Source: a virus
DNA length: 64,000 bases
Direction: 5' to 3' (one strand)
Virus record (IMG/VR): IMGVR_UViG_3300025646_000015
Span: 1 to 64,000 of that record
Shown here: piece by piece, positions 1 to 64,000 of the stretch
Layout: every line of letters begins with the position of its first letter
Position numbering within the stretch: position 1 is the first letter of the stretch
Translations under genes and position numbers: made by a program
The notes under the pieces: generated by a model
Told to the model about the DNA's origin: nothing
Database searches by the model: none
What the model saw: the letters and a program-made list of their open reading frames with translations, nothing else

Positions 1-531
1 AATTTCTAATGCGCTTGGCTTAAGTGATACGTTTGGCAAACTAGCTAAATCTTTTAGCGCTTCCAATTGACTTGCTCGTACATATTCACGTGTTGGAAAC
101 CAAAAGCGAATTGTTGGAAAGATTTGGCAAATCCTTTTCCATGCTTTGATATATACAACATTAAATAAATCTCCGCTGTCATGAACTCGAAAAAGTTTTG
201 TGTTTATGTTTTTAAGAGTTTTGCGGGTTCCGTCTTTCTTGTAATACTTTTTAAAGATTGCGCTTGCCATTGCTTTGACAAAAGTTTCTCCTTTGTCATT
301 TCTTAAACTATCTACAACAAAATCTGCTTTTTTCTGCAATGCATTCTTAGTGCCAGGAAATTGATAAAATCCTTTGCAGGCATAACAACTTGAACAAATA
401 AGTTTATCTAAATTATCTTTTGCTTTAGCTAAAAGAATTTTAGCCGCAGGACAAAATTTTAAGGCGGGAAGGTTAAAGCCAACGCAAGGCATCTTGCTTG
501 GTTCCGATAATAGTGTTGGTGTGTCGTTCAT
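1..531 (-). CDS. gp88-like phage protein, C-terminus missing
   Basis: The first 177 codons are present; the C-terminus lies off the window. A cysteine cluster (C27, C46, C49, C52) around the motif CSSCYACKGFY, followed by a motif RVHDSGDLFN and a region reading RFWFPTREYVRAS, resembles the phage 'gene product 88' family, whose function is unknown; the cysteines suggest metal or Fe-S binding. The ATG lies six bases after a -10 box, so the message is probably leaderless. Family assignment is from memory of the motif and moderately sure. Confidence 0.6.
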   Translation of the reverse strand, partial: MNDTPTLLSEPSKMPCVGFNLPALKFCPAAKILLAKAKDNLDKLICSSCYACKGFYQFPGTKNALQKKADFVVDSLRNDKGETFVKAMASAIFKKYYKKDGTRKTLKNINTKLFRVHDSGDLFNVVYIKAWKRICQIFPTIRFWFPTREYVRASQLEALKDLASLPNVSLKPSALEI

Positions 532-537
532 AACCTT

Positions 538-566
538 ACATAACCATAAGATATAAATTAAGTCAA
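538..566 (-). promoter_or_regulatory. Sigma70-type promoter, leaderless geometry
   Basis: TTGACT, 17-base spacer, TTATGT; the ATG of the gp88-like gene begins six bases after the -10 box. Confidence 0.7.
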
Positions 567-573
567 ATTTTTT

Positions 574-756
574 TTAATCTTTTTTTAATGAATTTAAAAT
601 AGGTAAAATAGTTCTAGATTCATTTTTTTGTTTTGATTGAATAGTTTTGGCTAAAGCTAATGCCTGCGCTTCAGTTTTTACATTATCAATTAATTTATCA
701 AATATTCTAACATCTATCCAATTATCAAAATTTATATTTCTAATTATATGAATCAT
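574..756 (-). CDS. Small hypothetical protein
   Basis: A 60-residue protein of unknown function with a helical middle rich in Ala/Lys (KTEAQALALAKTIQSKQ). A strong Shine-Dalgarno AGGAGG lies just upstream of the ATG. It is the last gene of a three-gene unit with the two genes above it. No recognised domain. Confidence 0.65.
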   Translation of the reverse strand: MIHIIRNINFDNWIDVRIFDKLIDNVKTEAQALALAKTIQSKQKNESRTILPILNSLKKD

Positions 757-772
757 TTTATTTCCCTCCTAT

Positions 773-925
773 TTAATTTATTTCTGTTCTGCTTATAGTA
801 TAAGGAGAATGCTCTGTCAATCTATTTATTGATTCTTCTAATCCTCTTATTACAATTAGAATATATTCAAAGTTTCCTTGTATTCCCATTGGTTCGCCAT
901 TTTTAAGTATTTGAAACGTTTCCAT
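773..925 (-). CDS. Small hypothetical protein, 50 aa
   Basis: Reads METFQILKNGEPMG and ends YTISRTEIN. AGGAGG sits eight bases before the ATG, and the gene fits exactly between its neighbours in the unit that starts at 1125. Function unknown. Confidence 0.6.
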   Translation of the reverse strand: METFQILKNGEPMGIQGNFEYILIVIRGLEESINRLTEHSPYTISRTEIN

Positions 926-936
926 AATTTTTCCTC

Positions 937-1125
937 CTATTTTATGAATTCTAAATCTTCCTGCATGGTAACAACTTTTGTTACTTGTGCAATTTCAAAC
1001 TCTTCCCATGGATCAAATCTAAGAATTGCTTCATCCTTAGAAAGAGCTTGTATCTTTGTTGAGTATTCATTTTCTCCATCAGAGTAAATAACGAGATAAT
1101 TTTTAATGTCTTGTGTTGTTGTCAT
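937..1125 (-). CDS. Small hypothetical protein with beta-strand/KDEA motif
   Basis: A 62-residue protein. The pattern 'hydrophobic strand, then IQALSKDEAILRF' recurs in the proteins at 19690, 20852 and 21764 (AESRDEA, AETEEEA, AESQDEA), so it probably belongs to a small domain family amplified in this phage. The ATG follows a -10 box by five bases, so the mRNA is probably leaderless. Function unknown. Confidence 0.6.
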   Translation of the reverse strand: MTTTQDIKNYLVIYSDGENEYSTKIQALSKDEAILRFDPWEEFEIAQVTKVVTMQEDLEFIK

Positions 1126-1130
1126 AACCT

Positions 1131-1159
1131 ACATAACCATAGTAGTTAAACTAAGTCAA
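1131..1159 (-). promoter_or_regulatory. Sigma70-type promoter, leaderless geometry
   Basis: TTGACT, 17 bases, TTATGT, then five bases to the ATG. Drives the three-gene unit 1125-574. Confidence 0.7.
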
Positions 1160-1233
1160 ATAAAAATGGAAGTTTTTTTGATAACGGAGAAAACTTCTAA
1201 AACTCCGATGAACACCAACTAAGAAAACTTCTA

Positions 1234-1476
1234 CTAAATTCCGTACATCCTTTGGTACATATCAACATCCACACCATCTAATCCTCTAGGAATTCCTCTT
1301 TCCGAGTCTTCCATCAATCCATTTATAACGTCTCTAGCATTTTCTGCATCCATTGGCGCTAATTCATTTCTTGATTTAATTAGATTAACTTGTATTCCTT
1401 CTTTATTTATTATTACCTCTTCGTCTTCTTTTAATCTAAATTGTATATATTTAAGTGCTATATCTAAATCTTTCAT
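1234..1476 (-). CDS. Hypothetical protein, 80 aa
   Basis: Starts MKDLDIALKYIQFRLKEDEEV and ends YQRMYGI. TATAAT stands seven bases before the ATG but no good -35 box is visible, so it may have a weak promoter or be read from the gene above. Function unknown. Confidence 0.6.
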   Translation of the reverse strand: MKDLDIALKYIQFRLKEDEEVIINKEGIQVNLIKSRNELAPMDAENARDVINGLMEDSERGIPRGLDGVDVDMYQRMYGI

Positions 1477-1513
1477 ATTATTTATTATAATAAGATTATT
1501 TAGTTTATTCTAT

Positions 1514-1843
1514 TTAAAACTGCTGAATTATTACTCCGCCATTACTTAATCTAGGTAAAACTATTGTTTCATCTCTGAAGAAATCAAGAACCTCGTCATC
1601 ATCCTCAAATTCTTCATCCTCTAGTAAATGAGAATATTCTTGCTTTAATTCATTTAAATTAGAATACTCTGTGAAATCGCAACAAATTGAAATAACATCT
1701 AGCTCGATTTCTGATCCTGTGTCTGATTCTAACTCGGTTAGGAAATCAAATAAAGCGATCCTACCTTCTTCAGAGAAATTGCTTTCTCTATTCATTTCTG
1801 TAAATGCTCTTACGAAATCCCACTGTGATACTGTTTGGTACAT
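1514..1843 (-). CDS. Acidic hypothetical protein, 109 aa
   Basis: Very acidic (HLLEDEEFEDDDEVLDFF near residues 70-88), no known domain. The protein is leaderless by promoter geometry. Such acidic small proteins are common in phage early regions and are sometimes DNA mimics or inhibitors; nothing here proves that. Confidence 0.65.
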   Translation of the reverse strand: MYQTVSQWDFVRAFTEMNRESNFSEEGRIALFDFLTELESDTGSEIELDVISICCDFTEYSNLNELKQEYSHLLEDEEFEDDDEVLDFFRDETIVLPRLSNGGVIIQQF

Positions 1844-1849
1844 AATAAT

Positions 1850-1878
1850 AATATAGTTTAGTTGTTTAGTTACGTCAA
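1850..1878 (-). promoter_or_regulatory. Sigma70-type promoter, leaderless geometry
   Basis: TTGACG, 17 bases, TATATT, then six bases (ATTATT) to the ATG at 1843. Confidence 0.75.
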
Positions 1879-1881
1879 GAA

Positions 1882-2097
1882 TTATCTGCCATTATTGCAA
1901 ACCACCCTGCTTCCAAGGGTGACAAATGCCTGTTGTAGTTGAAAATTAAAACCTAATGCTTGTAAAGCATCGGCATCTTCTGAGGTTATAGTTTTACGAC
2001 CTGTCAATCTTTGGATTGCATCTTTATGCTCTGATACAATGTAGAAGTGAGTTGTGCCGTAGTTGGTTTTTTCTTTGTAGAATATTGTTTTGTTCAT
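1882..2097 (-). CDS. Hypothetical protein, 71 aa
   Basis: Starts MNKTIFYKEKTNYG; strand-rich N-terminus, then a helix (TSEDADALQALGF). Own leaderless promoter. Function unknown. Confidence 0.65.
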   Translation of the reverse strand: MNKTIFYKEKTNYGTTHFYIVSEHKDAIQRLTGRKTITSEDADALQALGFNFQLQQAFVTLGSRVVCNNGR

Positions 2098-2103
2098 AAT
2101 ACT

Positions 2104-2132
2104 AATAAAGCAAAATTTAATGTGTGAGTCAA
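2104..2132 (-). promoter_or_regulatory. Sigma70-type promoter, leaderless geometry
   Basis: TTGACT, 17 bases ending TGC (extended -10), TTTATT, then six bases to the ATG at 2097. It overlaps the stop codon of the upstream gene. Confidence 0.75.
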
Positions 2133-2353
2133 ATTAATTTTAATTTTTTTTTATCCTGCACAAAATACTGAGTAACCTTGCTTGGAAAATTTTCAAGAGC
2201 CATCAATCTCACTCCTTCGTTCTTGTAGATGCTCCACTCTGCTTGATCGTTGCTACCATAGTCTGCCCAACTATGTTCCTCATTGCCAACTAGCAAAAGA
2301 AAAGCATTTCTTGAAATTTCTACGGAATTATTAAAATTTGGTTCAATGTTCAT
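2129..2353 (-). CDS. Hypothetical protein, 74 aa
   Basis: Starts MNIEPNFNNSVEISRNAFLLL and contains WSIYKNEGVRLMALENF. Unknown function; own promoter with leaderless spacing. Confidence 0.65.
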   Translation of the reverse strand: MNIEPNFNNSVEISRNAFLLLVGNEEHSWADYGSNDQAEWSIYKNEGVRLMALENFPSKVTQYFVQDKKKLKLI

Positions 2354-2359
2354 AATAGT

Positions 2360-2388
2360 AATAAAGCATATAGTTTAATCGGCGTCAA
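2360..2388 (-). promoter_or_regulatory. Sigma70-type promoter, leaderless geometry
   Basis: TTGACG, 17 bases ending TGC, TTTATT, then six bases to the ATG at 2353. Confidence 0.75.
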
Positions 2389-2414
2389 ATAAAGTTTTAA
2401 TTTTTTTAAAGGCG

Positions 2415-2531
2415 TGCCATACGTGGCAGGAGTCGAACCTGCAAGAGGATAGTTGGCTCTGCAAAGCTCACCTCTCTTATCTCCCCTCAATTGCAGTTAA
2501 GGCAGAACACGTTGGCATATATTAAAGAACT
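2415..2531 (-). ncRNA. tRNA-like small RNA with its own promoter
   Basis: A perfect T-arm (stem GCAGG/CCTGC, loop TTCGACT) is followed by CACGTATGGCA, which pairs with TGCCAACGTG at the 5' side (TGCCA/TGGCA plus CGTG/CACG, one mismatch region). The middle forms an AAGAG/CTCTT-type helix enclosing a small hairpin with TTGCAG in the loop, but no standard D-arm or seven-base anticodon loop can be drawn; a Cys (GCA) anticodon is only a guess. A promoter 17-bp spaced directly upstream supports real transcription. Could be a degenerate tRNA or a tRNA mimic. Confidence 0.5.
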
Positions 2532-2537
2532 AAGATC

Positions 2538-2566
2538 AATAAACCATATAGTTTATTTGATGTCAA
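2538..2566 (-). promoter_or_regulatory. Promoter of the tRNA-like RNA
   Basis: TTGACA, 17 bases ending TGG, TTTATT. No start codon follows closely; the tRNA-like RNA does. It overlaps the 3' end of the gene at 2553. Confidence 0.65.
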
Positions 2567-2789
2567 ATAGTTTTTTCTTTTTTTCTAAATATTCTTCTCT
2601 TGATATTTTCCCACTAGCTAAAGCCATTTCATAACTTAATCTATTTAATTCAATTTCGATCACTAGCATCTTTCCTTCGTGATCTGGAGAAGGATTTATC
2701 ATCTCCAATACTCCATATGATTTAAATTCGTTGTATCTATTTATGAGATATTTCAATCTCTCCCTTGGTGTTATTTCTTCAATCTTCAT
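2553..2789 (-). CDS. Hypothetical protein, 78 aa
   Basis: Basic, helical protein (MKIEEITPRERLKYLINRYNEF; C-terminal KISREEYLEKKKKLFDIK). Its 5' leader appears to be about 100 bases long if the weak promoter at 2894-2922 is used. Function unknown. Confidence 0.6.
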   Translation of the reverse strand: MKIEEITPRERLKYLINRYNEFKSYGVLEMINPSPDHEGKMLVIEIELNRLSYEMALASGKISREEYLEKKKKLFDIK

Positions 2790-2893
2790 ACCTATACAAA
2801 GGGAGTGAATTCTTATTTTTCCGTATTATTTTATAAAAAAATGAAATAATTTTAATAGTGCCCGCTTACCCGCCCGATACCAACCTGTTATGT

Positions 2894-2922
2894 ACTAGAC
2901 TATTTTAACCAAAGGGTATCAA
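2894..2922 (-). promoter_or_regulatory. Possible promoter for the gene at 2789
   Basis: TTGATA, 17 bases, TCTAGT. The predicted leader contains a GC-rich stretch (GGGCGGGTAAGCGGGC) that stands out in this AT-rich DNA. Weaker match than the others. Confidence 0.35.
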
Positions 2923-2979
2923 GTTTTATTTATACAATTTATTACGATTTGTGAAATTTTATTTAGTGTAAATACATTT

Positions 2980-3231
2980 GTGAGGTTATTAATTATTTTA
3001 TTTATTTTTATTTGCTCTTGTAATAATTCAAATAAATTAAAACCTAGCGATACTTTATTTAAAGAAGAAGATAAAAATTGGGAGAAGTTGTATGCTATTG
3101 AATTAGAACGCGCTTTATTTCATGAAGATGATATTGCCTTCTATTTCTTTTGGCCATATTACCTGCGTGAGCGTTATTTAAATAGAAACAAAAAAACCCC
3201 CCTCCCGAAGGAGGGGGGGTACCAACATTAA
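2980..3231 (+). CDS. Small lipoprotein candidate
   Basis: GTG start, 83 residues. The N-terminus LLIILFIFICSC is a signal peptide with a lipobox-like end (Cys about residue 13), so a membrane-anchored lipoprotein is likely. It lies on the strand opposite to its neighbours. Its last 15 codons run through the inverse of the terminator that serves the gene at 3241, so the extreme C-terminus is a compromise sequence. Could be an Rz1-like or receptor-masking lipoprotein; not shown. Confidence 0.45.
   Translation: MRLLIILFIFICSCNNSNKLKPSDTLFKEEDKNWEKLYAIELERALFHEDDIAFYFFWPYYLRERYLNRNKKTPLPKEGGYQH
3187..3218 (-). terminator. Rho-independent terminator
   Basis: On the minus strand a nine-pair stem (GGAGGGGGG-type arms, tetraloop CGAA in reverse sense) is followed by TTTTTTTGTTT. 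It ends transcription of the DUF932 gene. Confidence 0.8.
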
Positions 3232-3240
3232 CCAAACAAA

Positions 3241-4092
3241 TTAGTTTAAATTAACCAACTCACTCCAAACTCTGTGCATTAAGTTGGAGTCTTGTCCCAT
3301 AGTTAAAGAAGTTAATCTATTCTCTGAAGAACTAGAACCATCGGTTGAGCGAAATGTCTTACCATGATTTTGATATTCAGTAATGCCATTGAGCAAATCC
3401 CAAGCAGTCTCACCTCTGTTGCCCATACCATTGGTGAAGCGCTGAAGAACATCTTCTCTAGTCTTCTCTGCTTGCTTGGTTTCACCTGCGAATAAGCGAT
3501 TTATAGTTTCCTTGGCTTGAGACCTAGAAACCTTAGTGTCTGCTAAACTATAAATAATTTGTTTAGTTTCTTCGTAGGTTGCTTTAATGTTTTCAATCTC
3601 ACTAGCAATATAAGAATCTAATTTAGATTCCATTTGGGAAGAATGTTTAACCTTTACACTAGATTGAACATCTTTAGCTACCATTCCATTGGTGCAAACC
3701 AATCTTTCTAACATTTTGTTTAAAGTATTCTGAATAGAACCATCGAATGATGTCCAAAAATAAATCAATTCATCCATAGTGTCGCCAACTTTAGGATCAA
3801 TCTCAATAGCATTTTCCTTGCGTAAGGTAAGATACATTCTACGACCACCTTTGGTGAAACCTGCCGTGTCAAACTTCATATCCAACTCTTCGCGAAGATT
3901 ATTTACATAACTAAATGCTTTCGCAGGTTGCATTAATTTATATGTTTTGTTTACAATAGCGACAGGATTATCGTTGCCATCGAATACTCCACGATAGGTT
4001 GGGAAATCATGAATTGGACGAAGAGAGTAATCATTCTCTGCTCCGATTGCGGTTAATACTTCACTTACTGATTCACAACTTGATACGTTCAT
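3241..4092 (-). CDS. DUF932 (phage/plasmid-like TIGR03299) protein
   Basis: A 283-residue protein. The conserved core RLVCTNGM, an N-terminal TYRGVFDGND...VAIVNKTYKLMQP block and GETAWDLLNGITEYQNHGKT near the C-terminus are typical of DUF932, common on phages and plasmids; function unknown. An upstream in-frame ATG at 4122 exists, but the ATG at 4092 has AAAGGAATAAAA just before it and is preferred. A terminator follows. Confidence 0.8.
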   Translation of the reverse strand: MNVSSCESVSEVLTAIGAENDYSLRPIHDFPTYRGVFDGNDNPVAIVNKTYKLMQPAKAFSYVNNLREELDMKFDTAGFTKGGRRMYLTLRKENAIEIDPKVGDTMDELIYFWTSFDGSIQNTLNKMLERLVCTNGMVAKDVQSSVKVKHSSQMESKLDSYIASEIENIKATYEETKQIIYSLADTKVSRSQAKETINRLFAGETKQAEKTREDVLQRFTNGMGNRGETAWDLLNGITEYQNHGKTFRSTDGSSSSENRLTSLTMGQDSNLMHRVWSELVNLN

Positions 4093-4135
4093 TTTTATTC
4101 CTTTTGTTTGAGGGTTAATCATAATCTATACCAAT

Positions 4136-4164
4136 ACCTTAATCAGATAACTAAGTGAAGTCAA
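4136..4164 (-). promoter_or_regulatory. Sigma70-type promoter with short leader
   Basis: TTGACT, 17 bases, TAAGGT. Transcription would begin near 4129, leaving a leader of about 36 bases that holds the AAAGGA ribosome site of the DUF932 gene. Confidence 0.65.
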
Positions 4165-4176
4165 ATTTTTTTTTAA

Positions 4177-4506
4177 TTAATTTAATTCGGGATCAATATC
4201 TCCCTGTAGTTTATATAGTATATCGTGCTTTAACATTTCATTCTCTTCTCTCAACTCTAGTACCGCCTGTCCCATGCCACCTAATGTAGCGCCAATTAAT
4301 TCAGTTAAAGTAATCGCCAACTGATCGTCTTCTATTTGATCTAATAAATTAATAATAGTATTTGTAACTACTCCAACAAATCTAGCCACTTCTTCATGAC
4401 TTTTGCTTTTTAAATTCTTTGAGTGAAAATCAACAGATTCATCTAATTTTTTATAAAATTCAAGTATTTCATCAGGCTCATCTGATTCTTCATTATCGAA
4501 GTACAT
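4177..4506 (-). CDS. Acidic helical hypothetical protein, 109 aa
   Basis: Starts MYFDNEESDEPDEILEFYKKL. Long helices, including VTNTIINLLDQIEDDQLAITL and a C-terminal LELREENEMLKHDILYKL likely coiled coil. Its ATG overlaps the stop of the gene above by one base, so the two are translationally coupled. Function unknown. Confidence 0.65.
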   Translation of the reverse strand: MYFDNEESDEPDEILEFYKKLDESVDFHSKNLKSKSHEEVARFVGVVTNTIINLLDQIEDDQLAITLTELIGATLGGMGQAVLELREENEMLKHDILYKLQGDIDPELN

Positions 4507-4754
4507 TATCTAAGTTTATATAATTCTTTATCTATTTCTATTATAGTCTTATTTATCTCAGAAATCAACTTCTTTGATCCTTTTATTTTATTTGCTTCGT
4601 CCAATGCTTTCTTTTGATCTATTCTTTTATCTAATAATTCATTTATTTCACCCAATCGAGTTTTATACTCGACGGGTTCGGGGTAATCATTTTTGCTTCT
4701 TCTTTTTTTCTTGGGCATTCCCCACGCTGAAAAATTTTCTTCTCCGAAATTCAT
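4506..4754 (-). CDS. Small basic/coiled-coil hypothetical protein
   Basis: 82 residues; a basic patch GMPKKKRRSKN near residues 12-22 then an alternating Lys/Glu helical region. Middle gene of a three-gene unit (5036-4177). Function unknown. Confidence 0.6.
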   Translation of the reverse strand: MNFGEENFSAWGMPKKKRRSKNDYPEPVEYKTRLGEINELLDKRIDQKKALDEANKIKGSKKLISEINKTIIEIDKELYKLR

Positions 4755-4757
4755 ATT

Positions 4758-5036
4758 TTAACCCTCCATTAACATATTTACAAATTCTTGCATATTTTCA
4801 CAATCTTCGCTATAATATGTATTTACACTATTTTCCATTAATTCTATTTCTTCGTAAATATCTTGTTCATTATAATCAAGAACACAATCTACTTCGTTGT
4901 CAAAATTTTCTGTTTCAACAAAGTTGTCAAAACCTATTTTATCTAAATATAAATCTATATAGTTTTCGGGGGCAGGAGTTTTGCCGTTGATGTTGATCCA
5001 TGATGCCATTGCTTTGATTGCTGTAATATTATTCAT
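4758..5036 (-). CDS. Acidic hypothetical protein, 92 aa
   Basis: Starts MNNITAIKAMASWININGKTPAP; the rest is Asp/Glu/Asn-rich. First gene of a three-gene unit driven from 5078-5106 with about a 35-base leader. Function unknown. Confidence 0.6.
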   Translation of the reverse strand: MNNITAIKAMASWININGKTPAPENYIDLYLDKIGFDNFVETENFDNEVDCVLDYNEQDIYEEIELMENSVNTYYSEDCENMQEFVNMLMEG

Positions 5037-5077
5037 AATGTATTAAGGTAATGTGGTTGATAATAAGAATATAACTA

Positions 5078-5106
5078 AAATTATAAGTAAAAGTACCATA
5101 AGTCAA
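5078..5106 (-). promoter_or_regulatory. Sigma70-type promoter
   Basis: TTGACT, 17 bases, TAATTT; the leader to the ATG at 5036 is about 35 bases. Confidence 0.65.
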
Positions 5107-5108
5107 AT

Positions 5109-5498
5109 TTAAAATGAAAAAACTTTTCTACCATCTAAAAGAACTGCATCAGCACTATGAACTGAACTACCACTCTCTTTCTCGTAGAAGAATTCGTTTT
5201 TATATGGGTTGTATGTAACTTCTGTTCCAAAGTTCTCGTTTAATATAGTATTAAACAACTCACTTATGTATCCTTTAATAAAAGCATGAACATTCTTTCT
5301 CCTTTCTTTAATTACTTTTTCCCTGCCCGCTTGATTTACAATAAATTCGCAATCAAATAATTTAATTAGATTAGTGTGAGCTTTAACTAATCCATCCTGC
5401 TGAACACTCCAACATTGTTTATGTAGATTACGATAAACTTTAATTGGTTTATTTGGATTAATTTTATATCTTGGGTCGTTAGCTTTTGTTGATTTCAT
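5109..5498 (-). CDS. Hypothetical protein, 129 aa
   Basis: Contains VYRNLHKQCWSVQQDGLVKAHTN near residues 19-41, a segment typical of a conserved phage/plasmid family of unknown function. An ATG at 5528 exists, but it would lie inside the -35 box; promoter geometry (TTGACA, 17, AATAGT, six bases) points to the ATG at 5498. Confidence 0.65.
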   Translation of the reverse strand: MKSTKANDPRYKINPNKPIKVYRNLHKQCWSVQQDGLVKAHTNLIKLFDCEFIVNQAGREKVIKERRKNVHAFIKGYISELFNTILNENFGTEVTYNPYKNEFFYEKESGSSVHSADAVLLDGRKVFSF

Positions 5499-5504
5499 AT
5501 ACCA

Positions 5505-5533
5505 ACTATTACATAGGTAGTGATTCATGTCAA
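5505..5533 (-). promoter_or_regulatory. Sigma70-type promoter, leaderless geometry
   Basis: TTGACA, 17 bases, AATAGT, then six bases to the ATG at 5498. Confidence 0.6.
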
Positions 5534-5542
5534 ATAAAATAC

Positions 5543-5586
5543 AAAAAAAATCCTCCCCCGAGCCAAAAGGAAGAACTCAGAGGAGG
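5543..5586 (-). terminator. Rho-independent terminator of the ncRNA
   Basis: An 11-pair stem, CCTCCTCTGAG with CTCGGGGGAGG (some G-U pairs), followed by ATTTTTTTTG. Confidence 0.8.
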
Positions 5587-5926
5587 AAGGAGGGGATAAA
5601 CCACGGAATAAAATAGATGTGGGGAGGGACTACTGAATACCCTCAACTTTTGGCGTGAACATCAGTTCAATGTGTAACCTACTCGCACTACACTTGGATT
5701 GGACATCCTACCTCAGACATTTGTCCATCAGCACTCCACCATAGAGAAGCATATACCTTATCTCGAACACGAAGAGACATTCGGGTCACCCACAGGAAGG
5801 ATTATAAGCCCTTCCAAATTGGATGGAGCAAGTCGGCGCCCGATACTCAGTTGCCAACTTATTTGCTCCAAATTAAAATGTTAAAGATCAATTTATTTGA
5901 TTTGATTGAGTTTGTTTCTCAATTAT
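5543..5926 (-). ncRNA. Structured non-coding RNA of about 384 nt, family not recognised
   Basis: The stretch has no supportable gene but has a perfect consensus promoter and ends in a strong terminator. It is clearly GC-richer than its surroundings. Helices visible on the minus strand: TGGAGCAA/TTGCTCCA (5824-5870) enclosing GTTGGC/GCCGAC; GGAAGG/CCTTCC; GGACA/TGTCC; TGAAC/GTTCA. Near the 5' end, 5879-5889 reads GATCTTTAACA, resembling the boxA antitermination element of rRNA leaders. The conserved cores of RNase P RNA, tmRNA, 6S RNA and group I introns were looked for and not seen. Confidence 0.7.
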
Positions 5927-5932
5927 TTATCT

Positions 5933-5961
5933 ATTATATACTATTATTTAATATTTGTCAA
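5933..5961 (-). promoter_or_regulatory. Perfect consensus sigma70 promoter of the ncRNA
   Basis: TTGACA, 17 bases, TATAAT: the only promoter in the window with a perfect match to both hexamers. Start predicted near 5926. It overlaps the end of the lipoprotein gene at 5944. Confidence 0.85.
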
Positions 5962-6162
5962 ATTATTTTTTGAAATATTTTGTTGTTTATTAAATTGATT
6001 TAAATTTGGATCATGGCAAACATAACAGATTCCATGTCCTGCTTCGGGACAACTATGATCTTTATATTTAACATGAGATAATATCGGGCACTCTTTATTT
6101 ATATAATTATTTTTAGTACATCCTATATTAAATAGAATAATTAATATTAAAACACATCGCAC
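5944..6162 (-). CDS. Small cysteine-rich lipoprotein candidate
   Basis: 72 residues. The N-terminus MRCVLILIILFNIGC is a short signal with a lipobox ending at Cys15. The mature part has Cys24, Cys38, Cys46, Cys49 in a pattern GICYVCHDPN that could bind metal. It overlaps the end of the gene at 6147 by 16 bases and carries the ncRNA promoter in its 3' end. Function unknown. Confidence 0.55.
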   Translation of the reverse strand: MRCVLILIILFNIGCTKNNYINKECPILSHVKYKDHSCPEAGHGICYVCHDPNLNQFNKQQNISKNNLTNIK

Positions 6163-6308
6163 TCTACCGACTCCTCTTCTAATTTTTGTAAATCATATAT
6201 TAAATCGCCTAATGCTTCTAACGCAGATTGAATATCATTTTCTGCCCATTTAATATTTTGTTCGTAAGTATTTTTGATTTCCGCTAATAGTTCTTTATTT
6301 TCTTTCAT
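6147..6308 (-). CDS. Small acidic helical protein, 53 aa
   Basis: Starts MKENKELLAEIKNTYEQN, ends EESVECDVF; helical and acidic. Found because a promoter (TTGACA, 17, TATTGT) stands six bases before its ATG. Function unknown. Confidence 0.6.
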   Translation of the reverse strand: MKENKELLAEIKNTYEQNIKWAENDIQSALEALGDLIYDLQKLEEESVECDVF

Positions 6309-6314
6309 ACCACA

Positions 6315-6343
6315 ACAATACTAGAATAAGTTAGATATGTCAA
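6315..6343 (-). promoter_or_regulatory. Sigma70-type promoter, leaderless geometry
   Basis: TTGACA, 17 bases, TATTGT, then six bases to the ATG at 6308. Confidence 0.75.
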
Positions 6344-6397
6344 ATCTTTTTAAAATTATTTTAAAATTAATTAAATTATTTTAAATTCTGCTAGATG

Positions 6398-6571
6398 TTA
6401 TAAAAATTTATACAATTTATTTAATTCAGTAATTCCTATATATTTGGCGAAGTACGCACAAAACTCTGCAACTTGTGCGGGATTCCATTCTTCTTTCTCT
6501 ATTGTTTCTCCTACCTCAAGATAGTGTCCGTCTCGCCACATCTCTGTTAATAATACATTTTCTGTTTTCAT
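6398..6571 (-). CDS. Small hypothetical protein, 57 aa
   Basis: Starts MKTENVLLTEMWRDGHYLEVG and ends NKLYKFL. Lies downstream of the tRNA-Met gene and is probably read in the same transcript. No clear Shine-Dalgarno site. Function unknown. Confidence 0.5.
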   Translation of the reverse strand: MKTENVLLTEMWRDGHYLEVGETIEKEEWNPAQVAEFCAYFAKYIGITELNKLYKFL

Positions 6572-6620
6572 TACTTATTTATTTAGTTTATTTTTGTTTT
6601 CTATTTATTTAATTTAATAG

Positions 6621-6694
6621 TGGGTTCTGAGAGGCTTGAACTCTCGACCTGCCGATTATGAGTCGGATGCTCTAACCAACTGAGCTAAGAACCC
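6621..6694 (-). tRNA. tRNA with CAT anticodon (elongator Met or Ile2)
   Basis: Full cloverleaf: acceptor GGGTTCT/AGAACCC, D-arm with GCTC...GAGC and loop AGTTGGTTA, anticodon stem CCGA/TCGG with loop CTCATAA, T-arm GAGAG/CTCTC with loop TTCAAGC. The paired G1-C72 argues against initiator tRNA. CCA is not encoded. Confidence 0.9.
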
Positions 6695-6700
6695 CTTTAT

Positions 6701-7036
6701 TTATTTAAATATGTATTTATTTATTTCTTCTGTTAATTTATTTGATCTCTCTTCTAATTCTTCTATAAAAAATAATAATATCTTATTTGCTTTGTCTTCT
6801 ATTTCTTTTCGCTCTTGTTTATTTAGTTTCTTATTATTTAGTTTATACTTTAAATCATATATATGATTACCTACATTAGATAGAAAGTTAATATGAATGT
6901 CAAGTAATTTATTTAAGTCTTTTTTATCTTCTGTATTTAAATTAAAATAATCTAAATCTATTTCATTCTTTAATATATTTAATTCTTCTATATATTCTTC
7001 TTTTTCTCTATTAAATTCTTCTAAATTATTTCCCAT
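6701..7036 (-). CDS. Coiled-coil hypothetical protein, 111 aa
   Basis: Almost wholly charged and helical (FNREKEEYIEELNILKNEIDL; ELEERSNKLTEEINKYIFK). Lies directly upstream of the tRNA and is probably cotranscribed with it. Function unknown. Confidence 0.6.
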   Translation of the reverse strand: MGNNLEEFNREKEEYIEELNILKNEIDLDYFNLNTEDKKDLNKLLDIHINFLSNVGNHIYDLKYKLNNKKLNKQERKEIEDKANKILLFFIEELEERSNKLTEEINKYIFK

Positions 7037-7044
7037 TTTTTTGC

Positions 7045-7073
7045 TTGACTAATTTATAAATGTGTGATATAAT
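7045..7073 (+). promoter_or_regulatory. Plus-strand consensus promoter without an obvious gene
   Basis: TTGACT, 17 bases, TATAAT on the plus strand, starting near 7080. No plausible plus-strand gene follows; the transcript would enter the gene at 7204-7464 in antisense. Confidence 0.55.
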
Positions 7074-7203
7074 GTATATTTGTATATATTTAAGTCGCGC
7101 ACTACTGCAAATAAACTAATTACTCATAATAACCAACAACTTAATTTGTATATAAACTCTGTATAAATTATTGTATATATTCCCTTATATTCTTTATATA
7201 TAC

Positions 7204-7464
7204 TTATTGTTTATTAGATAATTTTTTCCTCTTGTATTTAGAAAGTTCTTGTAATTTACCATGAAGATGGGTAAAATCATAGAGTAAATGTTCCTTGCGT
7301 TCGTATCGGTGATCTTTGGGAACGATAGTCTCAAAAACTTTCCCTGCACATAGTTTTCCTGTGTGAATTGCCCATTCTCTAATGGTTTTGAGTGGTACAT
7401 TTGGAAAGTTATGTGAATAACTTGCTTGCCAATTTCCATACTTATCGAATACTGAATATCTCAT
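7204..7464 (-). CDS. Hypothetical protein, 86 aa
   Basis: Starts MRYSVFDKYGNWQASYS and ends with a basic tail KRKKLSNKQ. Chosen over the competing frame at 7194-7439 because of its more natural composition and its position behind a promoter. The RYSVFD...KTIREWA pattern suggests a small DNA- or nucleotide-related domain but is not recognised. Confidence 0.6.
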   Translation of the reverse strand: MRYSVFDKYGNWQASYSHNFPNVPLKTIREWAIHTGKLCAGKVFETIVPKDHRYERKEHLLYDFTHLHGKLQELSKYKRKKLSNKQ

Positions 7465-7494
7465 ATATGTTGTAATAATTTATAATATGTTTGT

Positions 7495-7523
7495 AATATA
7501 CTTTATAATTTATAATTTGTCAA
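7495..7523 (-). promoter_or_regulatory. Sigma70-type promoter
   Basis: TTGACA, 17 bases, TATATT; leader of about 25 bases to the ATG at 7464. Confidence 0.65.
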
Positions 7524-7747
7524 GAGTTTTCTTCTATTAATTTTCCTATTTCGTTCATATTAATAATTTCTTTAAATGCAAGTCTTAAATTCATTTTATC
7601 CTTTGTATCTAAATTATACCAATTTGTCAAGTCTTCATTCATTTCAATAAATTGTTCATTTAAATATTGTTGTGTTAATTTGTCTGTTTGTCTTGCAAAA
7701 GATAAAACATTATTTACAAATTCTTCTTGTTTATTCAATATATCCAT
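7520..7747 (-). CDS. Hypothetical protein, 75 aa
   Basis: Helical (MDILNKQEEFVNNVLSFARQTDKL). Overlaps the stop of the gene above by 17 bases; last gene of the unit 8619-7520. Function unknown. Confidence 0.6.
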   Translation of the reverse strand: MDILNKQEEFVNNVLSFARQTDKLTQQYLNEQFIEMNEDLTNWYNLDTKDKMNLRLAFKEIINMNEIGKLIEENS

Positions 7748-8147
7748 CTTCTTTCTTTCTAGTATTTTCTTGATCCGCTTTAATTGATTTTACTAAATCT
7801 TTAATATCTTGTTGTCCTAAACTTTTGAATTGTTTAAAATTCACATATATTCCATTAGCTTCGCTTAAAGTTCTCATGTGTTCTGCCCAATCCCCATCAA
7901 AGTTAGCTATCGTTTTAATTAAAATAATTAATTCTTTTTCTGTATAACTTGCATGAATAGAAGATTTAAATAAAGGTATCGCTCCAAAATGATCTGAAGC
8001 ATATACTTCATAAGTATTTAATTTTTTCTTTCCCACGCAACCTTCCCCTTGTAGGATAGAAAGAACAATACTTCCTATTCTATGCCTTGCCGACCAAGAT
8101 AATTGATCTATTTTATTAATATCCCCTTCTGTTGGAACAAAACTCAT
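7731..8147 (-). CDS. Paralogue pair member A, 138 aa
   Basis: Residues 10-80 parallel the next gene upstream: LSWSARHRIGSIVLSILQGEGCVGKKKLNTYEV against LKWSSSYQIGDIMISMIQGKGCYGRRHSNTFEV, then an 'IP' strand and a helix before a conserved Trp-Ala-Glu. The ATG at 8147, with GGGAGAA upstream, is preferred over 8189, which would overlap the upstream gene by 37 bases. Function unknown. Confidence 0.65.
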   Translation of the reverse strand: MSFVPTEGDINKIDQLSWSARHRIGSIVLSILQGEGCVGKKKLNTYEVYASDHFGAIPLFKSSIHASYTEKELIILIKTIANFDGDWAEHMRTLSEANGIYVNFKQFKSLGQQDIKDLVKSIKADQENTRKKEDGYIE

Positions 8148-8152
8148 ATAAA

Positions 8153-8434
8153 TTAATTCTCCCAAAGATGTCTTTGGTATTCTGCCCAAGTTTTATCTCC
8201 ATGCTTGAAATTTTTAATTAAATTAATTAATTCAATAACCTCACCTTCTGACATATACTCGCCAATGTCATTGAACCCTAACGGAATATTGCCATTCGAG
8301 TCCCATACAAGCACCTCAAAGGTATTTGAATGCCTTCTTCCATAACAACCTTTTCCTTGAATCATTGAGATCATTATATCTCCAATTTGATAAGATGAAG
8401 ACCATTTTAAATCATCTAAATCTTCTACTCTCAT
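8153..8434 (-). CDS. Paralogue pair member B, 93 aa
   Basis: Shorter copy of the domain in the downstream gene, with shared W(S/T)-(S/A), IG, QG(K/E)GC(Y/V)G and (N/L)T(F/Y)EV positions. A tandem duplication is likely. Start overlaps the upstream stop (ATGA). Function unknown. Confidence 0.65.
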   Translation of the reverse strand: MRVEDLDDLKWSSSYQIGDIMISMIQGKGCYGRRHSNTFEVLVWDSNGNIPLGFNDIGEYMSEGEVIELINLIKNFKHGDKTWAEYQRHLWEN

Positions 8435-8619
8435 TTGTTTTTGTTTAATTTGTCTTTTTTTACTTGTTGAAGTATAGCTAATTTTCTTTGAAACTCTCTT
8501 TGTTGTGCAAAGATTGAATCTTCGATTACAGAACCAAAGTTATTCCATTTTCTCTGCATGATATAATTACCATTGATAACATTGTTTGCTATGTTTGATT
8601 TTAAGGATTTACTACTCAT
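8431..8619 (-). CDS. Basic helical protein, 62 aa
   Basis: Starts MSSKSLKSNIANNVINGN; C-terminal half is a Lys/Gln-rich helix (FQRKLAILQQVKKDKLNKNK). First gene of a four-gene unit. Function unknown. Confidence 0.6.
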   Translation of the reverse strand: MSSKSLKSNIANNVINGNYIMQRKWNNFGSVIEDSIFAQQREFQRKLAILQQVKKDKLNKNK

Positions 8620-8663
8620 TTCGCAATATAATTTTTAAGGTTAATGTTTTTGTTATAATTTAT

Positions 8664-8692
8664 AACTTAGCAAATAAATTCAATATTGTCAA
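8664..8692 (-). promoter_or_regulatory. Sigma70-type promoter
   Basis: TTGACA, 17 bases ending TGC, TAAGTT; leader of about 37 bases. Confidence 0.65.
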
Positions 8693-8699
8693 ATTTTTT

Positions 8700-9098
8700 T
8701 TAAAAATCTTTTTTAAATTTAATATTTGAAGATGTATAATTGCATAAAATCTCTTGCCCTTTAGCTATTTCCTTTGTTGCTATCCATTCATTATCCACCA
8801 ATTTGCAATTTGAATATTTAGAATGATTTATATAATCAGAAAAAACCACAAAGTTAGGAGAACGAATGTGCAATGAATCGTCATCTTGGCGAGATGTTTT
8901 TAATTGCTCAACAATATCCGCGTTAGCCCCATGAGATAAAAGATCAAATATTTTGCAAGCATAAACTTTATAATCTAAATCATTTTTATAAATTAATTCT
9001 CCCTCATATATTTTAGTCGTAGCAAATAACCCGACTCCATGAATATTGGAACTACTTAAATGAACTTTATGTTGATTTACAAAATTTATTACATCCAT
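8700..9098 (-). CDS. SET-domain protein (putative protein lysine methyltransferase)
   Basis: A 132-residue protein made of little more than a SET domain: SSNIHGVGLFATTKIYEGELI (residues about 15-36, SAM-binding), DYINHSKYSNCKL (about 87-99, the N-H-S pair expected of the catalytic pseudoknot), and ATKEIAKGQEILCNYT (about 105-120). The Cys-rich post-SET part is absent, as in many small viral SET proteins. The ATG overlaps the upstream stop (TAATG). An upstream in-frame start at 9149 is possible but falls inside the preceding gene. Target unknown. Confidence 0.75.
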   Translation of the reverse strand: MDVINFVNQHKVHLSSSNIHGVGLFATTKIYEGELIYKNDLDYKVYACKIFDLLSHGANADIVEQLKTSRQDDDSLHIRSPNFVVFSDYINHSKYSNCKLVDNEWIATKEIAKGQEILCNYTSSNIKFKKDF

Positions 9099-9250
9099 TA
9101 CCTGCGACCTCTTTCTTGTGCCTGTCTCACTTTTGGACGCACCATGCAACCCTTATTCGTTAAAGACTCGACAAGTGGTTTTTTTCCACCATGTGAGTTT
9201 TGTTTCTTTTTATATACGCCTTTTGCTCCTTCGATTTGTGTCTTTGCCAT
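9098..9250 (-). CDS. Small very basic protein, 50 aa
   Basis: Starts MAKTQIEGAKGVYKKKQNSH and ends RPKVRQAQERGRR. Strongly basic, so it may bind nucleic acid. Coupled to the SET gene by TAATG overlap. Function unknown. Confidence 0.5.
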   Translation of the reverse strand: MAKTQIEGAKGVYKKKQNSHGGKKPLVESLTNKGCMVRPKVRQAQERGRR

Positions 9251-9269
9251 ATTTATTTAATTAGTTTAA

Positions 9270-9482
9270 TTATTTTAATTCGATTTCGGGATGTTTTCCA
9301 TAATATACTGAATTTTTTACCTCTAAAACATTTAATTTATCTTCAAACTCTGCTTTAATAGAATCTGTATCATATACTTTAGTTCCATTATCTAAATAAT
9401 GATATAATTTAATTGTCATTGCATCATTGTCAAGTTCGTCTTGCATAGACTCTTGTAATTTCTGAAAATATGATTCGCTCAT
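9270..9482 (-). CDS. Hypothetical protein, 70 aa
   Basis: Starts MSESYFQKLQESMQDELDND; ends KHPEIELK. Overlaps the stop of the gene above by four bases. Function unknown. Confidence 0.6.
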   Translation of the reverse strand: MSESYFQKLQESMQDELDNDAMTIKLYHYLDNGTKVYDTDSIKAEFEDKLNVLEVKNSVYYGKHPEIELK

Positions 9483-9709
9483 TTACTTCCCCCATTTATA
9501 TTATCTAATTCGTTTTGTTTCTCCTGTTCTCGCATTGCATTTACAACTATTGTGTCAAGCATATTGCTAATTGGACTTGTATCTTCAACATATATGTCAA
9601 AATATCGACCTGCTAATTGTGCCATTTGTTCTACACATTCATTAAATCTATAATTATATCCACCATTTGAGGGAACTTGAAATGTAATTGGGTCTGTTTG
9701 ATAATTCAT
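9479..9709 (-). CDS. Hypothetical protein, 76 aa
   Basis: Starts MNYQTDPITFQVPSNGGYNYR. Leaderless by promoter geometry. Function unknown. Confidence 0.6.
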   Translation of the reverse strand: MNYQTDPITFQVPSNGGYNYRFNECVEQMAQLAGRYFDIYVEDTSPISNMLDTIVVNAMREQEKQNELDNINGGSK

Positions 9710-9715
9710 AATAAC

Positions 9716-9744
9716 AAATTAGCATACAAGATTCTGCGCGTCAA
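9716..9744 (-). promoter_or_regulatory. Sigma70-type promoter, leaderless geometry
   Basis: TTGACG, 17 bases ending TGC, TAATTT, then six bases to the ATG at 9709. It covers the last codons of the upstream gene. Confidence 0.75.
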
Positions 9745-10054
9745 CACCTTTTTTAATTTTTTCCATTACTTGGTCAAGAAAAACATTTGAATAAGTGTCT
9801 CCATTACCCCCTAAGTTCCAACGAGTTACGAGTTCGGGATCGTTTACGTTGGATTTCCAATCGTAAATAGTTACAATGTCGCCCAAATGATTTTGTAGCA
9901 CCCACTCACATAATGTTTTATCTCCTTTACCAAATGTAGGCGATCCAAATAAATTAATTAAATTAAAATAGCTTGTTTCGATTGTGTCTTGGTAACAGGT
10001 TCTATTTGTTTTATTAAATACTTCGTCCGATCTTAATGTTTTCATATTATTCAT
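9719..10054 (-). CDS. Hypothetical protein, 111 aa
   Basis: Contains NLFGSPTFGKGDKTLCEWVLQ and DIVTIYDWKSN: a recurring small phage domain in which a Phe-Gly-x-Pro motif precedes W-x-h and Y-D-x-K. Function unknown. Start could also be the ATG nine bases inside. Confidence 0.6.
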   Translation of the reverse strand: MNNMKTLRSDEVFNKTNRTCYQDTIETSYFNLINLFGSPTFGKGDKTLCEWVLQNHLGDIVTIYDWKSNVNDPELVTRWNLGGNGDTYSNVFLDQVMEKIKKGVDAQNLVC

Positions 10055-10055
10055 T

Positions 10056-10193
10056 TTATGCTTGGCAATATTCGTTTAAGTAAATTCCTTCACTAATTAA
10101 TTCATCTTCTGTGACTTCGATATATTCTTCTGCTTCGGTGCAATATACCCAATATGTTCCTGTGTAAGAGTCGTATGTCATTTTTTCTTCCAT
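10056..10193 (-). CDS. Small acidic protein, 45 aa
   Basis: Starts MEEKMTYDSYTGTYWVYC and ends IYLNEYCQA. AAAAGGAG lies about nine bases before the ATG. Function unknown. Confidence 0.5.
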   Translation of the reverse strand: MEEKMTYDSYTGTYWVYCTEAEEYIEVTEDELISEGIYLNEYCQA

Positions 10194-10243
10194 GTCGATT
10201 TTTTCTCCTTTTGTAAACGTGTGATTAATAATATGTTTATACC

Positions 10244-10456
10244 TTAAACATCTTTGTTGAGATTGTCAAGAGAATTGTCAAACCAATCTTCAATTTCTTT
10301 ATATTTTAATTTAACTTTAATTTTAACTGAATTATTTTCTTCTATTGATAAGAATTCTTGATCTATATCTAATTCTCCATATAATAAGTCATTTAATTGA
10401 TGTTTATCTAACTCAATAACTATATTATATGTAACTACATTATATTGTTTATCCAT
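10244..10456 (-). CDS. Hypothetical protein, 70 aa
   Basis: Starts MDKQYNVVTYNIVIELDKHQL; alternating strands and acidic residues. ATG overlaps the stop of the gene above. Function unknown. Confidence 0.6.
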   Translation of the reverse strand: MDKQYNVVTYNIVIELDKHQLNDLLYGELDIDQEFLSIEENNSVKIKVKLKYKEIEDWFDNSLDNLNKDV

Positions 10457-10682
10457 TTAATTTTTCGTATTCATCAATTAAATCTTCTAATTCCCATTCT
10501 GTATAGTCTTTGAGCAATTTAATGTTCTGAAATGCTCCATCTATATAAGTTGCTCCACCCATACCATCGTTACATATTTCTATACCTTTGATATTTGTTT
10601 GACATTGATAACCAACACCTCTATTCGTTTTAAAATACCTTACTCTTGTTACTTTCATAATTCTAAATTTGTTTGTAATCAT
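10449..10682 (-). CDS. Hypothetical protein, 77 aa
   Basis: Starts MITNKFRIMKVTRVRYF, with a glycine-rich CNDGMGGATYIDG turn. Leaderless geometry supports the ATG at 10682 rather than the internal one. Function unknown. Confidence 0.65.
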   Translation of the reverse strand: MITNKFRIMKVTRVRYFKTNRGVGYQCQTNIKGIEICNDGMGGATYIDGAFQNIKLLKDYTEWELEDLIDEYEKLNG

Positions 10683-10813
10683 ATTTCAAATATGATTGAG
10701 GAAATTAAAATTGTCAACACCAAAAATACAAAAAGCTCAAGATAGAAATAGCCATAATCAGAATTAATTCGATTAAATTTTTCAACGATCCAAAATAGTT
10801 TCTTGATTTTCAT
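10679..10813 (-). CDS. Small membrane protein, 44 aa
   Basis: A charged N-terminal half is followed by one membrane segment (LELFVFLVLTILISSIIF). Its last codons contain the promoter and overlap the start of the next gene. Function unknown; one of several tiny membrane proteins in this phage. Confidence 0.5.
   Translation of the reverse strand: MKIKKLFWIVEKFNRINSDYGYFYLELFVFLVLTILISSIIFEI
10689..10717 (-). promoter_or_regulatory. Sigma70-type promoter inside a coding region
   Basis: TTGACA, 17 bases, CATATT, then six bases to the ATG at 10682. Confidence 0.7.
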
Positions 10814-11037
10814 GCTATCTCCAATCTATAATATCCATATTCTATTTGCTCTTCTTCAGTCAAAGATTCAAGACCATTGTAATCTTCATAAATTTCACGA
10901 ATATCATCTAAATCTTTACCAATATAAAGAGTAGGACTATAATCTTCTGATTTATTTAAACCATTTGATCGGTCTGCTTCAAGAATATAATCTAACATTT
11001 TTTGTGGTTCGATATTCCATACTTTTTGTACTCTCAT
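10810..11037 (-). CDS. Acidic hypothetical protein, 75 aa
   Basis: Starts MRVQKVWNIEPQKMLDYIL. The ATG at 11037 follows AGAAAGGGAT and is preferred over the ATG at 11061. Overlaps the next gene by four bases. Function unknown. Confidence 0.55.
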   Translation of the reverse strand: MRVQKVWNIEPQKMLDYILEADRSNGLNKSEDYSPTLYIGKDLDDIREIYEDYNGLESLTEEEQIEYGYYRLEIA

Positions 11038-11077
11038 TGTATATAATCCCTTTCTACGCATTGTATATTAATTTTTT

Positions 11078-11209
11078 TCATTTATTCCACTCTATATCTT
11101 CATAAGTGATTTCTTCATTAAATACAAAATTATACAAACTAACTAATTCTTCTATTCCACAATCAGCAATGTAATCTTGTAATTTGACTATAATTTGTGT
11201 TTCCTTCAT
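11078..11209 (-). CDS. Small acidic protein, 43 aa
   Basis: Starts MKETQIIVKLQDYIADCGIEE and ends YEDIEWNK. Found through its leaderless promoter. Function unknown. Confidence 0.6.
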   Translation of the reverse strand: MKETQIIVKLQDYIADCGIEELVSLYNFVFNEEITYEDIEWNK

Positions 11210-11215
11210 GTCGTT

Positions 11216-11244
11216 AAAGTAGGATAATTTGCATGATATGTCAA
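11216..11244 (-). promoter_or_regulatory. Sigma70-type promoter, leaderless geometry
   Basis: TTGACA, 17 bases, TACTTT, then six bases to the ATG at 11209. Confidence 0.7.
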
Positions 11245-11320
11245 GCATTTTAATGGTTTTTTCATAAAAAGTTGATGTTTATATAGTTAAACAATAATTT
11301 TGCATCTTTTATCATGCTTT

Positions 11321-11554
11321 TTATTGCAATCTGCCCCCTGCATCTAATACATTGCGAAGACAACTAGATTGACCTGCTCGCGCGGTAACTTTCTTGGCAT
11401 GAGCAAATGCACTAGGATCAGCAAAAGTTTGCATGACCATAGTAGATTTGTCAAGATAAACATTCATGCCCTTGCGAGGAATAGAGTTGGCAACCTTGAT
11501 GCCATGATCTATTGACTTCTGTATATCTGCTAAAAATGCTTCTGCCGTATTCAT
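11321..11554 (-). CDS. Hypothetical protein, 77 aa
   Basis: Starts MNTAEAFLADIQKSIDHGIKV; ends RNVLDAGGRLQ. Composition (Ala, Lys, less Asn) is a little different from its neighbours. Function unknown; leaderless geometry. Confidence 0.6.
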   Translation of the reverse strand: MNTAEAFLADIQKSIDHGIKVANSIPRKGMNVYLDKSTMVMQTFADPSAFAHAKKVTARAGQSSCLRNVLDAGGRLQ

Positions 11555-11560
11555 AATTAT

Positions 11561-11589
11561 ATCTTCGCATATCCCTTTCTACTTGTCAA
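11561..11589 (-). promoter_or_regulatory. Sigma70-type promoter with degenerate -10
   Basis: TTGACA, 17 bases ending TGC, GAAGAT, then six bases to the ATG at 11554. The geometry matches the others although the -10 box is poor. Confidence 0.5.
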
Positions 11590-11640
11590 ATAAAATTTTA
11601 AAAAACTTTATTTAATTATGTTAAATTTAAATTAATTAAT

Positions 11641-12042
11641 TTAAATACCATACAACCATTCAATTACATTTCTATCATCATCTTCTTGCTTTTGAATTGC
11701 ATCATACAAGTTTTCCCAATGTTGTTCTTCAAAAAATTTTATAAAACCTTGATGCTCTTTGTTGGAGTAATCAAATGATTTTTCTGCTTCAAACCAATTA
11801 TTTGTATATTCATCCTTTAATTCAAAATACAATGTTATTTTGTATATCTTGAAGTCTTGAAGTATGGCATAGTCGGGCAAGACATGAGTTCCACCTGCTC
11901 CACCTGTGCAATGAGTCCCTGCATAATCAAAAGAATCATTGTCAATGCACCAATTCGCATCTCCCTCGATATTTGCATAATACTCTATGCCATTTTTATT
12001 AAATTCAAATCCGTCTAGCTCAAATAAAACATTTTCTTTCAT
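11641..12042 (-). CDS. Hypothetical protein, 133 aa
   Basis: Contains a DANWCIDNDSFDYAGTHCTGG block around residues 29-49 with a Cys pair, and a strand-rich middle. Unknown function, leaderless geometry. Confidence 0.65.
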   Translation of the reverse strand: MKENVLFELDGFEFNKNGIEYYANIEGDANWCIDNDSFDYAGTHCTGGAGGTHVLPDYAILQDFKIYKITLYFELKDEYTNNWFEAEKSFDYSNKEHQGFIKFFEEQHWENLYDAIQKQEDDDRNVIEWLYGI

Positions 12043-12048
12043 AACTTA

Positions 12049-12077
12049 ACCTTACTTTACTTTTTTTCGCTTGTCAA
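12049..12077 (-). promoter_or_regulatory. Sigma70-type promoter, leaderless geometry
   Basis: TTGACA, 17 bases, TAAGGT, then six bases to the ATG at 12042. Confidence 0.75.
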
Positions 12078-12093
12078 ATATTTTTTAAAAAAA

Positions 12094-13197
12094 TTAATCC
12101 CAACTATACCATTGCTTTGTTTTATATGAATAAAAGTATCTTGGGTTTGCCGAACCTAGCTCATAATAATGCCAAGTTGAGGTTTCATGGACATAAACCA
12201 ATGGATAACGCTCATTATCTGTGTAAATCCAACCCTTATTAGGATCATATATCCAACCATTCACAAAAGTAGTAAGAGAATTTTTCTTTTCATTCGCTAA
12301 TTTTAATTCTAATTCTGTAATAATGTTAGACAATTCAACTACTTCATTTTCAAGATCAGAAACTTGATTGTATAAACTATTTGTGGGCAAATCGGGCAAA
12401 TAGAATTCATCAGACGCGCGATGCAACTCGGATTCATTTAAAACTCTATTATAAACTTTAAAAGAATCTAATAATCCGACAAACCCTTCTGAGTCGCCAC
12501 TTTTACCAATAAAGAATTTTGTGTTATCATAATTAAATTTTCCATAATTTTGAAGACTTGAGGTTCTTAAAAGAACACCATTTACATAAAAATTATAATT
12601 AGAATTTTTTAAGTCCAATGTGAGAACAATATTAGTCCATTCAATATTTGGCAAACTTCCTACTGAATTATATATTAATCCAAGTAATGATGAATTCATT
12701 CTAAAGGTATTTTGCTTCAAGAATAAAGTGTACGGATAGGCAAATATACTTGCGTCACCTACTCCTCTACCAAATACAAAATTATTTCTAGGAATGAATT
12801 GTTCTGTCGAAAATGGATTTGGGTCGGGAAATTGCAAGTCCGCTTTTACCCAAAAATCAAAAGAAAAACCATCTTGAAAATCAAAAACATCAACACCATT
12901 AGAGAATGTATCTACCTCGATACAAGTATCACCATCAAGACTTAAAGCAGATTCAATACTATTAAATCTGTCAGATACAAATTTGCCCCCATGCAATGTA
13001 ACGTCTAAATTAGACGCTAAATCATTTAATTTATTAAAATATGTCAAATCAAAAGGTAAATCAAGAACTAAACCTTCTTTTGAATATTCGGGGACAGAAC
13101 CACCAAAGATAACATCTACTTCGGGCGGAGAAACTCTTTCTGCAAAAACTAAACTAGCAATTAAAGCAGAAGACCACAATGTATTTTTAATTTTCAT
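12094..13197 (-). CDS. Secreted LamG-domain protein
   Basis: A 367-residue protein. Residues 1-19 form a signal peptide (MKIKNTLWSSALIASLVFA). Residues about 40-255 are a LamG/concanavalin-A-like domain (DGDTCIEVDTF, FSFDFWVKADL, FYVNGVLL, GLLDSFKVYNRVLNESEL), expected to bind glycans or surface polymers. A short coiled coil (about 275-310) leads to a Trp/Tyr-rich end (GWIYDPNKGWIY...WYSWD). I recall that kind of tail from exported proteins of Verrucomicrobiota/Lentisphaerota, where it often ends surface proteins. A secreted, non-virion role such as masking host glycans is inferred. The message is leaderless. Confidence 0.75.
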   Translation of the reverse strand: MKIKNTLWSSALIASLVFAERVSPPEVDVIFGGSVPEYSKEGLVLDLPFDLTYFNKLNDLASNLDVTLHGGKFVSDRFNSIESALSLDGDTCIEVDTFSNGVDVFDFQDGFSFDFWVKADLQFPDPNPFSTEQFIPRNNFVFGRGVGDASIFAYPYTLFLKQNTFRMNSSLLGLIYNSVGSLPNIEWTNIVLTLDLKNSNYNFYVNGVLLRTSSLQNYGKFNYDNTKFFIGKSGDSEGFVGLLDSFKVYNRVLNESELHRASDEFYLPDLPTNSLYNQVSDLENEVVELSNIITELELKLANEKKNSLTTFVNGWIYDPNKGWIYTDNERYPLVYVHETSTWHYYELGSANPRYFYSYKTKQWYSWD

Positions 13198-13203
13198 AAT
13201 AAT

Positions 13204-13232
13204 AAATTAACTCACTTTCTAACGTTTGTCAA
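13204..13232 (-). promoter_or_regulatory. Sigma70-type promoter, leaderless geometry
   Basis: TTGACA, 17 bases, TAATTT, then six bases to the ATG at 13197. Confidence 0.75.
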
Positions 13233-13240
13233 ATTTTTTT

Positions 13241-13306
13241 TCAAATATCTTTGTTTAGCAAATATGCTCCTAGACACATTAATGCAAATATCAAAAAAAG
13301 CCACAT
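13241..13306 (-). CDS. Micro membrane protein, 21 aa
   Basis: MWLFLIFALMCLGAYLLNKDI: one membrane segment and a charged end. GGAGG lies eight bases before the ATG, at the end of the upstream gene, which is the main support. Confidence 0.45.
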   Translation of the reverse strand: MWLFLIFALMCLGAYLLNKDI

Positions 13307-13308
13307 TT

Positions 13309-13515
13309 TCAATCCTCCAATTGATAAATTAAATAATCAACCAAGTCAGCAGATTCTTTTAATGCTCTATTGAATTCATTGTGAACAATAAAAAAACTAA
13401 TGCTTTTAAAATAAATATTTATTTCCTCAAATAAACCTTTATCATCATATCTTTTTTTGAGTTCATCAAACAAGGCATTTGCAGTATTTATATTTTCATC
13501 GAAGTTCATTTTCAT
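13309..13515 (-). CDS. Hypothetical protein, 68 aa
   Basis: Helical (MKMNFDENINTANALFDELKK). The ATG six bases inside, after AAGGAAATGAAA, is an equally good start. In the rIIA/rIIB unit. Function unknown. Confidence 0.55.
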   Translation of the reverse strand: MKMNFDENINTANALFDELKKRYDDKGLFEEINIYFKSISFFIVHNEFNRALKESADLVDYLIYQLED

Positions 13516-13748
13516 TTCCTTAATATTAATGCGTCATGTATTAATTTCCTTGTTGGTTTATCTAAATATCTACCATTTTCGTCTTTAGGTAAAACAGATA
13601 AAACTTCATCGGGTTCTACATCTAAAATTTTACAAATGCACATAACTTTTCTTAAAATTCCAATGTTTCGATATTTCAATATTGCCCAAATAGCATCAGC
13701 AGTTACATCATCCGATTTCTTAACAATTTCAAATAATTTAGTTTTCAT
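13512..13748 (-). CDS. Possible small HTH protein, 78 aa
   Basis: Residues about 16-52 (ADAIWAILKYRNIGILRKVMCICKILDVEPDEVL) resemble the second half of a Cro/Xre-type helix-turn-helix, ending LDVEPDEVLSVLP. Coupled to the rIIB-like gene by ATGA. A regulator is possible but unproven. Confidence 0.5.
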   Translation of the reverse strand: MKTKLFEIVKKSDDVTADAIWAILKYRNIGILRKVMCICKILDVEPDEVLSVLPKDENGRYLDKPTRKLIHDALILRK

Positions 13749-14905
13749 ACTTCTACTTCATATAAATAAAGAGGTTTATCTTCATCAACTCTGACAAAAT
13801 AATGAGTCTCTTGATTAACAATACTCATAATATCAGCGCAAGTCAAGTTTTGTTTTCTTGAAGCTGAAATGTCTGCGAGATGTTTTAATGTTACTTTTTG
13901 ACCATTATTCAAACGATTACCGATATAAACATTATATGCTTCGACTAAATCATTTTCTAATGCGTCATCATCATCTTCAAATTCTTTAGCTACAAAGTCA
14001 CGATGTTCGTCTTCAGTCCAATCAGAATCATCATCATCCCATTCACCTTGATCCACCCAATCATTTTCATCTTCTTCGTCTTCATCGAAGTCGACGTCAT
14101 CATCTGATCCATAAATAGGTTTATTAGCCTCATAGACAGGTCTATTTAGCTCTTTGCGAGTATCTGTAATGTCAGACACAACTCTGTACTTTGAGACACG
14201 TAGCTTTTGAAAGTCACAATCAGTTGGAACTGAAACTGCATCAGCAGGATCAAACTCTACAACAAGCAATCTGCCACTTTCTCCTGCCCAATTATTGGCA
14301 TAATCGTATGAGCCAACATGAAGACCGAAAGAGCAATGGTTATCTTTGTTGTCATCTACACAACGACGTGCAACTTCGATAGTCGCGCCAACCTCATTGA
14401 GAATTTGATGACGCTCGTTAGTTTTGCCTTGCACAACAATAGTATCTGCATTGCCTGTGCTACTCCAATAATCACCTTGAACACCTTTGTATCCAAGACA
14501 AAGACCTTCGGGAGTTGTGGGTAAAGATTTATAACCAAGAAATGTGTACAATTCTGCAACACTATTGGCACTTGGATTGGCTTGCAATCTAGTAATGAAA
14601 TTAACGATTGGAGCAGAATCTTTTGCACCTGCACGAAGCATATCAATTAATTTATCTACAACAACACCATGAAGACGATGCCCCTTGTAATAAACAACTT
14701 CATCTTTGACTTCAATATCGCCTTCGACAAAATCTTCAACTGACTTGGCAATGTCAACTAGATCACCTAAACGATCATATTCACCATCAAGAATAGCTTT
14801 CTTGGCATTGTGGAAGTTAGGATGATCCTTACGCAATGTGTAAGGTTTGCCTTCCCAAAAGATAGTGAGTGAATTTTCGCTTTGTATATAAGGAACTTTA
14901 TTCAT
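13745..14905 (-). CDS. rIIB: rIIB-like protein
   Basis: A 386-residue protein. Residues about 85-270 match the conserved part of T4 rIIB-like proteins: FLGYKSLPTTPEGLCLGYKG (about 122-142), CVDDNKDNHCSFGLHVGS (about 181-198), and VEFDPADAVSVPTDCDFQKLRVSKY (about 216-240). A very acidic stretch (about 265-320) follows. In T4, rIIA and rIIB act together at the membrane and are needed in lambda lysogens; the molecular role is unknown. The rIIA-like gene lies just upstream. Confidence 0.75.
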   Translation of the reverse strand: MNKVPYIQSENSLTIFWEGKPYTLRKDHPNFHNAKKAILDGEYDRLGDLVDIAKSVEDFVEGDIEVKDEVVYYKGHRLHGVVVDKLIDMLRAGAKDSAPIVNFITRLQANPSANSVAELYTFLGYKSLPTTPEGLCLGYKGVQGDYWSSTGNADTIVVQGKTNERHQILNEVGATIEVARRCVDDNKDNHCSFGLHVGSYDYANNWAGESGRLLVVEFDPADAVSVPTDCDFQKLRVSKYRVVSDITDTRKELNRPVYEANKPIYGSDDDVDFDEDEEDENDWVDQGEWDDDDSDWTEDEHRDFVAKEFEDDDDALENDLVEAYNVYIGNRLNNGQKVTLKHLADISASRKQNLTCADIMSIVNQETHYFVRVDEDKPLYLYEVEV

Positions 14906-14939
14906 AATTTTTAGCTTTCTAATTTAATGTTATAATAAA

Positions 14940-14968
14940 AGTATAGATTGATTTTTTTAATAAGTCAA
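14940..14968 (-). promoter_or_regulatory. Sigma70-type promoter for the rIIB-like unit
   Basis: TTGACT, 17 bases, TATACT; leader of about 28 bases carrying AGAAAGC before the ATG. Confidence 0.7.
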
Positions 14969-15000
14969 GATTTTTTTTAAAAAATTTTGGAGAGGGGATT

Positions 15001-17313
15001 TTACTCCCCATCTCCTTTATCACACAAATTTATGTAGTCTTCAAATTTAGATTGGATATTGCCATGTCTATAATGATGGTTGACTGCACCATAGTAAGAA
15101 ATGGAATCAGCAATAAAACTTAGAAGAGAATACTTGTTTGTTACTTTCTCAATAGTTTCAAGCATTGATTCTGAATCAACGTCAACATCTAAAGTATCCA
15201 ATAACCATTGGCGATCATGTAGAGCAATATACATAACTGAAGAAGATGCTTTTTGCTTATGATCTGCGGAATTGATGACTGAGCAGATGTCTTTAACTTG
15301 ATGCAAAAGATGATCTTCAGAGAGAAAATTTAAATTCATATTTGGATTAACAAACACATTTTCAATAGGACTAAGAGAACCCATAATCTTCTGATAATCT
15401 GATTTCGATTCTGAGGTTAATACCCTTCTAAATGTAATAGAACAATCTCTTTTGTTCTCTCTAACATATTCCTTGTAATGGTCAAGCATAAAATCAGCAA
15501 AACTAACCCAATTAGATTTATCTAGTTTAGCAACATCTGCTTTGCGAACACCGAAGACAACTAAATTTGCCAACTCTTCGTTATCTACTGACTTTCCAAC
15601 TGCACGAACTTGACTAGATAAACTATATACTTTATCCAAGTCCCATAATTCATTTTTAGGGCAATCAATTTGATAACGAGTGATTGGAACATAGATTAAT
15701 TTTCCATCAACAGAACCTTCCATATCTCCTGCTTCAACAGAATTGATGGGATCATTGACATTTGACCAATAATCTGCATTTTTATGAGCATAACCTTTTT
15801 TCTTGACCATTTTGAATAATGGTATAGATGCTCTGCTCTCTCCACTTACACGATTGTAGACAGGTTTTTCTTTCTCAATTTTCGATGCGTAACGAATATG
15901 TTTTGAATCAATTAAATTGAAATTCCATTCGTTATTCATATAATCAATACCATCTTGATTGGCAGGATTAATGAAAAAGATTTCTTGTAAATCTTCATCT
16001 TCATTGAACAATGTTCTAGCACGAAGATTGTTGCCATGAGAAGAATCTAAATCTTGATATACGAACAAATAATTGTCTTGACAAAATGCTTTGTTTTGCT
16101 TACTAGAAACAACTTTGTAACCATTGCGAGCATCATTGTCTTTAGTTCTGATTGATCTAGTAATGGTAATGTTATCTGATTCGCCATAAGGAACAGAGAA
16201 ATGAGCGTTTTCAATCTTTATGCCATTCCACTCAAAAGCATTTTCAAAGATATTGCGCATTGAATAGCTTAAACTATTTACAATAACTGCATGATTTCTT
16301 TTAGCTTCCCATAAATCTTCAGAGTCAGCAAGTTTTAACTTTGCAATATCAAGAATTTCTTGACTTGCTTCGTATAATGCTCTGCATAATGCTTTTTGGG
16401 TAGATTGATTGTATTCTAATGATTCACGACTATGATGTAACTTTACAGAACCGATTGGCATACGAAGAAAAAACTTACTTTCGCTCAATAATTCTTCAAC
16501 AATTCTTTTAGCTTTGTCATCTTTAATAAAATTATTGACATTTACAGATGAGCGATCAAGACGATAAGAAACTCTGCCCATAATAACATGACAAGCGGAA
16601 CTATAATGGTAACGATCATCTGAATCATTTTCTAAAATAAACCAATCGTCAGTAGCACTTTCCAATGAAAACTTATTCTTTGGTAAGAAATCTTCTTCTA
16701 CGCCAATAAATTTTGGCATTTCATCTTCGGGAAAAAATTGGAAGAAAGTTTTAACAACTGAACGAAATTCCCCAATGTCACTTTCTGAAACTGCAACCTC
16801 GATGGACAAACCTGTTGGTTCGCTAGTTGGTTCTTCATGTAGTTTAGCAATCTTAGTGTCATCATCATCATTTACAAATACATTGTAGGATGTCTTGAGT
16901 CCACCATGATAAGAAACACAAGTAAAATTATCGCCATAAGACAATGGAGCAAACTTACCAATACCGAATGCGCCAATATAATTGTTTGATGTGCGTTTGG
17001 TGGACTTGCCATACTTGGAATAAAGACCGAACACATCTTCTTGGCTAAGTCCACCCCCGAAGTCACGAACTGCAAAAGTCGGATTCATTGTGGTTGGTAA
17101 CTTGATCTCGATTTGTCGAGTAACTCCTGCTTCCTTGTTTGCGTCAAGTGCATTGGCACTAATCTCACGAACTACCGCAAGACGAGTATTAGAATAATTG
17201 TTACGAAGAAGAGATGCTACATAGCGCATATCTTCGGCATCAATAGTGCAGTTGACTTGTTCAAAGTCATGTGATTGAACTACTTGTTCTTTACTTTTTT
17301 GTGTGATAATCAT
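15001..17313 (-). CDS. rIIA: rIIA-like GHKL ATPase
   Basis: A 770-residue protein. The N-terminal GHKL ATP-binding fold is clear: N-box VVREISANALDANKEAG (residues 47-63), G1 box AVRDFGGGLS (81-90), G2 box GAFGIGKFAPLSYGDNF (114-130). This arrangement and the neighbouring rIIB-like gene identify a T4 rIIA relative. The remaining 600 residues are without known motifs. rIIA has been linked to exclusion of competing phages and membrane energetics in T4. Leader of about 50 bases with AGAAAGTAAAGCG before the ATG. Confidence 0.8.
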   Translation of the reverse strand: MIITQKSKEQVVQSHDFEQVNCTIDAEDMRYVASLLRNNYSNTRLAVVREISANALDANKEAGVTRQIEIKLPTTMNPTFAVRDFGGGLSQEDVFGLYSKYGKSTKRTSNNYIGAFGIGKFAPLSYGDNFTCVSYHGGLKTSYNVFVNDDDDTKIAKLHEEPTSEPTGLSIEVAVSESDIGEFRSVVKTFFQFFPEDEMPKFIGVEEDFLPKNKFSLESATDDWFILENDSDDRYHYSSACHVIMGRVSYRLDRSSVNVNNFIKDDKAKRIVEELLSESKFFLRMPIGSVKLHHSRESLEYNQSTQKALCRALYEASQEILDIAKLKLADSEDLWEAKRNHAVIVNSLSYSMRNIFENAFEWNGIKIENAHFSVPYGESDNITITRSIRTKDNDARNGYKVVSSKQNKAFCQDNYLFVYQDLDSSHGNNLRARTLFNEDEDLQEIFFINPANQDGIDYMNNEWNFNLIDSKHIRYASKIEKEKPVYNRVSGESRASIPLFKMVKKKGYAHKNADYWSNVNDPINSVEAGDMEGSVDGKLIYVPITRYQIDCPKNELWDLDKVYSLSSQVRAVGKSVDNEELANLVVFGVRKADVAKLDKSNWVSFADFMLDHYKEYVRENKRDCSITFRRVLTSESKSDYQKIMGSLSPIENVFVNPNMNLNFLSEDHLLHQVKDICSVINSADHKQKASSSVMYIALHDRQWLLDTLDVDVDSESMLETIEKVTNKYSLLSFIADSISYYGAVNHHYRHGNIQSKFEDYINLCDKGDGE

Positions 17314-17360
17314 TTCGCTTTACTTTCTTTTTTGTGTGATAAAATTTAAACTATGAACTT

Positions 17361-17389
17361 AGTATTGCATATATAAAATGGTATGTCAA
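17361..17389 (-). promoter_or_regulatory. Sigma70-type promoter for the rIIA-like gene
   Basis: TTGACA, 17 bases ending TGC, AATACT. Overlaps the stop codon of the upstream SprT-like gene. Confidence 0.65.
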
Positions 17390-17847
17390 ACTTTTTTTAA
17401 ATTTTTTTTAAATAAAGTGAATTCGCACTTTGGGCAACGATATGTGGTATGTCTTCTTAACCTGTGCATACCATACTCTATCCCGCAATGGCAAGTATCA
17501 TTATACTTATAATAATTCTTTGGTTTAATTAAATCTGTTTTAGAACAACTTTTGGGAATAGCACCAATTTCTTGACAAACTCTTTTCCATAATAATCCAT
17601 GACCCATGCCTAATTTACCATGACGAACATAAGCTAAACCATGAGCAATTTCATGCAATATAGTATCTTTAACATCTTCTATGTCATTTAACTCAACATA
17701 CCACTTGCTTAATTTAATTAATTTATTTTTAAAACTACAAGTACCAAGGGCATTTTTTTTATTTTGCCAACGAAATAACCATTCATCGGGCAAATCATGT
17801 TTTGCCATATATTTATAAACTAAACTTTCCGCTTCCCTTGCATTCAT
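17386..17847 (-). CDS. SprT-like zinc metalloprotease
   Basis: A 153-residue protein with the zincin motif HEIAH (residues 65-69), a third likely zinc ligand H83 in MGHG, and a C-terminal zinc ribbon with C119, C121, C138, C141. This is the SprT/Spartan-like layout; family members cleave DNA-crosslinked proteins, and phage copies are common but of unknown target. An ATG 21 bases upstream (17868) lies in the promoter, so the ATG at 17847 is chosen. Confidence 0.8.
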   Translation of the reverse strand: MNAREAESLVYKYMAKHDLPDEWLFRWQNKKNALGTCSFKNKLIKLSKWYVELNDIEDVKDTILHEIAHGLAYVRHGKLGMGHGLLWKRVCQEIGAIPKSCSKTDLIKPKNYYKYNDTCHCGIEYGMHRLRRHTTYRCPKCEFTLFKKNLKKV

Positions 17848-17853
17848 AAAAAC

Positions 17854-17882
17854 ACAATAATGTAACAATTAGGCAATGTCAA
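17854..17882 (-). promoter_or_regulatory. Sigma70-type promoter, leaderless geometry
   Basis: TTGACA, 17 bases, TATTGT, then six bases to the ATG at 17847. Confidence 0.75.
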
Positions 17883-17889
17883 ACTTTTT

Positions 17890-17985
17890 TTATTCTCCAC
17901 CAAAAACCACAAATGCTAAAAACAAAAGAAATGCGATACTACCAAGTAAAAAACAGGAAAGCTCAATAAAATCTGTTATATTCAT
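17890..17985 (-). CDS. Micro membrane protein, 31 aa
   Basis: One membrane segment (CFLLGSIAFLLFLAFVVFGG). ATGA overlap with the upstream stop suggests coupled translation. Function unknown. Confidence 0.45.
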   Translation of the reverse strand: MNITDFIELSCFLLGSIAFLLFLAFVVFGGE

Positions 17986-18269
17986 TTTTGATGAGATGGT
18001 TTATTTCTTGAGGTTAGTTCTTGCTCTATGTCAAGGAGAATCTGATCTGCTAGTTGGATTTGATTGTAATTATGTTTGCTAATTTCAACTCCATTATTTA
18101 GTTCATCAAGAATTAATTCTGCTGAACTAATTATTTGATATAATAAATATTCTTCTTGATTTTGATTTATTTTATTATTCATAACTTTTAATTTATATGA
18201 TTTTGCAAACTCTCTATCCGATCTATGATTGGATGCAATTAATAAATCATCTCTGTAATATATTGGCAT
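17982..18269 (-). CDS. Helical hypothetical protein, 95 aa
   Basis: Starts MPIYYRDDLLIASNHRSDREF; two amphipathic helices (EEYLLYQIISSAELILDEL; QIQLADQILLDIEQEL). Its ATG directly abuts the upstream stop. Function unknown. Confidence 0.6.
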   Translation of the reverse strand: MPIYYRDDLLIASNHRSDREFAKSYKLKVMNNKINQNQEEYLLYQIISSAELILDELNNGVEISKHNYNQIQLADQILLDIEQELTSRNKPSHQK

Positions 18270-18895
18270 TATGCTACCATTAAATCATTTTCAAGATGAT
18301 GTTCGATAGATTCTCCATTATTAAATGGAATAACAACTTCGATAATAAAGTTTAAGACTGCATTTGTTATTTGCGCTATTTCTTCTAAATTTTGAGTGGA
18401 CATATAATTTGAATCTCCTTGTCCACCATAAGCGATTCTATACCCCTCACGAACAGGAGCAATATTGCCTGTCTTGACACTATGCCATTGACCATTATTA
18501 GCTTGACTCCATTGTGTTCTTTGATGAAAACTACCAATATAAACAAGAGCATCTATTGGTGAAAATCTATTGCCTACACTATCATTTTGAGCTACATAAT
18601 CTATAAAATCAATATCGGCAGTTGGGAACGGAGTTTTTAAATCTTTTAATTTAACATGAACCGCACGATATTTGTCCCTATCGTAATAAGTATAGGGTTG
18701 ACCATTCCATGTTGTTTTGTGTTTTGATGTCCCGCCTGTGAGTCTCGCCATATCATGGTCACGATCAGCCTTAGTAGAATAACTTAAATAATTTGTACTT
18801 GGCACTAATTGCTTAACTAATCTATTGCTTTTAAACATAATGTCCGTTGGTTGCCAACGATTCCATTCAACCCTACTTCTTTCAAAGAATTTCAT
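18269..18895 (-). CDS. Hypothetical protein, 208 aa
   Basis: Mixed-composition soluble protein (VEWNRWQPTDIMFKSNRLV near the N-terminus; DALVYIGSFHQRTQWSQANNG in the middle). AGAAAGCGAAAAATT precedes the ATG. No recognised domain. Confidence 0.65.
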   Translation of the reverse strand: MKFFERSRVEWNRWQPTDIMFKSNRLVKQLVPSTNYLSYSTKADRDHDMARLTGGTSKHKTTWNGQPYTYYDRDKYRAVHVKLKDLKTPFPTADIDFIDYVAQNDSVGNRFSPIDALVYIGSFHQRTQWSQANNGQWHSVKTGNIAPVREGYRIAYGGQGDSNYMSTQNLEEIAQITNAVLNFIIEVVIPFNNGESIEHHLENDLMVA

Positions 18896-18916
18896 AATTT
18901 TTCGCTTTCTATTTTT

Positions 18917-19048
18917 TTATTGTTTATCTAAGTGTTTTCTGACTATTTCACAAGCCTTTAAAATAACTAAATGTTCATCCGTTCTTTCTCCAATGGCAGA
19001 AACCTCTGCTTCATTGACGACTAATTCTAATGCTTCTTCTAATGTCAT
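18917..19048 (-). CDS. Small acidic helical protein, 43 aa
   Basis: Starts MTLEEALELVVNEAEVSAIGE and ends VRKHLDKQ. First gene of the unit that includes the 208-residue protein; detected by its promoter. Resembles small phage helical proteins of unknown role. Confidence 0.6.
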   Translation of the reverse strand: MTLEEALELVVNEAEVSAIGERTDEHLVILKACEIVRKHLDKQ

Positions 19049-19054
19049 AATAGT

Positions 19055-19083
19055 ACCCTAACAAATTAATTTACGCTTGTCAA
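19055..19083 (-). promoter_or_regulatory. Sigma70-type promoter, leaderless geometry
   Basis: TTGACA, 17 bases, TAGGGT, then six bases to the ATG at 19048. Confidence 0.7.
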
Positions 19084-19101
19084 ACTTTTTTTAAATTTTT
19101 T

Positions 19102-19299
19102 TTAATTTTCTCCAAACATATTATTCCATTCATCTTTAATTTCAATAGCAGGAACTGCATCTAAACCTTCAGAACCATATAATAATAAATTAATAATTTC
19201 TTCTGTACTCATGTTCATAGCTTCCTGCTCTGCAAGATCATATCTCATCTCGTCTACTGATGGTTCGTGATCTCTAATTTGTCTTTCAGTTGTTCTCAT
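19102..19299 (-). CDS. Acidic hypothetical protein, 65 aa
   Basis: Starts MRTTERQIRDHEPSVDEMRYD; helical. Last gene of the seven-gene unit from 20526 (two of them small). Function unknown. Confidence 0.6.
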   Translation of the reverse strand: MRTTERQIRDHEPSVDEMRYDLAEQEAMNMSTEEIINLLLYGSEGLDAVPAIEIKDEWNNMFGEN

Positions 19300-19303
19300 A
19301 ATT

Positions 19304-19516
19304 TTAATCTCCTTCTCTTGTTGCTACTACCAATAACTTAACATCATCTTCATTTCCTGTCAAACCAAAAAGTTCAATAACATGATGAAAAATCTCGCCA
19401 TCTTCGGGCGAGACACTAATCCATGAGCAGTTTTGTTCTTCGCCATCAATATCATTGACAACAACATCCCATTCGTGTTCAAGTAGTCTAGCTTTTTGAT
19501 ATTTGGTCAATTTCAT
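19304..19516 (-). CDS. Hypothetical protein, 70 aa
   Basis: Starts MKLTKYQKARLLEHEWDVVVN, ending LLVVATREGD. Overlaps the upstream gene by 29 bases. Function unknown. Confidence 0.55.
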   Translation of the reverse strand: MKLTKYQKARLLEHEWDVVVNDIDGEEQNCSWISVSPEDGEIFHHVIELFGLTGNEDDVKLLVVATREGD

Positions 19517-19697
19517 TTTCGCATTCTAATTTTTCTAATTGTTTATAAAGTGAATCTAATTGTTTATTTACTTTTTTAATCTCAGTAAAATTATTAGGTT
19601 CTTGAGAGTCTAAATAATCTGATTGAATTTCAAGCAATCTAATCTTTTTATTTAATTCTATAATTTCGTCTGTCATATTTATATATTTATTATTCAT
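19488..19697 (-). CDS. Coiled-coil hypothetical protein, 69 aa
   Basis: Heptad-like leucine pattern (IIELNKKIRLLEIQSDYLDSQ; KQLDSLYKQLEKLECENE). Function unknown. Confidence 0.6.
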   Translation of the reverse strand: MNNKYINMTDEIIELNKKIRLLEIQSDYLDSQEPNNFTEIKKVNKQLDSLYKQLEKLECENEIDQISKS

Positions 19698-19905
19698 TAA
19701 TTGAATCCCAATTAATTTCTGTTTGTTTTATTTTCCATGCGATTTCTCCATTTGTGGGGTCAACGTATTCAACATTGAAATCACAATCGTCAAGAGTTTT
19801 ATATGGATCGTACTCACGCACTATTTGCTCTGCTTCATCTCGACTTTCTGCTTCGACATAAAAGCAATTAATTATTTTAATTCCTACGCAATATTCTTTT
19901 TTCAT
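19690..19905 (-). CDS. Small AESRDEA-motif protein, 71 aa
   Basis: Starts MKKEYCVGIKIINCFYVEAES; two strands then the helix-start motif AESRDEAEQIV. Same pattern as the proteins at 937, 20852 and 21764. AAGGAAGAAGA before the ATG at 19905 decides the start over 19965. Function unknown; reminiscent of DpnD/PcfM-type small domains. Confidence 0.55.
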   Translation of the reverse strand: MKKEYCVGIKIINCFYVEAESRDEAEQIVREYDPYKTLDDCDFNVEYVDPTNGEIAWKIKQTEINWDSINE

Positions 19906-20048
19906 TCTTCTTCCTTTAATACTTTCTTTTTTAATTGTTTTAACGATTCGTAAACTGATTTCCAAGAATCTTTACCTTTCTCCATCTCGGAAATGTATTC
20001 CAAGACTTCATCTATACATTGCGAAACAGGAACTTTAACTCTTAACAT
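19902..20048 (-). CDS. Small helical protein, 48 aa
   Basis: Starts MLRVKVPVSQCIDEVLEYI; ends LKKKVLKEEE. ATGA-coupled to the next gene. Start is uncertain between 20048 and 20054. Function unknown. Confidence 0.5.
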   Translation of the reverse strand: MLRVKVPVSQCIDEVLEYISEMEKGKDSWKSVYESLKQLKKKVLKEEE

Positions 20049-20526
20049 TTTCATCTTTTGCTTTGTATTTGAGGGACTCATCACTATTTAAATCACAAGC
20101 AATTTGTATATTAGTAACATTATGCCATGCTTCGTCTGCATAGATAGTTCCATCAGCGTTAAGACTTGGTTGTTTAAACCATTTGCGAGACTTTTTATAA
20201 GAACCAATATGTCTTTCAATTATCTCTATGTCATCTTTAATGCAATCCAAACGATGTCTAAGTTCAAGATTTTCTTTTAGCAATCTCTCTAAATTATCTT
20301 TATGAATTTTATGCTCTTGCTTTGTTAAATAAGTACGTGCGCACATTTCTTCTGAGAATGATTTTTTTTCAGCCAATTTCTTTTTTAGTTTATAATTCTC
20401 TTTTTCCAAATTTTCATTTTCTTTAAGTAAAGATAATTTTTTGTTTACTTCAATTAATTTATTTTCATAAAATTTCTTGATCGAATTTTCGTAAGTTGGG
20501 TAGTCGTCTCCTATTATTTCTTTCAT
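20035..20526 (-). CDS. Long coiled-coil protein, 163 aa
   Basis: Residues about 20-105 are continuous charged helix (KLSLLKENENLEKENYKLKK; LERLLKENLELRHRLDCIKDD). The C-terminal 45 residues contain WFKQPSLNADGTIYADEAWHN. Leaderless start. Function unknown; could be a scaffolding or structural adaptor. Confidence 0.65.
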   Translation of the reverse strand: MKEIIGDDYPTYENSIKKFYENKLIEVNKKLSLLKENENLEKENYKLKKKLAEKKSFSEEMCARTYLTKQEHKIHKDNLERLLKENLELRHRLDCIKDDIEIIERHIGSYKKSRKWFKQPSLNADGTIYADEAWHNVTNIQIACDLNSDESLKYKAKDENVKS

Positions 20527-20532
20527 TCTCTT

Positions 20533-20561
20533 ACCTTATATTGATTGTTTTAAGTTGTCAA
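20533..20561 (-). promoter_or_regulatory. Sigma70-type promoter, leaderless geometry
   Basis: TTGACA, 17 bases, TAAGGT, then six bases to the ATG at 20526. Confidence 0.75.
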
Positions 20562-20564
20562 GTT

Positions 20565-20852
20565 TTATTTCAAATCTTTTAATATATCATCTAACTGCTC
20601 TAATGTTATTACTTCGCTTTTATCCATATCTTTGCAAAATTCAGAAAATTTAATTTTATTATATTCGAGAATATTGTAGTAGGATTTTTGTGCGTCGTCA
20701 AGCATTAATCTCAATGTTTGCAATAAATCTTCAGCACTTTCTCCAATTATTTCGGGCTTTTCAGTATGAGCGCATATTTCACCATCGTCATTATACATGA
20801 CTTCATAAAGACCATAAGTGTCTTTGTCTTTAATTATACGATAGTTCCACAT
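20565..20852 (-). CDS. Conserved small protein of the MWNYRI type, 95 aa
   Basis: Begins MWNYRIIKDKDTYGLYEVMYN and continues with a strand-turn-strand and ESAEDLLQTLRLMLDDAQ. Short proteins starting MWNYRI with this layout recur in phages and plasmids; function unknown. ATG overlaps the upstream stop. Confidence 0.65.
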   Translation of the reverse strand: MWNYRIIKDKDTYGLYEVMYNDDGEICAHTEKPEIIGESAEDLLQTLRLMLDDAQKSYYNILEYNKIKFSEFCKDMDKSEVITLEQLDDILKDLK

Positions 20853-21052
20853 TACATTTCGTAAGTTTGCTCTAAATCTGCATTAGCATAATCTTCACTT
20901 GTCATGTCGCACAAATCACCAAAGATATTAATTCCACCTTCTTCAACTAATATTTCACGCGCTTCCTCTTCTGTTTCAGCTTGAATCTCATATACCATTG
21001 TTGCAGGTACAGAGAATACAAAATATTTATCTTTTTTCTTTTGAGTCTTCAT
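20852..21052 (-). CDS. Small AETEEEA-motif protein, 66 aa
   Basis: KYFVFSVPATMVYEIQAETEEEAREIL: two strands then AETEEEA. Member of the amplified small-domain family described at 937 and 19690. Function unknown. Confidence 0.6.
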   Translation of the reverse strand: MKTQKKKDKYFVFSVPATMVYEIQAETEEEAREILVEEGGINIFGDLCDMTSEDYANADLEQTYEM

Positions 21053-21326
21053 CTTTAATATATTCTGATATTACATTTTCTATCCATTCATTAAAACTTA
21101 ACCCTTGTTCATGAGCGTGTTGCATATATTTAAATAGATCATTGTCATCAAAGTCAAGCTCAATCGTTTCATATTTGACTTTTTTAATCAAAAATCCACC
21201 ATCTTGCTCGACAAATTTAATGTCATCACCTTCTGCCCAACCTAAACGATTGAGTAATTCATCGGGCAAATCAAAATACAATTCACCATCAATATTTTCC
21301 TTAACTTCTAGTTGTGTTTTTTTCAT
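21027..21326 (-). CDS. AbrB/MazE-like protein, 99 aa
   Basis: Residues about 14-50 (GELYFDLPDELLNRLGWAEG...GGFLIKKV) match a SpoVT/AbrB swapped-hairpin domain; the rest resembles an antitoxin C-terminus. No toxin-like gene is adjacent, so a solo regulator is more likely than a toxin-antitoxin pair. AAAGGGT before the ATG. Confidence 0.6.
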   Translation of the reverse strand: MKKTQLEVKENIDGELYFDLPDELLNRLGWAEGDDIKFVEQDGGFLIKKVKYETIELDFDDNDLFKYMQHAHEQGLSFNEWIENVISEYIKDEDSKEKR

Positions 21327-21330
21327 AATT

Positions 21331-21624
21331 TTATACCCTTTTTGATTCTGCTTCTTCTCTTGTCATCTCGCCCCTAATATATGCACCGAAATCATCATCA
21401 TTTAAATGAGAAGTGTCAATAGGTTTGACTCCAAACTCTCCGATTAATTCAAGTTCTTTAACTCTTTGATTGAGTCTTTGATTCATCTGATCTTTTAACT
21501 CAAACATTCGATCTACAATATCTGCAATAAGAGGATACTCTCCAAGTTCATAAAGGCGAGTGTCTAGCCCACTTTCAGAATCGTGGATACTTTTTAACTT
21601 CATTATTTCTTCAGCTTTATTCAT
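21331..21624 (-). CDS. Helical hypothetical protein, 97 aa
   Basis: Starts MNKAEEIMKLKSIHDSESGLD; helical to about residue 60, then SHLNDDDFGAYIRGEMTREEAES. ATGs overlap the upstream stop. Function unknown. Confidence 0.6.
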   Translation of the reverse strand: MNKAEEIMKLKSIHDSESGLDTRLYELGEYPLIADIVDRMFELKDQMNQRLNQRVKELELIGEFGVKPIDTSHLNDDDFGAYIRGEMTREEAESKRV

Positions 21625-21754
21625 TTTCTTTTTCCTTTTCTCTTTCTATTAAGATTTGAATTAATTTCTTTGTATCTTCCTCTGTGAGATCATTCAATAA
21701 ATCATAAATACATTCGTATTCATCTTGAGTTACAATTTCTTCAGATTTATTCAT
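21617..21754 (-). CDS. Small acidic helical protein, 45 aa
   Basis: Starts MNKSEEIVTQDEYECIYDLL; ends with Glu/Lys-rich helix. The promoter six bases before its ATG (TTGACA, 17, TAATGT) is the main support. Heads the unit 21754-20565. Confidence 0.6.
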   Translation of the reverse strand: MNKSEEIVTQDEYECIYDLLNDLTEEDTKKLIQILIEREKEKENE

Positions 21755-21760
21755 GTCTAT

Positions 21761-21789
21761 ACATTATAAGTCTTTATTTAAATTGTCAA
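21761..21789 (-). promoter_or_regulatory. Sigma70-type promoter, leaderless geometry
   Basis: TTGACA, 17 bases, TAATGT, then ATAGAC and the ATG; the last 12 bases before the ATG are the same as before the macro-domain gene (25904). Confidence 0.75.
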
Positions 21790-22012
21790 GCTCGGAATCA
21801 TTTAATTCCATTGAATCTTCTTCGGATTCTTTTTCTTTCTCTTCTATATGAGTTATTTCTGCATTTTGTTTCCATGCCTTGCTGATTTCCCAATCAGCAT
21901 CTACTTCTTCAAATACTCTTGTTTCTGCTTCGTCTTGCGATTCTGCATCAATAAAGTAAGTGCGGTAAGTTGTGCTTGCTATTTCAATTTCGTATCTTTT
22001 TATTTCTCCCAT
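21764..22012 (-). CDS. Small AESQDEA-motif protein, 82 aa
   Basis: Strand pair YEIEIASTTYRTYFIDAES then QDEAETRVF; acidic C-terminal half. Member of the same small family as 937, 19690 and 20852. The next promoter lies in its 3' end. Function unknown. Confidence 0.6.
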   Translation of the reverse strand: MGEIKRYEIEIASTTYRTYFIDAESQDEAETRVFEEVDADWEISKAWKQNAEITHIEEKEKESEEDSMELNDSELDNLNKDL

Positions 22013-22368
22013 TGTATTTCTCCGTTTTGATATGTAAAAATATATTCAGAGTCATCCATATCTATTTCGTGATATTTATTATTCTCTGTTGGTGGATTAA
22101 CTCCATAAAGAGAAAGACCAAATGACCAATTACTAGAATCGGTATATTCATATTCACCCGAACCATCTTGCTTGACTTGACAAAAATCATCACCGCAATA
22201 AATATTGTAGTCTATGAAATTTCCATCTTCTAATTCATAACTATTCCAATAATCAAAATTATCTCCATCAGTTTTGACTTCGGGATCAGCAATAACTTTT
22301 TTAATATGAGTTAATGCTAAATCTGCAATCTTTAATTTTACTGCTTTACTTACTTTACTTAGTTCCAT
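22000..22368 (-). CDS. Hypothetical protein, 122 aa
   Basis: Starts MELSKVSKAVKLKIADLALTH; second half is strand-rich and acidic. Overlaps both neighbours. Function unknown. Confidence 0.6.
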   Translation of the reverse strand: MELSKVSKAVKLKIADLALTHIKKVIADPEVKTDGDNFDYWNSYELEDGNFIDYNIYCGDDFCQVKQDGSGEYEYTDSSNWSFGLSLYGVNPPTENNKYHEIDMDDSEYIFTYQNGEIQWEK

Positions 22369-22637
22369 AATTCTTCCTCATAGTTTTCGCTTTTATATAT
22401 TGGAGTGTACTCACCCATGTAAGCACCCTTTGTGTTGAATTCAAAAAATTCTATGGCATCATCCATACTCATGCCGTCTTCCATGTATATTTGTATGATA
22501 GCCTCTTCGCTATATACGACTCTTTTATTTTCATAACCAATGATGGCTGAATCAAACCTTGATCTTGGCTCAAGTACGATTGATCTCGGTTCATCTCTAT
22601 TATCACTTTCTATTTGATCTACTAAATCTTGATTCAT
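22359..22637 (-). CDS. Conserved small phage protein, 92 aa
   Basis: Has PRSRFDSAIIGYENKRVVYSE (residues about 24-44) and GMSMDDAIEFFEFNTKGAYMGEYTP, a pattern that recurs in small phage proteins; function unknown. Leaderless start. Confidence 0.65.
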   Translation of the reverse strand: MNQDLVDQIESDNRDEPRSIVLEPRSRFDSAIIGYENKRVVYSEEAIIQIYMEDGMSMDDAIEFFEFNTKGAYMGEYTPIYKSENYEEELWN

Positions 22638-22643
22638 AAGACA

Positions 22644-22672
22644 ACAATAGCAGAATACTGATTGCCTGTCAA
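22644..22672 (-). promoter_or_regulatory. Sigma70-type promoter, leaderless geometry
   Basis: TTGACA, 17 bases ending TGC, TATTGT, then six bases to the ATG at 22637. Confidence 0.75.
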
Positions 22673-22732
22673 TAATTATTTTATTTTTTTTTTAAAAATT
22701 AGATTCTCCTGTATTAATGTGTAATATTAGTT

Positions 22733-23518
22733 GTGAAGGCATACCCAAACATCGCTATAAATAGAAATGCTAGTGTTACATTTAATCATGTTTGGGATAG
22801 TCAGAATGAAGAATGGATTCCAATGTCGCAGAATCCATACGATGTAAATTTATCGCAAGCAAAATCAAGCATCCATAAATTTGGAGCATTACCAACGATT
22901 GCAAGCAAAACATCAGAAGAAACAATATGGGATGGAACGGGGCTATATGAATTTCCATCAAACGATGGAGTAAGTTTAACCATTTCTTCATCAAACGCAA
23001 ACGATACTCAATCTTTTGTTGTTATGGGATTAGATGAAAATTTCCTAGAACAAACTTGGGAAGGAAATTTAAATGGATTGAACGATGTTAGCATAAGTGG
23101 AACTTGGACTAGAGTATTTAGAGCATATAATGATGGATCAAATAATTTGACAGGGGATGTATCTATTAAAAATGGATCAACAATTTATGCTAAAGTATTA
23201 GCTCAACACAATCAAACATTAATGGCGGTTTACACGATACCCGATAATTATACAGGAAAACTATTAAGAATTCATGCTAGTGCAAATAATACAGACACAT
23301 CTAGCGGTTTAAATGTACTTTGCCATCTAAAAACTCGTGAATATAACAAGGTATTTCGGACAAGAAATATATTAAGTTTTTCTGATTCTCAACCATTAAC
23401 AGAAGAACTTACATTTCCATTGACTCTTCCACCAAGAACTGATATTTATATAAATAAAATAAGTTCAAGCTCAACAGGTGGAATTATAAGTGCTGAATTT
23501 GATATAGCTTTATTATAA
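22733..23518 (+). CDS. Virion-type protein (decoration/structural), 261 aa
   Basis: The arrangement KFGALPTIASKTSEETIWDGTG, a Ser-rich strand region (SSNANDTQSFVVMGLD), TRVFRAYNDG and QTLMAVYTIPDNYTGKLLRI is seen in a beta-rich structural protein of many marine phages. It is on the plus strand among minus-strand early genes. The start is GTG; TAATAT five bases before it suggests the same leaderless geometry, but the -35 box (TTAGAT) is weak. Confidence 0.65.
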   Translation: MKAYPNIAINRNASVTFNHVWDSQNEEWIPMSQNPYDVNLSQAKSSIHKFGALPTIASKTSEETIWDGTGLYEFPSNDGVSLTISSSNANDTQSFVVMGLDENFLEQTWEGNLNGLNDVSISGTWTRVFRAYNDGSNNLTGDVSIKNGSTIYAKVLAQHNQTLMAVYTIPDNYTGKLLRIHASANNTDTSSGLNVLCHLKTREYNKVFRTRNILSFSDSQPLTEELTFPLTLPPRTDIYINKISSSSTGGIISAEFDIALL

Positions 23519-23740
23519 TTGTTTATAATTATCGTATAACCAATTTAATAAGCTATGTAAAGCCTCTCTATATCTAGCAGGATTACCCCTTGATTTCCAA
23601 AAAGACAATTCCTCCATACAAAAATCATGCCTCTCATTGAATTCATTTAAAATTTCAACGGGAAACTCTTCATCAACCAAATGATTTCCGAACATAATAA
23701 TGTATTTAATTATTTCGCTATTTTCTTTAGAGTTGAACAT
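23513..23740 (-). CDS. Hypothetical protein, 75 aa
   Basis: Starts MFNSKENSEIIKYIIMFGNH; helical. Convergent with the virion-type gene, the two stop codons overlapping by six bases. Function unknown. Confidence 0.6.
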   Translation of the reverse strand: MFNSKENSEIIKYIIMFGNHLVDEEFPVEILNEFNERHDFCMEELSFWKSRGNPARYREALHSLLNWLYDNYKQL

Positions 23741-23745
23741 ATTTA

Positions 23746-23862
23746 TTATTTATTTAAAGCATTGAATATTTGTTGTGCAATCATTTCTCTTGCACTCTCA
23801 GACTTTAAATTAATTTGTTTGTCTGCTAATTTATTTAGAACTTCTAGTATTTTTTCTTTCAT
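23746..23862 (-). CDS. Small helical protein, 38 aa
   Basis: Starts MKEKILEVLNKLADKQINLKS and ends IFNALNK. TGGAGC lies eight bases before the ATG. Overlaps the upstream gene in another frame. Function unknown. Confidence 0.4.
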   Translation of the reverse strand: MKEKILEVLNKLADKQINLKSESAREMIAQQIFNALNK

Positions 23863-23992
23863 TGTTTTTGCTCCAATTTATCTCATCATAATTTTTTTTA
23901 AATTGATCTGATATATTTCTTGGTTTAGAACCTTTTCCGTTTTGATGAGTTGATTTATTTTTAACCTTTGAATTAGTTTCTTTTTGCTTCAT
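23831..23992 (-). CDS. Small basic protein of the GKGSKPRN type, 53 aa
   Basis: HQNGKGSKPRNISDQFKKNYD followed by EINWSK matches a small basic phage protein motif (G-K-G-x-K-P-R-N...N-Y/W-D-x-I) seen in many phages, function unknown. No strong ribosome site seen. Confidence 0.55.
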   Translation of the reverse strand: MKQKETNSKVKNKSTHQNGKGSKPRNISDQFKKNYDEINWSKNNERKNTRSSK

Positions 23993-24002
23993 TGCATCAA
24001 TA

Positions 24003-24260
24003 CTATTTTACAAATTTTTTAATTTCATTTTTTTTTAGACTCAATTCTCTTTCTATATTCTCTGCTACATTTTGACCGACAGATATTTCGTGATCTTTAG
24101 ACAAAGAGTTTAATAATTGAGCTAAATTTTTTCCTGTTTTAATCCTATAATCTTCTCCTGCAAGAAATAAATTTTCAGTAGTCATCAAAGTCAAATTATC
24201 TATCTTAATTAAGATATGATTGACTGCATCTGAACTACCTCTGACTCCTATTTTTATCAT
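24003..24260 (-). CDS. Hypothetical protein, 85 aa
   Basis: Starts MIKIGVRGSSDAVNHILIKID; helical C-terminus with Lys/Glu. The ATG at 24260 is 13 bases after the -10 box and is preferred over 24302, which lies in the -35 box. Function unknown. Confidence 0.55.
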   Translation of the reverse strand: MIKIGVRGSSDAVNHILIKIDNLTLMTTENLFLAGEDYRIKTGKNLAQLLNSLSKDHEISVGQNVAENIERELSLKKNEIKKFVK

Positions 24261-24261
24261 A

Positions 24262-24693
24262 TCAATACCAACAACTATAATAAACGCGCCACTTCTTGTC
24301 AAGCATTTTTCTTGCTTCTTCTACGAACATTAAGTCATTCTTCTTGTACCAATAGTCGTTTTCGGGATATGGTTCGTCATTTTCATCGTTCCAAAAATAA
24401 GAATCACTACCCCAAAAGAAACCACTAGCTTCGGGGAACTCAAAATTATTGATAGCATATTCAAGTTCATCTATATCTTGAGAAGTTAATGGCAACTCAA
24501 CACAATTAAATGCACTACCGAAACCTAATTCATCTTCAGTTAAGTCGGGCATATTTGGACAACCCTTGTTTTCCCAAAGTTGTTGCATCCAACCTTGCAA
24601 GCGATTGTGTTTGCGCCATTCCATTATTTGAACATCGTCCTCGCTATTCCTCTTGCGAGGTGGACGAGCGTAACCATATTGATCTAATCCCAT
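24262..24693 (-). CDS. Conserved phage protein of the MGLDQY type, 143 aa
   Basis: Begins MGLDQYGYA, then MEWRKHNRLQGWMQQLWENKG, FNCVELPLTSQDIDELEYAI, SGFFWGSD and a C-terminal aromatic run. This signature marks a widespread phage and bacterial protein of unknown function. GGGAGAAAGC precedes the ATG. Confidence 0.75.
   Translation of the reverse strand: MGLDQYGYARPPRKRNSEDDVQIMEWRKHNRLQGWMQQLWENKGCPNMPDLTEDELGFGSAFNCVELPLTSQDIDELEYAINNFEFPEASGFFWGSDSYFWNDENDEPYPENDYWYKKNDLMFVEEARKMLDKKWRVYYSCWY
24274..24302 (-). promoter_or_regulatory. Sigma70-type promoter inside a coding region
   Basis: TTGACA, 17 bases, TATAGT; 13 bases to the ATG at 24260, so a leader of about six bases. Confidence 0.65.
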
Positions 24694-24714
24694 GATGCTT
24701 TCTCCCTTTTTTTA

Positions 24715-24987
24715 TTAGTTCCAATTAAAGTCTATATTATAACCTACTGCACGACGCTTGTCAATGTTTTTCGATGGACAAGTAACCTCGATGCAAATAT
24801 CACGCCCAAGAGAATCACCTTCTAATATCGGTGCGCCTTCTTTATCCATTTCTTCTACCCAATCAATATTTAGATCATCAGATGGAAAGAGATCATATTC
24901 TGATTCGTCATCCAACCACATGATTGGTGCAGACCAAATATCTTCATCATCTTCTTGCCTAATTGTGAGCCAACTATTTACTTTCAT
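24715..24987 (-). CDS. Acidic hypothetical protein, 90 aa
   Basis: Starts MKVNSWLTIRQEDDEDIWSA; acidic, with DICIEVTCPS and a basic end. Function unknown. Confidence 0.6.
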   Translation of the reverse strand: MKVNSWLTIRQEDDEDIWSAPIMWLDDESEYDLFPSDDLNIDWVEEMDKEGAPILEGDSLGRDICIEVTCPSKNIDKRRAVGYNIDFNWN

Positions 24988-25067
24988 AATAAATCAAATG
25001 TAGCTGATATTAGCAATAATGTCAATAATAAAAGAAATAAAAATTCAAATAAAAATCCAAAATTCAT
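24984..25067 (-). CDS. Micro membrane protein, 27 aa
   Basis: MNFGFLFEFLFLLLLTLLLIS and a short tail; a single membrane segment. Its DNA also contains the promoter of the next gene, so constraint on the promoter may explain part of the open frame. Confidence 0.35.
   Translation of the reverse strand: MNFGFLFEFLFLLLLTLLLISATFDLL
24997..25025 (-). promoter_or_regulatory. Sigma70-type promoter
   Basis: TTGACA, 17 bases, TACATT; nine bases to the ATG at 24987. Confidence 0.65.
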
Positions 25068-25068
25068 T

Positions 25069-25149
25069 TCAACCAACACAGGAAAAGACAAAACAAAGAA
25101 GAAAAAAACCCATTAAAAAAATTAAAAGTATATCTGAAGCCTCTTCCAT
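25069..25149 (-). CDS. Micro membrane protein, 26 aa
   Basis: MEEASDILLIFLMGFFLLCF then VFSCVG: one membrane segment after a short acidic head. AAAGGTGAA lies about six bases before the ATG. Function unknown. Confidence 0.4.
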   Translation of the reverse strand: MEEASDILLIFLMGFFLLCFVFSCVG

Positions 25150-25150
25150 T

Positions 25151-25414
25151 TTATTCACCTTTCTTTTCGTTATTTAAGTAGTTTTGATCGAAAATATCGT
25201 CTTCATCGAAGGCTCGATGTTCTCGCTTAAAGTTTTCATACTCAACCCATAACTTGTCGTACCAAGTTTGGTGAAGTTGACTCATGCCAATTAACATATT
25301 TAATAACTCGTCATCTGTATATTGTTTGGGAGAATCTCCTATCGCATAGATAACTGCATCAATGTCGTCTTGGATATTATTTAAATTGCCTATTGCTTCT
25401 TCTAAATTATTCAT
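25151..25414 (-). CDS. Acidic helical protein, 87 aa
   Basis: Starts MNNLEEAIGNLNNIQDDIDAV; helix-rich with a C-terminal FDEDDIFDQNYLN. Overlaps the macro-domain gene stop by eight bases. Function unknown. Confidence 0.6.
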   Translation of the reverse strand: MNNLEEAIGNLNNIQDDIDAVIYAIGDSPKQYTDDELLNMLIGMSQLHQTWYDKLWVEYENFKREHRAFDEDDIFDQNYLNNEKKGE

Positions 25415-25904
25415 GGTATTTAACTATATATGTTTTAAACGATCTGTCAACTAAAATGTCGTGGATCATTGAATTAATTATTCTTTTGCTTCCACCCGCA
25501 AGACCACAAGAGATACCATAAGGTAGGGCGAAAGTAGAAGTTTTATCATCATGCTCATCTTTCCATTCAATGTCGTCAGCAACATTGTATAAAGCCTTGT
25601 AGAATGCTTCATAATCAACTTGTCTACCTTTCCCAATATAACTTTGCGTATACATATTATATATACCCTTAGTTTGAGTGGCATCAGTCCATGCGAAACT
25701 ATACCAACCTAATTGATTGTCCCCTTCCATCATTGCATGGCAATCAGCACTATATGCTTCGGGGTAAGTGTGCTTTATATCAAGAGCAATACCTGCACCC
25801 ATTACATTTTGAGTATTACAAGAATGAGCAATGTAATCAAACCCATGAAAGTGCATCTTGAGCAAATTGCCATCAATTATTTCTATTTTTTCAGTAGCTA
25901 TCAT
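25407..25904 (-). CDS. Macro-domain protein (ADP-ribose binding/processing)
   Basis: The 165 residues form one macro domain: GNLLKM...YIAHSCNTQNVMGAGIALDIKHTYPEAY (residues 12-51), IYNMYTQ (about 84-90), and ALPYGISCGLAGGS (about 124-137), the phosphate-binding loop. The family removes or binds ADP-ribose and Appr-1''-p; T4-like phages carry relatives. Possible roles are tRNA-repair waste processing or reversing host ADP-ribosylation defence; the second is inference. Confidence 0.8.
   Translation of the reverse strand: MIATEKIEIIDGNLLKMHFHGFDYIAHSCNTQNVMGAGIALDIKHTYPEAYSADCHAMMEGDNQLGWYSFAWTDATQTKGIYNMYTQSYIGKGRQVDYEAFYKALYNVADDIEWKDEHDDKTSTFALPYGISCGLAGGSKRIINSMIHDILVDRSFKTYIVKYHE
25423..25450 (-). 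promoter_or_regulatory. Sigma70-type promoter
   Basis: TTGACA, 16 bases, TATAGT; eight bases to the ATG at 25414. Confidence 0.6.
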
Positions 25905-25910
25905 GTCTAT

Positions 25911-25939
25911 ACATTAAATGAGGTTTTAAGATTTGTCAA
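25911..25939 (-). promoter_or_regulatory. Sigma70-type promoter, leaderless geometry
   Basis: TTGACA, 17 bases, TAATGT, then ATAGAC and the ATG at 25904. Confidence 0.75.
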
Positions 25940-26453
25940 CTTTTAATTTTGTTTTTCCATCTTCTTCGTCAATAAAAACATCTACAACCCTGCAATGATG
26001 TGGATCAGCGATGAAAATTTTTGGATCACCCGAATCATTTGTGACTCTAGCCAAACCAACAGGTTTGACTTCAATACATTCTAGCAAGTCTTTTCCGTTA
26101 TGTTCGCGCATATCATAAGAATGTGGGTACAATCCATCTTCTCTATTTAAATAGCAAATAATTCTGCCGTATTTATTTTTGTAAGAAATGTAAGAACTAA
26201 TATCAAAAGATTTCTTGGCGAATAATTTATTACGAGGAATGTAGTATTTGCACTTATCTTTTTTGACATTGAAAATTTTATGTACACCAAAGGCATCTTC
26301 AATAGGTTCTAGTGTTTTATGGTGAACGAGCATACATTCAAACGTGGGATTAGCTTTACTATCCTCTCTGATATTTAGAATTTCACCAATTCGCTTTTTG
26401 AGGCGAAATGATTTTTCTTTGATGTGATCTCCAACTTTAAAAGAATGTTTCAT
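25926..26453 (-). CDS. Hypothetical protein, 175 aa
   Basis: Starts MKHSFKVGDHIKEKSFRLKKR, a KOW/SH3-like opening strand, then mixed strands with several His/Cys residues (DPHHCRVVDVFI near the end). Function unknown. Confidence 0.6.
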   Translation of the reverse strand: MKHSFKVGDHIKEKSFRLKKRIGEILNIREDSKANPTFECMLVHHKTLEPIEDAFGVHKIFNVKKDKCKYYIPRNKLFAKKSFDISSYISYKNKYGRIICYLNREDGLYPHSYDMREHNGKDLLECIEVKPVGLARVTNDSGDPKIFIADPHHCRVVDVFIDEEDGKTKLKVDKS

Positions 26454-26459
26454 GTAAAC

Positions 26460-26488
26460 AACTTAAACTAAAAATTCTGATTTGTCAA
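26460..26488 (-). promoter_or_regulatory. Sigma70-type promoter, leaderless geometry
   Basis: TTGACA, 17 bases, TAAGTT, then six bases to the ATG at 26453. Confidence 0.75.
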
Positions 26489-26497
26489 ATAAAAATG

Positions 26498-26570
26498 AGC
26501 CACCTGTCAGAATCGAACTGACGACCTACGCATTACAAGTGCGTTGCTCTACCTACTAAGCTAAGGTGGC
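26498..26570 (-). tRNA. tRNA-Thr (TGT)
   Basis: Acceptor GCCACCT/AGGTGGC, D-arm TTAGCTTAGTAGG...AGAGC, anticodon stem CGCA/TGCG with loop CTTGTAA, T-arm GTCAG/CTGAC with loop TTCGATT. CCA is not encoded. Reads AC(A/N) codons, frequent in AT-rich genes. Confidence 0.9.
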
Positions 26571-26573
26571 AAA

Positions 26574-26678
26574 TCATTCTCTACCTGTTAATATATACCA
26601 TATTTGTAAAGATAGCAAGACAAAAAACATTCCAATGAAACAAAAAATATCTTTAATTGCAATTAATTTTTTATTCAT
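26574..26678 (-). CDS. Small membrane protein, 34 aa
   Basis: Starts MNKKLIAIKDIFCFIGMFFVL; one membrane segment, positive N-terminus. Lies between the HNH gene and tRNA-Thr. Function unknown. Confidence 0.45.
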   Translation of the reverse strand: MNKKLIAIKDIFCFIGMFFVLLSLQIWYILTGRE

Positions 26679-27281
26679 TTATTTTTTATTTTCTTTGATT
26701 TGTTGCAATTCTCTTTCTTGAGTATATTTAAATAATGATTCTAAATCATTTTTGGGTAATTGAGTATTTACAAGTTTATTTTGCCAACGCGATTTCATTT
26801 TTCTATTTTGTTTAGTAAATAATATATATTTAGCTTCTGAATGTAAACCATAACCAAAAGTTAAACAAAGTTTAATAATTTTTTTATCAAGTTTAATACT
26901 ATCTTTAAATCTATTATTAGATAAAATGCATTTTCTATCTAGCCCCGCATCTTCGGCATATTTTCTAGCTTTTAACCATTTATTGGTATTCCATTTCTTT
27001 TTAGTGTTATAATTTTTTTGGGTTTTAGTTTTTGTTTGCTTGTCTTGATATATTTTTGGCGGTTCAATTTTATGATGAAATAAACCATGACAATCAGAAC
27101 ACAAAGTAATTAGGTCGTCAAGAGGTTCATTGCCAACATTAAAATAAGTTTTGTGATGAACATGAAGGTTAGATTTAGAGTTACAAAGAGAACAACGAGA
27201 ATTATCTCTATCCCTAACTAATTTAGTTTTTTCACGCCATTCTGTAGATTTTAAATATTTTTTATATTCAGTTTTATCCAT
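26679..27281 (-). CDS. HNH endonuclease
   Basis: A 200-residue protein. SRCSLCNSKSNLHVHHKTYFN...LITLCSDCHGLFHH (residues about 28-70) is an HNH nuclease core with two CxxC zinc pairs (C30/C33, C62/C65). The basic C-terminal part (about 75-200) may recognise DNA. Likely a free-standing homing endonuclease; no intron is visible nearby. The ATG overlaps the upstream gene by eight bases. Confidence 0.8.
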   Translation of the reverse strand: MDKTEYKKYLKSTEWREKTKLVRDRDNSRCSLCNSKSNLHVHHKTYFNVGNEPLDDLITLCSDCHGLFHHKIEPPKIYQDKQTKTKTQKNYNTKKKWNTNKWLKARKYAEDAGLDRKCILSNNRFKDSIKLDKKIIKLCLTFGYGLHSEAKYILFTKQNRKMKSRWQNKLVNTQLPKNDLESLFKYTQERELQQIKENKK

Positions 27282-27711
27282 TAAACTCTCTCAAGAATTT
27301 TTTGTTCTTAATTCTTATCTCCTTATTTAGTTTTCTTTCAAATTCAAATGTGACAACTCCACCTTTAACATGAAAAGTAGAATTTTGATTATTTTTAATA
27401 TATTTAGGATCAACACTTTGAAATATTTCAACACCAAGGAAATGTTTGTGATTTTGTTTTGTGTCGTGAAAATAATATTTCTTGCATGGTTTTCCTTTCA
27501 TAAAGGGGTCAATATGAATTTGATATACATAATATTTACCATTAGGAAATTCGGGATAAGTAGATTTGTAACTATCTCTAGTATGCAGAATGAGTTGCTT
27601 ACCGCGTTCTTTTATTATGCCTTTTTTGTCAAAACTAGACTTTTTACTTACTAAGTAATAAGCACAATGTTCCGATTCGTATGGTTGTGTTTTTGTTTTG
27701 ATTGTTTTCAA
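27274..27711 (-). CDS. Basic hypothetical protein, 145 aa
   Basis: Strand-rich and basic: GKYYVYQIHIDPFMKGKPCKK and VVTFEFERKLNKEIRIKNKKF. Coupled upstream of the HNH gene, so it may be part of the same mobile unit. Function unknown. Confidence 0.6.
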   Translation of the reverse strand: MKTIKTKTQPYESEHCAYYLVSKKSSFDKKGIIKERGKQLILHTRDSYKSTYPEFPNGKYYVYQIHIDPFMKGKPCKKYYFHDTKQNHKHFLGVEIFQSVDPKYIKNNQNSTFHVKGGVVTFEFERKLNKEIRIKNKKFLREFNG

Positions 27712-27827
27712 AGTTTTCTATCGTTATTCCAAAGATTAAATATACTAATACCTATCCCTACCACTATAAAAACCAAAGCAAGAATACCATCCCATCTTAA
27801 ACCTAAATCGAATAAAAACTCAATCAT
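27708..27827 (-). CDS. Small membrane protein, 39 aa
   Basis: One membrane segment (GILALVFIVVGIGISIF) between short charged ends. ATGA-type overlap with the next gene. Function unknown. Confidence 0.45.
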   Translation of the reverse strand: MIEFLFDLGLRWDGILALVFIVVGIGISIFNLWNNDRKL

Positions 27828-28071
27828 TATTAAATAATTTATCCCTAACTAATTTGAAAGCATATTCATCTTGGAATCTACAATTTTCAATCATTTCATC
27901 TAATTGTTCTTTTAACATTCTATGGCAATCTTTAATTCCTTGGTCGTACCCCGCGTCACGATCATCCATTATTGTTTTACTCATTTTACGAGACAAACTT
28001 TCTTGAGCGTCAGAGTAACCTTTTTCGTATCCTCTAGTAAAATATATATCTTGTTTTATTTGTTCGTTCAT
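27820..28071 (-). CDS. Helical hypothetical protein, 83 aa
   Basis: Contains YFTRGYEKGYSDAQES and DAGYDQGIKDCHRM, the G-Y-x-x-G-Y/G-Y-D-Q-G spacing common in small phage helical proteins. Function unknown. Confidence 0.6.
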   Translation of the reverse strand: MNEQIKQDIYFTRGYEKGYSDAQESLSRKMSKTIMDDRDAGYDQGIKDCHRMLKEQLDEMIENCRFQDEYAFKLVRDKLFNND

Positions 28072-28076
28072 TGTAT

Positions 28077-28214
28077 TTAAATATTTGCACGGAGAGTATC
28101 CGTGACTAACTCCGATATAGCAGTAATCGAATTACTTACTAGTCCTTTTCCGCTGATCAGGCATGGTAGATTCGTAGGAATAGAATCAGAAGGAGGTGAA
28201 CCTATATATTTCAT
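28077..28214 (-). CDS. Small hypothetical protein, 45 aa
   Basis: Starts MKYIGSPPSDSIPTNLPCLI and ends VTDTLRANI. Less AT-biased than its neighbours. The promoter TTGACA, 17, CATAAT, eight bases before the ATG, is the main support. Function unknown. Confidence 0.55.
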   Translation of the reverse strand: MKYIGSPPSDSIPTNLPCLISGKGLVSNSITAISELVTDTLRANI

Positions 28215-28222
28215 TCGTCAAC

Positions 28223-28251
28223 ATTATGCCATATTTTTCCTTCTGTGTCAA
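28223..28251 (-). promoter_or_regulatory. Sigma70-type promoter, near-leaderless
   Basis: TTGACA, 17 bases ending TGG, CATAAT; eight bases to the ATG at 28214. Confidence 0.75.
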
Positions 28252-28374
28252 GCTCAGAACTCCACAACATCAACTTTTTATAAACAGGATATAAAACTAT
28301 TCCCATCCATTCAAAATACAATAAATTACTAATTGTATCACCAATATAAAAAAGTATTTTGCTTAAAAGTAATT

Positions 28375-28569
28375 TCACTTAAGTGATTTAGATTTAATAG
28401 AAGCAATTATACACATAGCACCATGCTCATTAGCAGTCATTAATGCTTCTCCATTAGTCATCATAATTTTCCACATTTTTTTACCCATGTGGTCGCGTTC
28501 TTTTACATATATCACTTGCTTTGGGTTAATGTGATATTTTTCTTCATTAGCATCTTCTATTAATATCAT
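28375..28569 (-). CDS. Hypothetical protein, 64 aa
   Basis: Two strand pairs: NEEKYHINPKQVIYVKERD and KKMWKIMMTNGEALMT, suggestive of a small LytTR-like or beta-barrel fold; not recognised. ATGA overlap with the gene above. The 28215-28374 stretch after it shows nothing else besides the promoter. Confidence 0.6.
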   Translation of the reverse strand: MILIEDANEEKYHINPKQVIYVKERDHMGKKMWKIMMTNGEALMTANEHGAMCIIASIKSKSLK

Positions 28570-28871
28570 TGTTTGTACATATTATTTTGAAATTCGGATA
28601 TTTTTCTGTTTTTTTCTTCTTCTAATTGCTCGTGATATTCAAAAGCCCTTGAATTATCTCTTATATGACCCTGCATATTGCCTTGATTTTCCTCGTCAGT
28701 AAACCATTGGTAGTCTAAATCAAAAATACTATCAACATTAGATGGATGATATCCTGCACTAACAAGCAAACCTTTGAATTGTTCTGCAAGTTCGTAAACA
28801 TCTGTGCCATCAAATGAATCATCTGATTCGACGCTATAAGTTTTATTGTGTAATGTAAGTGATAGTTTCAT
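28566..28871 (-). CDS. Hypothetical protein, 101 aa
   Basis: Starts MKLSLTLHNKTYSVESDDSFD; contains VYELAEQFKGLLVSAGYHPSNVD, a pattern seen in small phage proteins of unknown role. In an operon with uvsE. Confidence 0.6.
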   Translation of the reverse strand: MKLSLTLHNKTYSVESDDSFDGTDVYELAEQFKGLLVSAGYHPSNVDSIFDLDYQWFTDEENQGNMQGHIRDNSRAFEYHEQLEEEKNRKISEFQNNMYKQ

Positions 28872-29866
28872 AATTTCAATTGTTGTAACAATGCAATAGC
28901 TTTATCTTTCCCCTTTACTTCGCATTCCCACTTGGCAGGTTTATCTGTTTCAATAGCAATGTGAGGTGGGAAATTTCCTAGAGCAAAATATTCTGCATGA
29001 GCGCGAGGCTTTTCGGGAGTTCCTTCTGACCAATGAAATACAGGAGCAATAAAGTTTTCGTCACCATTATCTTGATTGACCCATGTATATGCACAACGTT
29101 CAGCTTGAAATGAGACACTTTCGACTTCTGATGGATTACAAAAATCATGAAGATTGTCGTAACAAACAGGAATATTTATTTTATGTGTTTCAAATAAGTA
29201 GTCGCTAAATTTAATACAATTATCTACATTAAAGAAACCTTTATCTTCGTTCTCGATAGTAAGGCGATTATAAACTCCTGCATTACACATAGCAAGATTG
29301 CGAAAGAATCTATTAGCAACAATTTCCAAAGTTTCATCCATCTTGGGAGTATAATTAACATGAATGTTCATTGGAGCAGTATGATCTTGAGGCAATCCCA
29401 TTTTATCAAGCACACTAGCTTGCATATTTAATTCTCCAATAGTTCTACGAACCGCATCAGTATTCGTTGACGCGAGAACATTGAATTGATCGGGGTGAGA
29501 ACCCATGCTAATACCAAGAGTCTTGGCAACAATACCTACTTGTCGCAATCCTTGGTTAATTTCTTCAATATCGGGCAACTCTTCAAGATCAATTTCCAAA
29601 GTTTCATCGGTAACAAGAGGAAAAAGAGCGCTACTAACACGATAATGCCCAATGTTTGACTTAGCACAATGATGGACAATAGATTCAGTAACAACAACAT
29701 TATGCAAAATTCTATTAGATAACTCTTTAATTGCTTCATCTCTACCTTCTGTATTACACAAATCATTAAAACGTTTGCGTGTCATTGTGCGGAAAGAATA
29801 TTCATTATTGTCTTTGTCTTTGAGTTGCTCGCTAATGCAAGTTAAACCTAGTATTCTATTTGTCAT
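28868..29866 (-). CDS. uvsE: UV damage endonuclease UvsE/UvdE
   Basis: A 332-residue TIM-barrel endonuclease. Landmark motifs: HHCAKSNIGHYRVSSALFPLV (about 64-84), SMGSHPDQFNVLAST (about 120-134), PMNIHVNYTP (about 165-174), RLTIENEDKGF (about 196-206), PVCYDNLHDFCNP (about 232-244); the metal-binding His, Asp and Glu are in place. Cuts 5' of UV photoproducts. Useful to a phage exposed to sunlight. Leaderless start. Confidence 0.9.
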   Translation of the reverse strand: MTNRILGLTCISEQLKDKDNNEYSFRTMTRKRFNDLCNTEGRDEAIKELSNRILHNVVVTESIVHHCAKSNIGHYRVSSALFPLVTDETLEIDLEELPDIEEINQGLRQVGIVAKTLGISMGSHPDQFNVLASTNTDAVRRTIGELNMQASVLDKMGLPQDHTAPMNIHVNYTPKMDETLEIVANRFFRNLAMCNAGVYNRLTIENEDKGFFNVDNCIKFSDYLFETHKINIPVCYDNLHDFCNPSEVESVSFQAERCAYTWVNQDNGDENFIAPVFHWSEGTPEKPRAHAEYFALGNFPPHIAIETDKPAKWECEVKGKDKAIALLQQLKL

Positions 29867-29872
29867 ACTTTA

Positions 29873-29901
29873 TGAATCGCACAAAATGTGTGTTTTGTCA
29901 A
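29873..29901 (-). promoter_or_regulatory. Sigma70-type promoter with degenerate -10
   Basis: TTGACA, 17 bases ending TGC, GATTCA, then six bases to the ATG at 29866. Confidence 0.5.
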
Positions 29902-32472
29902 TTATATTTTTCTAATTTTTTGATATATCGGAATAAAATCATTAGCAAATGCACTAAGAGTTTGAGAATAATTACTTGCACTAACAGGGACTACCGAAGA
30001 AGAATTAGACAACTTATTTTGGATAGATTTTTCTTGTATCATAACTCGATGGGTAAGAAAACATACAAATGCGTCTTCTGTGTAATCCTTGTGATCGGGC
30101 AATGCCTTGTCTAGTTTTTGTTTTTGTTCAAGATAAATAGGGCTTTCTATATTTATAGCCCACATTCTACTTCCACCCTCTATCGAAAATCCGATAACAT
30201 CATCCTCTGACATACTGATTCCATTATCATCGCAATCTTTACCGAATCTACAATCAGACTTAAAAGAGGGAGTATCTTTTTTCTCAATTTTCACCAAATT
30301 AAAACCATTAAAATCAGAGCCTTGTTTAGGAAGCCTCTTTTGTGGATTTTTGTTTTTAGGAGAAATATTTAAATACTGAGCTAATTGCACATTTTGACAT
30401 TCAAACTCAAATACAAACTCATCTGCCCCTCTATGTTTCGGTTGGACGACTAATTTTAAATTAAAATATTCGTAATTGTCTAAAGATTTGTCCCTGACGA
30501 CATTGGCTGTTATGACTCCTTCTTTGTTGGGGGTCAAAGAGGCAAAACTTTGCTCTCTCCAATCTTCTGAATCAGGTGCGGAAACAAATAAACTAAAGTT
30601 AACACCATCATATTTGTTATAGTATGAAAGTTTCGCGTCGCCTTTTAATTGAAACCTGTAATTAGTTTTAGCTACATCAACATCCTTGCGCTGAACTTCA
30701 TTTCCATCACCATCAATGATATGAGAAAAATTATCTTTGATTAAATGTAATTGAGTTAATTTGTTTCCCAATTTTATTTTATCAAATTCGGGATTTGGAC
30801 ATCCTGTCCCTTCAAGATTGTCTCCACATGAATTACTAGCATTAGAAGTCTTATTTTTTCCATTAGCTTTTTCTATATCGTAATAATGGCGCATTAACTC
30901 ATTAATGAAGGAAGTATCCTTGCTCTCTTCATCTTTTTTAATCTTCTTAGCCATTTGATGCTTTCTAGCTCTCTCGATCATAGGATCGCTGAGTATTTTC
31001 TTTTGCATCTCTTTTCTTATTTCTTCAAAATCTTTAGCACTTAAATCTTCTCTCGAAACATCTTGATATTCTTCAATGTTGTCAAGATTAGATAAGTCAA
31101 TTATAGCAATGATATAATCTGATAATATACCCAACATCCATCCGTCTTTTCCACCAACAGACAATGAGCTTTTGGGTTCTACTTTAGGGAATTGATTGCC
31201 TATTTTCCAAAAAATTCCTGTAAGCCCACAAAGAAAACCCTTGCCCTCACTATCTTCACCCGCAACATTGTCTTCTAATATATAAACATGGGATTTCACT
31301 TGACCATGTGGGGTATTTAAAGTAACAATACTTTCATCAAAAAACTTGTGATTTCCAGAACCTTGTTTGCCGATAGAATGATCAAGATTCAAATGAGAAA
31401 CTAATCCACAATAAGATTTTAACCCATTATTTCTTCTTCCTTTGTGTTTACTAAGAGGTTGTATGCCACTAAAAGGGCAAGTAACATCACCAACATAAGC
31501 CTTGATAGCAGAAGAAAATTTAGTATTATCTTTTAAATTTTTAAGCCCTCTACCTGCGAGTTTTTGAAAATCTCTATTAATTTGAAGATCAAGAACACGC
31601 ACTAAAGTTCCATGCTCAATAGAATTGAATTGATTATTAGATAAATGTTTATCGTTGCTTTTTAAATCTCCAATATTTAAGTCAAATTTATCTGCGCTAA
31701 AATGAAGAATTCTGCCATTAATGGTTAAATAGCAAAGCGCACCTTGTTTTGGTTTCTGAGAGAAGAAACCTAAATCCAATAACTCTTGAGAGGTAAACTT
31801 CATATTAAAACCAAAAGACCAATCATTTTTAAATGGATCGTTATCGTTTTGACAACTTGGAGCGGTCTTACTGATAATGCCCCTCATTGATCTTTCTGAA
31901 AATCTAGCATAGCCAAAAGCTCCGCGTGAATGTTGACCATGCAAGCATGGATTCGTGAGTTTAATGCTACCCTTATCTGAAAGAATTGTTTTAGCCATAT
32001 CCATATTGGAAATACCACAACCTTTGTCAACAACAGAGAAAGAAGGTTCTGCTCCGTATGTTTTTGTGTCAGTATTTTCCATAATGTATATTATTTCATT
32101 TATGGATTCAATCTGCTCTCTTGAAGCATTGACCCAACTTCCATCGGGTACATTAAAACATTGCTCTCTTACCTCTTTCATATTTTTGGGGTTGAGATTT
32201 TTTTGTTTAATTAATTTTTCTACAACCGCATCTTGAGCATTAGTCAAAAGCTCTATAATAGACCTGCAAGCGATTTGGGAATTGGCGGTAATATTTGTCC
32301 AATTATTTTGATTTTCACCACAATATTCCCATCGAAGCTCATGCCCATCAATAAAAACACTTTGTTTGGTTAAACCAAACTTAACAATTACATTTTCATA
32401 CGCTTCTTTTTCGTTTTTACTAGCAAAAAAGGCGTCGCAAATTTGTTTAGATAATTCTTCTTCAGTTCTCAT
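29902..32472 (-). CDS. Large GHKL-type ATPase of unknown role
   Basis: An 856-residue protein. ATP-binding features: ELLTNAQDAVVEK (residues 74-86, N-box), SFSVVDKGCGIS (144-155, G1 box), GQHSRGAFGYARFS (179-192, G2/lid). The remainder has no recognised transducer or kinase domain; about 530-580 is charged linker. It is not the rIIA-like protein of this phage. Relatives of this kind (MutL/Hsp90/MORC-like folds) act as ATP-driven clamps, and some bacterial defence systems use them. The preceding gene probably encodes its partner. Confidence 0.65.
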   Translation of the reverse strand: MRTEEELSKQICDAFFASKNEKEAYENVIVKFGLTKQSVFIDGHELRWEYCGENQNNWTNITANSQIACRSIIELLTNAQDAVVEKLIKQKNLNPKNMKEVREQCFNVPDGSWVNASREQIESINEIIYIMENTDTKTYGAEPSFSVVDKGCGISNMDMAKTILSDKGSIKLTNPCLHGQHSRGAFGYARFSERSMRGIISKTAPSCQNDNDPFKNDWSFGFNMKFTSQELLDLGFFSQKPKQGALCYLTINGRILHFSADKFDLNIGDLKSNDKHLSNNQFNSIEHGTLVRVLDLQINRDFQKLAGRGLKNLKDNTKFSSAIKAYVGDVTCPFSGIQPLSKHKGRRNNGLKSYCGLVSHLNLDHSIGKQGSGNHKFFDESIVTLNTPHGQVKSHVYILEDNVAGEDSEGKGFLCGLTGIFWKIGNQFPKVEPKSSLSVGGKDGWMLGILSDYIIAIIDLSNLDNIEEYQDVSREDLSAKDFEEIRKEMQKKILSDPMIERARKHQMAKKIKKDEESKDTSFINELMRHYYDIEKANGKNKTSNASNSCGDNLEGTGCPNPEFDKIKLGNKLTQLHLIKDNFSHIIDGDGNEVQRKDVDVAKTNYRFQLKGDAKLSYYNKYDGVNFSLFVSAPDSEDWREQSFASLTPNKEGVITANVVRDKSLDNYEYFNLKLVVQPKHRGADEFVFEFECQNVQLAQYLNISPKNKNPQKRLPKQGSDFNGFNLVKIEKKDTPSFKSDCRFGKDCDDNGISMSEDDVIGFSIEGGSRMWAINIESPIYLEQKQKLDKALPDHKDYTEDAFVCFLTHRVMIQEKSIQNKLSNSSSVVPVSASNYSQTLSAFANDFIPIYQKIRKI

Positions 32473-32491
32473 ATTTTTAGATTATTGATTT

Positions 32492-32520
32492 AATATAATG
32501 TATATTTAAATATTTGTCAA
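32492..32520 (-). promoter_or_regulatory. Sigma70-type promoter for the GHKL gene
   Basis: TTGACA, 17 bases, TATATT; 19 bases to the ATG at 32472, no Shine-Dalgarno site seen. Confidence 0.7.
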
Positions 32521-33755
32521 GATTTTTTTACAAACTCTTGAATTTTCTTAACGCAGCTTGGGTCTAATGCAGACATTTTGATGAAAAGAAGTCTTTGATG
32601 CTTCCCATCATCTTTTGATTCAATGAATTGCAAAGATTTCCCAAAGGTATGCTGATCTTTTATTTCAGATAGGTGGTTTAATTGATCCTCTTTTAAATAA
32701 GTATTTTCCAAAACTTTACCATTAACAAGTTTCCAAACAAACTTATGGCTATAAATATCAGAGTCCGAATTATCACTAGTCCACGGGGTAAATCCAACTC
32801 CATGAATTTTATTACATGGTGGCTGAAAAACTCCTTTCTCATATTTCTCAAAAAGACCTTTGATAGAATCTTTTTCTATATAATAAAACTTAGTGAGATT
32901 TAATATTCCAACATTCTCTCCCTCGAAATTTTTAACAAATTCATTTGCAAGATTCAACCATTTGATAAATTTTCTAGACCTATAAAGAGATACTCCTAAT
33001 ATTTCTTGAATGTCTTTTATAAGATGCCAATTTTTACCAAGTTTGTCACGATAAATTTCAAGAGTTTTTGAGTGAACGTCACGATTAATTAATGCTTGGG
33101 TTGTATTTTGAGATTTTTTTCTTTCTGAACGTTTTTTAAGAAAATCATCTCGATCAATTTTATAATAAGGTACTCTGTGTAAAAAAACGAAATGAATGCC
33201 TTTGAGTTTAGGATAAATAGATGTTATTACATTAGAGCTAGGCTTTCTACCAACCCAAGAGCAAATTTCTTTTGTTGAAAAATAACCATTCGGAACTTTT
33301 TTTACAGAAAAAGGATATTTTGTAAAATTATTTACAATATCAATTACATCTTGCCTTGAGCATTCGGCTGAATGTTTGCTTCGCTTGTCCTTAACAACAT
33401 TAATATTAGAGTCTGTTAAGATTTTTTTTAAATTTTTTACGAATTTCCATGTTGATAAGTTTATTTCTTCGTCATCAACAAGAGACTCTAAAGTAGATAA
33501 GCCGAGTAATGTCTTTGGAGTCGGTCTTGTTGTGTGAGTCTGATTTAAATTATTTTGATCTTCAAAAGAAATCTCTGATTGCACCGAAGACCCAATTTTG
33601 CTACCCAATTTGTACATTAAAGAGTTTTGATTTGAAGAAAAAGTTGCAGACTCAAGCTCCGAGTTTTCTTTCCTAAGAAGAAGGTATTTCCTTCTTACTT
33701 CTTCGATTTCAATCATTTGTTTTAATTCTTCTATCTCTTTTTGAGTGTCAAACAT
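32517..33755 (-). CDS. Unknown protein, putative partner of the GHKL ATPase, 412 aa
   Basis: N-terminal coiled coil (KEIEELKQMIEIEEVRRKYLL), then two basic, helix-turn-helix-like segments (GYFSTKEICSWVGRKPSSNVI; LGKNWHLIKDIQEILGVSLYRSRKF), and a C-terminal unknown domain. DNA binding is possible. The ATG at 33755 follows GGAGG, which itself overlaps the alternative ATG at 33770; 33755 is preferred. A promoter-like TTGCTT, 17, TATTCT precedes it. No family recognised. Confidence 0.65.
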   Translation of the reverse strand: MFDTQKEIEELKQMIEIEEVRRKYLLLRKENSELESATFSSNQNSLMYKLGSKIGSSVQSEISFEDQNNLNQTHTTRPTPKTLLGLSTLESLVDDEEINLSTWKFVKNLKKILTDSNINVVKDKRSKHSAECSRQDVIDIVNNFTKYPFSVKKVPNGYFSTKEICSWVGRKPSSNVITSIYPKLKGIHFVFLHRVPYYKIDRDDFLKKRSERKKSQNTTQALINRDVHSKTLEIYRDKLGKNWHLIKDIQEILGVSLYRSRKFIKWLNLANEFVKNFEGENVGILNLTKFYYIEKDSIKGLFEKYEKGVFQPPCNKIHGVGFTPWTSDNSDSDIYSHKFVWKLVNGKVLENTYLKEDQLNHLSEIKDQHTFGKSLQFIESKDDGKHQRLLFIKMSALDPSCVKKIQEFVKKS

Positions 33756-33863
33756 TTTTAAATCCTCCATTAATTGTTAATAAGCATAGAATAATATATA
33801 TTTTGAAATAAAGCAAGTAAAAAGTGTAATTATTTTTATAAAAGCAAAAAAAAAGGGGGGGAT

Positions 33864-34103
33864 ATGATAGAAATTACTGAAATTCTGTTTGTTTGTTTGG
33901 GTGTTATGGTTTCTGTTACTGCATTTTTTTTAAAAAAAGAAAGTTCCAAGGTAGACAAAATATCATCCAAATTGAGAGAAATAGAAATAGATTTGGCAAA
34001 AAATAATGCTAGAGATACAGAGAGATGGGTTCAAATACAAAAATTACTAGAAGATCGAAGGCTTGATGTTGTTAAAATATACGAAAAACTAGAAAAACAA
34101 TAA
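33864..34103 (+). CDS. Membrane-anchored coiled-coil protein (holin or spanin-like)
   Basis: 79 residues: one membrane segment (ILFVCLGVMVSVTAFFL) then a charged coiled coil. AGGGGGGG lies just before the ATG. The plus-strand position and layout resemble small phage lysis accessory proteins (DUF2730-like or i-spanin-like), but no other lysis gene is in the window. Confidence 0.55.
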   Translation: MIEITEILFVCLGVMVSVTAFFLKKESSKVDKISSKLREIEIDLAKNNARDTERWVQIQKLLEDRRLDVVKIYEKLEKQ

Positions 34104-34109
34104 AAAATC

Positions 34110-34220
34110 GTGGAAAGAGATTGGTATTGGGTTATAGGATTATTTTTGTTTTTTCTAGAAAGAGAGATGATAATGGAAATATGTTTTGCAATAATTAAAG
34201 TAATCTTGCTTCTAAAGTAA
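34110..34220 (+). CDS. Possible micro membrane protein, 36 aa
   Basis: GTG start, one hydrophobic segment (WVIGLFLFFLE) and a hydrophobic end. Follows the previous gene closely. No Shine-Dalgarno site; weak support. Confidence 0.3.
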   Translation: MERDWYWVIGLFLFFLEREMIMEICFAIIKVILLLK

Positions 34221-34364
34221 AACATGGATATATCTCTTCGGTTTTTGACAAGAGATAAATGAAAATGTATATTTTTTATTAGGAAATTGTATCAATTTGT
34301 CGCCTTTTTTAAATCCGATTGATTTTAGTATTTCGGGGTCTATTTTTTTTGTATAATTTATCAT
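34212..34364 (-). CDS. Possible AbrB-like small protein, 50 aa
   Basis: MINYTKKIDPEILKSIGFKKG followed by DKLIQF resembles the first half of a SpoVT/AbrB domain. It starts directly after a terminator and has no visible ribosome site, so expression is doubtful. Confidence 0.3.
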   Translation of the reverse strand: MINYTKKIDPEILKSIGFKKGDKLIQFPNKKYTFSFISCQKPKRYIHVLL

Positions 34365-34366
34365 GG

Positions 34367-34405
34367 GTAAAAAAAACCCCCCACACCAAGAAATGGCGTG
34401 AGGGG
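34367..34405 (-). terminator. Rho-independent terminator
   Basis: Stem CCCCTCACGCCA with TGGTGTGGGGGG (12 positions, G-U and one imperfect pair), then TTTTTTTT. Ends the operon that starts at 37346. Confidence 0.85.
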
Positions 34406-34427
34406 TTGGAGTTATGAAGAAGAAATT

Positions 34428-34688
34428 CTACTTCTTGTTATGTGCGCAAGTTTCATTACCAGATTGCTTTGCAAGCAACCCAACAACGATTAGCAAGGTA
34501 ATAATACCTGCCAAACTTGCTCCCGAACCAACAAAGCCATCAACAATAGCTTGAAGGTTGGCGATGACATTGATACCTACCCCTGCTCCAAAAACTACTT
34601 GGGCAAGAACTAAAAGTCCAATGACTGACGTTAAAATTGTGCTAATACCACAAATGGCGCACTTTACTTTATTTACTACTTCGTTCAT
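34428..34688 (-). CDS. Small two-pass membrane protein, 86 aa
   Basis: Two membrane segments (TILTSVIGLLVLAQVVFGAGV; GASLAGIITLLIVVGLLA), with CAIC near the start and a Cys/His tail. Holin-like size and layout, but no lysozyme is adjacent. The ATG at 34688 is preferred to 34742, which falls inside the gene above. Last gene of its operon. Confidence 0.6.
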   Translation of the reverse strand: MNEVVNKVKCAICGISTILTSVIGLLVLAQVVFGAGVGINVIANLQAIVDGFVGSGASLAGIITLLIVVGLLAKQSGNETCAHNKK

Positions 34689-34710
34689 AATATTATTTAT
34701 TTGTTTATGA

Positions 34711-35352
34711 TTAGAAAGAAAATACGACCGATGCCGATACAATCGATTCTGCGCTGATTAAATCGGAATCGACATAATCATAACCTAATTGCAAAGAAGT
34801 ATTTTCTGACAAAGATTTACTTGCAACCGCGCCTAAAGTATAATAATCTTCATTCTGAGATTCAGTAACATCTGTATTTCCATAAGATGCGGACAATCCT
34901 AATTCGGCAAAATCAAGATTAAAACTATGACCCAAGCCAAGCTCGAATGTATATAGCTCATCGTCTGTATCTCTGAATAAAGATACCGAAGGGCTGAACA
35001 ATGTGTCAAGTGTTGCAGTTACTTCGACCTCAAGGCTGGAAGAAGAAGAACGTTGTTCAAAATGTTGTAATCCAACATAAAGGTCAAGTAATTCTCCAAA
35101 TTGCTTTGATGCTCCACCTTCGATAATATAAGAATCTTCGCCTACTGAAACAGGTTGATTGGTTGATGCTCCTACCGAGAACTCAAAACCTAAAAGGTCT
35201 TTGCTGTAAGAAACGGAAGATTGAACTGCCTCTTCAGAGAGCAATGCCCCTCTGCGAAAATAGTCAGAGGTGTATCCGATACTTGCAGAACCCGCAAGAG
35301 CGACGTTAGAAATTAGACACAAAAGTGCCGTCATATATTTTGTTTTTTTCAT
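34711..35352 (-). CDS. Outer-membrane beta-barrel protein (TorF/Gcw_chp-like)
   Basis: 213 residues. Signal peptide MKKTKYMTALLCLISNVALA, then ASIGYTSDYFRRGALLSEEAV typical of TorF/Gcw_chp porin-like proteins, alternating strands throughout, and a final aromatic strand ending VVFSF, the outer-membrane insertion signal. A Gram-negative host is implied. Phage-encoded outer-membrane proteins can block superinfection; that role is inference. Confidence 0.75.
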   Translation of the reverse strand: MKKTKYMTALLCLISNVALAGSASIGYTSDYFRRGALLSEEAVQSSVSYSKDLLGFEFSVGASTNQPVSVGEDSYIIEGGASKQFGELLDLYVGLQHFEQRSSSSSLEVEVTATLDTLFSPSVSLFRDTDDELYTFELGLGHSFNLDFAELGLSASYGNTDVTESQNEDYYTLGAVASKSLSENTSLQLGYDYVDSDLISAESIVSASVVFSF

Positions 35353-35393
35353 AATTTTAGTTTGTTATTAAGAAATTGCTATTCGTTAAGAAA

Positions 35394-35618
35394 TTACTCT
35401 TCGTCAAAAAAATCTTCGTCTACTTCAAATTCGATGTCTTCGCCAATTAATTCTTTTTTCTTATCCTCTATATTACGCAAAATTTTAAGAATTTCCATTT
35501 TTTTTTCTTCCAAAGCTCCGACTTCAGTAAAAACATTAATGTCAAATTCTCCTAAATATCTATCGCATAGATTATCTAAGTCAAATCTAAAGGCATCTGT
35601 TTGTTCATCAAAATCCAT
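35394..35618 (-). CDS. Acidic hypothetical protein, 74 aa
   Basis: Starts MDFDEQTDAFRFDLDNLCDRY and ends FEVDEDFFDEE. Overlaps the nuclease-like gene by 11 bases. Possibly its regulator or a DNA mimic; unproven. Confidence 0.6.
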   Translation of the reverse strand: MDFDEQTDAFRFDLDNLCDRYLGEFDINVFTEVGALEEKKMEILKILRNIEDKKKELIGEDIEFEVDEDFFDEE

Positions 35619-36126
35619 CTTTTTCCCAAATAGTACAGCGTTTTAATTTTTTAATATCACTAGTTTTTATGAGCGATATTTCTTCTTGATCTCTGCGTTG
35701 ATAAATTCGATACTTAGCATCTGACGATCTTTTTGCAAAATCTTTTGATTTGTCAACCAAGGATTCAGAAAGACGTAATAGAGATATTCTGTCAACCATC
35801 AAGAAGGCACGTTCTTTTTCAAATGCAATATAGTCGGCATCTCCATAAAGCCAACCCTTGAATCCATTTGCATTTTTAAATTCAACCCAAGTCCAATCAT
35901 CATTATATGACGCATCATAAGCTGATAATTTTTTCCTAGCTTTTACATCAACTGATTTAATTACATTTTCTTTTTTAAGAAAAAAATCTATGTGATTTAT
36001 TTTATTTTCAGAAACTTTAGAGGGGGAAACTTCAAAGCCATTTTTGACAGCTAAAGAAATGAAAATTCTTTCTGCCCTAGAACCTATATTTGCCGCGCTT
36101 CTTTTATCGTACTGATGTGTAAACAT
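35608..36126 (-). CDS. PD-(D/E)XK nuclease-like protein, 172 aa
   Basis: A core GSRAERIFISLAVKNGFEV (about 16-34), HIDFFLKKENVIKSVDVKARKK (about 45-66, the D...D-x-K pair) and WVEFKNANGFKGWLYGDADYIAF (about 80-102) match the PD-(D/E)XK fold with E, D and D-V-K catalytic positions. It lies next to a RuvB-like ATPase, so a Holliday-junction resolvase role is suspected. Confidence 0.6.
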   Translation of the reverse strand: MFTHQYDKRSAANIGSRAERIFISLAVKNGFEVSPSKVSENKINHIDFFLKKENVIKSVDVKARKKLSAYDASYNDDWTWVEFKNANGFKGWLYGDADYIAFEKERAFLMVDRISLLRLSESLVDKSKDFAKRSSDAKYRIYQRRDQEEISLIKTSDIKKLKRCTIWEKDGF

Positions 36127-36129
36127 AAA

Positions 36130-37059
36130 TTAAACAAAAGATTTTACAGTGCTTTTACCAAGAGGAGTTAATTTTCTCTTGACATCTATTTCCATTAAAT
36201 TTTTTCTTATGAGATATTTTTCGTGGTCAGACCTTAATGAAGTTGTACTTAAGCCTGTTTTAGCTGCGAGCATAGACAATGTACAAGCGCCACTTTCTTC
36301 CAAAATGGATAAAATTTGTTTTTCTGTACAAGTTAATCCAAAGGGAAGTATGCCTAAAATATCACAAAAATCATGATAGTGAGACATTTTCAATATTTTA
36401 ATTTTATTAGACGCTATATACAAATTCAAATCCTTTGCCCTCATTATAGCATTACGAGCATTGCCACGAACGATTGAACTAATTTGACTTAAGACATCTT
36501 TGTCAACAGGACAATCAATAAACCTAGACATTATTTCACCTAATTGATCCTCTGTATAAGGATCAAAATCAACAGATGTTAATCTATCTTTGAGGGGCGG
36601 AAAGAGTTTATCGCTCTCTGTTGTTGCAAATAAAAAAGATTGCTTTTTGAAATTGAACGGAAATCTAGTTTCTTTCCATGTAAACTCTCTTAAATGAGAT
36701 GCTCTAGTATCTAATATAGATAATAAAGCCATAGTCAAATCTCTTGGCAACTCATGAGCTTCGTCAAATAAGATTGTTATTTCATTGTCTAAGACAAGAG
36801 GGATGAAAATTTGCTCAAAGAAATTATCATTATTTTTTATTGTAGAACAATTTAATTCAAGCAATGGTCTTTTGCTTCCGTTTTGATTGACAAGATTTCT
36901 AGCATAAGCATTGGCAAACTCAGTTTTACCTAAACCTTTAGCCCCAAAGAATCCTAAGAAGGGGCTGACTCCTGTCACATGAAAAGCATTTAGATAAAAA
37001 CCCAACTTTTTCTTAACGTTTTCTTGACCCACAAGATGTCCAAATATATCTTTCTTCAT
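36130..37059 (-). CDS. RuvB-like AAA+ ATPase
   Basis: 309 residues. Walker A GAKGLGKT (39-46), Walker B ILFDEAHE (96-103), sensor-1 region FATTESDK (144-151), arginine in LKDRL (about 156-160), and a C-terminal winged helix (about 230-305: LTCTEKQILSILEESGACTL...LTPLGKS). Order and spacing match RuvB, the Holliday-junction branch-migration motor. AGGAGT precedes the ATG. RuvA and RuvC are not in the window. Confidence 0.75.
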   Translation of the reverse strand: MKKDIFGHLVGQENVKKKLGFYLNAFHVTGVSPFLGFFGAKGLGKTEFANAYARNLVNQNGSKRPLLELNCSTIKNNDNFFEQIFIPLVLDNEITILFDEAHELPRDLTMALLSILDTRASHLREFTWKETRFPFNFKKQSFLFATTESDKLFPPLKDRLTSVDFDPYTEDQLGEIMSRFIDCPVDKDVLSQISSIVRGNARNAIMRAKDLNLYIASNKIKILKMSHYHDFCDILGILPFGLTCTEKQILSILEESGACTLSMLAAKTGLSTTSLRSDHEKYLIRKNLMEIDVKRKLTPLGKSTVKSFV

Positions 37060-37076
37060 AATTTATACTCCTAATT

Positions 37077-37346
37077 TTAATCTTCAAATGTGTTAACTGT
37101 ATATAAGACATTATCAGATTTTTCATCTGATGTCAAATCAATTTTAGGAGTATTTTGAGAAGGCTCTAAAGAAAAACCTAAATTTTCTAACCAAACCCTA
37201 CTGACAGTTATGGGGGTTTTTTCGCCTATGTATTCTTTGAGTTGATCAAAAGATACTTTGACGAAAGAATTAGCTCCTTTTCTCCTTCCACTTCCAGATT
37301 TTCTTGGAGTTCCATCTTTATTTAAAGTAATATTTCTGTTTTTCAT
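37077..37346 (-). CDS. Small basic phage protein, 89 aa
   Basis: Starts MKNRNITLNKDGTPRKSGSG; the basic RKSGSGRRKGANSFVKVSFDQL pattern is shared with small phage nucleic-acid-binding proteins of unknown role. Leaderless geometry decides for the ATG at 37346 instead of 37382, which lies in the -35 box. Heads the operon with the RuvB-like gene. Confidence 0.6.
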   Translation of the reverse strand: MKNRNITLNKDGTPRKSGSGRRKGANSFVKVSFDQLKEYIGEKTPITVSRVWLENLGFSLEPSQNTPKIDLTSDEKSDNVLYTVNTFED

Positions 37347-37353
37347 AATAATT

Positions 37354-37382
37354 ATTATGCCACAAAAATAACCATTAGTCAA
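37354..37382 (-). promoter_or_regulatory. Sigma70-type promoter, near-leaderless
   Basis: TTGACT, 17 bases ending TGG, CATAAT, then seven bases to the ATG at 37346. Drives 37346-34428 up to the terminator. Confidence 0.75.
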
Positions 37383-37415
37383 GTTTTTTTAAAAAAAAAT
37401 AAATTTTTAAAAAAA

Positions 37416-37697
37416 TTAAGATAAGAATGTGTCGGGGATTTGGTCGTGATCTATGAATGAACCGCTATTGTTGTCGGAAGATTCATAAATGATAAGATCG
37501 GGAGCTTTATCATTAGATTTCATTTTGTTTAAGAAAACAACGACATTTAATTCCTTCTCTTCGTCAGAGCCTTTATTTAGTTTGATTAATCCTGAATAAA
37601 ACTGTTGAGTCTTACCCTCTTTTCTCCAAAGAGCGCCAAGTTCACGCTTACGCCATTCAGATGTTGATTTATTTTCTGTGCTATGTGTATTATCCAT
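37416..37697 (-). CDS. Conserved small phage protein (SEWRKRELGALWR type), 93 aa
   Basis: TSEWRKRELGALWRKEGKTQQ near the N-terminus and VVVFLNKMKSNDKAPDLIIYE after it: a recognised small DUF736-like phage/plasmid pattern, function unknown. Long leader of about 27 bases from a near-perfect promoter. Confidence 0.65.
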   Translation of the reverse strand: MDNTHSTENKSTSEWRKRELGALWRKEGKTQQFYSGLIKLNKGSDEEKELNVVVFLNKMKSNDKAPDLIIYESSDNNSGSFIDHDQIPDTFLS

Positions 37698-37726
37698 ATT
37701 ATTTATATAATTGTTAATTTCGAAGT

Positions 37727-37755
37727 ATTATAAATGAATTATAAAATAAAGTCAA
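37727..37755 (-). promoter_or_regulatory. Strong sigma70-type promoter
   Basis: TTGACT, 17 bases, TATAAT. It overlaps an in-frame upstream ATG (37734) of the plus-strand gene, a reason to start that gene at 37803. Confidence 0.8.
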
Positions 37756-37802
37756 GTTTTTTTATTTCTATTGATTTTTTTTTAAAAGAACTTATCATAA
37801 GT

Positions 37803-38636
37803 ATGAATCAAAAATATATGCATAGAACAGTCGCAAACTCCTTAGGTAGTGGGTTTTTTTCGTGTTGTGGTAGCTTACTTGAGCTAATATTTAATTACAA
37901 TAGGATGACTGGAGAAATCCCATTATTTGTAGATAACTCTTTTAGTTTTAGAAATTTCAAAACAATAAAAAAAGAAAAAGAAGATATATTTTTTGATTTC
38001 TTTGATGAGCCGAAAGTTAGTAAAGCCAAAGTGGGGAAAATCAAAAACAAGGTTACGAAAAATATATCTGAATTCAAGAAGTTTGAAAAAATTGAATTTG
38101 AGAAAATAAACTTTTTAATAAAAACATTTTTTAACCCAAGCGAAGAGATTAGAAAAATCAAAAAAGAAATAGAAGATAAGTTTAAAATTAATCCTGAAAA
38201 CACTTGTTCTGTTTTATATCGAGGCAATGACAAAATAACCGAGATGGCGGAAACGAAAAAGTCTTGGTATTTGAAAGAAATAAAAAAAATAAATAAAAAA
38301 GAGGAGGATTTAGACTTCTTTATTCAAACAGATGATTCCAGCTTTTTAGCATATGCAAAATCCTTTATTTCAAAAGAAATAAATTATAAAACAGCAGGAG
38401 AATACATCAGATCATTTGATGATAAAACTCACTCTGTTAACACATTTTTTGGGACAGCAGAGGATTCAAGAATTAAGAATTACAAATACGCAAAGAATTT
38501 CTTAGCCATTATGATGATTATTGCCGAAAGTAAATATATTATTTGCAATTCAGGAAATGTAGGACTTTGGGCTTGTTTATTTAGGGGGAATGCAAAAAAT
38601 GTGGTACAAAAGTTGCCCAAAAAAGTATTTTTATAA
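37803..38636 (+). CDS. Fucosyltransferase-like glycosyltransferase
   Basis: 277 residues. An opening glycine motif (NSLGSGFFSCCGSLLELIF), a basic middle, and a C-terminal ESKYIICNSGNVGLWACLFRGN segment that resembles the donor-binding SGN motif of GT-B fucosyltransferases of the NodZ/FUT8 kind. First gene of the glycan island but on the opposite strand. The ATG at 37734 is possible but overlaps the divergent promoter. Confidence 0.5.
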   Translation: MNQKYMHRTVANSLGSGFFSCCGSLLELIFNYNRMTGEIPLFVDNSFSFRNFKTIKKEKEDIFFDFFDEPKVSKAKVGKIKNKVTKNISEFKKFEKIEFEKINFLIKTFFNPSEEIRKIKKEIEDKFKINPENTCSVLYRGNDKITEMAETKKSWYLKEIKKINKKEEDLDFFIQTDDSSFLAYAKSFISKEINYKTAGEYIRSFDDKTHSVNTFFGTAEDSRIKNYKYAKNFLAIMMIIAESKYIICNSGNVGLWACLFRGNAKNVVQKLPKKVFL

Positions 38637-39392
38637 AATATGATTTTTGATTTCTAAATTTCTATTATTAATCCTCATTTGCTTGAGGATATGTTTTTTA
38701 TCTTCTAAGTAATCTTCTTGATTTAAATAAAGATTGGGATTCCATTTTATAAAAATTTTGTTAATTTTTTTGTACAAAGGTGAAGACAACAATGCATTAA
38801 GTAATTTTTTTTCATCCCCCTGCACATCAATTTTCATAACAATATAAGGATTAAAATAATCTTTAAAGACATCAACCAACAAATTATGTATACCTATACA
38901 TTTAACATTTTTAGTATCATACTTTACGCTATGAAAGTTTCCCCAATGATCAATATTTGCTATAGTGGAAGAACCAAATGGTTTGGTTTCGAAATGAGAA
39001 CCTTTTGATCTTTGAACCATTTTAACTAATTTTGCTTCATTAAATCCACTTTGAGCCGAAACCCCTAAATTCTCGTATGTAAAGTTTTTGAATTTTGGCA
39101 ATGTGTTCGTAATGGGATATGATGCAAAAAATACAGATTCATCTAATTCATAACAACGAACATCCCATGAATTATCAATACCAAAATCATTAACATATTT
39201 TTTAAGTCCATTAAAATTGCCAGAACCAATATCAATAAAAACTTTTTGTTTTTCGGTGTATTCAATAATTGAATCTAGTAATTGTTTGCAATCGAATTCT
39301 AAGTTATTTTCATTCTTGAAGGATTCTATTGTTGATAGAATTTGTGATCTAATTGTAGTTTTAGTTTTTTGTATTTTTTGTTTTGTTTTCAT
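38631..39392 (-). CDS. FkbM-like methyltransferase
   Basis: 253 residues. SAM-binding motif VFIDIGSG (about 52-59), a second acidic strand YELDES, and VMKIDVQGDEKKLLNALL (about 191-208), characteristic of FkbM-type methyltransferases that act on sugars. Overlaps the stop of the plus-strand gene by six bases and the HNH gene by 32. Confidence 0.65.
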   Translation of the reverse strand: MKTKQKIQKTKTTIRSQILSTIESFKNENNLEFDCKQLLDSIIEYTEKQKVFIDIGSGNFNGLKKYVNDFGIDNSWDVRCYELDESVFFASYPITNTLPKFKNFTYENLGVSAQSGFNEAKLVKMVQRSKGSHFETKPFGSSTIANIDHWGNFHSVKYDTKNVKCIGIHNLLVDVFKDYFNPYIVMKIDVQGDEKKLLNALLSSPLYKKINKIFIKWNPNLYLNQEDYLEDKKHILKQMRINNRNLEIKNHIL

Positions 39393-39984
39393 TGATTTTT
39401 TTATATTGAATTATTTTTTCACATAATTTATAGAGTTCATCTAAGCTCAAATCACCTTTTGCCGTATTTGCCGATTTTATGCATATACCTAAATTGCTTA
39501 GATCATTTGTTCCCCCTTTGGATGTAGGAATGATATGATCGAGGTTATATGTTTCAGGTTTATTTAAATCTATTTTTTCTCCAGTTAAATAACAGACAGG
39601 ATTATCTCCTATTTTATTCAACACATCTTGATAGGAATAATTAGAGGAAATGTTATTTACAAGTCCATGCGTTTTATGCTTATTACTTCTTTTAAAAGTC
39701 TTGACTTTTCCTCTAAAAGATTGGTTGTCAAATTCTTCTTTGGAAGTTCTATTTCTAAATGCAGAAATTTTTCTGAAAATTGATTTTCTGTTTTTAGTTT
39801 GAGACCGAACTCTTTCTTTTTCTGAACCATCTCCACAATGGTAACTAATTGTTGATTTAGAACAATTTAATATTGATTGAATTTCTTTGTAGCTTTTACC
39901 TTCTGATCTTAATTTTAAGATATCTTCCTTTCGCTTTTTATTATTTAAATTTTTTCTTTTTTTTGTCTGGAAAGTTTGGTTCAT
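39361..39984 (-). CDS. HNH endonuclease with HTH N-terminus
   Basis: 207 residues. A helix-turn-helix (ILKLRSEGKSYKEIQSILNCSKSTISYHC, about 23-51), a basic linker, then an HNH core: VCYLTGEKIDLNKPETYNLDHIIPTSKGGTNDLSNLGI (about 131-168) with the DH pair. The CxxC knuckle is reduced. Probably a mobile endonuclease inserted in the glycan island. Confidence 0.75.
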   Translation of the reverse strand: MNQTFQTKKRKNLNNKKRKEDILKLRSEGKSYKEIQSILNCSKSTISYHCGDGSEKERVRSQTKNRKSIFRKISAFRNRTSKEEFDNQSFRGKVKTFKRSNKHKTHGLVNNISSNYSYQDVLNKIGDNPVCYLTGEKIDLNKPETYNLDHIIPTSKGGTNDLSNLGICIKSANTAKGDLSLDELYKLCEKIIQYKKINENKTKNTKN

Positions 39985-40356
39985 TTAAATCATTGATTTT
40001 AAAATATTAAATATAAAAGATGATGCTAGAAAAATTTCTTCTTTATCTGCTTGATTTATTATATCAAGATTACATAAGTTTTCTAAATTTTCTTCGAAAG
40101 CAAAATACTTAATGTTTTCTGAAGGGTTATAAATATAGAAGCAATGAATTCCATGCTCGCAATTTTCTAGCAATAAAAAATAATTAGATTTGGATTCTTT
40201 GATTTTAAATGATGTGATTTTATTATATATATCAAGACATTTTACTGAAATATCATCAATTTCTGATTTTACAAAATTGCCTTTTAAATGATTTTTGTAA
40301 ATTTCATTAAATACTGTCTTAAAATTTAAATTTTGTAAGATTTTAGTAATTTTCAT
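39985..40356 (-). CDS. Hypothetical protein, 123 aa
   Basis: Starts MKITKILQNLNFKTVFNEIYK; Lys/Asn/Phe-rich, no motif recognised. TTG just upstream could also start it. Function unknown. Confidence 0.55.
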   Translation of the reverse strand: MKITKILQNLNFKTVFNEIYKNHLKGNFVKSEIDDISVKCLDIYNKITSFKIKESKSNYFLLLENCEHGIHCFYIYNPSENIKYFAFEENLENLCNLDIINQADKEEIFLASSFIFNILKSMI

Positions 40357-40370
40357 CAATATGATTTACA

Positions 40371-40850
40371 CTATATCATATTGTTTGATCCTATAATTTG
40401 ATACTTAATCCCGCTTTGAAATTGACCGAGTTTATTTCTTGCAGGGCAAAATTTTCCATTCTCATTTCTTTTCTCGAAACTAATGCGTAACCCTTTGTTC
40501 CAAGGAGTGTTGTTGGTTGAAAATCTTCCTTGACTGTCTCTGTTATCTGATTTATTTGGGGCAAACCAAGAATCTTTTGATATTTTATACAATTTATGTT
40601 TTGTGTTCGGATAACTTTTTTCCAATATCAACTCCCACTCTTTATCGCTTAAAACCCTTCCCTTATACTTATTTTTATTTAAATGATATATTCTTATATT
40701 GGATATGGATATTTTTTTTAAATCTTTTTTAATTTTTTTTAAAAAAACTTCTCCAGCATGATCTTTATTTGAAGCTTTAATAAAAGATTTCGCATGAAAA
40801 TCAAAAGCTGAATGTATAATATAATATATTATGTATATATTTGAGTTCAT
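40371..40850 (-). CDS. Hypothetical protein with NUMOD-like repeats, 159 aa
   Basis: The C-terminal half has GRFSTNNTPWNKGLR, RNENGKFCPARNKLGQF: short basic repeats with Asn/Gly/Phe like the NUMOD DNA-binding modules of homing endonucleases. The nuclease itself may be the HNH two genes downstream. The first 70 residues are of unknown kind. Starts at the stop of the RmlD-like gene. Confidence 0.5.
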   Translation of the reverse strand: MNSNIYIIYYIIHSAFDFHAKSFIKASNKDHAGEVFLKKIKKDLKKISISNIRIYHLNKNKYKGRVLSDKEWELILEKSYPNTKHKLYKISKDSWFAPNKSDNRDSQGRFSTNNTPWNKGLRISFEKRNENGKFCPARNKLGQFQSGIKYQIIGSNNMI

Positions 40851-41734
40851 TATAAATGTCGTCTTATTAGATATTTAGATAATGCATCCTTTAATGCTTC
40901 CTCTACTGTTCTAATCGGAATATATTTTTCGATTTTCGATGTATCAAGAGTGCAATTTGAGCGAGGAGCAACAACTTCTTGCATAAAATTATCTAAATTG
41001 CTGAAAAATTTAAATTCTTTATTTGGCTTTAAATGTTCTCGCATTAAATCAACTACTTCTTTAGTAGTAATACTACCTTTATTTGTTACATTGTAAATCC
41101 CAAATGGGACGTTTTGCTCGATTAAATCAATAGTATATTTTGCAAAATCAGCGCGATGAGAAAGAGAATTACGCGCATCTAATAATTTATCGTAAGTTAA
41201 TAATTTAGTTAAATAATTGCGTGGAGATTCGAATTCATCAAATGGTATGCGCAGTCTAAAAATATAACTATCTGGAGCATTTTGCTTGATAATTTTTTCT
41301 GCGAGAGCTTTGGTTCCACTATAAAAACTACCATTTTGAAAATCAAAATTAGAAACATCTTCTTCTGAAAATTGTTTTTCATATCCAGTATAAATACAGC
41401 CCGAAGAAATATGAGTATATAAATACCCTTTATTTGCACAAAGTTGAGAAAAAAACGCGGGTAAAACTACATTACCTTCAACTGCATCCGATTTGTTTAG
41501 CTCGCAAGCATCCACATTTGGTTTGCCAATATATCCCGCGCAATTAATGATGGAAACATTATAGTGTTTGACTGTTTTTTTGTATACAGTATTTGACAGC
41601 CAATTATCAAAAACTTTCATATTTGTATAGTCTACATCTGTGCGACTAAGGGCGATATAAGGTAAATCGCGAGACATTAATTCTTTTATTATAGCTTCTG
41701 CTATATAGCCATTTTTGCCTAATATTATATACAT
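40850..41734 (-). CDS. RmlD-like NAD(P)-dependent sugar reductase
   Basis: 294 residues. Nucleotide-binding GKNGYIAEAII (6-16), NCAGYIGKPN strand-loop, catalytic-type YSGTKALAEK (Tyr-x-x-x-Lys, about 136-145). Length and layout match dTDP-4-dehydrorhamnose reductase and other extended SDRs. Acts in sugar-nucleotide synthesis for the island's glycosyltransferases. Confidence 0.75.
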   Translation of the reverse strand: MYIILGKNGYIAEAIIKELMSRDLPYIALSRTDVDYTNMKVFDNWLSNTVYKKTVKHYNVSIINCAGYIGKPNVDACELNKSDAVEGNVVLPAFFSQLCANKGYLYTHISSGCIYTGYEKQFSEEDVSNFDFQNGSFYSGTKALAEKIIKQNAPDSYIFRLRIPFDEFESPRNYLTKLLTYDKLLDARNSLSHRADFAKYTIDLIEQNVPFGIYNVTNKGSITTKEVVDLMREHLKPNKEFKFFSNLDNFMQEVVAPRSNCTLDTSKIEKYIPIRTVEEALKDALSKYLIRRHL

Positions 41735-41740
41735 AAAAAA

Positions 41741-42406
41741 TTAAAGATTATTGCGCACATGGTAAACACATTCTCCAAAACCCCCATTATCCAATATACA
41801 TTTATAAGAAAAAACTAATTCTAAAAATGACTCGTCAATGAACTTTATGTCATCAGAAGAAGTTTGAAAAATATTGATTGGTAATTTGAATTCCTGTTTA
41901 ATTGAATATAAAATATTATTTATAATATCTTGATTGACAGAATAGTTGTGATCTGTGTATGAGTATCTATTGTCTAATAAATCATTCGATCCGTAATGCA
42001 TTGCAGCAACTATGGTTATCGAGGAAGTTTGGCTGTCTAAAAAGTTGTCTATTGAATGCATCAACCTATCTCTATTGAAAATAAAACAATCTTGATGAAA
42101 CTCATTATCTGTAGCAATATCCCCACATCTAATATTAACACAAAGATTGTTTTTGGCAGGTTTATAAAATTTTTTTGAAATCGAAGCCAAAGACTCCCAA
42201 TTTATTTCTTCAGGACGATTGATATCAATTGTTTTTAAATATTTAAACAAAATAGAATCTTGATATTTGGGGTCAGATAAAATTATTTTTCGATCATTTT
42301 TCCATCGCATCCCTCGGGCATAAATTAAATCTCCAATTCGATAGTGCTTATTACATTTGAGTAATCTTATTTGTTCAAATAAATTTATTTTTTCAGAAAT
42401 TGTCAT
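41741..42406 (-). CDS. Fucosyltransferase-like protein, 221 aa
   Basis: Contains NNLCVNIRCGDIATDNEF (about 91-108), which resembles the 'H/N-x-R-x-G-D' motif of fucosyltransferases, and a C-terminal SYKCILDNGGFGECVYH region in place of the usual SGNS motif. Shorter than full-length enzymes. Function by analogy only. Confidence 0.5.
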   Translation of the reverse strand: MTISEKINLFEQIRLLKCNKHYRIGDLIYARGMRWKNDRKIILSDPKYQDSILFKYLKTIDINRPEEINWESLASISKKFYKPAKNNLCVNIRCGDIATDNEFHQDCFIFNRDRLMHSIDNFLDSQTSSITIVAAMHYGSNDLLDNRYSYTDHNYSVNQDIINNILYSIKQEFKLPINIFQTSSDDIKFIDESFLELVFSYKCILDNGGFGECVYHVRNNL

Positions 42407-42409
42407 AAA

Positions 42410-43192
42410 TTAAATTGATGGGTTTTTTAATTTATTAAATATAATATATTTGTATATATCTGATCTTTTTGATTTTTTGCCAAAATCTTCAAGGAAATTA
42501 TTATTCATGTTATTAACTCCTCCATGAATGTGAAAAAGATTATATGACTTTTTTATTTTAGCAAAATTTATATTTTCAGATCTAAATTCAAAGGTGATAG
42601 GTATACGCGAAAACACTTTTAAATGATGACACAAAAATTCAATTAAAAACATGTCATTTAATTTTTTATCCTCCTTGTTTTGTAAGTTTATGTTATAAAA
42701 TTCAGAAAATTTCTTAGATGTAGATTCGAAATCTTTGCTATTAAAAAAATCTTCAAAAAAATCAAGGAGTGTTTCGGAAGATTGTTTTGTCATATAACCA
42801 CAAGATCCTGAGTTAGCCAAAATACATGCTTGGTTTTTAATTACAGAATCCGCCTTTTTAAAATTGAAAGATTGGTTGAATACATCGTAATCACACCATA
42901 AGCAATCCTCTTTGTTTTCTAGAACAAAATTGGTATAGGCATACCACCTTAAATAACAATGCATTAAATATCTAGGATAATTTGGAGAAAATTTGTAAAA
43001 AGGGCTATTGAAATCTTCAATTTTTATATTTTTCAATTTTGAATTGGAGATAGCGTCTTTTTTTGACAAAACGATTGGATTCCAACCTTTGGATTTCCAA
43101 TTTTTTTTCCATATATCAACAAGAACCAGACTGTCTTCAGACAATCTTAAATTATCTATAGGCTCATAATAACAAATAACAGTTCTTTTCAT
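42410..43192 (-). CDS. GT-A-type glycosyltransferase-like protein, 260 aa
   Basis: Shares a layout with the gene at 51731: N-terminal W-K-K-N-W-K-S-K-G-W-N-P-I, YLRWYAYTNFVL, and a DxD-like WCDYDVFN (about 98-105). Likely GT-A fold nucleotide-sugar enzyme. Substrate unknown. Confidence 0.55.
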   Translation of the reverse strand: MKRTVICYYEPIDNLRLSEDSLVLVDIWKKNWKSKGWNPIVLSKKDAISNSKLKNIKIEDFNSPFYKFSPNYPRYLMHCYLRWYAYTNFVLENKEDCLWCDYDVFNQSFNFKKADSVIKNQACILANSGSCGYMTKQSSETLLDFFEDFFNSKDFESTSKKFSEFYNINLQNKEDKKLNDMFLIEFLCHHLKVFSRIPITFEFRSENINFAKIKKSYNLFHIHGGVNNMNNNFLEDFGKKSKRSDIYKYIIFNKLKNPSI

Positions 43193-43197
43193 TTTAA

Positions 43198-43737
43198 TTA
43201 AAAATTGTACCCAAAATGATTAATTACATCTTTATTTTCTTCATGAACTATATCAATCATTTCAGAATTAAAAAAGGGCCGATAATCTGACGTTTTTCTA
43301 GTGCCGTGATGATCAAAATGAGGCATATTTACCTTTGGCAAATCAATATAATTTAATAATTCCTTATAACCTTCTTGCATTTCTTCTAGCTTTATATGAA
43401 AATCGAGCTTCTCCCAATCTTTATATTTAAGCCTAGGCTCATTATAAAAAAAATCTTCAAAATCTTTGTATGGTTTTTTGTGCTTTATGCAATGATAATA
43501 CCATGAAACCAACCTATCCCAGGGGTTTCGTAATACGGCAAATTTAAAATAATCATTAATGTTTAAATTCATAGAGGAGATTTCGTTTTCCATATCAGAA
43601 AAACTTCTGTGAAACCCAGGGTCTTCTGGTTTGTAGCCATGTTTTTTAAGAACCCCCCATTTGATGGCTAAACGCATAGAGGTGCCGCCACATTTTCCGT
43701 AATGTAAAAATAGTATTTTATATTTATGCCATATCAT
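43198..43737 (-). CDS. Sulfotransferase family protein, 179 aa
   Basis: PAPS-binding 5' loop YGKCGGTS (13-20) and 3' phosphate motif FAVLRNPWDRLVSWYY (66-81) match sulfotransferase family 2. Expected to move sulfate from PAPS to a glycan hydroxyl. It sits between glycosyltransferase-like genes and a sigma-like gene. Confidence 0.75.
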   Translation of the reverse strand: MIWHKYKILFLHYGKCGGTSMRLAIKWGVLKKHGYKPEDPGFHRSFSDMENEISSMNLNINDYFKFAVLRNPWDRLVSWYYHCIKHKKPYKDFEDFFYNEPRLKYKDWEKLDFHIKLEEMQEGYKELLNYIDLPKVNMPHFDHHGTRKTSDYRPFFNSEMIDIVHEENKDVINHFGYNF

Positions 43738-43740
43738 AGG

Positions 43741-44412
43741 TTATTTTGATCTAGATTTTTCCCTGCCTCCTCCAAATAAATAATTTATAGCTCTATTGCC
43801 TTTAGCCAAAAATTCTTTATCGCAATCTGCATTTATATCTATTTTGATATAAGATTTGATTCTATCATATATATCCATAATAGAATGAGAGATAGCTTGG
43901 TGAGTAACTCCTAACGCATTACCAAGCTCATCAAGAGTCTTACCTTGTAGGACAAATGGGAAAATATTTTTTTGGCGAGGAGTTAATATGTCACTATAAT
44001 CCAATAACCATTTAATGATATTATTGTATTTTTCTGAATGATTTAATTTTGCGAAACTAGGATCTTCGGCACCTATAGTTTGACACATGTAATCAAAAAT
44101 AGTTTTATCGCCCTCGTCACTTTTGACTAGAGAATCATCTTTTCTTTCGAGATATTTTTTATCTCCATAAGCGAAACCCCCACTAGCAGTCCATTTAATA
44201 AAATTTCGACAAGTCATATGGGTAAATTTTCTAAATTCTGTTTCATTGTCAAACACTTTGTCAAATAATTTGTTTATACAATAGTTGTTAATTTCAGAAA
44301 TAATTTCCTCTACAGTTAACTTATGGTGAGGTCTCCTGTGTTTACTTACGATTTTAATCATGTCGTCTTGATATTCAGACAACCATTTTATATTCTGATC
44401 TTTATTTTCCAT
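43741..44412 (-). CDS. Sigma-factor-like protein, 223 aa
   Basis: A C-terminal region-4-like helix-turn-helix, SDILTPRQKNIFPFVLQGKTLDELGNALGVTHQAISHSI (about 139-176), with the T-P-R-Q and V-x-x-x-x-I-S spacing of sigma70 region 4. N-terminal helices (EIISEINNYCINKLFDKVF) are poorly conserved. Probably directs the phage's later transcription. Overlaps the gene above by 11 bases. Confidence 0.6.
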   Translation of the reverse strand: MENKDQNIKWLSEYQDDMIKIVSKHRRPHHKLTVEEIISEINNYCINKLFDKVFDNETEFRKFTHMTCRNFIKWTASGGFAYGDKKYLERKDDSLVKSDEGDKTIFDYMCQTIGAEDPSFAKLNHSEKYNNIIKWLLDYSDILTPRQKNIFPFVLQGKTLDELGNALGVTHQAISHSIMDIYDRIKSYIKIDINADCDKEFLAKGNRAINYLFGGGREKSRSK

Positions 44413-45268
44413 AATTAAGACATTTTTTAACAGTTTGGTAATTGCATTTTAATTTTTCGCGTATCATATGAAAAGTTGCTCCCTCTGACCTCATCTTTAC
44501 AGCTTGAGGCGCGAGTCTGGCTATGCGAGCTTCTGATTTTTTTTGCCAAGCACTCTTAATTCCAGCAATCCTTCTTTCATTGTTGGCTAAAGCATGAGCT
44601 ATGCTAGGTGGGGGTGGGGGGAATTCTTTTTGCCAATCAACTTCAACAAATTTTTCTTCCATCAATTTATACAAAGATCTAATTGGCATGCCCATTGATT
44701 TAGCTGCTCTAGTTCGATTATTGCCGTTGAGCGATAAATGTAGCTGAATTTTCTCTTTCATGCCTTCACGCTCTTCTTTGGGCCATTCTATCCATTTGCC
44801 TCGCCATAACATATAAGGTTTTTCTTCTTTTTTAGCTGTATGAATGGGTCGAATCTTGTTACCCTTTTGAAAACCCACTCCCTTCTTGGGTGGAGTGCCT
44901 TTGTTAAAGCGGTTATTATAACCTTTAGGTCTAGTTTTATTATATTTAAATAAATGGTTGGCGAAATTAGGGAAAGATGCATCTCTGATGCATTGCCAGT
45001 CTTTAATATTCAATCTCAAGTCATGCATGGCTGTATCATGAGTTAACATAAATATTTGTAATGCCTTGATTTTGTGAGAGGGGTTATCTTCTTTAACTTT
45101 TTTAGTTAAAATTTTTTTTGCTAAGTCAGCAGATCTAGCTTTAATAACAACACGAAAATCTAACTCATTACCCTCGGAGTCATGCTCGGTATAATCTATT
45201 TTCCAATACTGATCGAAAGAGAATTTCTTTTTTCTATATTTAAATTGAGAATTTTGTTTTTTAGGCAT
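44402..45268 (-). CDS. HTH DNA-binding protein with two helix-turn-helix segments
   Basis: 288 residues, basic. A Fis-like HTH (LHLSLNGNNRTRAAKSMGMPIRSLYKLM, about 181-208) and a C-terminal one (MRSEGATFHMIREKLKCNYQTVKKCL, about 257-282), with proline-rich FPPPPPS between. N-terminal 100 residues unknown. The ATG at 45268 lies two bases after the upstream stop and is preferred over 45364. Function: regulator or terminase-small-subunit-like protein; undecided. Confidence 0.55.
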   Translation of the reverse strand: MPKKQNSQFKYRKKKFSFDQYWKIDYTEHDSEGNELDFRVVIKARSADLAKKILTKKVKEDNPSHKIKALQIFMLTHDTAMHDLRLNIKDWQCIRDASFPNFANHLFKYNKTRPKGYNNRFNKGTPPKKGVGFQKGNKIRPIHTAKKEEKPYMLWRGKWIEWPKEEREGMKEKIQLHLSLNGNNRTRAAKSMGMPIRSLYKLMEEKFVEVDWQKEFPPPPPSIAHALANNERRIAGIKSAWQKKSEARIARLAPQAVKMRSEGATFHMIREKLKCNYQTVKKCLNYGK

Positions 45269-45269
45269 A

Positions 45270-45500
45270 TCAATCTTCCAATGAGTCATCGACCTTTTTT
45301 TTGAATTCGGGGTTGCTATCGTATATCCCCATTGATCTGCCAATGGCATGAGAGAATCGATCAATGAAAATCACAACACCTATTATAATATAAAAATATA
45401 TATTATATATACCTATTGAAAAATATAAGCAGGTTAATAAAACTATGTAAGGTAAATATTTATTCAATAAATATTCTATCATTGCTTGCATACTATTCAT
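45270..45500 (-). CDS. Small membrane protein, 76 aa
   Basis: Two membrane segments (YLPYIVLLTCLYFSIGIYNIY; YIIIGVVIFIDRF), then a charged end. The ATG at 45500 follows GGAG and overlaps the ECF sigma stop. Possibly an anti-sigma-like companion, but no known anti-sigma domain is visible. Confidence 0.55.
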   Translation of the reverse strand: MNSMQAMIEYLLNKYLPYIVLLTCLYFSIGIYNIYFYIIIGVVIFIDRFSHAIGRSMGIYDSNPEFKKKVDDSLED

Positions 45501-46047
45501 TTTTAAATTCTCCATATACTTCATAATAATTAATTTTTGTTTTTGTTGATTTTAACAAATTTTGCCTAATCCTAAATAATGTAGCAGTTATAGATCCAAT
45601 AGGTTTATTTAGCGTTTTTGATATCTTCTTCATAGAGTAATTTTTTTTAAATCTTAAATTAGCTATTTCCTTCATGTGTTCTGGCAAATTTTGGTAAGAT
45701 ATATCCAAAGCTTCTTTTTCGTGCTTATGAGGCTCATAAGTGATAGATTCATCCATAATATCTTGAATCAATTCGCTATCAAAAAAAATTTTATTTCTTT
45801 TCTTTTTGGTGAGAAAGCCCATTACTTGATATCTAGCAATTTTAAATGCCCATGTTTTAAGTTCCGCTTTATTTGGATCAAATAAGTCTTGTTTTTCGCA
45901 AAGAATTAGGTTTGTTTCTTGTAATACATCTTTAGCATCTTCATAATTATGAATTATAGATAATATAAAAGAAAGTAATGAATTTTGAATTTTTGCAACC
46001 TCCAAATCAAAGAAAAAAGGTGGACCTTTATAAGTTTTGTCTTTCAC
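45493..46047 (-). CDS. ECF sigma factor, PVC-type
   Basis: 184 residues, GTG start. Region 2: SLLSFILSIIHNYEDAKDVLQETNLILCEK (about 23-52), then the WAFKIARYQVMGF core. Region 4: LPEHMKEIANLRFKKNYSMKKISKTLN...SITATLFRIRQNL (about 121-168). DVLQETN with AWA/K-IA-x-x-Q-V is typical of the Rhodopirellula/Verrucomicrobium sigma family. Likely turns on phage-specific promoters. The family match is from memory. Confidence 0.75.
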   Translation of the reverse strand: MKDKTYKGPPFFFDLEVAKIQNSLLSFILSIIHNYEDAKDVLQETNLILCEKQDLFDPNKAELKTWAFKIARYQVMGFLTKKKRNKIFFDSELIQDIMDESITYEPHKHEKEALDISYQNLPEHMKEIANLRFKKNYSMKKISKTLNKPIGSITATLFRIRQNLLKSTKTKINYYEVYGEFKNE

Positions 46048-46261
46048 TCCACTTTCCTGAATAAGGATTAAATTTTTCTATATATATATTTTGAACAATA
46101 AGACCCTTTTTCTTTAACATCGATTCGTGCGAATCTAAAGCTTCTTTAGAGTTTTTTGCCATAAAGTAATGATAACTATCCATAACTGAATGATATGATC
46201 CTGCATTATATTTGATGCGATACTCAAAGAGTTTTTCAGCCAATTTTTTCTTCTTCTTCAT
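46028..46261 (-). CDS. Basic hypothetical protein, 77 aa
   Basis: Starts MKKKKKLAEKLFEYRIKYNAG; helix then YSGKWSERQNL. The ATG at 46261 is preferred over 46303, which would overlap the upstream gene by 68 bases. Function unknown. Confidence 0.5.
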   Translation of the reverse strand: MKKKKKLAEKLFEYRIKYNAGSYHSVMDSYHYFMAKNSKEALDSHESMLKKKGLIVQNIYIEKFNPYSGKWSERQNL

Positions 46262-46421
46262 CCATCCAATAAATGTCATCAAATAAAACGAATTTATATT
46301 CATCTTCTAATTCCAATTCAACCCCAACGGGCTGACCTGCAGAAACAACAATGTCATTTTCTTTATAAAAGAATTCTTCGTAGTCTGATGCAAAAACTAT
46401 TTGACAAGATTTTATATTCAT
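46236..46421 (-). CDS. Acidic hypothetical protein, 61 aa
   Basis: Starts MNIKSCQIVFASDYEEFFYKE and ends acidic. First gene of the regulator block. Function unknown. Confidence 0.55.
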   Translation of the reverse strand: MNIKSCQIVFASDYEEFFYKENDIVVSAGQPVGVELELEDEYKFVLFDDIYWMDEEEEKIG

Positions 46422-46452
46422 ATTTTATATATTGTTTTATTATTATGAAATA

Positions 46453-46481
46453 ATCTTAACCCAAAATTTACAAAATGTCAA
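46453..46481 (-). promoter_or_regulatory. Sigma70-type promoter of the regulator block
   Basis: TTGACA, 17 bases, TAAGAT; leader of about 25 bases to the ATG at 46421. The first strong -35/-10 pair in the island after 37.7 kb. Confidence 0.65.
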
Positions 46482-46496
46482 GTATATTTAATATTA

Positions 46497-47543
46497 TTAC
46501 AATTGAGATATTATCGCAGAACACAACTTGGGTAGAAAAATTTCACCAATAACTTTTCTAATAAAATTAGGTTGATAATCATATCTGAAGCCCCCGTTTG
46601 AGCCTGAATGAGCAAAACGATCTAAGCAGTTCTCAGGAAGGCCGCATACACAAAGCAATTCCCTTATTGACAGAACTCTTGGGTCAGTTGGATGCACATT
46701 ATTTTGGCTGGATATTGAGCCATTTGTCATTGTTACAGTAGGTGCAGGTTTGTCCCAATACATTCGTTTGTATGTAGTCATAAATCCTTTTATTCTTCTA
46801 CCATCTTTTTGGGGATAATCAATCAAATTATTGAAAGCAGTATCACCCTCAGGTGTAGATGACATCCATTTGACATGATTAGGGTTATGATTAGGTGCAA
46901 AATGCCAAGGTATATCAGAATGCTCTCCATTATTTAAAGAAGGTAGGTGTCCTATCGCATCTCGAAGGGTGTAAGTCTGACGCATGGCTGAAGGATGTTC
47001 CCACTTCCCGTTTGGAGAAATTAAGCAAATAGAACGTTTTCTAGACTGAGGTGTGCCAAAATTTTTTGAGTCAAGCACTAGAAATTTAGCTTTCATGCCC
47101 TTGGGGATATTTAAATTTATGAATTCAGAAATTTTAACAACAGAGTTGTTATAATTTATAAATGTATCAGGCATTTGGGGGACATTTTCAATTAACATAT
47201 ATTTTGCCCCAATCGAATGAAATACATCTAAAGCATAAACTATAAGTTTATTTCTAATATCATCTGGTTTTTTTAAAGCATTTGCTCCACTCATGCCTTG
47301 ACAAGGGGGAGTAGCTATGACTAAATCGACTCCCTCGTCTTGACTTAATGATTTTTGAATTATTTGATTTCTTATTTCAATGGAAGATATATCACCATGA
47401 ATACAATCACATTCTGGATAAAATTTATTATATAATTCACACCTTGATTCAATCAGCTCATTTGCCAGTACTACATTGACTCCTAAATTTTTTAGATAAA
47501 ATTCTCCAAAACCAACATTTGAAAATAAAGATATTGCATTCAT
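46497..47543 (-). CDS. DNA (cytosine-5) methyltransferase
   Basis: 348 residues with all key C5 motifs: I SLFSNVGFGEF (5-15), IV ATPPCQGMSGAN (77-88, catalytic C81), VI IENVP (118-122), VIII FGTPQSRKRSICL (about 163-175), and IX/X near KPAPTVTMTNGSIS...LSIRELLCVCGLPENC. Probably methylates phage DNA against host restriction; no restriction partner is present. Confidence 0.85.
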   Translation of the reverse strand: MNAISLFSNVGFGEFYLKNLGVNVVLANELIESRCELYNKFYPECDCIHGDISSIEIRNQIIQKSLSQDEGVDLVIATPPCQGMSGANALKKPDDIRNKLIVYALDVFHSIGAKYMLIENVPQMPDTFINYNNSVVKISEFINLNIPKGMKAKFLVLDSKNFGTPQSRKRSICLISPNGKWEHPSAMRQTYTLRDAIGHLPSLNNGEHSDIPWHFAPNHNPNHVKWMSSTPEGDTAFNNLIDYPQKDGRRIKGFMTTYKRMYWDKPAPTVTMTNGSISSQNNVHPTDPRVLSIRELLCVCGLPENCLDRFAHSGSNGGFRYDYQPNFIRKVIGEIFLPKLCSAIISQL

Positions 47544-47584
47544 GAAACGTATATTATATAGTATATATTATATGCATGCGATTA

Positions 47585-48601
47585 TCAAGATTTAAATTTA
47601 CGAATTAAATCACTAAGCTTATTGCAAATATCCCTAAATTCAGAAATTGATAAATTAATTTTATTTGCATTTAAGATTTTGCAAATTATTTCATCATTTA
47701 ATTTAGCATCGCAAAATAAACTTTTATTAATTGGAAAATTTAAATCAATCAATTCGGATTTATTAATGAAATTTTCTGAAGCTTCGTGTGTAAATAAAAG
47801 TTGCCAGGATGACCCTATGTTAGATTTTAAGAATCTACAACAATCCGATACTTTATCAAAATCTGATTTTAAGTTTTCAATTATTTGGTTGGGTGTAAAA
47901 TTAGGTTTTTTGTCCGAAAACACTGTGGTAAAAGTTTTTATTAAATAATTTTCTATAGATCTGCAATGCAAGTGAAGAAGAGCAGATTCTGTATAAGAAG
48001 GTGTTGTTAGTGGAACATTGCAAAAATGAACAGAATTATATTCATCTAAGCTAATATTCTTATATTTAATTCCATTAGACCAGACCGAAGAAGAGTCTTT
48101 GAAATAAAAAAAGTGAGAGCCTAAATTCCTAATACATATAGATCTCCTTATCATAGTTTTGATATGATTAGATCTAAAAAAATTTAAGCCAGAATTTAAA
48201 TCTAATTTTACATCCAAACAATCTGGATAATTTGATATATTATGAGCATTAATCCAATTAAAAAAGTAAACATCAGCTTGGTTTCGGTCTATAAAATCTT
48301 TAAGACTTGAATACTGTTTGTTTAAGAGCAAGAATTCATCACAGTCGATATTTAAAATAAAATCAGAATCAGAGTTAAATTTTTTTAAAAACCGCTCGAA
48401 GAAATCTTGCAATGCCTGATCTCCATTATTTCCAGAAATTGCATCTATTATATTGACGCAACTATTTTTCTTAAATTGATTTAATTCACTATTGCAAATA
48501 TTGATTATATATATTTCATCAACTCCTAAATTTAGGTAATGATCGATAAAATAATCAAGATACTGAGCTTCATGGAAGCATCTTGTCACCAAACGAATCA
48601 T
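47585..48601 (-). CDS. Glycosyltransferase family 2/92-like
   Basis: 338 residues. Opens with VTRCFHEAQYLDYFIDHYLNLGVDEIYII (4-32), the GT92/GT2_4-like pattern, then FILNIDCDEFLLL (about 81-93) with a D-x-D-E core. The rest reads FFNWINAHN, as in GT92. Builds a glycan in the island. Confidence 0.7.
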   Translation of the reverse strand: MIRLVTRCFHEAQYLDYFIDHYLNLGVDEIYIINICNSELNQFKKNSCVNIIDAISGNNGDQALQDFFERFLKKFNSDSDFILNIDCDEFLLLNKQYSSLKDFIDRNQADVYFFNWINAHNISNYPDCLDVKLDLNSGLNFFRSNHIKTMIRRSICIRNLGSHFFYFKDSSSVWSNGIKYKNISLDEYNSVHFCNVPLTTPSYTESALLHLHCRSIENYLIKTFTTVFSDKKPNFTPNQIIENLKSDFDKVSDCCRFLKSNIGSSWQLLFTHEASENFINKSELIDLNFPINKSLFCDAKLNDEIICKILNANKINLSISEFRDICNKLSDLIRKFKS

Positions 48602-49239
48602 AATTTAAAAGATTTATTTACATATATATTATGAAATCCAGATCGAATACGGCTAAACTTTAGATCATTTAATAAAAATTCAAATTTATGATAATTACAA
48701 ATTTTTTCATTATCTTTTTCAAAAAAAACTAATCTTAGCTTTGACAAAAAATCAATCGCTCTTTTTTGTCTACAAAAAAAGTTTAAGCACCCCTCGCAGT
48801 CAGCGAAAAGTACAGTAAAATCAGTATCAACCAAAGATCTAACATGTTGTAGTGAATAAGGTTTTATTGTTAAATCAGGATTACTGGAAGAACCAATCGA
48901 AGTATATCCACCCGTAAATCCAAGTGGATGATCGGGCTGAGGAACGTGTAATAATTGTGGCAAATCATTAATAGAACCATGCACAATATTAAACTCAGAT
49001 TTATGAATGTCTTTATTTTTTGTTAAATCTAAAAATGCAGAATTATTGGGTTCAACAACAACATGATTTTTAGGGATCAATAATTTTTTATTAATTTCAA
49101 CTGCTGTTCGACCTATGCCACCCCCTAATTCAAGTACACAATCGTTTTGATGCACAAATTCTCTAGCAATTAAAACTTCTGGAAACTCATACTTGTTGTG
49201 AGTAAAATCTTTTAATTTATTGTTTATATAAAAATTCAT
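48598..49239 (-). CDS. FkbM-type methyltransferase
   Basis: 213 residues. SAM-binding CVLELGGGIGRTAVEIN (about 35-51), VVVEPNN acidic strand, and VLFADCEGCLNFF (about 144-156), the D-x-E-G motif of FkbM enzymes. Its stop overlaps the start of the GT92-like gene. Confidence 0.7.
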   Translation of the reverse strand: MNFYINNKLKDFTHNKYEFPEVLIAREFVHQNDCVLELGGGIGRTAVEINKKLLIPKNHVVVEPNNSAFLDLTKNKDIHKSEFNIVHGSINDLPQLLHVPQPDHPLGFTGGYTSIGSSSNPDLTIKPYSLQHVRSLVDTDFTVLFADCEGCLNFFCRQKRAIDFLSKLRLVFFEKDNEKICNYHKFEFLLNDLKFSRIRSGFHNIYVNKSFKL

Positions 49240-49251
49240 GTATATAATATA

Positions 49252-50154
49252 TTATAACCTTAAACATTCTAAATTTTCAGGATCAAAAGAGAAATAATTA
49301 ATAGAATCGGCATTTCCCAAAAACCCCGCCCATGTTGAGAATGCTGATTTTCTTTTGCCAAAAGGAAAATGAGAGACCGATGTTATGTCGCGAGAATAAG
49401 ATAAACAATAGAAGTCAGACAGTGTGTCGGTTAATGATTCCTCTTGATTTATTAAACCTGTATGACATTTATTTTCATTAAATAAAATATGGGGAAATTT
49501 ATTTTTAATAAAATTTAAAAAAAATATATTGTCGCAAGAAACAAAGTCAGCTTCCTTAATTTTGCCCTCGAAATAATTTAATAAAAAATCAAAAACATAA
49601 TCATGTTTTAGCGAATTAGACCAATTTTCAAATGAAAAACTTGGGGGCATGTGATTACGGTAATAATTTAATAAAAAATTTGATGAAACTAAGGATTGAT
49701 CTCCCAATCTAAAATGCAGTGCCTTATGGATTTTAGGTTTTTTATTAAAAAGAGTGTCTTGTATAGAAAAATTTTCAAGAAATATTTGTTTTAAAAAATT
49801 AATTAACGGTTCGGGTGGAGAAAAAGAATCTAATTCCGAGTCACCATTGCTCATAACAAAAACACTATCATTTGAAGAATTTAATGTTAAGAATTTTTGG
49901 AGTTGATGATTATTTCCATCTATATAAGGAATGTGTTCTGGGAAATTGCCCTGATAAACAAGTTCTTCATTTATATTTATAAATGGCTCTAGAGAATGTC
50001 CGCTGGCACAAATAAAAAAATTAATATCGTTATATTTGCATATCATATATGCTTGACTAATGCCACGGATAATATCACCAAGACCAGAAAATGTAGGCTT
50101 GATTTGATTGTTGATAAGACAGTTGTGTCTAAGACAATAGATCAAATTATTCAT
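49252..50154 (-). CDS. Fucosyltransferase-like protein, 300 aa
   Basis: Residues about 23-40 (GLGDIIRGISQAYMICKY) match the N-terminal G-x-G-D-x-x-R-G motif of GT-B fucosyltransferases, and HKALHFRLGDQS (about 145-156) the second R-x-G-D motif. C-terminal LSYSRDITSVSHFPFGKR may be the acceptor/donor loop. Substrate unknown. Confidence 0.6.
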   Translation of the reverse strand: MNNLIYCLRHNCLINNQIKPTFSGLGDIIRGISQAYMICKYNDINFFICASGHSLEPFININEELVYQGNFPEHIPYIDGNNHQLQKFLTLNSSNDSVFVMSNGDSELDSFSPPEPLINFLKQIFLENFSIQDTLFNKKPKIHKALHFRLGDQSLVSSNFLLNYYRNHMPPSFSFENWSNSLKHDYVFDFLLNYFEGKIKEADFVSCDNIFFLNFIKNKFPHILFNENKCHTGLINQEESLTDTLSDFYCLSYSRDITSVSHFPFGKRKSAFSTWAGFLGNADSINYFSFDPENLECLRL

Positions 50155-51055
50155 CTAGCACCTTTCCTAGTAAAATTTTATGAGTTAATAACTGTATGTT
50201 TTGAATTAATCCATAAAAATCAGAACTATCTTTGTGAAAAATTTGAGAACAGACAGATTGTATTCTCTGAGTCTGATTCTCAGCTTCTAAAATCCAATTT
50301 TCATTGGTCATGATGTCTGAGACAGCCTGCCATGCAACCCTTTTTATCAACCAAGATTTTGTAACTTGATGTTTTTTTAAATAATGTTTTACCGAAAAAC
50401 ACGGGTTGTAAAATATTTTACCACCAGAATCATAAATTTTATTTAATAAATCGTTCTCTTCTGAACTAAGTAGGCCGAGATTATCACCTTTTCTGCCCAA
50501 GGATAAATCAAAGCCGCCAAATTCTAATATTTTAGCCTTTTTGATCAATAGATTTGCTCCAACCAGCCACCTAGCTTGAGTTTTGTAATCTAAAATAGCA
50601 TTGCCAAAATCCAAGATAGATAACATTGGATAAAGCTCTTCAAAAAACCAATCTGGCTTCGAAACAAAAGACCAATCTGGCAAAGCCTTGCCCCCAATGG
50701 CATCTGGGTTATTCATATTTTTGATGGCTTCTTTGACCTTTATTGAGAAATCTCCATAAATAGAGACATCATCATCCAGAAAATGAATATATTCGGTTTT
50801 GCAATAATCAACACATATATTTCTTGAATCAGATAATCCGTTGCATTCAGAATGAAGGTAGAAGAAATTCGGAAAGTTGGAAATAATATTTTTCACGTCT
50901 TCTAAATAAATAAAATTATCATCCTGAATTAAATTAGCAGGAGTGTTGTCATGAACAAATACATTGAAATCCAAATCTTTTTGCATGACCAAGTCTTGCA
51001 TTATCCCTTTTAAATGAAAATAATTATTATATGTAGATATAGCAAAAGTTATCAT
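50147..51055 (-). CDS. Glycosyltransferase family 2
   Basis: 302 residues. MITFAISTYNNYFHLKGIMQD opens the GT-A fold, NGLSDSRNICVDYC (about 73-86) and YIHFLDDDVSIYG (about 89-101) give the D-D-D metal motif, and the KHYLKKHQVTKSWLIKRVAW tail is family-typical. The ATG at 51055 directly follows a tRNA 3'-end-like sequence; upstream in-frame residues read from that fragment and are not coding. Confidence 0.75.
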   Translation of the reverse strand: MITFAISTYNNYFHLKGIMQDLVMQKDLDFNVFVHDNTPANLIQDDNFIYLEDVKNIISNFPNFFYLHSECNGLSDSRNICVDYCKTEYIHFLDDDVSIYGDFSIKVKEAIKNMNNPDAIGGKALPDWSFVSKPDWFFEELYPMLSILDFGNAILDYKTQARWLVGANLLIKKAKILEFGGFDLSLGRKGDNLGLLSSEENDLLNKIYDSGGKIFYNPCFSVKHYLKKHQVTKSWLIKRVAWQAVSDIMTNENWILEAENQTQRIQSVCSQIFHKDSSDFYGLIQNIQLLTHKILLGKVLDE

Positions 51056-51083
51056 TGGAGCAAGTGAGGGAATCGAACTAGTA
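51056..51083 (-). other. tRNA 3'-end remnant
   Basis: On the minus strand it reads GTTCGATTCCCTCACTTGCTCCA: a T-loop, T-stem 3' arm, acceptor strand and CCA, as in a tRNA-Gly-like end one base short. The 5' half is absent within reach. Probably a recombination scar. Confidence 0.4.
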
Positions 51084-51253
51084 GATGATTTTGTTTTAAA
51101 AAAAATTTTAGTTAACTGGAGTATATATAATATATATTTTTCACACAACTTCTAATTTTTGGCAGAATTAATGCAACAATAATATTGAAGTGCTCAAAAC
51201 GAGGCTTTGATGTAGACAAAATGTCGCATGCAACTAAAAAAAATATAAATACA

Positions 51254-51730
51254 ATGACAAAATTACACATAAGAAGCAATCTTCCTAGTGGAAACTTAAT
51301 TACTAGAGAAGAATTTTTAACACCGTTTGATTCTATTTTCGATAGCATCATACAAAAAACAATACCTTCTTTTTCCGAAGAGTTTGGGATTAGTTTTTTT
51401 GGAAATAACAGCTACCCAAAAGTAGATGTAATCGATCACGAAGATAAAATAACGATTGAAGCAGAAATCCCAGGGCTATCAAAAGAAGATGTATCTGTTG
51501 ACTTAGAAGATAATATCTTGTCTATTACTGGATCAAAAAGAAGCCAGCAAGAAGATAGGGAAAAAAAATACATCAGAAGAGAGCTTAAAAGATCAAGTTT
51601 TAAAAGATCATTTCAGCTTGGAGAAAATTTTAAAACAAAAAATATTAAAGCTGACTTTAAAGATGGTATATTATTAGTAATAGTACCCAAAAAAGAGCCA
51701 GAAAAGCCTAAAAAAATAAAGATATTATAA
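51254..51730 (+). CDS. hsp20: Small heat-shock protein Hsp20
   Basis: 158 residues. The alpha-crystallin domain runs from about residue 55 (PKVDVIDHEDKITIEAEIPGL) to the A-D-F-K-D-G-I-L-L-V-I-V-P-K end strand, followed by KKIKIL, an I-x-I/L tail. Holdase chaperone; T4-like marine phages often carry one. ATGs at 51221 and a TTG at 51185 are possible starts; 51254 gives the usual length. Confidence 0.85.
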   Translation: MTKLHIRSNLPSGNLITREEFLTPFDSIFDSIIQKTIPSFSEEFGISFFGNNSYPKVDVIDHEDKITIEAEIPGLSKEDVSVDLEDNILSITGSKRSQQEDREKKYIRRELKRSSFKRSFQLGENFKTKNIKADFKDGILLVIVPKKEPEKPKKIKIL

Positions 51731-52531
51731 TCAAGCCCCTTCGGGGGCTTTTTTGTGCAAAGATAGCTTGTTGTAAATTTTTGCAAATTGAATCCTGCGA
51801 TCATAAGTTGTTAAAGTATGTTCATCACTTGAGTCATGACAGAATTTGTGAGACAAGTGAACCAGCTTGCTTTCAAAAACTAAAGAGGGTATATGTATAT
51901 TATAAGGCTCTTTAGGCAAATTTGGTTCTCCTACATAAGTATTATTAAATTTATAAAATATTCTATCATCCAGTCCTTTTTTAAAAATAGCCATAAGAAA
52001 ATCTTGATCTGTAAAAAATTTCCTGAAGCCATGAACTGGATCTTTTATTAGAGAAACTCGGTGACAATGTTTGATAATATCTTCTTTGTTTTCAAAAAGA
52101 TAATCTATGTAGGAAAAGAAATTGACTGCATTTCCAGACATAAAGCAAGGGCAGGCTCTATGAAACCATGTTAAAGATGATGGATTTGATGTAATGTCAG
52201 AAGGAGAAAGAGAAATATTAAAAATATCACAATCAGAAAAAAGAGAAAAATCCTTGCAAAAATATGCAAAAGCTAAATGCTCCAAGTGTGTTGCCATGTG
52301 ATAGCTATGTTCTTCTACTTTTTGTCCAGAAGCATGAAAGTGGATGTATTTCACAAAATCACAGTACTTTTTATAAAGAGGCTTGTCTTGAATCATGGCT
52401 TTATTTAAGATAATTGGTTCAAACCCTAAATTGCTCCAATTTTTTTGCCAAAGCTTTAAAAAAGACGTAGCCTTTTCAATATAATTTATGTTTTTGAAGT
52501 TAGTGAATTGGTGATATGTATAAATTTTCAT
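51731..52531 (-). CDS. GT-A-type glycosyltransferase-like protein, 266 aa
   Basis: Parallel to the gene at 42410: LKLWQKNWSNLGFEPIILNK (about 25-44), YHMATHLEHLAFAYF, and FSDCDIFN (about 97-104) as the D-x-D-like motif. Likely paralogous enzyme acting on a nucleotide sugar. Its last codons contain the hsp20 terminator. Confidence 0.55.
   Translation of the reverse strand: MKIYTYHQFTNFKNINYIEKATSFLKLWQKNWSNLGFEPIILNKAMIQDKPLYKKYCDFVKYIHFHASGQKVEEHSYHMATHLEHLAFAYFCKDFSLFSDCDIFNISLSPSDITSNPSSLTWFHRACPCFMSGNAVNFFSYIDYLFENKEDIIKHCHRVSLIKDPVHGFRKFFTDQDFLMAIFKKGLDDRIFYKFNNTYVGEPNLPKEPYNIHIPSLVFESKLVHLSHKFCHDSSDEHTLTTYDRRIQFAKIYNKLSLHKKAPEGA
51733..51754 (+). terminator. Rho-independent terminator of hsp20
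   Basis: AAGCCCC, loop TTCG, GGGGCTT, then TTTTTT. On the other strand the same bases encode the last residues of the gene at 51731. Confidence 0.85.
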
Positions 52532-52535
52532 AAAA

Positions 52536-52946
52536 TGGTGGAGGTGGCGGGAGTTGAACCCGCGTCCTGATCGCCTGCAACGATCACATCTACAAGTTTA
52601 GTTGATTTTTTTTATAGTTAAGATATCAACATCCAACTAGCCATTTCAATTATTTACAGTTTATGATATGGATAAATTTTTATCTGTTTTGGCAGATTAG
52701 TGACCCCGCAATCTTAATATCTGCGTCAAAAGTTGCGAGGGGGCAGCTTTCAAGCTACCATCTCAAGCTCTTCAGCTTGCTCGAATTGTACGAGATTGTC
52801 GTACTCTTCACGAGCAGCTTCAAGAAGCTCTTCTATGCTATAATAACCTTCGGCATGTATAGCTTGTGTGTCTTGATATCGGAGCCTGACACATCTCCGA
52901 CTTGCAGTGAAAGAATTCGAACGTCAGTCAAATCCAGAACACCCCC
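52536..52946 (-). ncRNA. ssrA: tmRNA with an unusually long tag
   Basis: 411 nt. Acceptor stem GGGGGTG/CACCTCC with discriminator A and encoded CCA; T-arm GCGGG/CCCGC with loop TTCAACT; 5' D-like TTCTGGATTTGACTG. Pseudoknot 1: TCGGAG/CTCCGA and TGTGTC/GACACA. Eleven bases later GCC at nt 93 (52854-52852) is the likely resume codon, close to nt 90 in E. coli. The frame then runs 34 codons, starts AEGYYSIEELLE, and ends QAEELEMVA before TGA (52752-52750). Usual tags end in ALAA and have about ten residues. Confidence 0.9.
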
Positions 52947-52981
52947 ATAAAATTTTAAAGAACTAAATATAGTTTACACTT

Positions 52982-53014
52982 TATTTATAGTAACAAAAGA
53001 TAAAATAAAGTCAA
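52982..53014 (-). promoter_or_regulatory. Possible tmRNA promoter
   Basis: TTGACT is followed 19 bases later by TATAAATA, which also resembles the T4-type late promoter. Either sigma could use it. Confidence 0.45.
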
Positions 53015-53029
53015 GTTTCCCATAGTGTT

Positions 53030-53617
53030 TCATAATTTCTCAGCTATAGTGTTTAAACGGTCTTTCTTTTTTACAGAATAACCATACTGTTTTAATTTTT
53101 CTACACAAGGTTTATATACTTCACCTTTTAGCTCGTTGATTCTTGGATATCCGTCGGCATGTAAATGCTCAAACTCAATATACTTAATATCAAATTTATC
53201 TAAATTAAAGTTTAATAAAATTTCACAATCGGAACCTTCAGCGTCAATATAAAGTCTATCACATTCTGTTATATTATTAAGTTTAAAAAATTCATCTAAA
53301 GTAAAACATTCAACTTCTATTTCAAAAATGCTTTCATGGTTATGTGCTGTTAAATGTTGCCTATTAATTGAAGAGTGCTGGATTTTTGATATATTAGTAG
53401 GAACAAACATCTTAATAACTTTTTTATTCGCTACAGGGGATATAGCTATATTAAAAATTTTAAAGTTTTTTATGTTTTTATATGCCTCTTTAATGTGTGG
53501 GTTACACATGGATAAAGGTTCTATAAGGTAAACCTTTTCAATTTCATCTTTGTGATTTATAACATATTTGTGACAATCATCTAAAGAATTATTAGTGCCT
53601 ACTTGTACTATTTTCAT
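53030..53617 (-). CDS. FkbM-type methyltransferase
   Basis: 195 residues. Starts MKIVQVGTNNSLDDCH (motif I, VGTN replaces the usual VGAN/G), VYLIEPLS acidic strand, and LYIDAEGSDCEILLNF (about 121-136), the D-A-E-G-x-D-x-E-I-L of FkbM enzymes. Methylates sugars in the same island. Confidence 0.75.
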   Translation of the reverse strand: MKIVQVGTNNSLDDCHKYVINHKDEIEKVYLIEPLSMCNPHIKEAYKNIKNFKIFNIAISPVANKKVIKMFVPTNISKIQHSSINRQHLTAHNHESIFEIEVECFTLDEFFKLNNITECDRLYIDAEGSDCEILLNFNLDKFDIKYIEFEHLHADGYPRINELKGEVYKPCVEKLKQYGYSVKKKDRLNTIAEKL

Positions 53618-53762
53618 ATTAATAATTTATTAAAATTGTTGATTAAAAATTTACTTTTTGTAAATTCAAGTCTATCTTAGGATTACACCGAATTCCATTT
53701 TTTTAACTATATCTATAGTTTATTAAAATTTTTTTATACTATAGATTATTCAATTTTCTAAA

Positions 53763-54377
53763 TTATTCTCCAAATTCATAACCAAAATACTCAATGTCTC
53801 GTGCATACTTTTCTGCGACAATCTCGCGAGTTTCATCATCGTAGTATTCGGTGTAGTGTTTGTGGTTGGTTTTGTTAACATGTGGTAGGCTCTGAAAAGG
53901 AAGTCCAAGCGAAAAGCTTATTTCATCAAAGCTTTTTTGAAGAGATTCGTATTTAAATATTAAATCACATCCTTTCGCAAAATCTATTACATTCATTGAA
54001 ATAGGAGGCCACACGCTAAGATGTTTTTTTACAAATTCCCTAAAAGAGACAGACCCTACATTGAACCTTGAAGTTGAGTTGAAACCATAGCTCCATGCCG
54101 AGACCAAACGTGAATAAGGATTGCGAGAAAAACAGAATTTAAAGTAGTTACCGAGGTTTTTATATGTTTCTGGGAAAAGCTTGCCTAGCTCATGCATTGG
54201 TATATGATGGGGACAATAATTAATATTTGTTTTTGAGTGAATAAAATTTAAAAATTCTCCTTGACTAAGTCCATGATATAAATCTTTTTCTGTCAAACCA
54301 AGTCCAACAATTAATGAAGAACTGCCAGTTTTCGGGTAACGCAAAAATATATATTTATGTTTTTCAGAGATGATCAT
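53763..54377 (-). CDS. Sulfotransferase family 2 protein
   Basis: 204 residues. 5'-PAPS loop YPKTGSSS (14-21) and 3' motif FCFSRNPYSRLVSAW (81-95), and IFKYESL then LPHVNKTNH in the C-terminal part as in carbohydrate sulfotransferases. Second such gene of the island. Confidence 0.8.
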   Translation of the reverse strand: MIISEKHKYIFLRYPKTGSSSLIVGLGLTEKDLYHGLSQGEFLNFIHSKTNINYCPHHIPMHELGKLFPETYKNLGNYFKFCFSRNPYSRLVSAWSYGFNSTSRFNVGSVSFREFVKKHLSVWPPISMNVIDFAKGCDLIFKYESLQKSFDEISFSLGLPFQSLPHVNKTNHKHYTEYYDDETREIVAEKYARDIEYFGYEFGE

Positions 54378-54379
54378 GT

Positions 54380-55183
54380 TTAAAACCCAAGTAGTTTTTG
54401 AAATTTATTATAATCCACAAAATCTTCTAATGTATTGCTATTAGAATCGTTTTGTGCGATATTAATTAATTGTCGTTTATTTGACATCCATTTCCTTCCT
54501 GTCCAAACTTGTACTCCTTTAATGTAAGATTTGTATTGAGAGGGTGTTTCGCTATACACTCCGATGTATAAGTATTTGAAGTTAAAGCGTTTACAAAGCT
54601 CGACTTCTAAATGGTTGGATAAATTGCCGAGAGATAATTGTGGCTCAGAGTAGTCCCAAAAAAATAAACCCGAAACTAAAGAGTGACCAACTTGAGTCAT
54701 TGCGGTACAGGCAATTATTTCATCGTTTAGATAAAACAAAATGAAATGACTACTATCATCAACAACATATTTAAGAAAATTTTCTTTATCTAATATATCT
54801 TTGTAATTTTTGTGTGTTACATAGTTGTTATATATAGAATAAAGTTTATCTTTTATTTGATCTCTATCTGATTTTATATTTAAATCGCCAATAGTAATGT
54901 ATTTGTAAGAAAAATTATTTAATTTTAATGCTTTTAAGTGCTTACTTTTTGCGCGGAACTTTTCGCATTCGATTCTTGCGCTTCTTAATTGACACCAAAT
55001 TTGTTTATTATTTGCTTCACTTTCGTTCACAAATTCGCAATCGTTGGTATAGAAATATGTGGGTAGCCAACCCGTAGCTAGGGCTTCATCCTCTTCGCCA
55101 CTATCAACCCAAGCAGAAATAAGAGTATAATTAAAGTCTGTATCAGCTTGCTTAGAAATAACATGGTCATAAAATATTTTCAT
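54380..55183 (-). CDS. GNAT-fold protein resembling arginyl/leucyl-tRNA-protein transferase
   Basis: 267 residues. The C-terminal half (about 165-235) reads SLVSGLFFWDYSEPQLSLGN, then LEVELCKRFNFKYLYIGVY and IKGVQVWTGRKW; this order (aromatic-x-D-x-S/P-x-x-S-L-G, Y-L-Y-I-G, Y-K) is that of ATE1/Bpt enzymes that add an amino acid to protein N-termini. The CxxC N-terminal domain of those enzymes is not seen. It may transfer an aminoacyl group to a glycan or protein; inference. Confidence 0.5.
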   Translation of the reverse strand: MKIFYDHVISKQADTDFNYTLISAWVDSGEEDEALATGWLPTYFYTNDCEFVNESEANNKQIWCQLRSARIECEKFRAKSKHLKALKLNNFSYKYITIGDLNIKSDRDQIKDKLYSIYNNYVTHKNYKDILDKENFLKYVVDDSSHFILFYLNDEIIACTAMTQVGHSLVSGLFFWDYSEPQLSLGNLSNHLEVELCKRFNFKYLYIGVYSETPSQYKSYIKGVQVWTGRKWMSNKRQLINIAQNDSNSNTLEDFVDYNKFQKLLGF

Positions 55184-55199
55184 TCTACATTGATGTTTT

Positions 55200-55802
55200 T
55201 TATTTTTGGTTATTTAATAATGAACCAATTAAATCAAATGTTTTTTCATTCTTTGTAAGAACCCCAAGACCATGAGAATGCTTAAAATTAAAATTATAAA
55301 ATTCATCTTTGATCTCATCAAAAAATCTTCCTACATCCTTTGGAAATGAAATTGTGTCGTGAAATAAAATTAAAGCATCTTCGTTACAATGATCAATCCA
55401 GTTTGTGAAATCTGATTTTACAGCATCGTATGTATGAAGTCCGTCAATGTGTAAAATATCTATTTTTTTATTCCAAGTTTTAGATAGTTCGGTGAAATCA
55501 CTTTTTATAATTTCTACATTATCTATGTCATAGTGTGATTCCATGTCCGATTGTAAATTTTTAACAATTTCATACGTGTTTCTATATTTTGCGTGTTCAT
55601 CACCTTGAAACCAATCGACTCCATAAACTTTTCCAATTTTTGGTTGGGCAAAGCAAAAAGTGGAAAATCCGTAGTCAACTCCAAGATCAACTACAATATC
55701 TGGTTTTAAAATTTCAACCAAATTCATTGCAAATTCTCCGTGACCCATCCATGCAGTTCCATGCACACTTATTAATTTTTTAATGTATTTAACTCTGCTC
55801 AT
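55200..55802 (-). CDS. Class I SAM-dependent methyltransferase
   Basis: 200 residues. VVDLGVDYGFSTFCFAQ (about 36-52, motif I), VYGVDWFQGDEH (acidic strand), DILHIDGLHTYDAVKSDF (about 114-131), and ALILFHDT (about 142-149), typical of the CmcI/MTase_24 group that methylates sugars or antibiotics. Confidence 0.75.
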   Translation of the reverse strand: MSRVKYIKKLISVHGTAWMGHGEFAMNLVEILKPDIVVDLGVDYGFSTFCFAQPKIGKVYGVDWFQGDEHAKYRNTYEIVKNLQSDMESHYDIDNVEIIKSDFTELSKTWNKKIDILHIDGLHTYDAVKSDFTNWIDHCNEDALILFHDTISFPKDVGRFFDEIKDEFYNFNFKHSHGLGVLTKNEKTFDLIGSLLNNQK

Positions 55803-55832
55803 TATATTTTATATTTTAAATTGTATTGTTTA

Positions 55833-56510
55833 TCAATTGGAGAACAACCAAAACTCAGCACTGTAGAATGGGGACTGCTTTAATTTACAATCTGAATATT
55901 TATTTAATTGTACATACTTAATAGGACAGGGCAGACTTTTTAGATGATCGGAAGTTGACCACCAAAAATTACCGCTGTAATGGTTGCCACGAAAATCTAT
56001 ACCAGTATGGTTTTTGTTATTCAAATCTTTTTGGCACTTTCTCCAATTTGTTATTAAAGTGTTAGACATTGCTAATCTCCAATCCTCTCGGCTGTTGTAA
56101 TACATATGAGCGCCAGAATGCACAGAGCCTTTTCCGTGAAGATATAATATATTCGCAGGATTTTTTAACGCATTAATTTGATCATGCATGAATTTAAGAG
56201 TGTCAGCCTCAAGCCCTGTTTTACCAATTAGAAGTCTGTGATTATTTTCAATCTCAATGGGAGTGAATGAACTTATATACTCCCGCAATTCTTGATTAAG
56301 ATATTGATGCAAATTTATTTTAGACAATTTACTTGCAAATGTTTGTTGAATATTATGCCTATGCTCTTGCATATTTGCCCCAATAATATTAATGTGTAAT
56401 TTGTTTATATTTTCATACAAATCTGACTTTATAATTTCATCTAATGTTCTAGAAAGTATATCGAAAGATTTATCTGTACAAAAGTAATGATAGTAAATTA
56501 TTTTATTCAT
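55833..56510 (-). CDS. Glycosyltransferase-like protein (YLHGKG type)
   Basis: 225 residues. ANILYLHGKGSVHS (about 118-131), DFRGNHYSGNFWWSTSDHLKSL (about 172-193), and a terminal AEFWLF define a known surface-glycan protein pattern (often Y-L-H-T-K-G). Probably GT-A-like; exact role unknown. Stop and start overlap with the gene above. Confidence 0.6.
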   Translation of the reverse strand: MNKIIYYHYFCTDKSFDILSRTLDEIIKSDLYENINKLHINIIGANMQEHRHNIQQTFASKLSKINLHQYLNQELREYISSFTPIEIENNHRLLIGKTGLEADTLKFMHDQINALKNPANILYLHGKGSVHSGAHMYYNSREDWRLAMSNTLITNWRKCQKDLNNKNHTGIDFRGNHYSGNFWWSTSDHLKSLPCPIKYVQLNKYSDCKLKQSPFYSAEFWLFSN

Positions 56511-57046
56511 TCTACATTATATATTTCTGTATTGGGTTTAGGTATAAATTTTACACTATCATTTACTATATGATCATCCCATATGATCTTATTTGTTGGT
56601 TGCGCGGCAAAATTGCCCTCGTTTAATTTGATAAAATGAAATGGTTTGTAAAACTTTGGGTCTTCTGCTCGATCTGAGCCATAAGGTTCTAAGGTAAACA
56701 TATATTGACCATGATGAAATTCTTTATTTTCATCAAAAAACTTACAATTCATATATTTGAGATAGTCGTATTCAATAACACTGTTAGAATAGCTAAATGA
56801 ATCATAAGTCATTAAGAATGATAAATCTCTTTGTGGAGCTTCCTTGAGCCAGCAAAAGGCATGTAAGGGTAACTTTGTATATACCGCGCCATTTTCAATC
56901 ATAGCTACAAATGTCATAGCTTGATTTTTGATTGTATGGACGCCGAAAATTACACAATTTAAATGATCGGGTATATCTTCAGAATTAGAAACAAATTCTC
57001 TCCTCAAAAAGCATTTGATTGCTGGAGTGTTATTGCATAACTTCAC
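56507..57046 (-). CDS. Conserved phage protein, 179 aa
   Basis: FLRREFVSNSEDIPDHLNCVIFGVHTI (about 13-39), MIENGAVYTKLPLHAFCW, SFSYSNSVIEYDYLKYMNC and NEGNFAAQPTNKIIW recur in a phage protein of unknown, perhaps structural, function. ATGA-coupled to both neighbours, between virion-like and glycan genes. Confidence 0.65.
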   Translation of the reverse strand: MKLCNNTPAIKCFLRREFVSNSEDIPDHLNCVIFGVHTIKNQAMTFVAMIENGAVYTKLPLHAFCWLKEAPQRDLSFLMTYDSFSYSNSVIEYDYLKYMNCKFFDENKEFHHGQYMFTLEPYGSDRAEDPKFYKPFHFIKLNEGNFAAQPTNKIIWDDHIVNDSVKFIPKPNTEIYNVE

Positions 57047-57744
57047 ACATCTTTAGGTTTTTTTTTCTTTTGCGCTTTTTTATATGCTTCTGGATCTGGG
57101 CGATCTTTATCTCCAGGTTTTGCTGGACGATAGTTTTTACCTTCCCTTTTTTTCTTTTCTCTAATGTTATGCCAAAGGCCTTTGCCTTCAGCCTCTGATT
57201 TCTCTTTAGGTTCTTCTTCTTTTTTGGAATCTTTATCTTCTGCTTTCTTGGGATCTTTGCCCTGTTTTTTTAAAATTTTCTTTTGCATTTCTGGGGGAAG
57301 TTTTTTTTGCTGCTCAGTTAATTCGGCATCAGATTCATCTAAATAATTTAAGAGATCTTCATAAGTTTCTTCGGAACCCTTTGTGACTTTAGTAACACTT
57401 TTCTTGCTCCACATTTTACATGACCAATAGCGGGCTTTTGTTTTTGGTCCTGGATTTTCACAATTATGTCTCGCGCGAAAAGATTTCCTGCGCTCAGGAC
57501 TGTCTCTTTTGATTTCCATATTGGGGTCTCCAAAATTAACTTTAACGACATTACCCTTTTCGTTTTTCACATAGACCGAAAACTTCTTTGGTCCGCCTGG
57601 TGTACGAAAAGGTTTGTTTAAAGTCTTGCCCTTTGTTTTTTCTTCGGCCCAAGCTTCTTCGCCAATTTCTTCTTCGTTCCCAACTTCGGCAGCAAACGCT
57701 TTCTTGATTTCTGAGGAAAAATCTATTTCATGTTTGTAATTCAT
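57043..57744 (-). CDS. Conserved phage head-region protein, 233 aa
   Basis: The core KPFRTPGGPKKFSVYVKNEK, KVNFGDPNMEIKRDSPERRKS and FRARHNCENPGPKTKARYWS (about residues 44-110) is a very conserved phage domain often fused to head or protease proteins; role unknown. Several Cys and a basic Lys/Glu C-terminus. The ATG at 57744 is chosen because residues before it read through the divergent promoter region. Confidence 0.7.
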   Translation of the reverse strand: MNYKHEIDFSSEIKKAFAAEVGNEEEIGEEAWAEEKTKGKTLNKPFRTPGGPKKFSVYVKNEKGNVVKVNFGDPNMEIKRDSPERRKSFRARHNCENPGPKTKARYWSCKMWSKKSVTKVTKGSEETYEDLLNYLDESDAELTEQQKKLPPEMQKKILKKQGKDPKKAEDKDSKKEEEPKEKSEAEGKGLWHNIREKKKREGKNYRPAKPGDKDRPDPEAYKKAQKKKKPKDV

Positions 57745-57760
57745 GTGTAATATATATTGG

Positions 57761-58066
57761 ATGGTAATAATTGATTCAAGATTAACTGCTCCACCTAGTG
57801 AAGTGTGTCTCTTTAGAGAAATTACACTATTCACGCGAGCTTTTCTGCAAGAAAATATAGTTTTAGAATGCAGAAGGGAAGAAAGAGATTTTTACTATAA
57901 ATGGTTGAAAAATAAAGCGGCATGGGATTATGTTGAGGATTTTATACAACCAAAATCTGAAAACGGGAGAATTTCTATAAGAACTAAAGATGGAGATATA
58001 ACCATAGATAGAATTAACTATCAAAATATAAATTTTATATTGCAAAGATTAGGCATATGGACATAG
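57761..58066 (+). CDS. Hypothetical protein, 101 aa
   Basis: Starts MVIIDSRLTAPPSEVCLFREI; strand/helix mix with WLKNKAAWDYVEDFIQP. Start at 57743 also possible. Divergent from the head-region gene. Function unknown. Confidence 0.6.
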   Translation: MVIIDSRLTAPPSEVCLFREITLFTRAFLQENIVLECRREERDFYYKWLKNKAAWDYVEDFIQPKSENGRISIRTKDGDITIDRINYQNINFILQRLGIWT

Positions 58067-58257
58067 GCAAAGAAAGATTATTGCATTTTATAGTTTTTTT
58101 ATGTTTCATGCTTATTTATATATGTTATGAAAAAAATAAAGAAAACGAAAAATTAAAAGACATGGTATACGAAGCAGAAAAAACCATTGGCATACAAAAC
58201 CAAGTTATTATTAATCAGAAACATTACATAGAGGCAATTAATAAATTTATAAATTAA
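58057..58257 (+). CDS. Membrane-anchored coiled-coil protein, 66 aa
   Basis: One membrane segment (LLHFIVFLCFMLIYICY) then a coiled coil. Same design as the protein at 33864; an i-spanin-like or virion-assembly role is possible. Overlaps the previous gene by ten bases and the convergent gene by four. Confidence 0.55.
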   Translation: MDIGKERLLHFIVFLCFMLIYICYEKNKENEKLKDMVYEAEKTIGIQNQVIINQKHYIEAINKFIN

Positions 58258-58790
58258 CGATATTCTTTTTTTAAGAGTCTCCACCTGTCGGAGTCAATTG
58301 GTTTATCTCCTGAATCTATAGAATTAATCATGTTAATAACCTCTTCTATTGAGTTATATATATATTTATGAGGAATCATGCCAAACATCCATAATGGGGT
58401 TTTTACTTTACCGCCTTCGATGCTAATAAAAATTGGTTTTTTCATCCTTACAGCAGTCACAATTTCTTCTGCACTACCCCAACTTGCGACTTCTGGAACT
58501 AAATGAGCAATAATAAAATCACTTCTATCTACTAAATTTAGATCATAAGATCTTATAGTCTTTAGTTTTTCTGAAAGTACATCATATTTTTTATTTTTTA
58601 ATAAAAAGTCCATTTCTGTTCGAGAGTTTTCACTCTCATCAACGTCTTTCACAAAAGGTTTATCGTATGGATTAAAGCATAAAATATTAAGTTTGCTCAA
58701 CTCTTTAGTAACTTCTTTTCTCCAATTTCTTCCATTAAGATACTGCATATGTCCAACCAAATAAACTTTGGTTTTCTGCAATAAATTCAT
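58254..58790 (-). CDS. Nucleoside 2-deoxyribosyltransferase-like protein
   Basis: 178 residues. VYLVGHMQYLNGRNWRKEV (9-27), LCFNPYDKPF, SDFIIAHLVPEVASWGSAEEI (about 88-108), KPIFISIEGG match the NDT fold (Y-L-x-G, D-x-x-x-x, W/G-S/T-x-x-E). May salvage or modify nucleosides for the phage; wide in large phages. Confidence 0.7.
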   Translation of the reverse strand: MNLLQKTKVYLVGHMQYLNGRNWRKEVTKELSKLNILCFNPYDKPFVKDVDESENSRTEMDFLLKNKKYDVLSEKLKTIRSYDLNLVDRSDFIIAHLVPEVASWGSAEEIVTAVRMKKPIFISIEGGKVKTPLWMFGMIPHKYIYNSIEEVINMINSIDSGDKPIDSDRWRLLKKEYR

Positions 58791-58793
58791 ACT

Positions 58794-59543
58794 TTAATTT
58801 TTTAAAAGTTTGATTATCTCCCTAGCTATTTTAGGGGGTATATCTTCATAAGAAGACCAAGAAGATGGATCAAATTCTTTAAGATCAATGATATAGATAC
58901 CGTCTTTATGCCATTGCCTTAATTGATCTAGGAAATTTTCAAAACTTGAAAGACCGAATGCCTCCGCACTGGATTTCACGAAACCTTGAGGCGTTAGTGA
59001 TGAAGATGGATTTGATAATGAAGGATTAGATAAACCTGACTTATCAATTTCATCGTCTCCGACAATATGGATATTAAGAAAATTTCTAACACATCTCACA
59101 AAAGCTCGATTACAAGCAATTGTCTCTAAAAACTTAGTGGCAAAACTGCTGGTATTATTTAATGTAGCATTTGCCGCGTCTTGGAATAAAACAGATTCAA
59201 AACTTGTTTCATAATTAGGAAGAAACTCTATAGAGCATAAAACTGAAACATGAAAGTCTTCGCACTTAATAAAGTCATATTTTACACTTTTAAAACCTCG
59301 AAGCTTTGCCAATTCTTTTATGCCTCCTAATTTAATTAACAACTGATGGTCTTCTAATCCATCAATAGATTTAGGCATAGGTTTCTTTCTTAGTTCAAAC
59401 CAACTCTTGTTTGGGAATAAGAATTCATCTTTAACCATCGCTCTCCAATTGACAGAGCCATCTTCAGAAAAATTATAATTATAATCTTTTATTAGCCCCC
59501 TGTCGTCACGCTGGAAATTTAATTTTAATTGATTTTCTTGCAT
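58794..59543 (-). CDS. Possible Rad52/ERF-like ssDNA-annealing protein
   Basis: 249 residues. Residues about 73-165 (LGGIKELAKLRGFKSVKYDF then VSVLCSIEFLPNYETSFESVLFQDAANATLNNT) end with FLETIACNRAFVRCVRNFLNI, reminiscent of the R-A-F-R/A-L-R-x-F helix of Rad52/ERF/Sak. C-terminal PSSWSSYEDIPP is variable. Adjacent SSB-like gene fits a recombination module. Low-moderate confidence. Confidence 0.4.
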   Translation of the reverse strand: MQENQLKLNFQRDDRGLIKDYNYNFSEDGSVNWRAMVKDEFLFPNKSWFELRKKPMPKSIDGLEDHQLLIKLGGIKELAKLRGFKSVKYDFIKCEDFHVSVLCSIEFLPNYETSFESVLFQDAANATLNNTSSFATKFLETIACNRAFVRCVRNFLNIHIVGDDEIDKSGLSNPSLSNPSSSLTPQGFVKSSAEAFGLSSFENFLDQLRQWHKDGIYIIDLKEFDPSSWSSYEDIPPKIAREIIKLLKN

Positions 59544-59548
59544 AATAT

Positions 59549-60649
59549 TTAAGATGTTTTATAAAAAAAGAAAAAATCTTGATCTTCCCACAAGTCAGAA
59601 GCATCAATGATTGATTCTAGTTCACCTGAGGATTGTTGACCAATGACCCAGTGAGCCTTACTGCAAAACTCTCCGTTTTTGGAAAACAAACGTTTAGATG
59701 AAAACATCTTAGTATTATCGCAAAATTCAATAGAATTGTCAATATCTTTTTTTGTTTTTTTAGGGTAGTGAAAAATAGTTTCGTCAATGTATTTTAGCCT
59801 AACATCTTTTAATATATCTTCATTATCAACATACAATTCATATGGAACATTATAGTATTTTAATGTTTCAACAAATGTAAAATCTTGATCTAAAGAGTTT
59901 TTCATGTTGACACAGAATCGTAAATTTCCATGCCTTGCTAAATTAATAAATTCATTAGAAAAAGGTTTGTCCGTAATAATACTCGCGACCCTTTGATTGC
60001 AAAAATTTAAAATTTTATTCTCATCAAAAGATAAATCAGCTCGTATATTTAAACTAGATCTAGGGAAAAAATTTGGAGCAGGATCAAAATCAGGTATAAC
60101 TTCGATTACATCTTGATTAGATAAGTTTCCTCTATAAATGTTATTTAGCTTGTTTAACTCGTGATCAATCCCTAGGATGTTTAAAATTTTAGAAGCAATA
60201 TTTGAAGTACTGATATTAATGTAGTTATTGTTGCATTCTAGGTAATCACCTTTGTATTTGGGCCAACAAAACTGACCAAAGTCTTTGGGGAAAAGACAAA
60301 AGCTTGGAACATTAAAACTATTTGATACATAAGTAAAATGATCGTACTCGGAAATGTGACATAAAGATTTAGATATTAAATAAGAGTTTTGATTGAAAGA
60401 AAGATTTTTTTTATCTACAACGTTATATAAAGAATCTTTACAGTTTCCTATTAATAGAACCTTAATGTCTTGTTTCTCAAGATAGGGTAGGATTAATCTA
60501 ATAACTTCATTCCAGTACTTGTAAAATTTTTCATTATCAAAAGAAATGCTTACATAATTTTCATGCAAATTTGGATAAAAACAAGGGTTTACAGAAATTT
60601 CGTCGAACTTCAATGCAGAATACAGAGAGAATTTTTCCAATTTGTTCAT
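59549..60649 (-). CDS. GT-B/heptosyltransferase-like C-terminal-half protein
   Basis: 366 residues. NLHENYVSISFDNEKFYKYW, DIKVLLIGNCKDSLYNVV (about 61-78), LSFNQNSYLISKSLCHISEYDHFTYVSNSFNVPSFCLF (about 83-120) resemble the C-terminal half of GT9/ADP-heptose transferases. The upstream gene ends with a GT9-like N-terminal half, and the two overlap by four bases, suggesting a gene split. Second half unknown. Confidence 0.45.
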   Translation of the reverse strand: MNKLEKFSLYSALKFDEISVNPCFYPNLHENYVSISFDNEKFYKYWNEVIRLILPYLEKQDIKVLLIGNCKDSLYNVVDKKNLSFNQNSYLISKSLCHISEYDHFTYVSNSFNVPSFCLFPKDFGQFCWPKYKGDYLECNNNYINISTSNIASKILNILGIDHELNKLNNIYRGNLSNQDVIEVIPDFDPAPNFFPRSSLNIRADLSFDENKILNFCNQRVASIITDKPFSNEFINLARHGNLRFCVNMKNSLDQDFTFVETLKYYNVPYELYVDNEDILKDVRLKYIDETIFHYPKKTKKDIDNSIEFCDNTKMFSSKRLFSKNGEFCSKAHWVIGQQSSGELESIIDASDLWEDQDFFFFYKTS

Positions 60650-62535
60650 TGAGAAGATAGATTAATTAATTTGTTTTCAATACTGGAAGATGGGGCTTGA
60701 ACCAAATCAAAATTATAATAATAATCAAAATACTGAAGCATAGTTTTCTCTGAAGAAAATTCTTTTTGGTATGGAATCATTTGATATATACAAGGATGTC
60801 CAGACAGGATCGAGTGATGAGTCAATTTTGTAGAAAAATAAACATCAACATTATGAAACTTATTCTTAAAATCTTTGATTAAGGATGAAACTAATAGCAA
60901 ATCTTCTATAGAATTAGTAGAAACAAACAAAGCTTTCTTATTTTCGTTTTTTGGAAAAATATCTTCTATGCCAATTTGAGCATCTTTTTTTTCAATTTTT
61001 GCATTCTCGGAATGAGCTACTGATTTAAAATAATTCAATATATTAGATCTAGACATTCCATTTCTGATTTGATTCATCCAGTGCTTGTGTCCATCATCAT
61101 AATGATCAAGATCAATTTTTAATATATTTTTATATATATCAATCAGCCAAGAAGAATCATCCTGACTGTTATTGGGTGAATATTCTGGGTCGCGTTTCTC
61201 CAGGTCAAAAGAAAAGTCTTCAATATAATCCATGGAATCAAATATTTCTTCAAGTTTTTTGCCGATAACTGGAATAGAATAGTTGTCAATAACATATTGT
61301 CTTGATTTTTCCCCCATCATTTTGCGTTGATTAAAATCCATCTTAAAGACTTTTTTTAAATTTTTAAAAATACTTTGAGGGGATGTACTGGCTTTAATAA
61401 ATTGAGTGCCAGGTTCTCTGTACTCAGACCAATCAAGTGGTAGTCCCCCGCTGTCTTTATTGCAAGAATCTATTCCGCAAGAGTAATTAGTAACTAAAGT
61501 TATAAGTTCTGTAAGCTTAGCTTCTTGTATAGGTATTTCCTGTCCGCCACTAGTGAATGGATGGCAATAAACATCCATTAAATTATATATCTCATTCAAC
61601 TGCTTTTCATTAACACCATGACTTATGTTTACGGTGTTTTGAGATTTAGAAGATCCGCATATAGGGCAATCTTTCTCTTGTCCAGTGAAAGGCTTAATTT
61701 CATAATTAGAACAATTAGGGCAATAATAAGTGCAGAGAATATCTCTTGGATCAATTTGTTTTTCTTTAATTAAAGAAACAATATCCCAACCTTCAGAAAA
61801 ATTAGTGTGCAACAAAAGCTTGGCTTTGCTTTGGGGATAATTTTTTTTAAAAATCCTAAAACCTTCTAGCAAATTAGGAACACTTTTTCTCAATTGATTT
61901 CTAAAAACAAATCCTATAACAAAAGAATCTTCATCAATTTGAAAACGCTCTCTAAGCGATGATCTCTTAACAGAATCAAGCTTAAAAAAGTTAGTGTCAT
62001 CAACCCCGCCATGAAGAGTCTTTACATGATTGATTCCATAATCTTCTTTAAAAGATTGTTCGGCAAAGCTTGACCAAACATAATAATTCTTAATTTTACT
62101 CGCAGATTTTACAGCATCAGGCAAAAGAGGAAGGCTATCAAGAGTAGTCCATACCATGGAATTTATTTTATTCCACCAATCTTTTTGAATAAAAGGGGAA
62201 AGTCCCCATATATCTTCAACACCTAAATATATATCAGGCTTTTCTGTTTTTATTACTTGATCAATCTGGAAATGTCCATATTGAGCAGACCTAGAAAGAT
62301 TAGGGTCAGAAGTTAATCTGTCTAACTCTTCTTGAGAGCTTGGCAATCCACCAATAGCTTTCCATGGTAAAGTTTGTAAAGCTTGGTGTCCATTGGCAAC
62401 CCCATTGCTTAATTCAATTATTTCATACTTGCCAGTTGAGGCCAGATATCTTAGTATATTTTTGGCATTCTTGCCGAAACCAGTAAGGACTCTTGAGTAA
62501 TTACTGTGAAAGATTATTTTTTTCTTTCTTTTCAC
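60646..62535 (-). CDS. Glycosyltransferase (GT4-like) with zinc ribbon and GT9-like tail
   Basis: 629 residues, GTG start. GT-B fold with KIIFHSNYSRVLTGFGKNAKNIL (about 5-27) and HPFTSGGQEIPIQEAKL (about 325-341), the donor-binding E-x7-E zone. Four cysteines CPNCSNYE...CPICGSS (about 272-295) form a zinc ribbon inserted between. Residues about 540-629 (VDVYFSTKLTHHSILSGHPCI) look like a GT9 N-terminus. Modifies glycans or virion surface. Confidence 0.65.
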   Translation of the reverse strand: MKRKKKIIFHSNYSRVLTGFGKNAKNILRYLASTGKYEIIELSNGVANGHQALQTLPWKAIGGLPSSQEELDRLTSDPNLSRSAQYGHFQIDQVIKTEKPDIYLGVEDIWGLSPFIQKDWWNKINSMVWTTLDSLPLLPDAVKSASKIKNYYVWSSFAEQSFKEDYGINHVKTLHGGVDDTNFFKLDSVKRSSLRERFQIDEDSFVIGFVFRNQLRKSVPNLLEGFRIFKKNYPQSKAKLLLHTNFSEGWDIVSLIKEKQIDPRDILCTYYCPNCSNYEIKPFTGQEKDCPICGSSKSQNTVNISHGVNEKQLNEIYNLMDVYCHPFTSGGQEIPIQEAKLTELITLVTNYSCGIDSCNKDSGGLPLDWSEYREPGTQFIKASTSPQSIFKNLKKVFKMDFNQRKMMGEKSRQYVIDNYSIPVIGKKLEEIFDSMDYIEDFSFDLEKRDPEYSPNNSQDDSSWLIDIYKNILKIDLDHYDDGHKHWMNQIRNGMSRSNILNYFKSVAHSENAKIEKKDAQIGIEDIFPKNENKKALFVSTNSIEDLLLVSSLIKDFKNKFHNVDVYFSTKLTHHSILSGHPCIYQMIPYQKEFSSEKTMLQYFDYYYNFDLVQAPSSSIENKLINLSSQ

Positions 62536-62544
62536 TACGCAAAA

Positions 62545-63114
62545 TTAAAAAGGATCTTCTTCTGTAATTTCTGCCTTAGGGGAATTGTCTGATTGATAAT
62601 TTCGACTTGAATTAATTTGATAATCGATATAGGAATCAATGTATTTAATCAATAGTCTTTTTAGTACTTCAAGTTCTCCAGGTTCAAGCGCTATTTTTAT
62701 GTTTACTGACTTATTTTTAGATAAAGAAAAGCCAAAACAGGGAACAATAACATCTGATTCCTCAAAAGACTTACTAGAAGAATTGTAACTAGAAACTTTA
62801 GAGTTCTTGTCCCAAGGAGTCAACTTGATTGTCGTTGTATTCTCTCCATATGAATGAAAAGAAGAAAACTGAGTTCTATTATTTAGAGCATTAAGGAACT
62901 CTCCTGCTTCATTATGATTAATTTTAGTATTAATCGTTTTTTCTGGGTTTTTAGCGTTACCAGAAAAAGATCCAGTTTTCTTTGAATCGTTCCACCCATG
63001 CTGAGCTATAGAGCTGATATAAAATGAAGGGGCATTATTTTTTTCTTCAGACAAAGAAAATGTAAATGCAGATCCAGAATTCTTGCTGTTAGGTTTGTAA
63101 AATTGAATAGACAT
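62545..63114 (-). CDS. Candidate ssDNA-binding protein (SSB-like tail)
   Basis: 189 residues, beta-rich: MSIQFYKPNSKNSGSAFTFS, WNDSKKTGSFSGNAKNPEKT, INHNEAGEFLNALNN. The Glu-rich C-terminal peptide ends ITEEDPF, like the acidic D-x-x-P-F tail by which SSBs and gp32-type proteins hold partners. The fold looks PC4/Whirly-like by pattern but is not proved. Neighbours include a possible annealing protein. Confidence 0.45.
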   Translation of the reverse strand: MSIQFYKPNSKNSGSAFTFSLSEEKNNAPSFYISSIAQHGWNDSKKTGSFSGNAKNPEKTINTKINHNEAGEFLNALNNRTQFSSFHSYGENTTTIKLTPWDKNSKVSSYNSSSKSFEESDVIVPCFGFSLSKNKSVNIKIALEPGELEVLKRLLIKYIDSYIDYQINSSRNYQSDNSPKAEITEEDPF

Positions 63115-63116
63115 AA

Positions 63117-63710
63117 TTATGAATTGGCTAGTTTTTCTTCGACTTTAAGCAAGATATCTAAAACTTCATGCTCGTAACGAGTGTGTGTCCTCATTTTTTC
63201 AGCATCATCTGAAATATTGGACATTTCTTGAACAAATCTAGCATAAATTTCTTCATATCCATTAAAGAAGCAAACTTCTCCAGAGAAAAATTTTCTAACT
63301 TCTTCATTAGCTTCTTTGGGGGCTACTCCAGCAGTCGGCCTAAGTTTGTGGGTAACAATATAAGATGTCGCATCTTCTTGTTCTTTAAATGTATTTTCAT
63401 TTAGAAGACGTTCTTCTTTTGATGGCATTAATGTGATACTGATAACTTGATTGTCTCGTTCGCAAACCAAGAATTTATAACCTTTAGTGACTTCCAACTT
63501 CTTTTTTGTTAAAAAAGATTTTAATTCTTTAACATCGCTACAATAATTCCATTCCCTTTCTTCATAATTTTCTCCACAAGGATGGAATTCAACTAACCTG
63601 TCCCCAAGATGGGTAACTACAAAATTAGAATTCTGAGGCGAGTCTAGATCATTTACATGAATATCTGCTTCAGCTGCGTTTTCTTTGTCGATTTTATTTT
63701 TATTTTTCAT
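63117..63710 (-). CDS. Hypothetical protein, 197 aa
   Basis: Contains WNYCSDVKELKSFLTKKKLEV and LRPTAGVAPKEANEEVRKF; soluble, charged. Between the SSB-like gene and the Clp-type gene, overlapping the latter by 11 bases. Function unknown. Confidence 0.55.
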   Translation of the reverse strand: MKNKNKIDKENAAEADIHVNDLDSPQNSNFVVTHLGDRLVEFHPCGENYEEREWNYCSDVKELKSFLTKKKLEVTKGYKFLVCERDNQVISITLMPSKEERLLNENTFKEQEDATSYIVTHKLRPTAGVAPKEANEEVRKFFSGEVCFFNGYEEIYARFVQEMSNISDDAEKMRTHTRYEHEVLDILLKVEEKLANS

Positions 63711-64000
63711 TTTTTTTGATTTGATCTAATGTTATTTTGATATTGGAAGAAGAATCTTTTATAATCATTTTAGATATTATTTTTTCAATATTTTTTTGAA
63801 TAATATTTTGAATTGGTCTAGCCCCCAAGTTTGCATCAAAAGCTTTTTGAGAAAGAAAGTCAATACATTCCGAATCCAAGGTAACTTCAATTTTATACAT
63901 TTTTTTGATTTTTCTAATCAACTTTGATATATTTTTCTTTGTGAGAAATTTAATTTGCTCTAAAGAAAATGTATTGAATAGCAATATATCATCGATTCTA
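63700..64000 (-). CDS. ClpA/ClpB-type AAA+ ATPase, C-terminal fragment
   Basis: Only the last 100 residues are in the window. RIDDILLFNTFSLEQIKFL is the sensor-2 start of the second AAA module and FLSQKAFDANLGARPIQNIIQKNIE the conserved Clp D2-small domain (GARP/L core). The frame is open to the window edge, so the N-terminus lies beyond. Unfoldase or disaggregase. Confidence 0.75.
   Translation of the reverse strand, partial: RIDDILLFNTFSLEQIKFLTKKNISKLIRKIKKMYKIEVTLDSECIDFLSQKAFDANLGARPIQNIIQKNIEKIISKMIIKDSSSNIKITLDQIKKNEK

Follow-up and report, generated by a model that had tools for sequence, protein, structure and literature searches.

A divergent manA RNA in a marine virus genome, probably encoded as a stand-alone noncoding RNA gene with a boxA-like leader

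The manA motif (Rfam RF01745) was listed by Weinberg et al. in 2010 as a cis-regulatory element and possible riboswitch (PMC2864571). A correction to its Rfam structure followed in 2020 (PMC7779021), and the motif is still classed as cis in a 2025 review (PMC12197685). Our literature search, in which subscription journals were thinly covered, returned no paper treating manA as an independent transcript. A second described element is boxA, for which the published consensus GYTCTTTAANA is gamma-proteobacterial (PMC5725501). Here we report a locus at which both elements are found, within a stretch of viral DNA of 64,000 nucleotides (the window). The manA family itself is known; what is new here is the architecture of manA as an independent gene.

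The unit is intergenic and spans positions 5961-5543; it and all of its parts lie on the minus strand. Its predicted transcript of ~384 nt would start from a sigma-70 promoter, is structured and GC-rich, and would end at an intrinsic terminator. The promoter (5933..5961) is a perfect TTGACA-17-TATAAT with a predicted transcription start at ~5926. The original prediction had also called it the only one in the window, and this part did not hold, since a second perfect copy exists at 24764-24736 (-) where 0.08 are expected in shuffles of 64 kb. That second promoter (24736-24764) precedes an ORF that begins near 24691, and a structured RNA is not apparent there. A leader hairpin read from the sequence, ATTGAG-AAACAAA-CTCAAT (5905..5923), stands in a boxB-like place ahead of the boxA-like motif match GATCTTTAACA (5879..5889), which is kept in relatives. 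Comparison with relatives then delimits a variable slot of 63 nt that holds a single long hairpin (GGAGCAA...TTGCTCC; 5816..5878), and a covariance-model match together with covariation delimits the manA RNA core (5614..5815, model positions 1-192). The intrinsic terminator (5543..5590) comprises a 12-pair stem followed by T8, together at 5578-5543. The next gene has a separate promoter (TTGACA-17-AATAGT with TG in front; 5505..5533), 17 nt past the first T of the T-run, and encodes a Phage_L5_gp82-like protein of 129 aa (5109..5498; E 3.2e-33) that is not thought to be part of the RNA. For this downstream ORF, start 5498 is preferred over 5528, because 5528 is inside the gene's own promoter and relatives begin at the equivalent ATG.

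Several properties claimed for this stretch from its letters, namely the lack of a gene, the higher GC content, the strong helices, the terminator, and the boxA-like signal near the 5' end, were borne out. GC content is 42% in the transcript and 46.5% in the core compared with 30.8% in the window, and only 0.24% of windows of 386 nt are equally GC-rich. The fold of the transcript is more stable than 100/100 shuffles (z = -2.46). On the RNA strand no frame is open for more than 40 codons, and the ORF on the opposite strand overlaps the slot, which is exchanged in the relative L021 while the core is 97% identical; a protein encoded in the RNA was rejected on both grounds.

The RNA had been called unrecognised, and an Rfam scan had been proposed as one check, with a significant match to a known family named as a ground for giving the prediction up. 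At curated thresholds the scan gave no match at the locus. A permissive scan did give such a match, to manA RF01745, at 5815-5614 (49.0 bits, E = 1.7e-11), spanning model positions 1-192 of 192, and this locus is the sole copy in the 101-kb virus record. The curated manA cut-off is 55.2 bits, and the window (49.0) and L021 (49.1) are both below it. However, L013, whose core is 92% identical to that of the window along its whole length, scores 71.1 bits, and 20/21 relatives exceed the cut-off when whole records are scanned, at 68-93 bits (highest 92.9). As judged from sequence and model scores, the window core is thus a divergent member of manA with its own score just under the cut-off. Covariance models applied to 5400-6100 up to E = 10 found nothing besides manA and one chance match, and the exclusion of tmRNA, RNase P RNA, 6S RNA, and introns in the original prediction agrees with the lack of any match to these at 5400-6100. 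No manA match above the cut-off was found in 14 control genomes.

Relatives were collected by a pattern from the 3' end of manA, which gave 16 viral contigs (10 pass the manA cut-off), and by a 31-base stretch from the manA 5' hairpin, which gave 40 viral contigs. A Hydrogenophilales contig (L035) was discarded as a chance pattern match without manA. In blastn against phage records, neither the locus nor the core of L017 had a match, and the two window proteins that were tested had none in isolate phage records. A further protein of the window (54380-55183, minus strand) carries an ATE_C domain of the arginyl/leucyl-tRNA-protein transferase family; it has no match in phage records and is found in two viral contigs only, at 79% identity. 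Some of the pattern hits proved to be weak, longer manA-like matches of 31-35 bits, on the minus strand of L008 (6360-6659), L009 (9297-9596), and L014 (5113-5412), 10-15 nt upstream of tRNA-Arg or tRNA-Thr genes.

Alignment of 34 distinct manA cores supports the fold, and the A2 and A3 cores were also treated apart because the two length types misalign. In A2, the type of the window (10 sequences, 61 pairs), 98.5% of cells are paired and 10 pairs have changed on both sides; in A3, the other type (23 sequences, 58 pairs), 97.7% of cells are paired and 20 pairs have changed on both sides. For each type, 0/500 shuffles reach the observed paired percentage, both-side counts, or covariation score, and at most 50% of cells pair once the helix partners are slid. 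Because the structures had been derived from the very sequences under test, these figures are favoured somewhat; the Rfam model provides independent support. The helices comprise the P1 hairpin, a UGUGGG/CCCACA closing helix, and internal helices that agree with the Rfam consensus. The multi-helix structure closed by a GGG/CCC helix, with compensatory changes, by which manA is recognised is therefore present in the window's group. Two further likenesses were dropped: a resemblance of UAAGGU...AAUUCC to 23S rRNA helix 71, in which the AAUUCC part is not conserved, and an anticodon-like reading of the P1 loop CUUAUAA, which is replaced by other loops in L007, L020, L036, and cyanophages.

The whole arrangement recurs in about 40 related viral loci in the order promoter, leader hairpin, boxA, slot, manA, terminator, and fresh promoter. 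A sigma-70 promoter, mostly matching at 10-12 of 12 positions, lies upstream of boxA. The leader hairpin TTGAG...CTCAA is kept in most relatives, is absent in four, and carries a compensatory change in L061 (CTGAG/CTCAG). boxA is found in 40/42 manA units, the misses being L045, which is without boxA, and L040, which is cut by the contig end. The terminators of relatives are unrelated in sequence and occupy the same place as in the window, in most loci the next gene's TTGACA promoter lies 7-18 nt past the first T of the T-run, and the next start codon follows ~42 nt after that promoter. Loss of the promoter or helices, which the original prediction had named as a ground for abandoning it, was not seen; both are kept, with compensatory changes.

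In seven relatives (L007, L015, L017, L050, L052, L055, and L061) the loop of the leader hairpin is complementary to the stretch before boxA. This complementarity covaries (GGAT/ATCC, GAGGC/GCCTC, AGAT/ATCT, and AAGCT/AGCTT), and it is possible that the two form a pseudoknot in this subset. A universal leader pseudoknot was rejected, as the complementarity covaries only in a long-loop subset, to which the window does not belong. Extra, apparently structured sequence lies between manA and the terminator in L040, L047, L050, L058, and L067, and L058 and L067 have one such sequence in common (GGACTGAAACG...GTAGCGGATTTCGTAGTCTGGTTATTTCATCGCC).

In relatives the slot is either empty (12-14 nt) or filled with 37-220 nt of structured sequence, for which a long closing helix is common, and the modules sampled had no Rfam match. 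Identity between L021 and the window is 90-92% on both sides, 96.5% in the core, and 94.7% in the terminator, but the slot of L021 is unrelated (42%). Conversely, L013 retains the core (92%) and the slot (94%) but resembles the window neither in the terminator (51%) nor in the flanks. Slot and terminator are therefore exchanged independently, and the slot may carry a host- or phage-specific part, a speculation drawn from this pattern of exchange.

These exchanges bear on the view of manA taken by Weinberg et al. (PMC2864571), which at this locus would mean that a metabolite sensed by manA sets read-through of the terminator into the gp82-like gene. In favour of such an attenuation riboswitch, a terminator does come after the manA core, and some cyanophage and viral copies stand directly before genes. 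However, in a riboswitch whose expression platform is the terminator, core and terminator would be expected to stay linked, so that swaps independent of a 92-97% identical core argue against it, and the unrelated terminators on the 92% identical cores of L013 and the window make a conserved antiterminator pairing unlikely. Moreover, the window has a terminator and a new promoter between manA and the next gene, for which reason we do not file its manA as a riboswitch, and the downstream gene families differ, falling into ten groups by blastp. We consider such an attenuator unlikely at this locus. In 27/42 units the next gene nevertheless belongs to one small protein family, mostly of 84-103 aa (MKTLKDILSNYGYI...), with its own promoter (e.g., L007, L013, L017, and L057). 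Some link between manA and the next gene is thus possible, and this family is a possible partner of manA.

Cyanophages provide a second group of manA copies. Although P-SSM2 and 16 other cyanophage/marine virus records, obtained with the P-SSM2 manA as query, are not 17 independent cases because some are close relatives, 17/17 have a sigma-70 promoter matching at least 10/12 positions before manA, a score reached by 0.7% of random positions. The -10 box ends 7 nt before the first base of manA (17 records; two cases scored as 5), and the predicted transcription start coincides with that first base in 17/17 of the cyanophages sampled. The surroundings vary: manA precedes purL in P-SSM2 and transaldolase in P-RSM6, has tRNA-Asn within about 10 nt downstream in AG-345-F15, and in some cyanophages sits downstream of the major head protein gene. 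In S-CREM1 its start is 1 nt from the end of tRNA-Leu and its far end meets the first base of tRNA-Asn; in P-TIM68 the annotated gene that follows is encoded on the opposite strand. Both placements count further against the riboswitch. In several cyanophages (P-SSM2 and P-RSM6 among them), as in L005, L037, and L061, manA stands ahead of an ORF with no hairpin terminator between them, an arrangement in keeping with cis-regulation at these loci. Some cyanophage copies could still be mRNA leaders, but as a description of manA in general, cis-regulatory is not suitable.

Transcription starting at manA's first base, together with its position ahead of tRNAs or mRNAs in several cyanophages, would also suit a leader for processing or stability, with manA serving to protect the 5' end and so to stabilize or insulate the downstream tRNA or mRNA. 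Such a role appears very improbable, because the RNAs of the window's group have a terminator ahead of the next gene, and a core of ~200 nt with many invariant unpaired bases exceeds a stabilizer's needs by far.

The boxA element connects manA with other structured RNAs. The window copy GATCTTTAACA has one mismatch (A for Y) to GYTCTTTAANA, a gamma-proteobacterial consensus that may not be the host's, and the copies in L007, L015, L017, L036, and L047 match it exactly (GTTCTTTAATA, GTTCTTTAACA). In L036, a Neomarinimicrobiota MAG and the sole cellular contig, the 16S gene is not preceded by a consensus boxA. It might be argued that the element arises by chance and that the locus yields an ordinary sRNA of the phage, with no antitermination involved, since the window's count of GWTCTTTAANA is unremarkable (3 copies against 1.25 expected). 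Yet all three copies directly precede a structured RNA, namely the manA leader, a tmRNA, and a tRNA-like RNA. The tmRNA (52536-52963, minus strand) has boxA GTTCTTTAAAA 6 nt upstream, and a boxA-like motif lies 15-19 nt upstream of tmRNA in 12/14 loci (relatives and window), where 0.009 are expected per 60 nt. At 2410-2530 (minus strand), boxA GTTCTTTAATA precedes a conserved, unannotated tRNA-like RNA (~2516-2410) with a long acceptor-like helix, the T-arm GCAGGTTCGACTCCTGC, and its own promoter-like sequence; it has no Rfam or ARAGORN match, and its counterparts in L020, L021, and L022 share about 93-95% identity with it. With the motif also conserved in 40/42 manA units, we doubt that chance accounts for it. 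The boxA leaders on manA and on phage tmRNA suggest that phages may draw on the rRNA antitermination of the host to shield their structured RNAs.

We consider it likely that the locus is an independent noncoding RNA gene of the manA family, with a finished RNA that most likely acts in trans. On this point the original prediction of an independent structured noncoding RNA gene stands, and its placement outside known families does not; its suggestion that the RNA may be abundant and regulatory or structural would suit the architecture. Homology, covariation, the conserved order of elements, and the independent exchange of slot and terminator are direct observations; expression, Nus recruitment, and action in trans we infer, and the best reading is an early, Rho-protected, trans-acting noncoding RNA. 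Host RNA polymerase would initiate early at the consensus sigma-70 promoter. The hairpin and boxA just past the start resemble their counterparts in rRNA leaders and would be expected to load the host NusB/S10 complex, with which the long untranslated RNA would escape Rho termination and fold well. The variable structured slot and then the manA core, closed by its UGUGGG/CCCACA helix, would follow, and the intrinsic terminator would stop the RNA ahead of the next gene's separate promoter. Stable and folded, the finished RNA would act in trans, with the slot module tuning it to phage or host. Built as an independent, rRNA-style transcript in this phage and its relatives, manA probably functions as an RNA itself and not as a leader that controls a gene. 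More tentatively, it is conceivable that manA, tmRNA, and the tRNA-like RNA form a boxA-marked RNA regulon borrowing host rRNA antitermination, that manA is a mobile trans-acting RNA whose slot carries exchangeable modules selected by the host, and that the riboswitch-candidate label is wrong family-wide. If, at least in this large marine phage group, manA is encoded as a gene of its own, the search shifts from ligands to trans targets, and this reading is directly testable in the cultured cyanophages P-SSM2, P-HM2, and S-CREM1.

When compared with the described manA motif, the window RNA has a like fold over all 192 model positions, shares the GUGAC, UAAGGU, GGUG, and GGUAU.CAGUA.UCC stretches and a marine phage setting, and differs in its P1 loop (CUUAUAA versus GACG in most cyanophages). 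Whereas the motif was introduced as a candidate cis-regulator or riboswitch in 5' UTRs, the transcript in the window is terminated and combines a boxA leader with an exchangeable slot. The wcaG and other RNAs of S-CREM1 (PMC9964418) are likewise phage-borne, structured, and located near tRNAs and manA; wcaG is a different family from manA and was not found in the window by the Rfam scan. A likeness in arrangement is to the rRNA leader with boxB/boxA (NusB/NusE; PMC5725501), in which promoter, hairpin, boxA, and a long untranslated structured RNA follow one another as they do here, and the motif GWTCTTTAANA is common to both. Unlike rRNA leaders, the window unit is phage-borne, carries one boxA mismatch, and ends at an intrinsic terminator, and the binding of Nus factors to it is putative.

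Follow-up and report, generated by a model that had tools for sequence, protein, structure and literature searches.

A phage tmRNA gene encoding a conserved acidic 34-residue tag, and its association with a ClpC-type ATPase gene

Phage tmRNAs, and long tags among them, are already known, and the reason why phages carry a tmRNA is unsettled. The locus described here raises the question of what becomes of proteins that receive an acidic tag of 34 residues ending EMVA, and whether a Clp-type ATPase of the same phage has a part in it. The tmRNA gene and the C-terminal part of the ATPase gene lie in a stretch of 64,000 nucleotides, referred to below as the window, cut from a virus record of 101,268 bases. 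A conserved non-standard tag, together with a ClpC-type unfoldase gene that is repeatedly nearby, makes the question of a phage tag-protease pair testable. In the open-licence literature no paper was found on the EMVA tag, on VA-ending families of phage tags or on linkage of tmRNA and ClpC genes in phages.

The tmRNA gene and its reading frame

A tmRNA with tRNA-like ends, an encoded CCA and pseudoknot 1 had been recognised by inspection of the letters (the sequence-only reading), with no strand given and with a covariance model proposed as a check. The covariance-model search of the window gave a match to the whole of RF00023 (model positions 1-374) at 124.3 bits and E 3.8e-48, the gathering score of the model being 47 bits. 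ARAGORN and Rfam returned identical boundaries, 52536-52946 on the minus strand, and all the elements that had been named were found. The features of the gene are as follows.

52536-52946, minus strand: tmRNA (ssrA) gene, 411 nt, with encoded CCA (RF00023 and ARAGORN)
52867-52900, minus strand: pseudoknot 1, with stem 1 at nt 47-52/63-68 and stem 2 at nt 54-59/75-80
52858, minus strand: the A that corresponds to E. coli A86, at position -4 relative to the resume codon
52852-52854, minus strand: predicted resume codon GCC, nt 93 (GGC in six other EMVA contigs and in relatives with ALAA tags)
52753-52854, minus strand: predicted tag reading frame of 34 codons, AEGYYSIEELLEAAREEYDNLVQFEQAEELEMVA, conserved in relatives
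52750-52752, minus strand: tag stop codon TGA
52742-52759, minus strand: nt 188-205, a hairpin GGUAGCU-UGAA-AGCUGCC whose loop contains the tag stop codon (seen in the sequence and in alignments)

The acceptor stem, read from the sequence as GGGGGUG/CACCUCC, holds a G3.U pair, which is an alanine identity element. Alignment with a relative (L007) revealed paired changes in both stems of pseudoknot 1, and the third pair of the stop-codon hairpin is U.G in the window tmRNA and U-A in L060.

In E. coli, A86 is the frame-setting base and fixes the frame four bases down (PMC2481249). The GCC at nt 93 has the equivalent A at -4 and lies 12 nt from pseudoknot 1; relatives have the same A and a spacing of 10-13 nt. 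In the alignment from Rfam, as in the contigs of the clade (36 stretches fetched with the tmRNA 3' motif, tags being read where both ends were recognised), the aligned resume position holds an Ala or Gly codon, GCC in the window tmRNA and GGC elsewhere. No stop interrupts the 34 codons from nt 93 to the TGA. Such an open frame has a chance of about 8% at the base composition of the window, so that taken alone it is weak evidence, and it is conservation in seven records that gives it strength. On this comparative evidence the resume codon is placed at nt 93, giving a predicted tag of 34 residues. The A at -4, the 12-nt spacing and the maintenance of the frame in six other contigs thus bear out both the resume codon and the open frame of the sequence-only reading.

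Tag prediction, also proposed there as a check, gave a different start. ARAGORN resumes the window tmRNA at nt 132, for a tag of 21 residues starting AREEYD, and predicts such a start in L055 and L060 as well. This start would, however, sit 51 nt past pseudoknot 1 instead of 10-13, and the 13 codons upstream of it, which place AEGYYSIEELLEA ahead of AREEYD in the nt 93 reading, are also conserved. Every clade relative resumes at the aligned GGC, and ARAGORN misses or misplaces several further tmRNAs of the clade. A start at nt 132 is therefore scarcely credible, and the comparative evidence favours nt 93. The tag would then run AEGYYSIEELLEAAREEY...EMVA rather than begin AREEY, and its tryptic peptides would include EEYDNLVQFEQAEELEMVA.

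Many clade phage tmRNAs that Rfam detects are missed or mis-framed by ARAGORN, and tag databases built on this program may therefore hold wrong tags. Automatic tag calls on phage tmRNAs can be off by many codons.

A conserved leader near GTTCTTTRAAAATTTTAT directly precedes the mature tmRNA 5' end in the window (52947-52965, minus strand) and in clade tmRNAs, and in L069 the sequence TTGACT-17-TATACT lies just upstream of it; a promoter plus RNase P leader before the clade tmRNAs is possible. At 43 nt upstream of the tmRNA there is a match to a T4-type late promoter (TATAAATA). It was rejected, because the relatives that were checked lack it and because the minus strand of the genome holds about as many copies of the motif as chance would give (15 found, 11.8 expected). 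A match of 29 bases, in frame, between tag nt 113-141 and phi92 gp156 (E 0.03) was set aside too, as probably due to chance in EELLEAA-type sequence.

Conservation of the tag and its relatives

The same tag was found in six further virus contigs (L055, L060 and L220-L223). All seven EMVA tags have 34 residues and the last 14, LVQFEQAEELEMVA, are identical. For each of the 21 pairs among them dN is smaller than dS, and the variable bases number 5/3/9 by codon position. The tag region is less diverged than the remaining RNA in three pairs (Fisher p 0.005, 0.016 and 0.065), and a degenerate AEELEMVA-stop pattern retrieved six contigs, every one of which holds the motif inside a tmRNA. Because the length is kept, the last 14 residues are identical and dN is below dS in every pair, we take the tag to be real and under selection. 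There is no synonymous change in the last eight tag codons, as expected if the end of the frame also pairs in the stop-codon hairpin, so that RNA structure adds constraint at the 3' end of the tag.

The acidic character and EMVA end seen in the sequence-only reading held up, with a net charge of -10 and the end kept in all seven records. AlphaFold, from the single sequence, gave one helix over tag residues 7-33 (pLDDT 92). The hydrophobic moment was not significant against shuffles (p 0.1), and amphipathicity is therefore not claimed. Published tag lengths run from 8 to 35 residues (PMC8012679); 34 residues is at the top of this range and inside it, long but not unprecedented.

Relatives in the clade have tags of 20, 21, 27 or 31 residues that are mostly basic and mostly end ALAA (for example GNKSRVKAFAFKKRELALAA and GAKNRVRALGLKNRLAAKRFGFKSRKLALAA), with ALVA and AMAA as other ends. 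As the tags of relatives run to 20-31 residues, long tags appear to be a trait of the clade and the acidic EMVA form one stable branch of it. A second phage lineage, fetched through the ATPase only, has tags of 21-22 residues (for example GNVLDKMETLGLVRESEVTVA) ending mostly VTVA or VVVA. Where resume codons were set by the A(-4) rule only, L209 has an acidic 34-residue tag ending ALEA, jumbo-phage tags end LAVA, and L207 (G062 29249-29664) has an apparent tag, AKSKLINGLLDRFNPAKKVASRKVVTRKSVAHQVAAVA, ending AAVA, whose 38 residues exceed the published maximum of 35.

Several members of the second lineage carry GOLLD RNA nearby. In L139, L146, L156 and L187, which also hold a ClpC-type ATPase, GOLLD RNA (RF02032) lies at 10.8-12.3 kb on the minus strand, 0.1-1.6 kb from the tmRNA and on the opposite strand to it.

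A distant BLAST search with the tmRNA region found no relative among named phages, the exact tmRNA 5' end gave no match as a search pattern, and the nearest neighbour proteins, used as bait, retrieved few relatives. Most matches of the tmRNA 3' motif in bacterial genomes were to Bacilli and Treponema MAGs, which gave no pointer to the host. Nearly all bacteria have a tmRNA, and the 3' part of the TLD is similar to that of bacterial ones, so that the gene might be a captured bacterial tmRNA, a passenger of no benefit to the phage. This is very improbable, since divergent phages have kept the gene over a long time and its tag is conserved; moreover, none of the bacterial genomes matched by the 3' motif has a similar tag.

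The ClpC-type ATPase and its linkage to the tmRNA

The sequence-only reading had also placed the C-terminus of a phage Clp-type ATPase at 63.7 kb, and this proved correct.

63700-64000, minus strand: C-terminal part of the ClpC-type ATPase gene (full ORF 63700-66162 of the record)

The ORF runs beyond the window and encodes 820 residues. It matches phrog_4871 (E 5e-220) and, as its best PDB match, ClpC 6em8 (E 9e-175, residues 6-815), and contains the domains PF02861 (Clp_N, 27.1 bits, cut-off 20.7), PF00004, PF07724 and PF10431 (D2-small). At the ClpP-loop position it has VGF, and [VIL]GF is present in 15 of 15 aligned phage homologues. These matches predict a complete unfoldase of the ClpC type, including its ClpP-binding loop, and, since the loop is present in all 15 homologues, a ClpP partner is likely. 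Neither SmpB nor ClpP genes were found in 32 phage records, many of them fragments, so that the host proteins would be needed. Of 32 phage records, 31 lack ClpS; a ClpS homologue (PF02617, 64 bits) is present at L219 (G067 2179-2388), in a 263-kb phage with a ClpC-type ATPase.

In the window the tmRNA and ATPase genes are about 10.7 kb apart. Elsewhere in the first clade the tmRNA comes directly after the ATPase gene, with gaps of about 60-160 nt (G026, G037, G029), or about 1.4 kb after it (G002, G018, G030, G039); in other records it is 5.7 kb away or farther, and in a few it lies about 15 kb upstream. Of 80 loci retrieved with the ATPase as the sole query, 37 carry a co-oriented tmRNA about 0-5 kb downstream and none carries one upstream, despite more upstream DNA being available. 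These 37 loci are not independent events, as the arrangement occurs in just two clusters at 60% ATPase identity.

The full-length ATPase is present in five of the seven EMVA records; searches of the remaining two, which measure 35 and 105 kb and are possibly fragments, did not find it. It is not limited to genomes with the unusual tag: the same ATPase accompanies ALAA tags in relatives, and so is not an adaptation to the EMVA end alone. One 73-kb relative (G056) has an ATPase 50% identical and no tmRNA. The first-clade tmRNA adjoins a DUF1501 gene as well as the ATPase (L110, L111, L120, G017, G020, G037 and G038, with DUF1549/DUF1553 also in L120), which was counted against a special tie between tmRNA and ATPase. 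The conserved neighbourhood may reflect shared ancestry. The linkage is suggestive of a joint function, without singling out EMVA. Thus, of the proposal that the tag is routed to the phage ATPase, what stands is that the ATPase is of the ClpC type, with the tmRNA downstream of it in two deep lineages; its presence beside ALAA tags speaks against a route particular to this tag.

Genes of the DUF1501 and DUF1549/DUF1553 families typically occur in Planctomycetota and Verrucomicrobiota, a hint that the hosts belong there. In L183 a gene for an M42/M20-type peptidase (8073-9113, plus strand) lies between the ATPase and the tmRNA, placing genes for tagging, unfolding and peptide breakdown in a row. 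The window also encodes, at 54380-55183 on the minus strand and within a glycan-modification region, a protein of 267 residues that contains an ATE_C domain (PF04377, 46 bits; arginyl/leucyl-tRNA-protein transferase) and is 79% identical in IMGVR_UViG_3300042731_009106. Its role might be in an N-degron route, or it may be a GNAT fold put to another use.

Proposed role of the tag and comparison with known systems

The best explanation overall, to which a probability of about 60% is given, is a working phage tmRNA whose tag most likely marks its products for a ClpP-based protease. From the conserved anatomy, the tmRNA would be charged with alanine by the host alanyl-tRNA synthetase during infection, be bound by host SmpB and EF-Tu and enter stalled ribosomes, where the unfinished protein would receive Ala plus the 34 encoded residues. 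Translation of the tag is very probable. The tag is predicted to fold as one long helix, acidic and ending in the short hydrophobic sequence MVA, and it probably acts as a degradation signal. The tagged product would most likely go to a ClpP-based protease, the unfoldase being either host ClpX or the phage ClpC-type ATPase docked on host ClpP. The phage ATPase is given a real chance of a part because its gene repeatedly adjoins the tmRNA gene in such phages. Routing of EMVA to it is possible, and its assignment as a reader of the tag is tentative.

The tag ends EMVA. Its MVA resembles LVA; altered ends of the E. coli tag, LVA, AAV and SVA among them, are known and serve in targeted degradation (PMC9382460). 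As LVA is a working degron variant, the tag need not avoid ClpXP; by analogy, host ClpX may still read the MVA end and host ClpXP could suffice. The tag might then be an ordinary degron, read like LAA or LVA, with its length and acidity of no special role and the ATPase serving other substrates. Such a tag would be in keeping with the ALAA, ALVA or AMAA ends of most clade relatives and with the range of lengths already published (PMC8012679). It accounts less well for conservation of the entire tag, beyond its end, or for the recurrence of VA-type ends other than ALAA in the partly GOLLD-bearing lineage, in jumbo phages and in Bacillus phage G, and we consider it rather unlikely. Less likely again is rescue without destruction, in which a poor degron would free ribosomes and spare phage proteins, the helix shielding the C-terminus. 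Rescue outweighs product degradation for survival (PMC8012679), and tags in several phage lineages have ends other than ALAA; yet the hydrophobic MVA end, needless for a mere stabiliser, is unchanged in all seven EMVA tags. RNA pairing in the hairpin may, however, also hold this end in place.

Marking for a ClpP-based protease is thus preferred, and phages carrying both a tmRNA and a ClpC-type unfoldase may partly take over the rescue-and-disposal route of the host. A stronger form of this proposal is doubtful: that at least two lineages of large phages carry a matched module of tmRNA and ClpC-type unfoldase, with long lineage-specific tags (the EMVA helix; VTVA/VVVA) read on host ClpP as a rescue and disposal route of their own.

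The ATPase resembles ClpC (S. aureus 6em8; B. subtilis ClpC/MecB) in its full-length match, two AAA domains, middle segment and GF-type ClpP loop, but is phage-encoded, with a divergent N-domain and no phage ClpP found. The tmRNA shares with E. coli ssrA, and with one-piece RF00023 tmRNAs in general, a TLD with the G.U pair, pseudoknot 1, the A86 equivalent at -4, a tag frame ending at a hairpin loop and an encoded CCA. The E. coli tag, ANDENYALAA, has about 10 residues and ends LAA, whereas the phage tag has 34, a charge of -10 and the end MVA.

The tmRNA genes known from tailed phage genomes, as here, include those of the mycobacteriophage Bxz1 group, Bacillus phage G, Streptomyces BE phages and huge phages (PMC4131195, PMC7162821). 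No named phage was found to carry the EMVA tag; that of Bacillus phage G, AKLNITNNELQVA, also ends VA, whereas the tags annotated in Streptomyces phages, ANSKFAFALAA and ANSNVASAYALAA, are short. Pairing of a tag with another protease has its precedent in Mesoplasma florum, whose tmRNA tag is read by Lon (PMC9382460). That tag, like the one described here, is long with a non-LAA end; it differs in ending NYAFA and in belonging to a bacterium without active ClpXP (PMC9382460).
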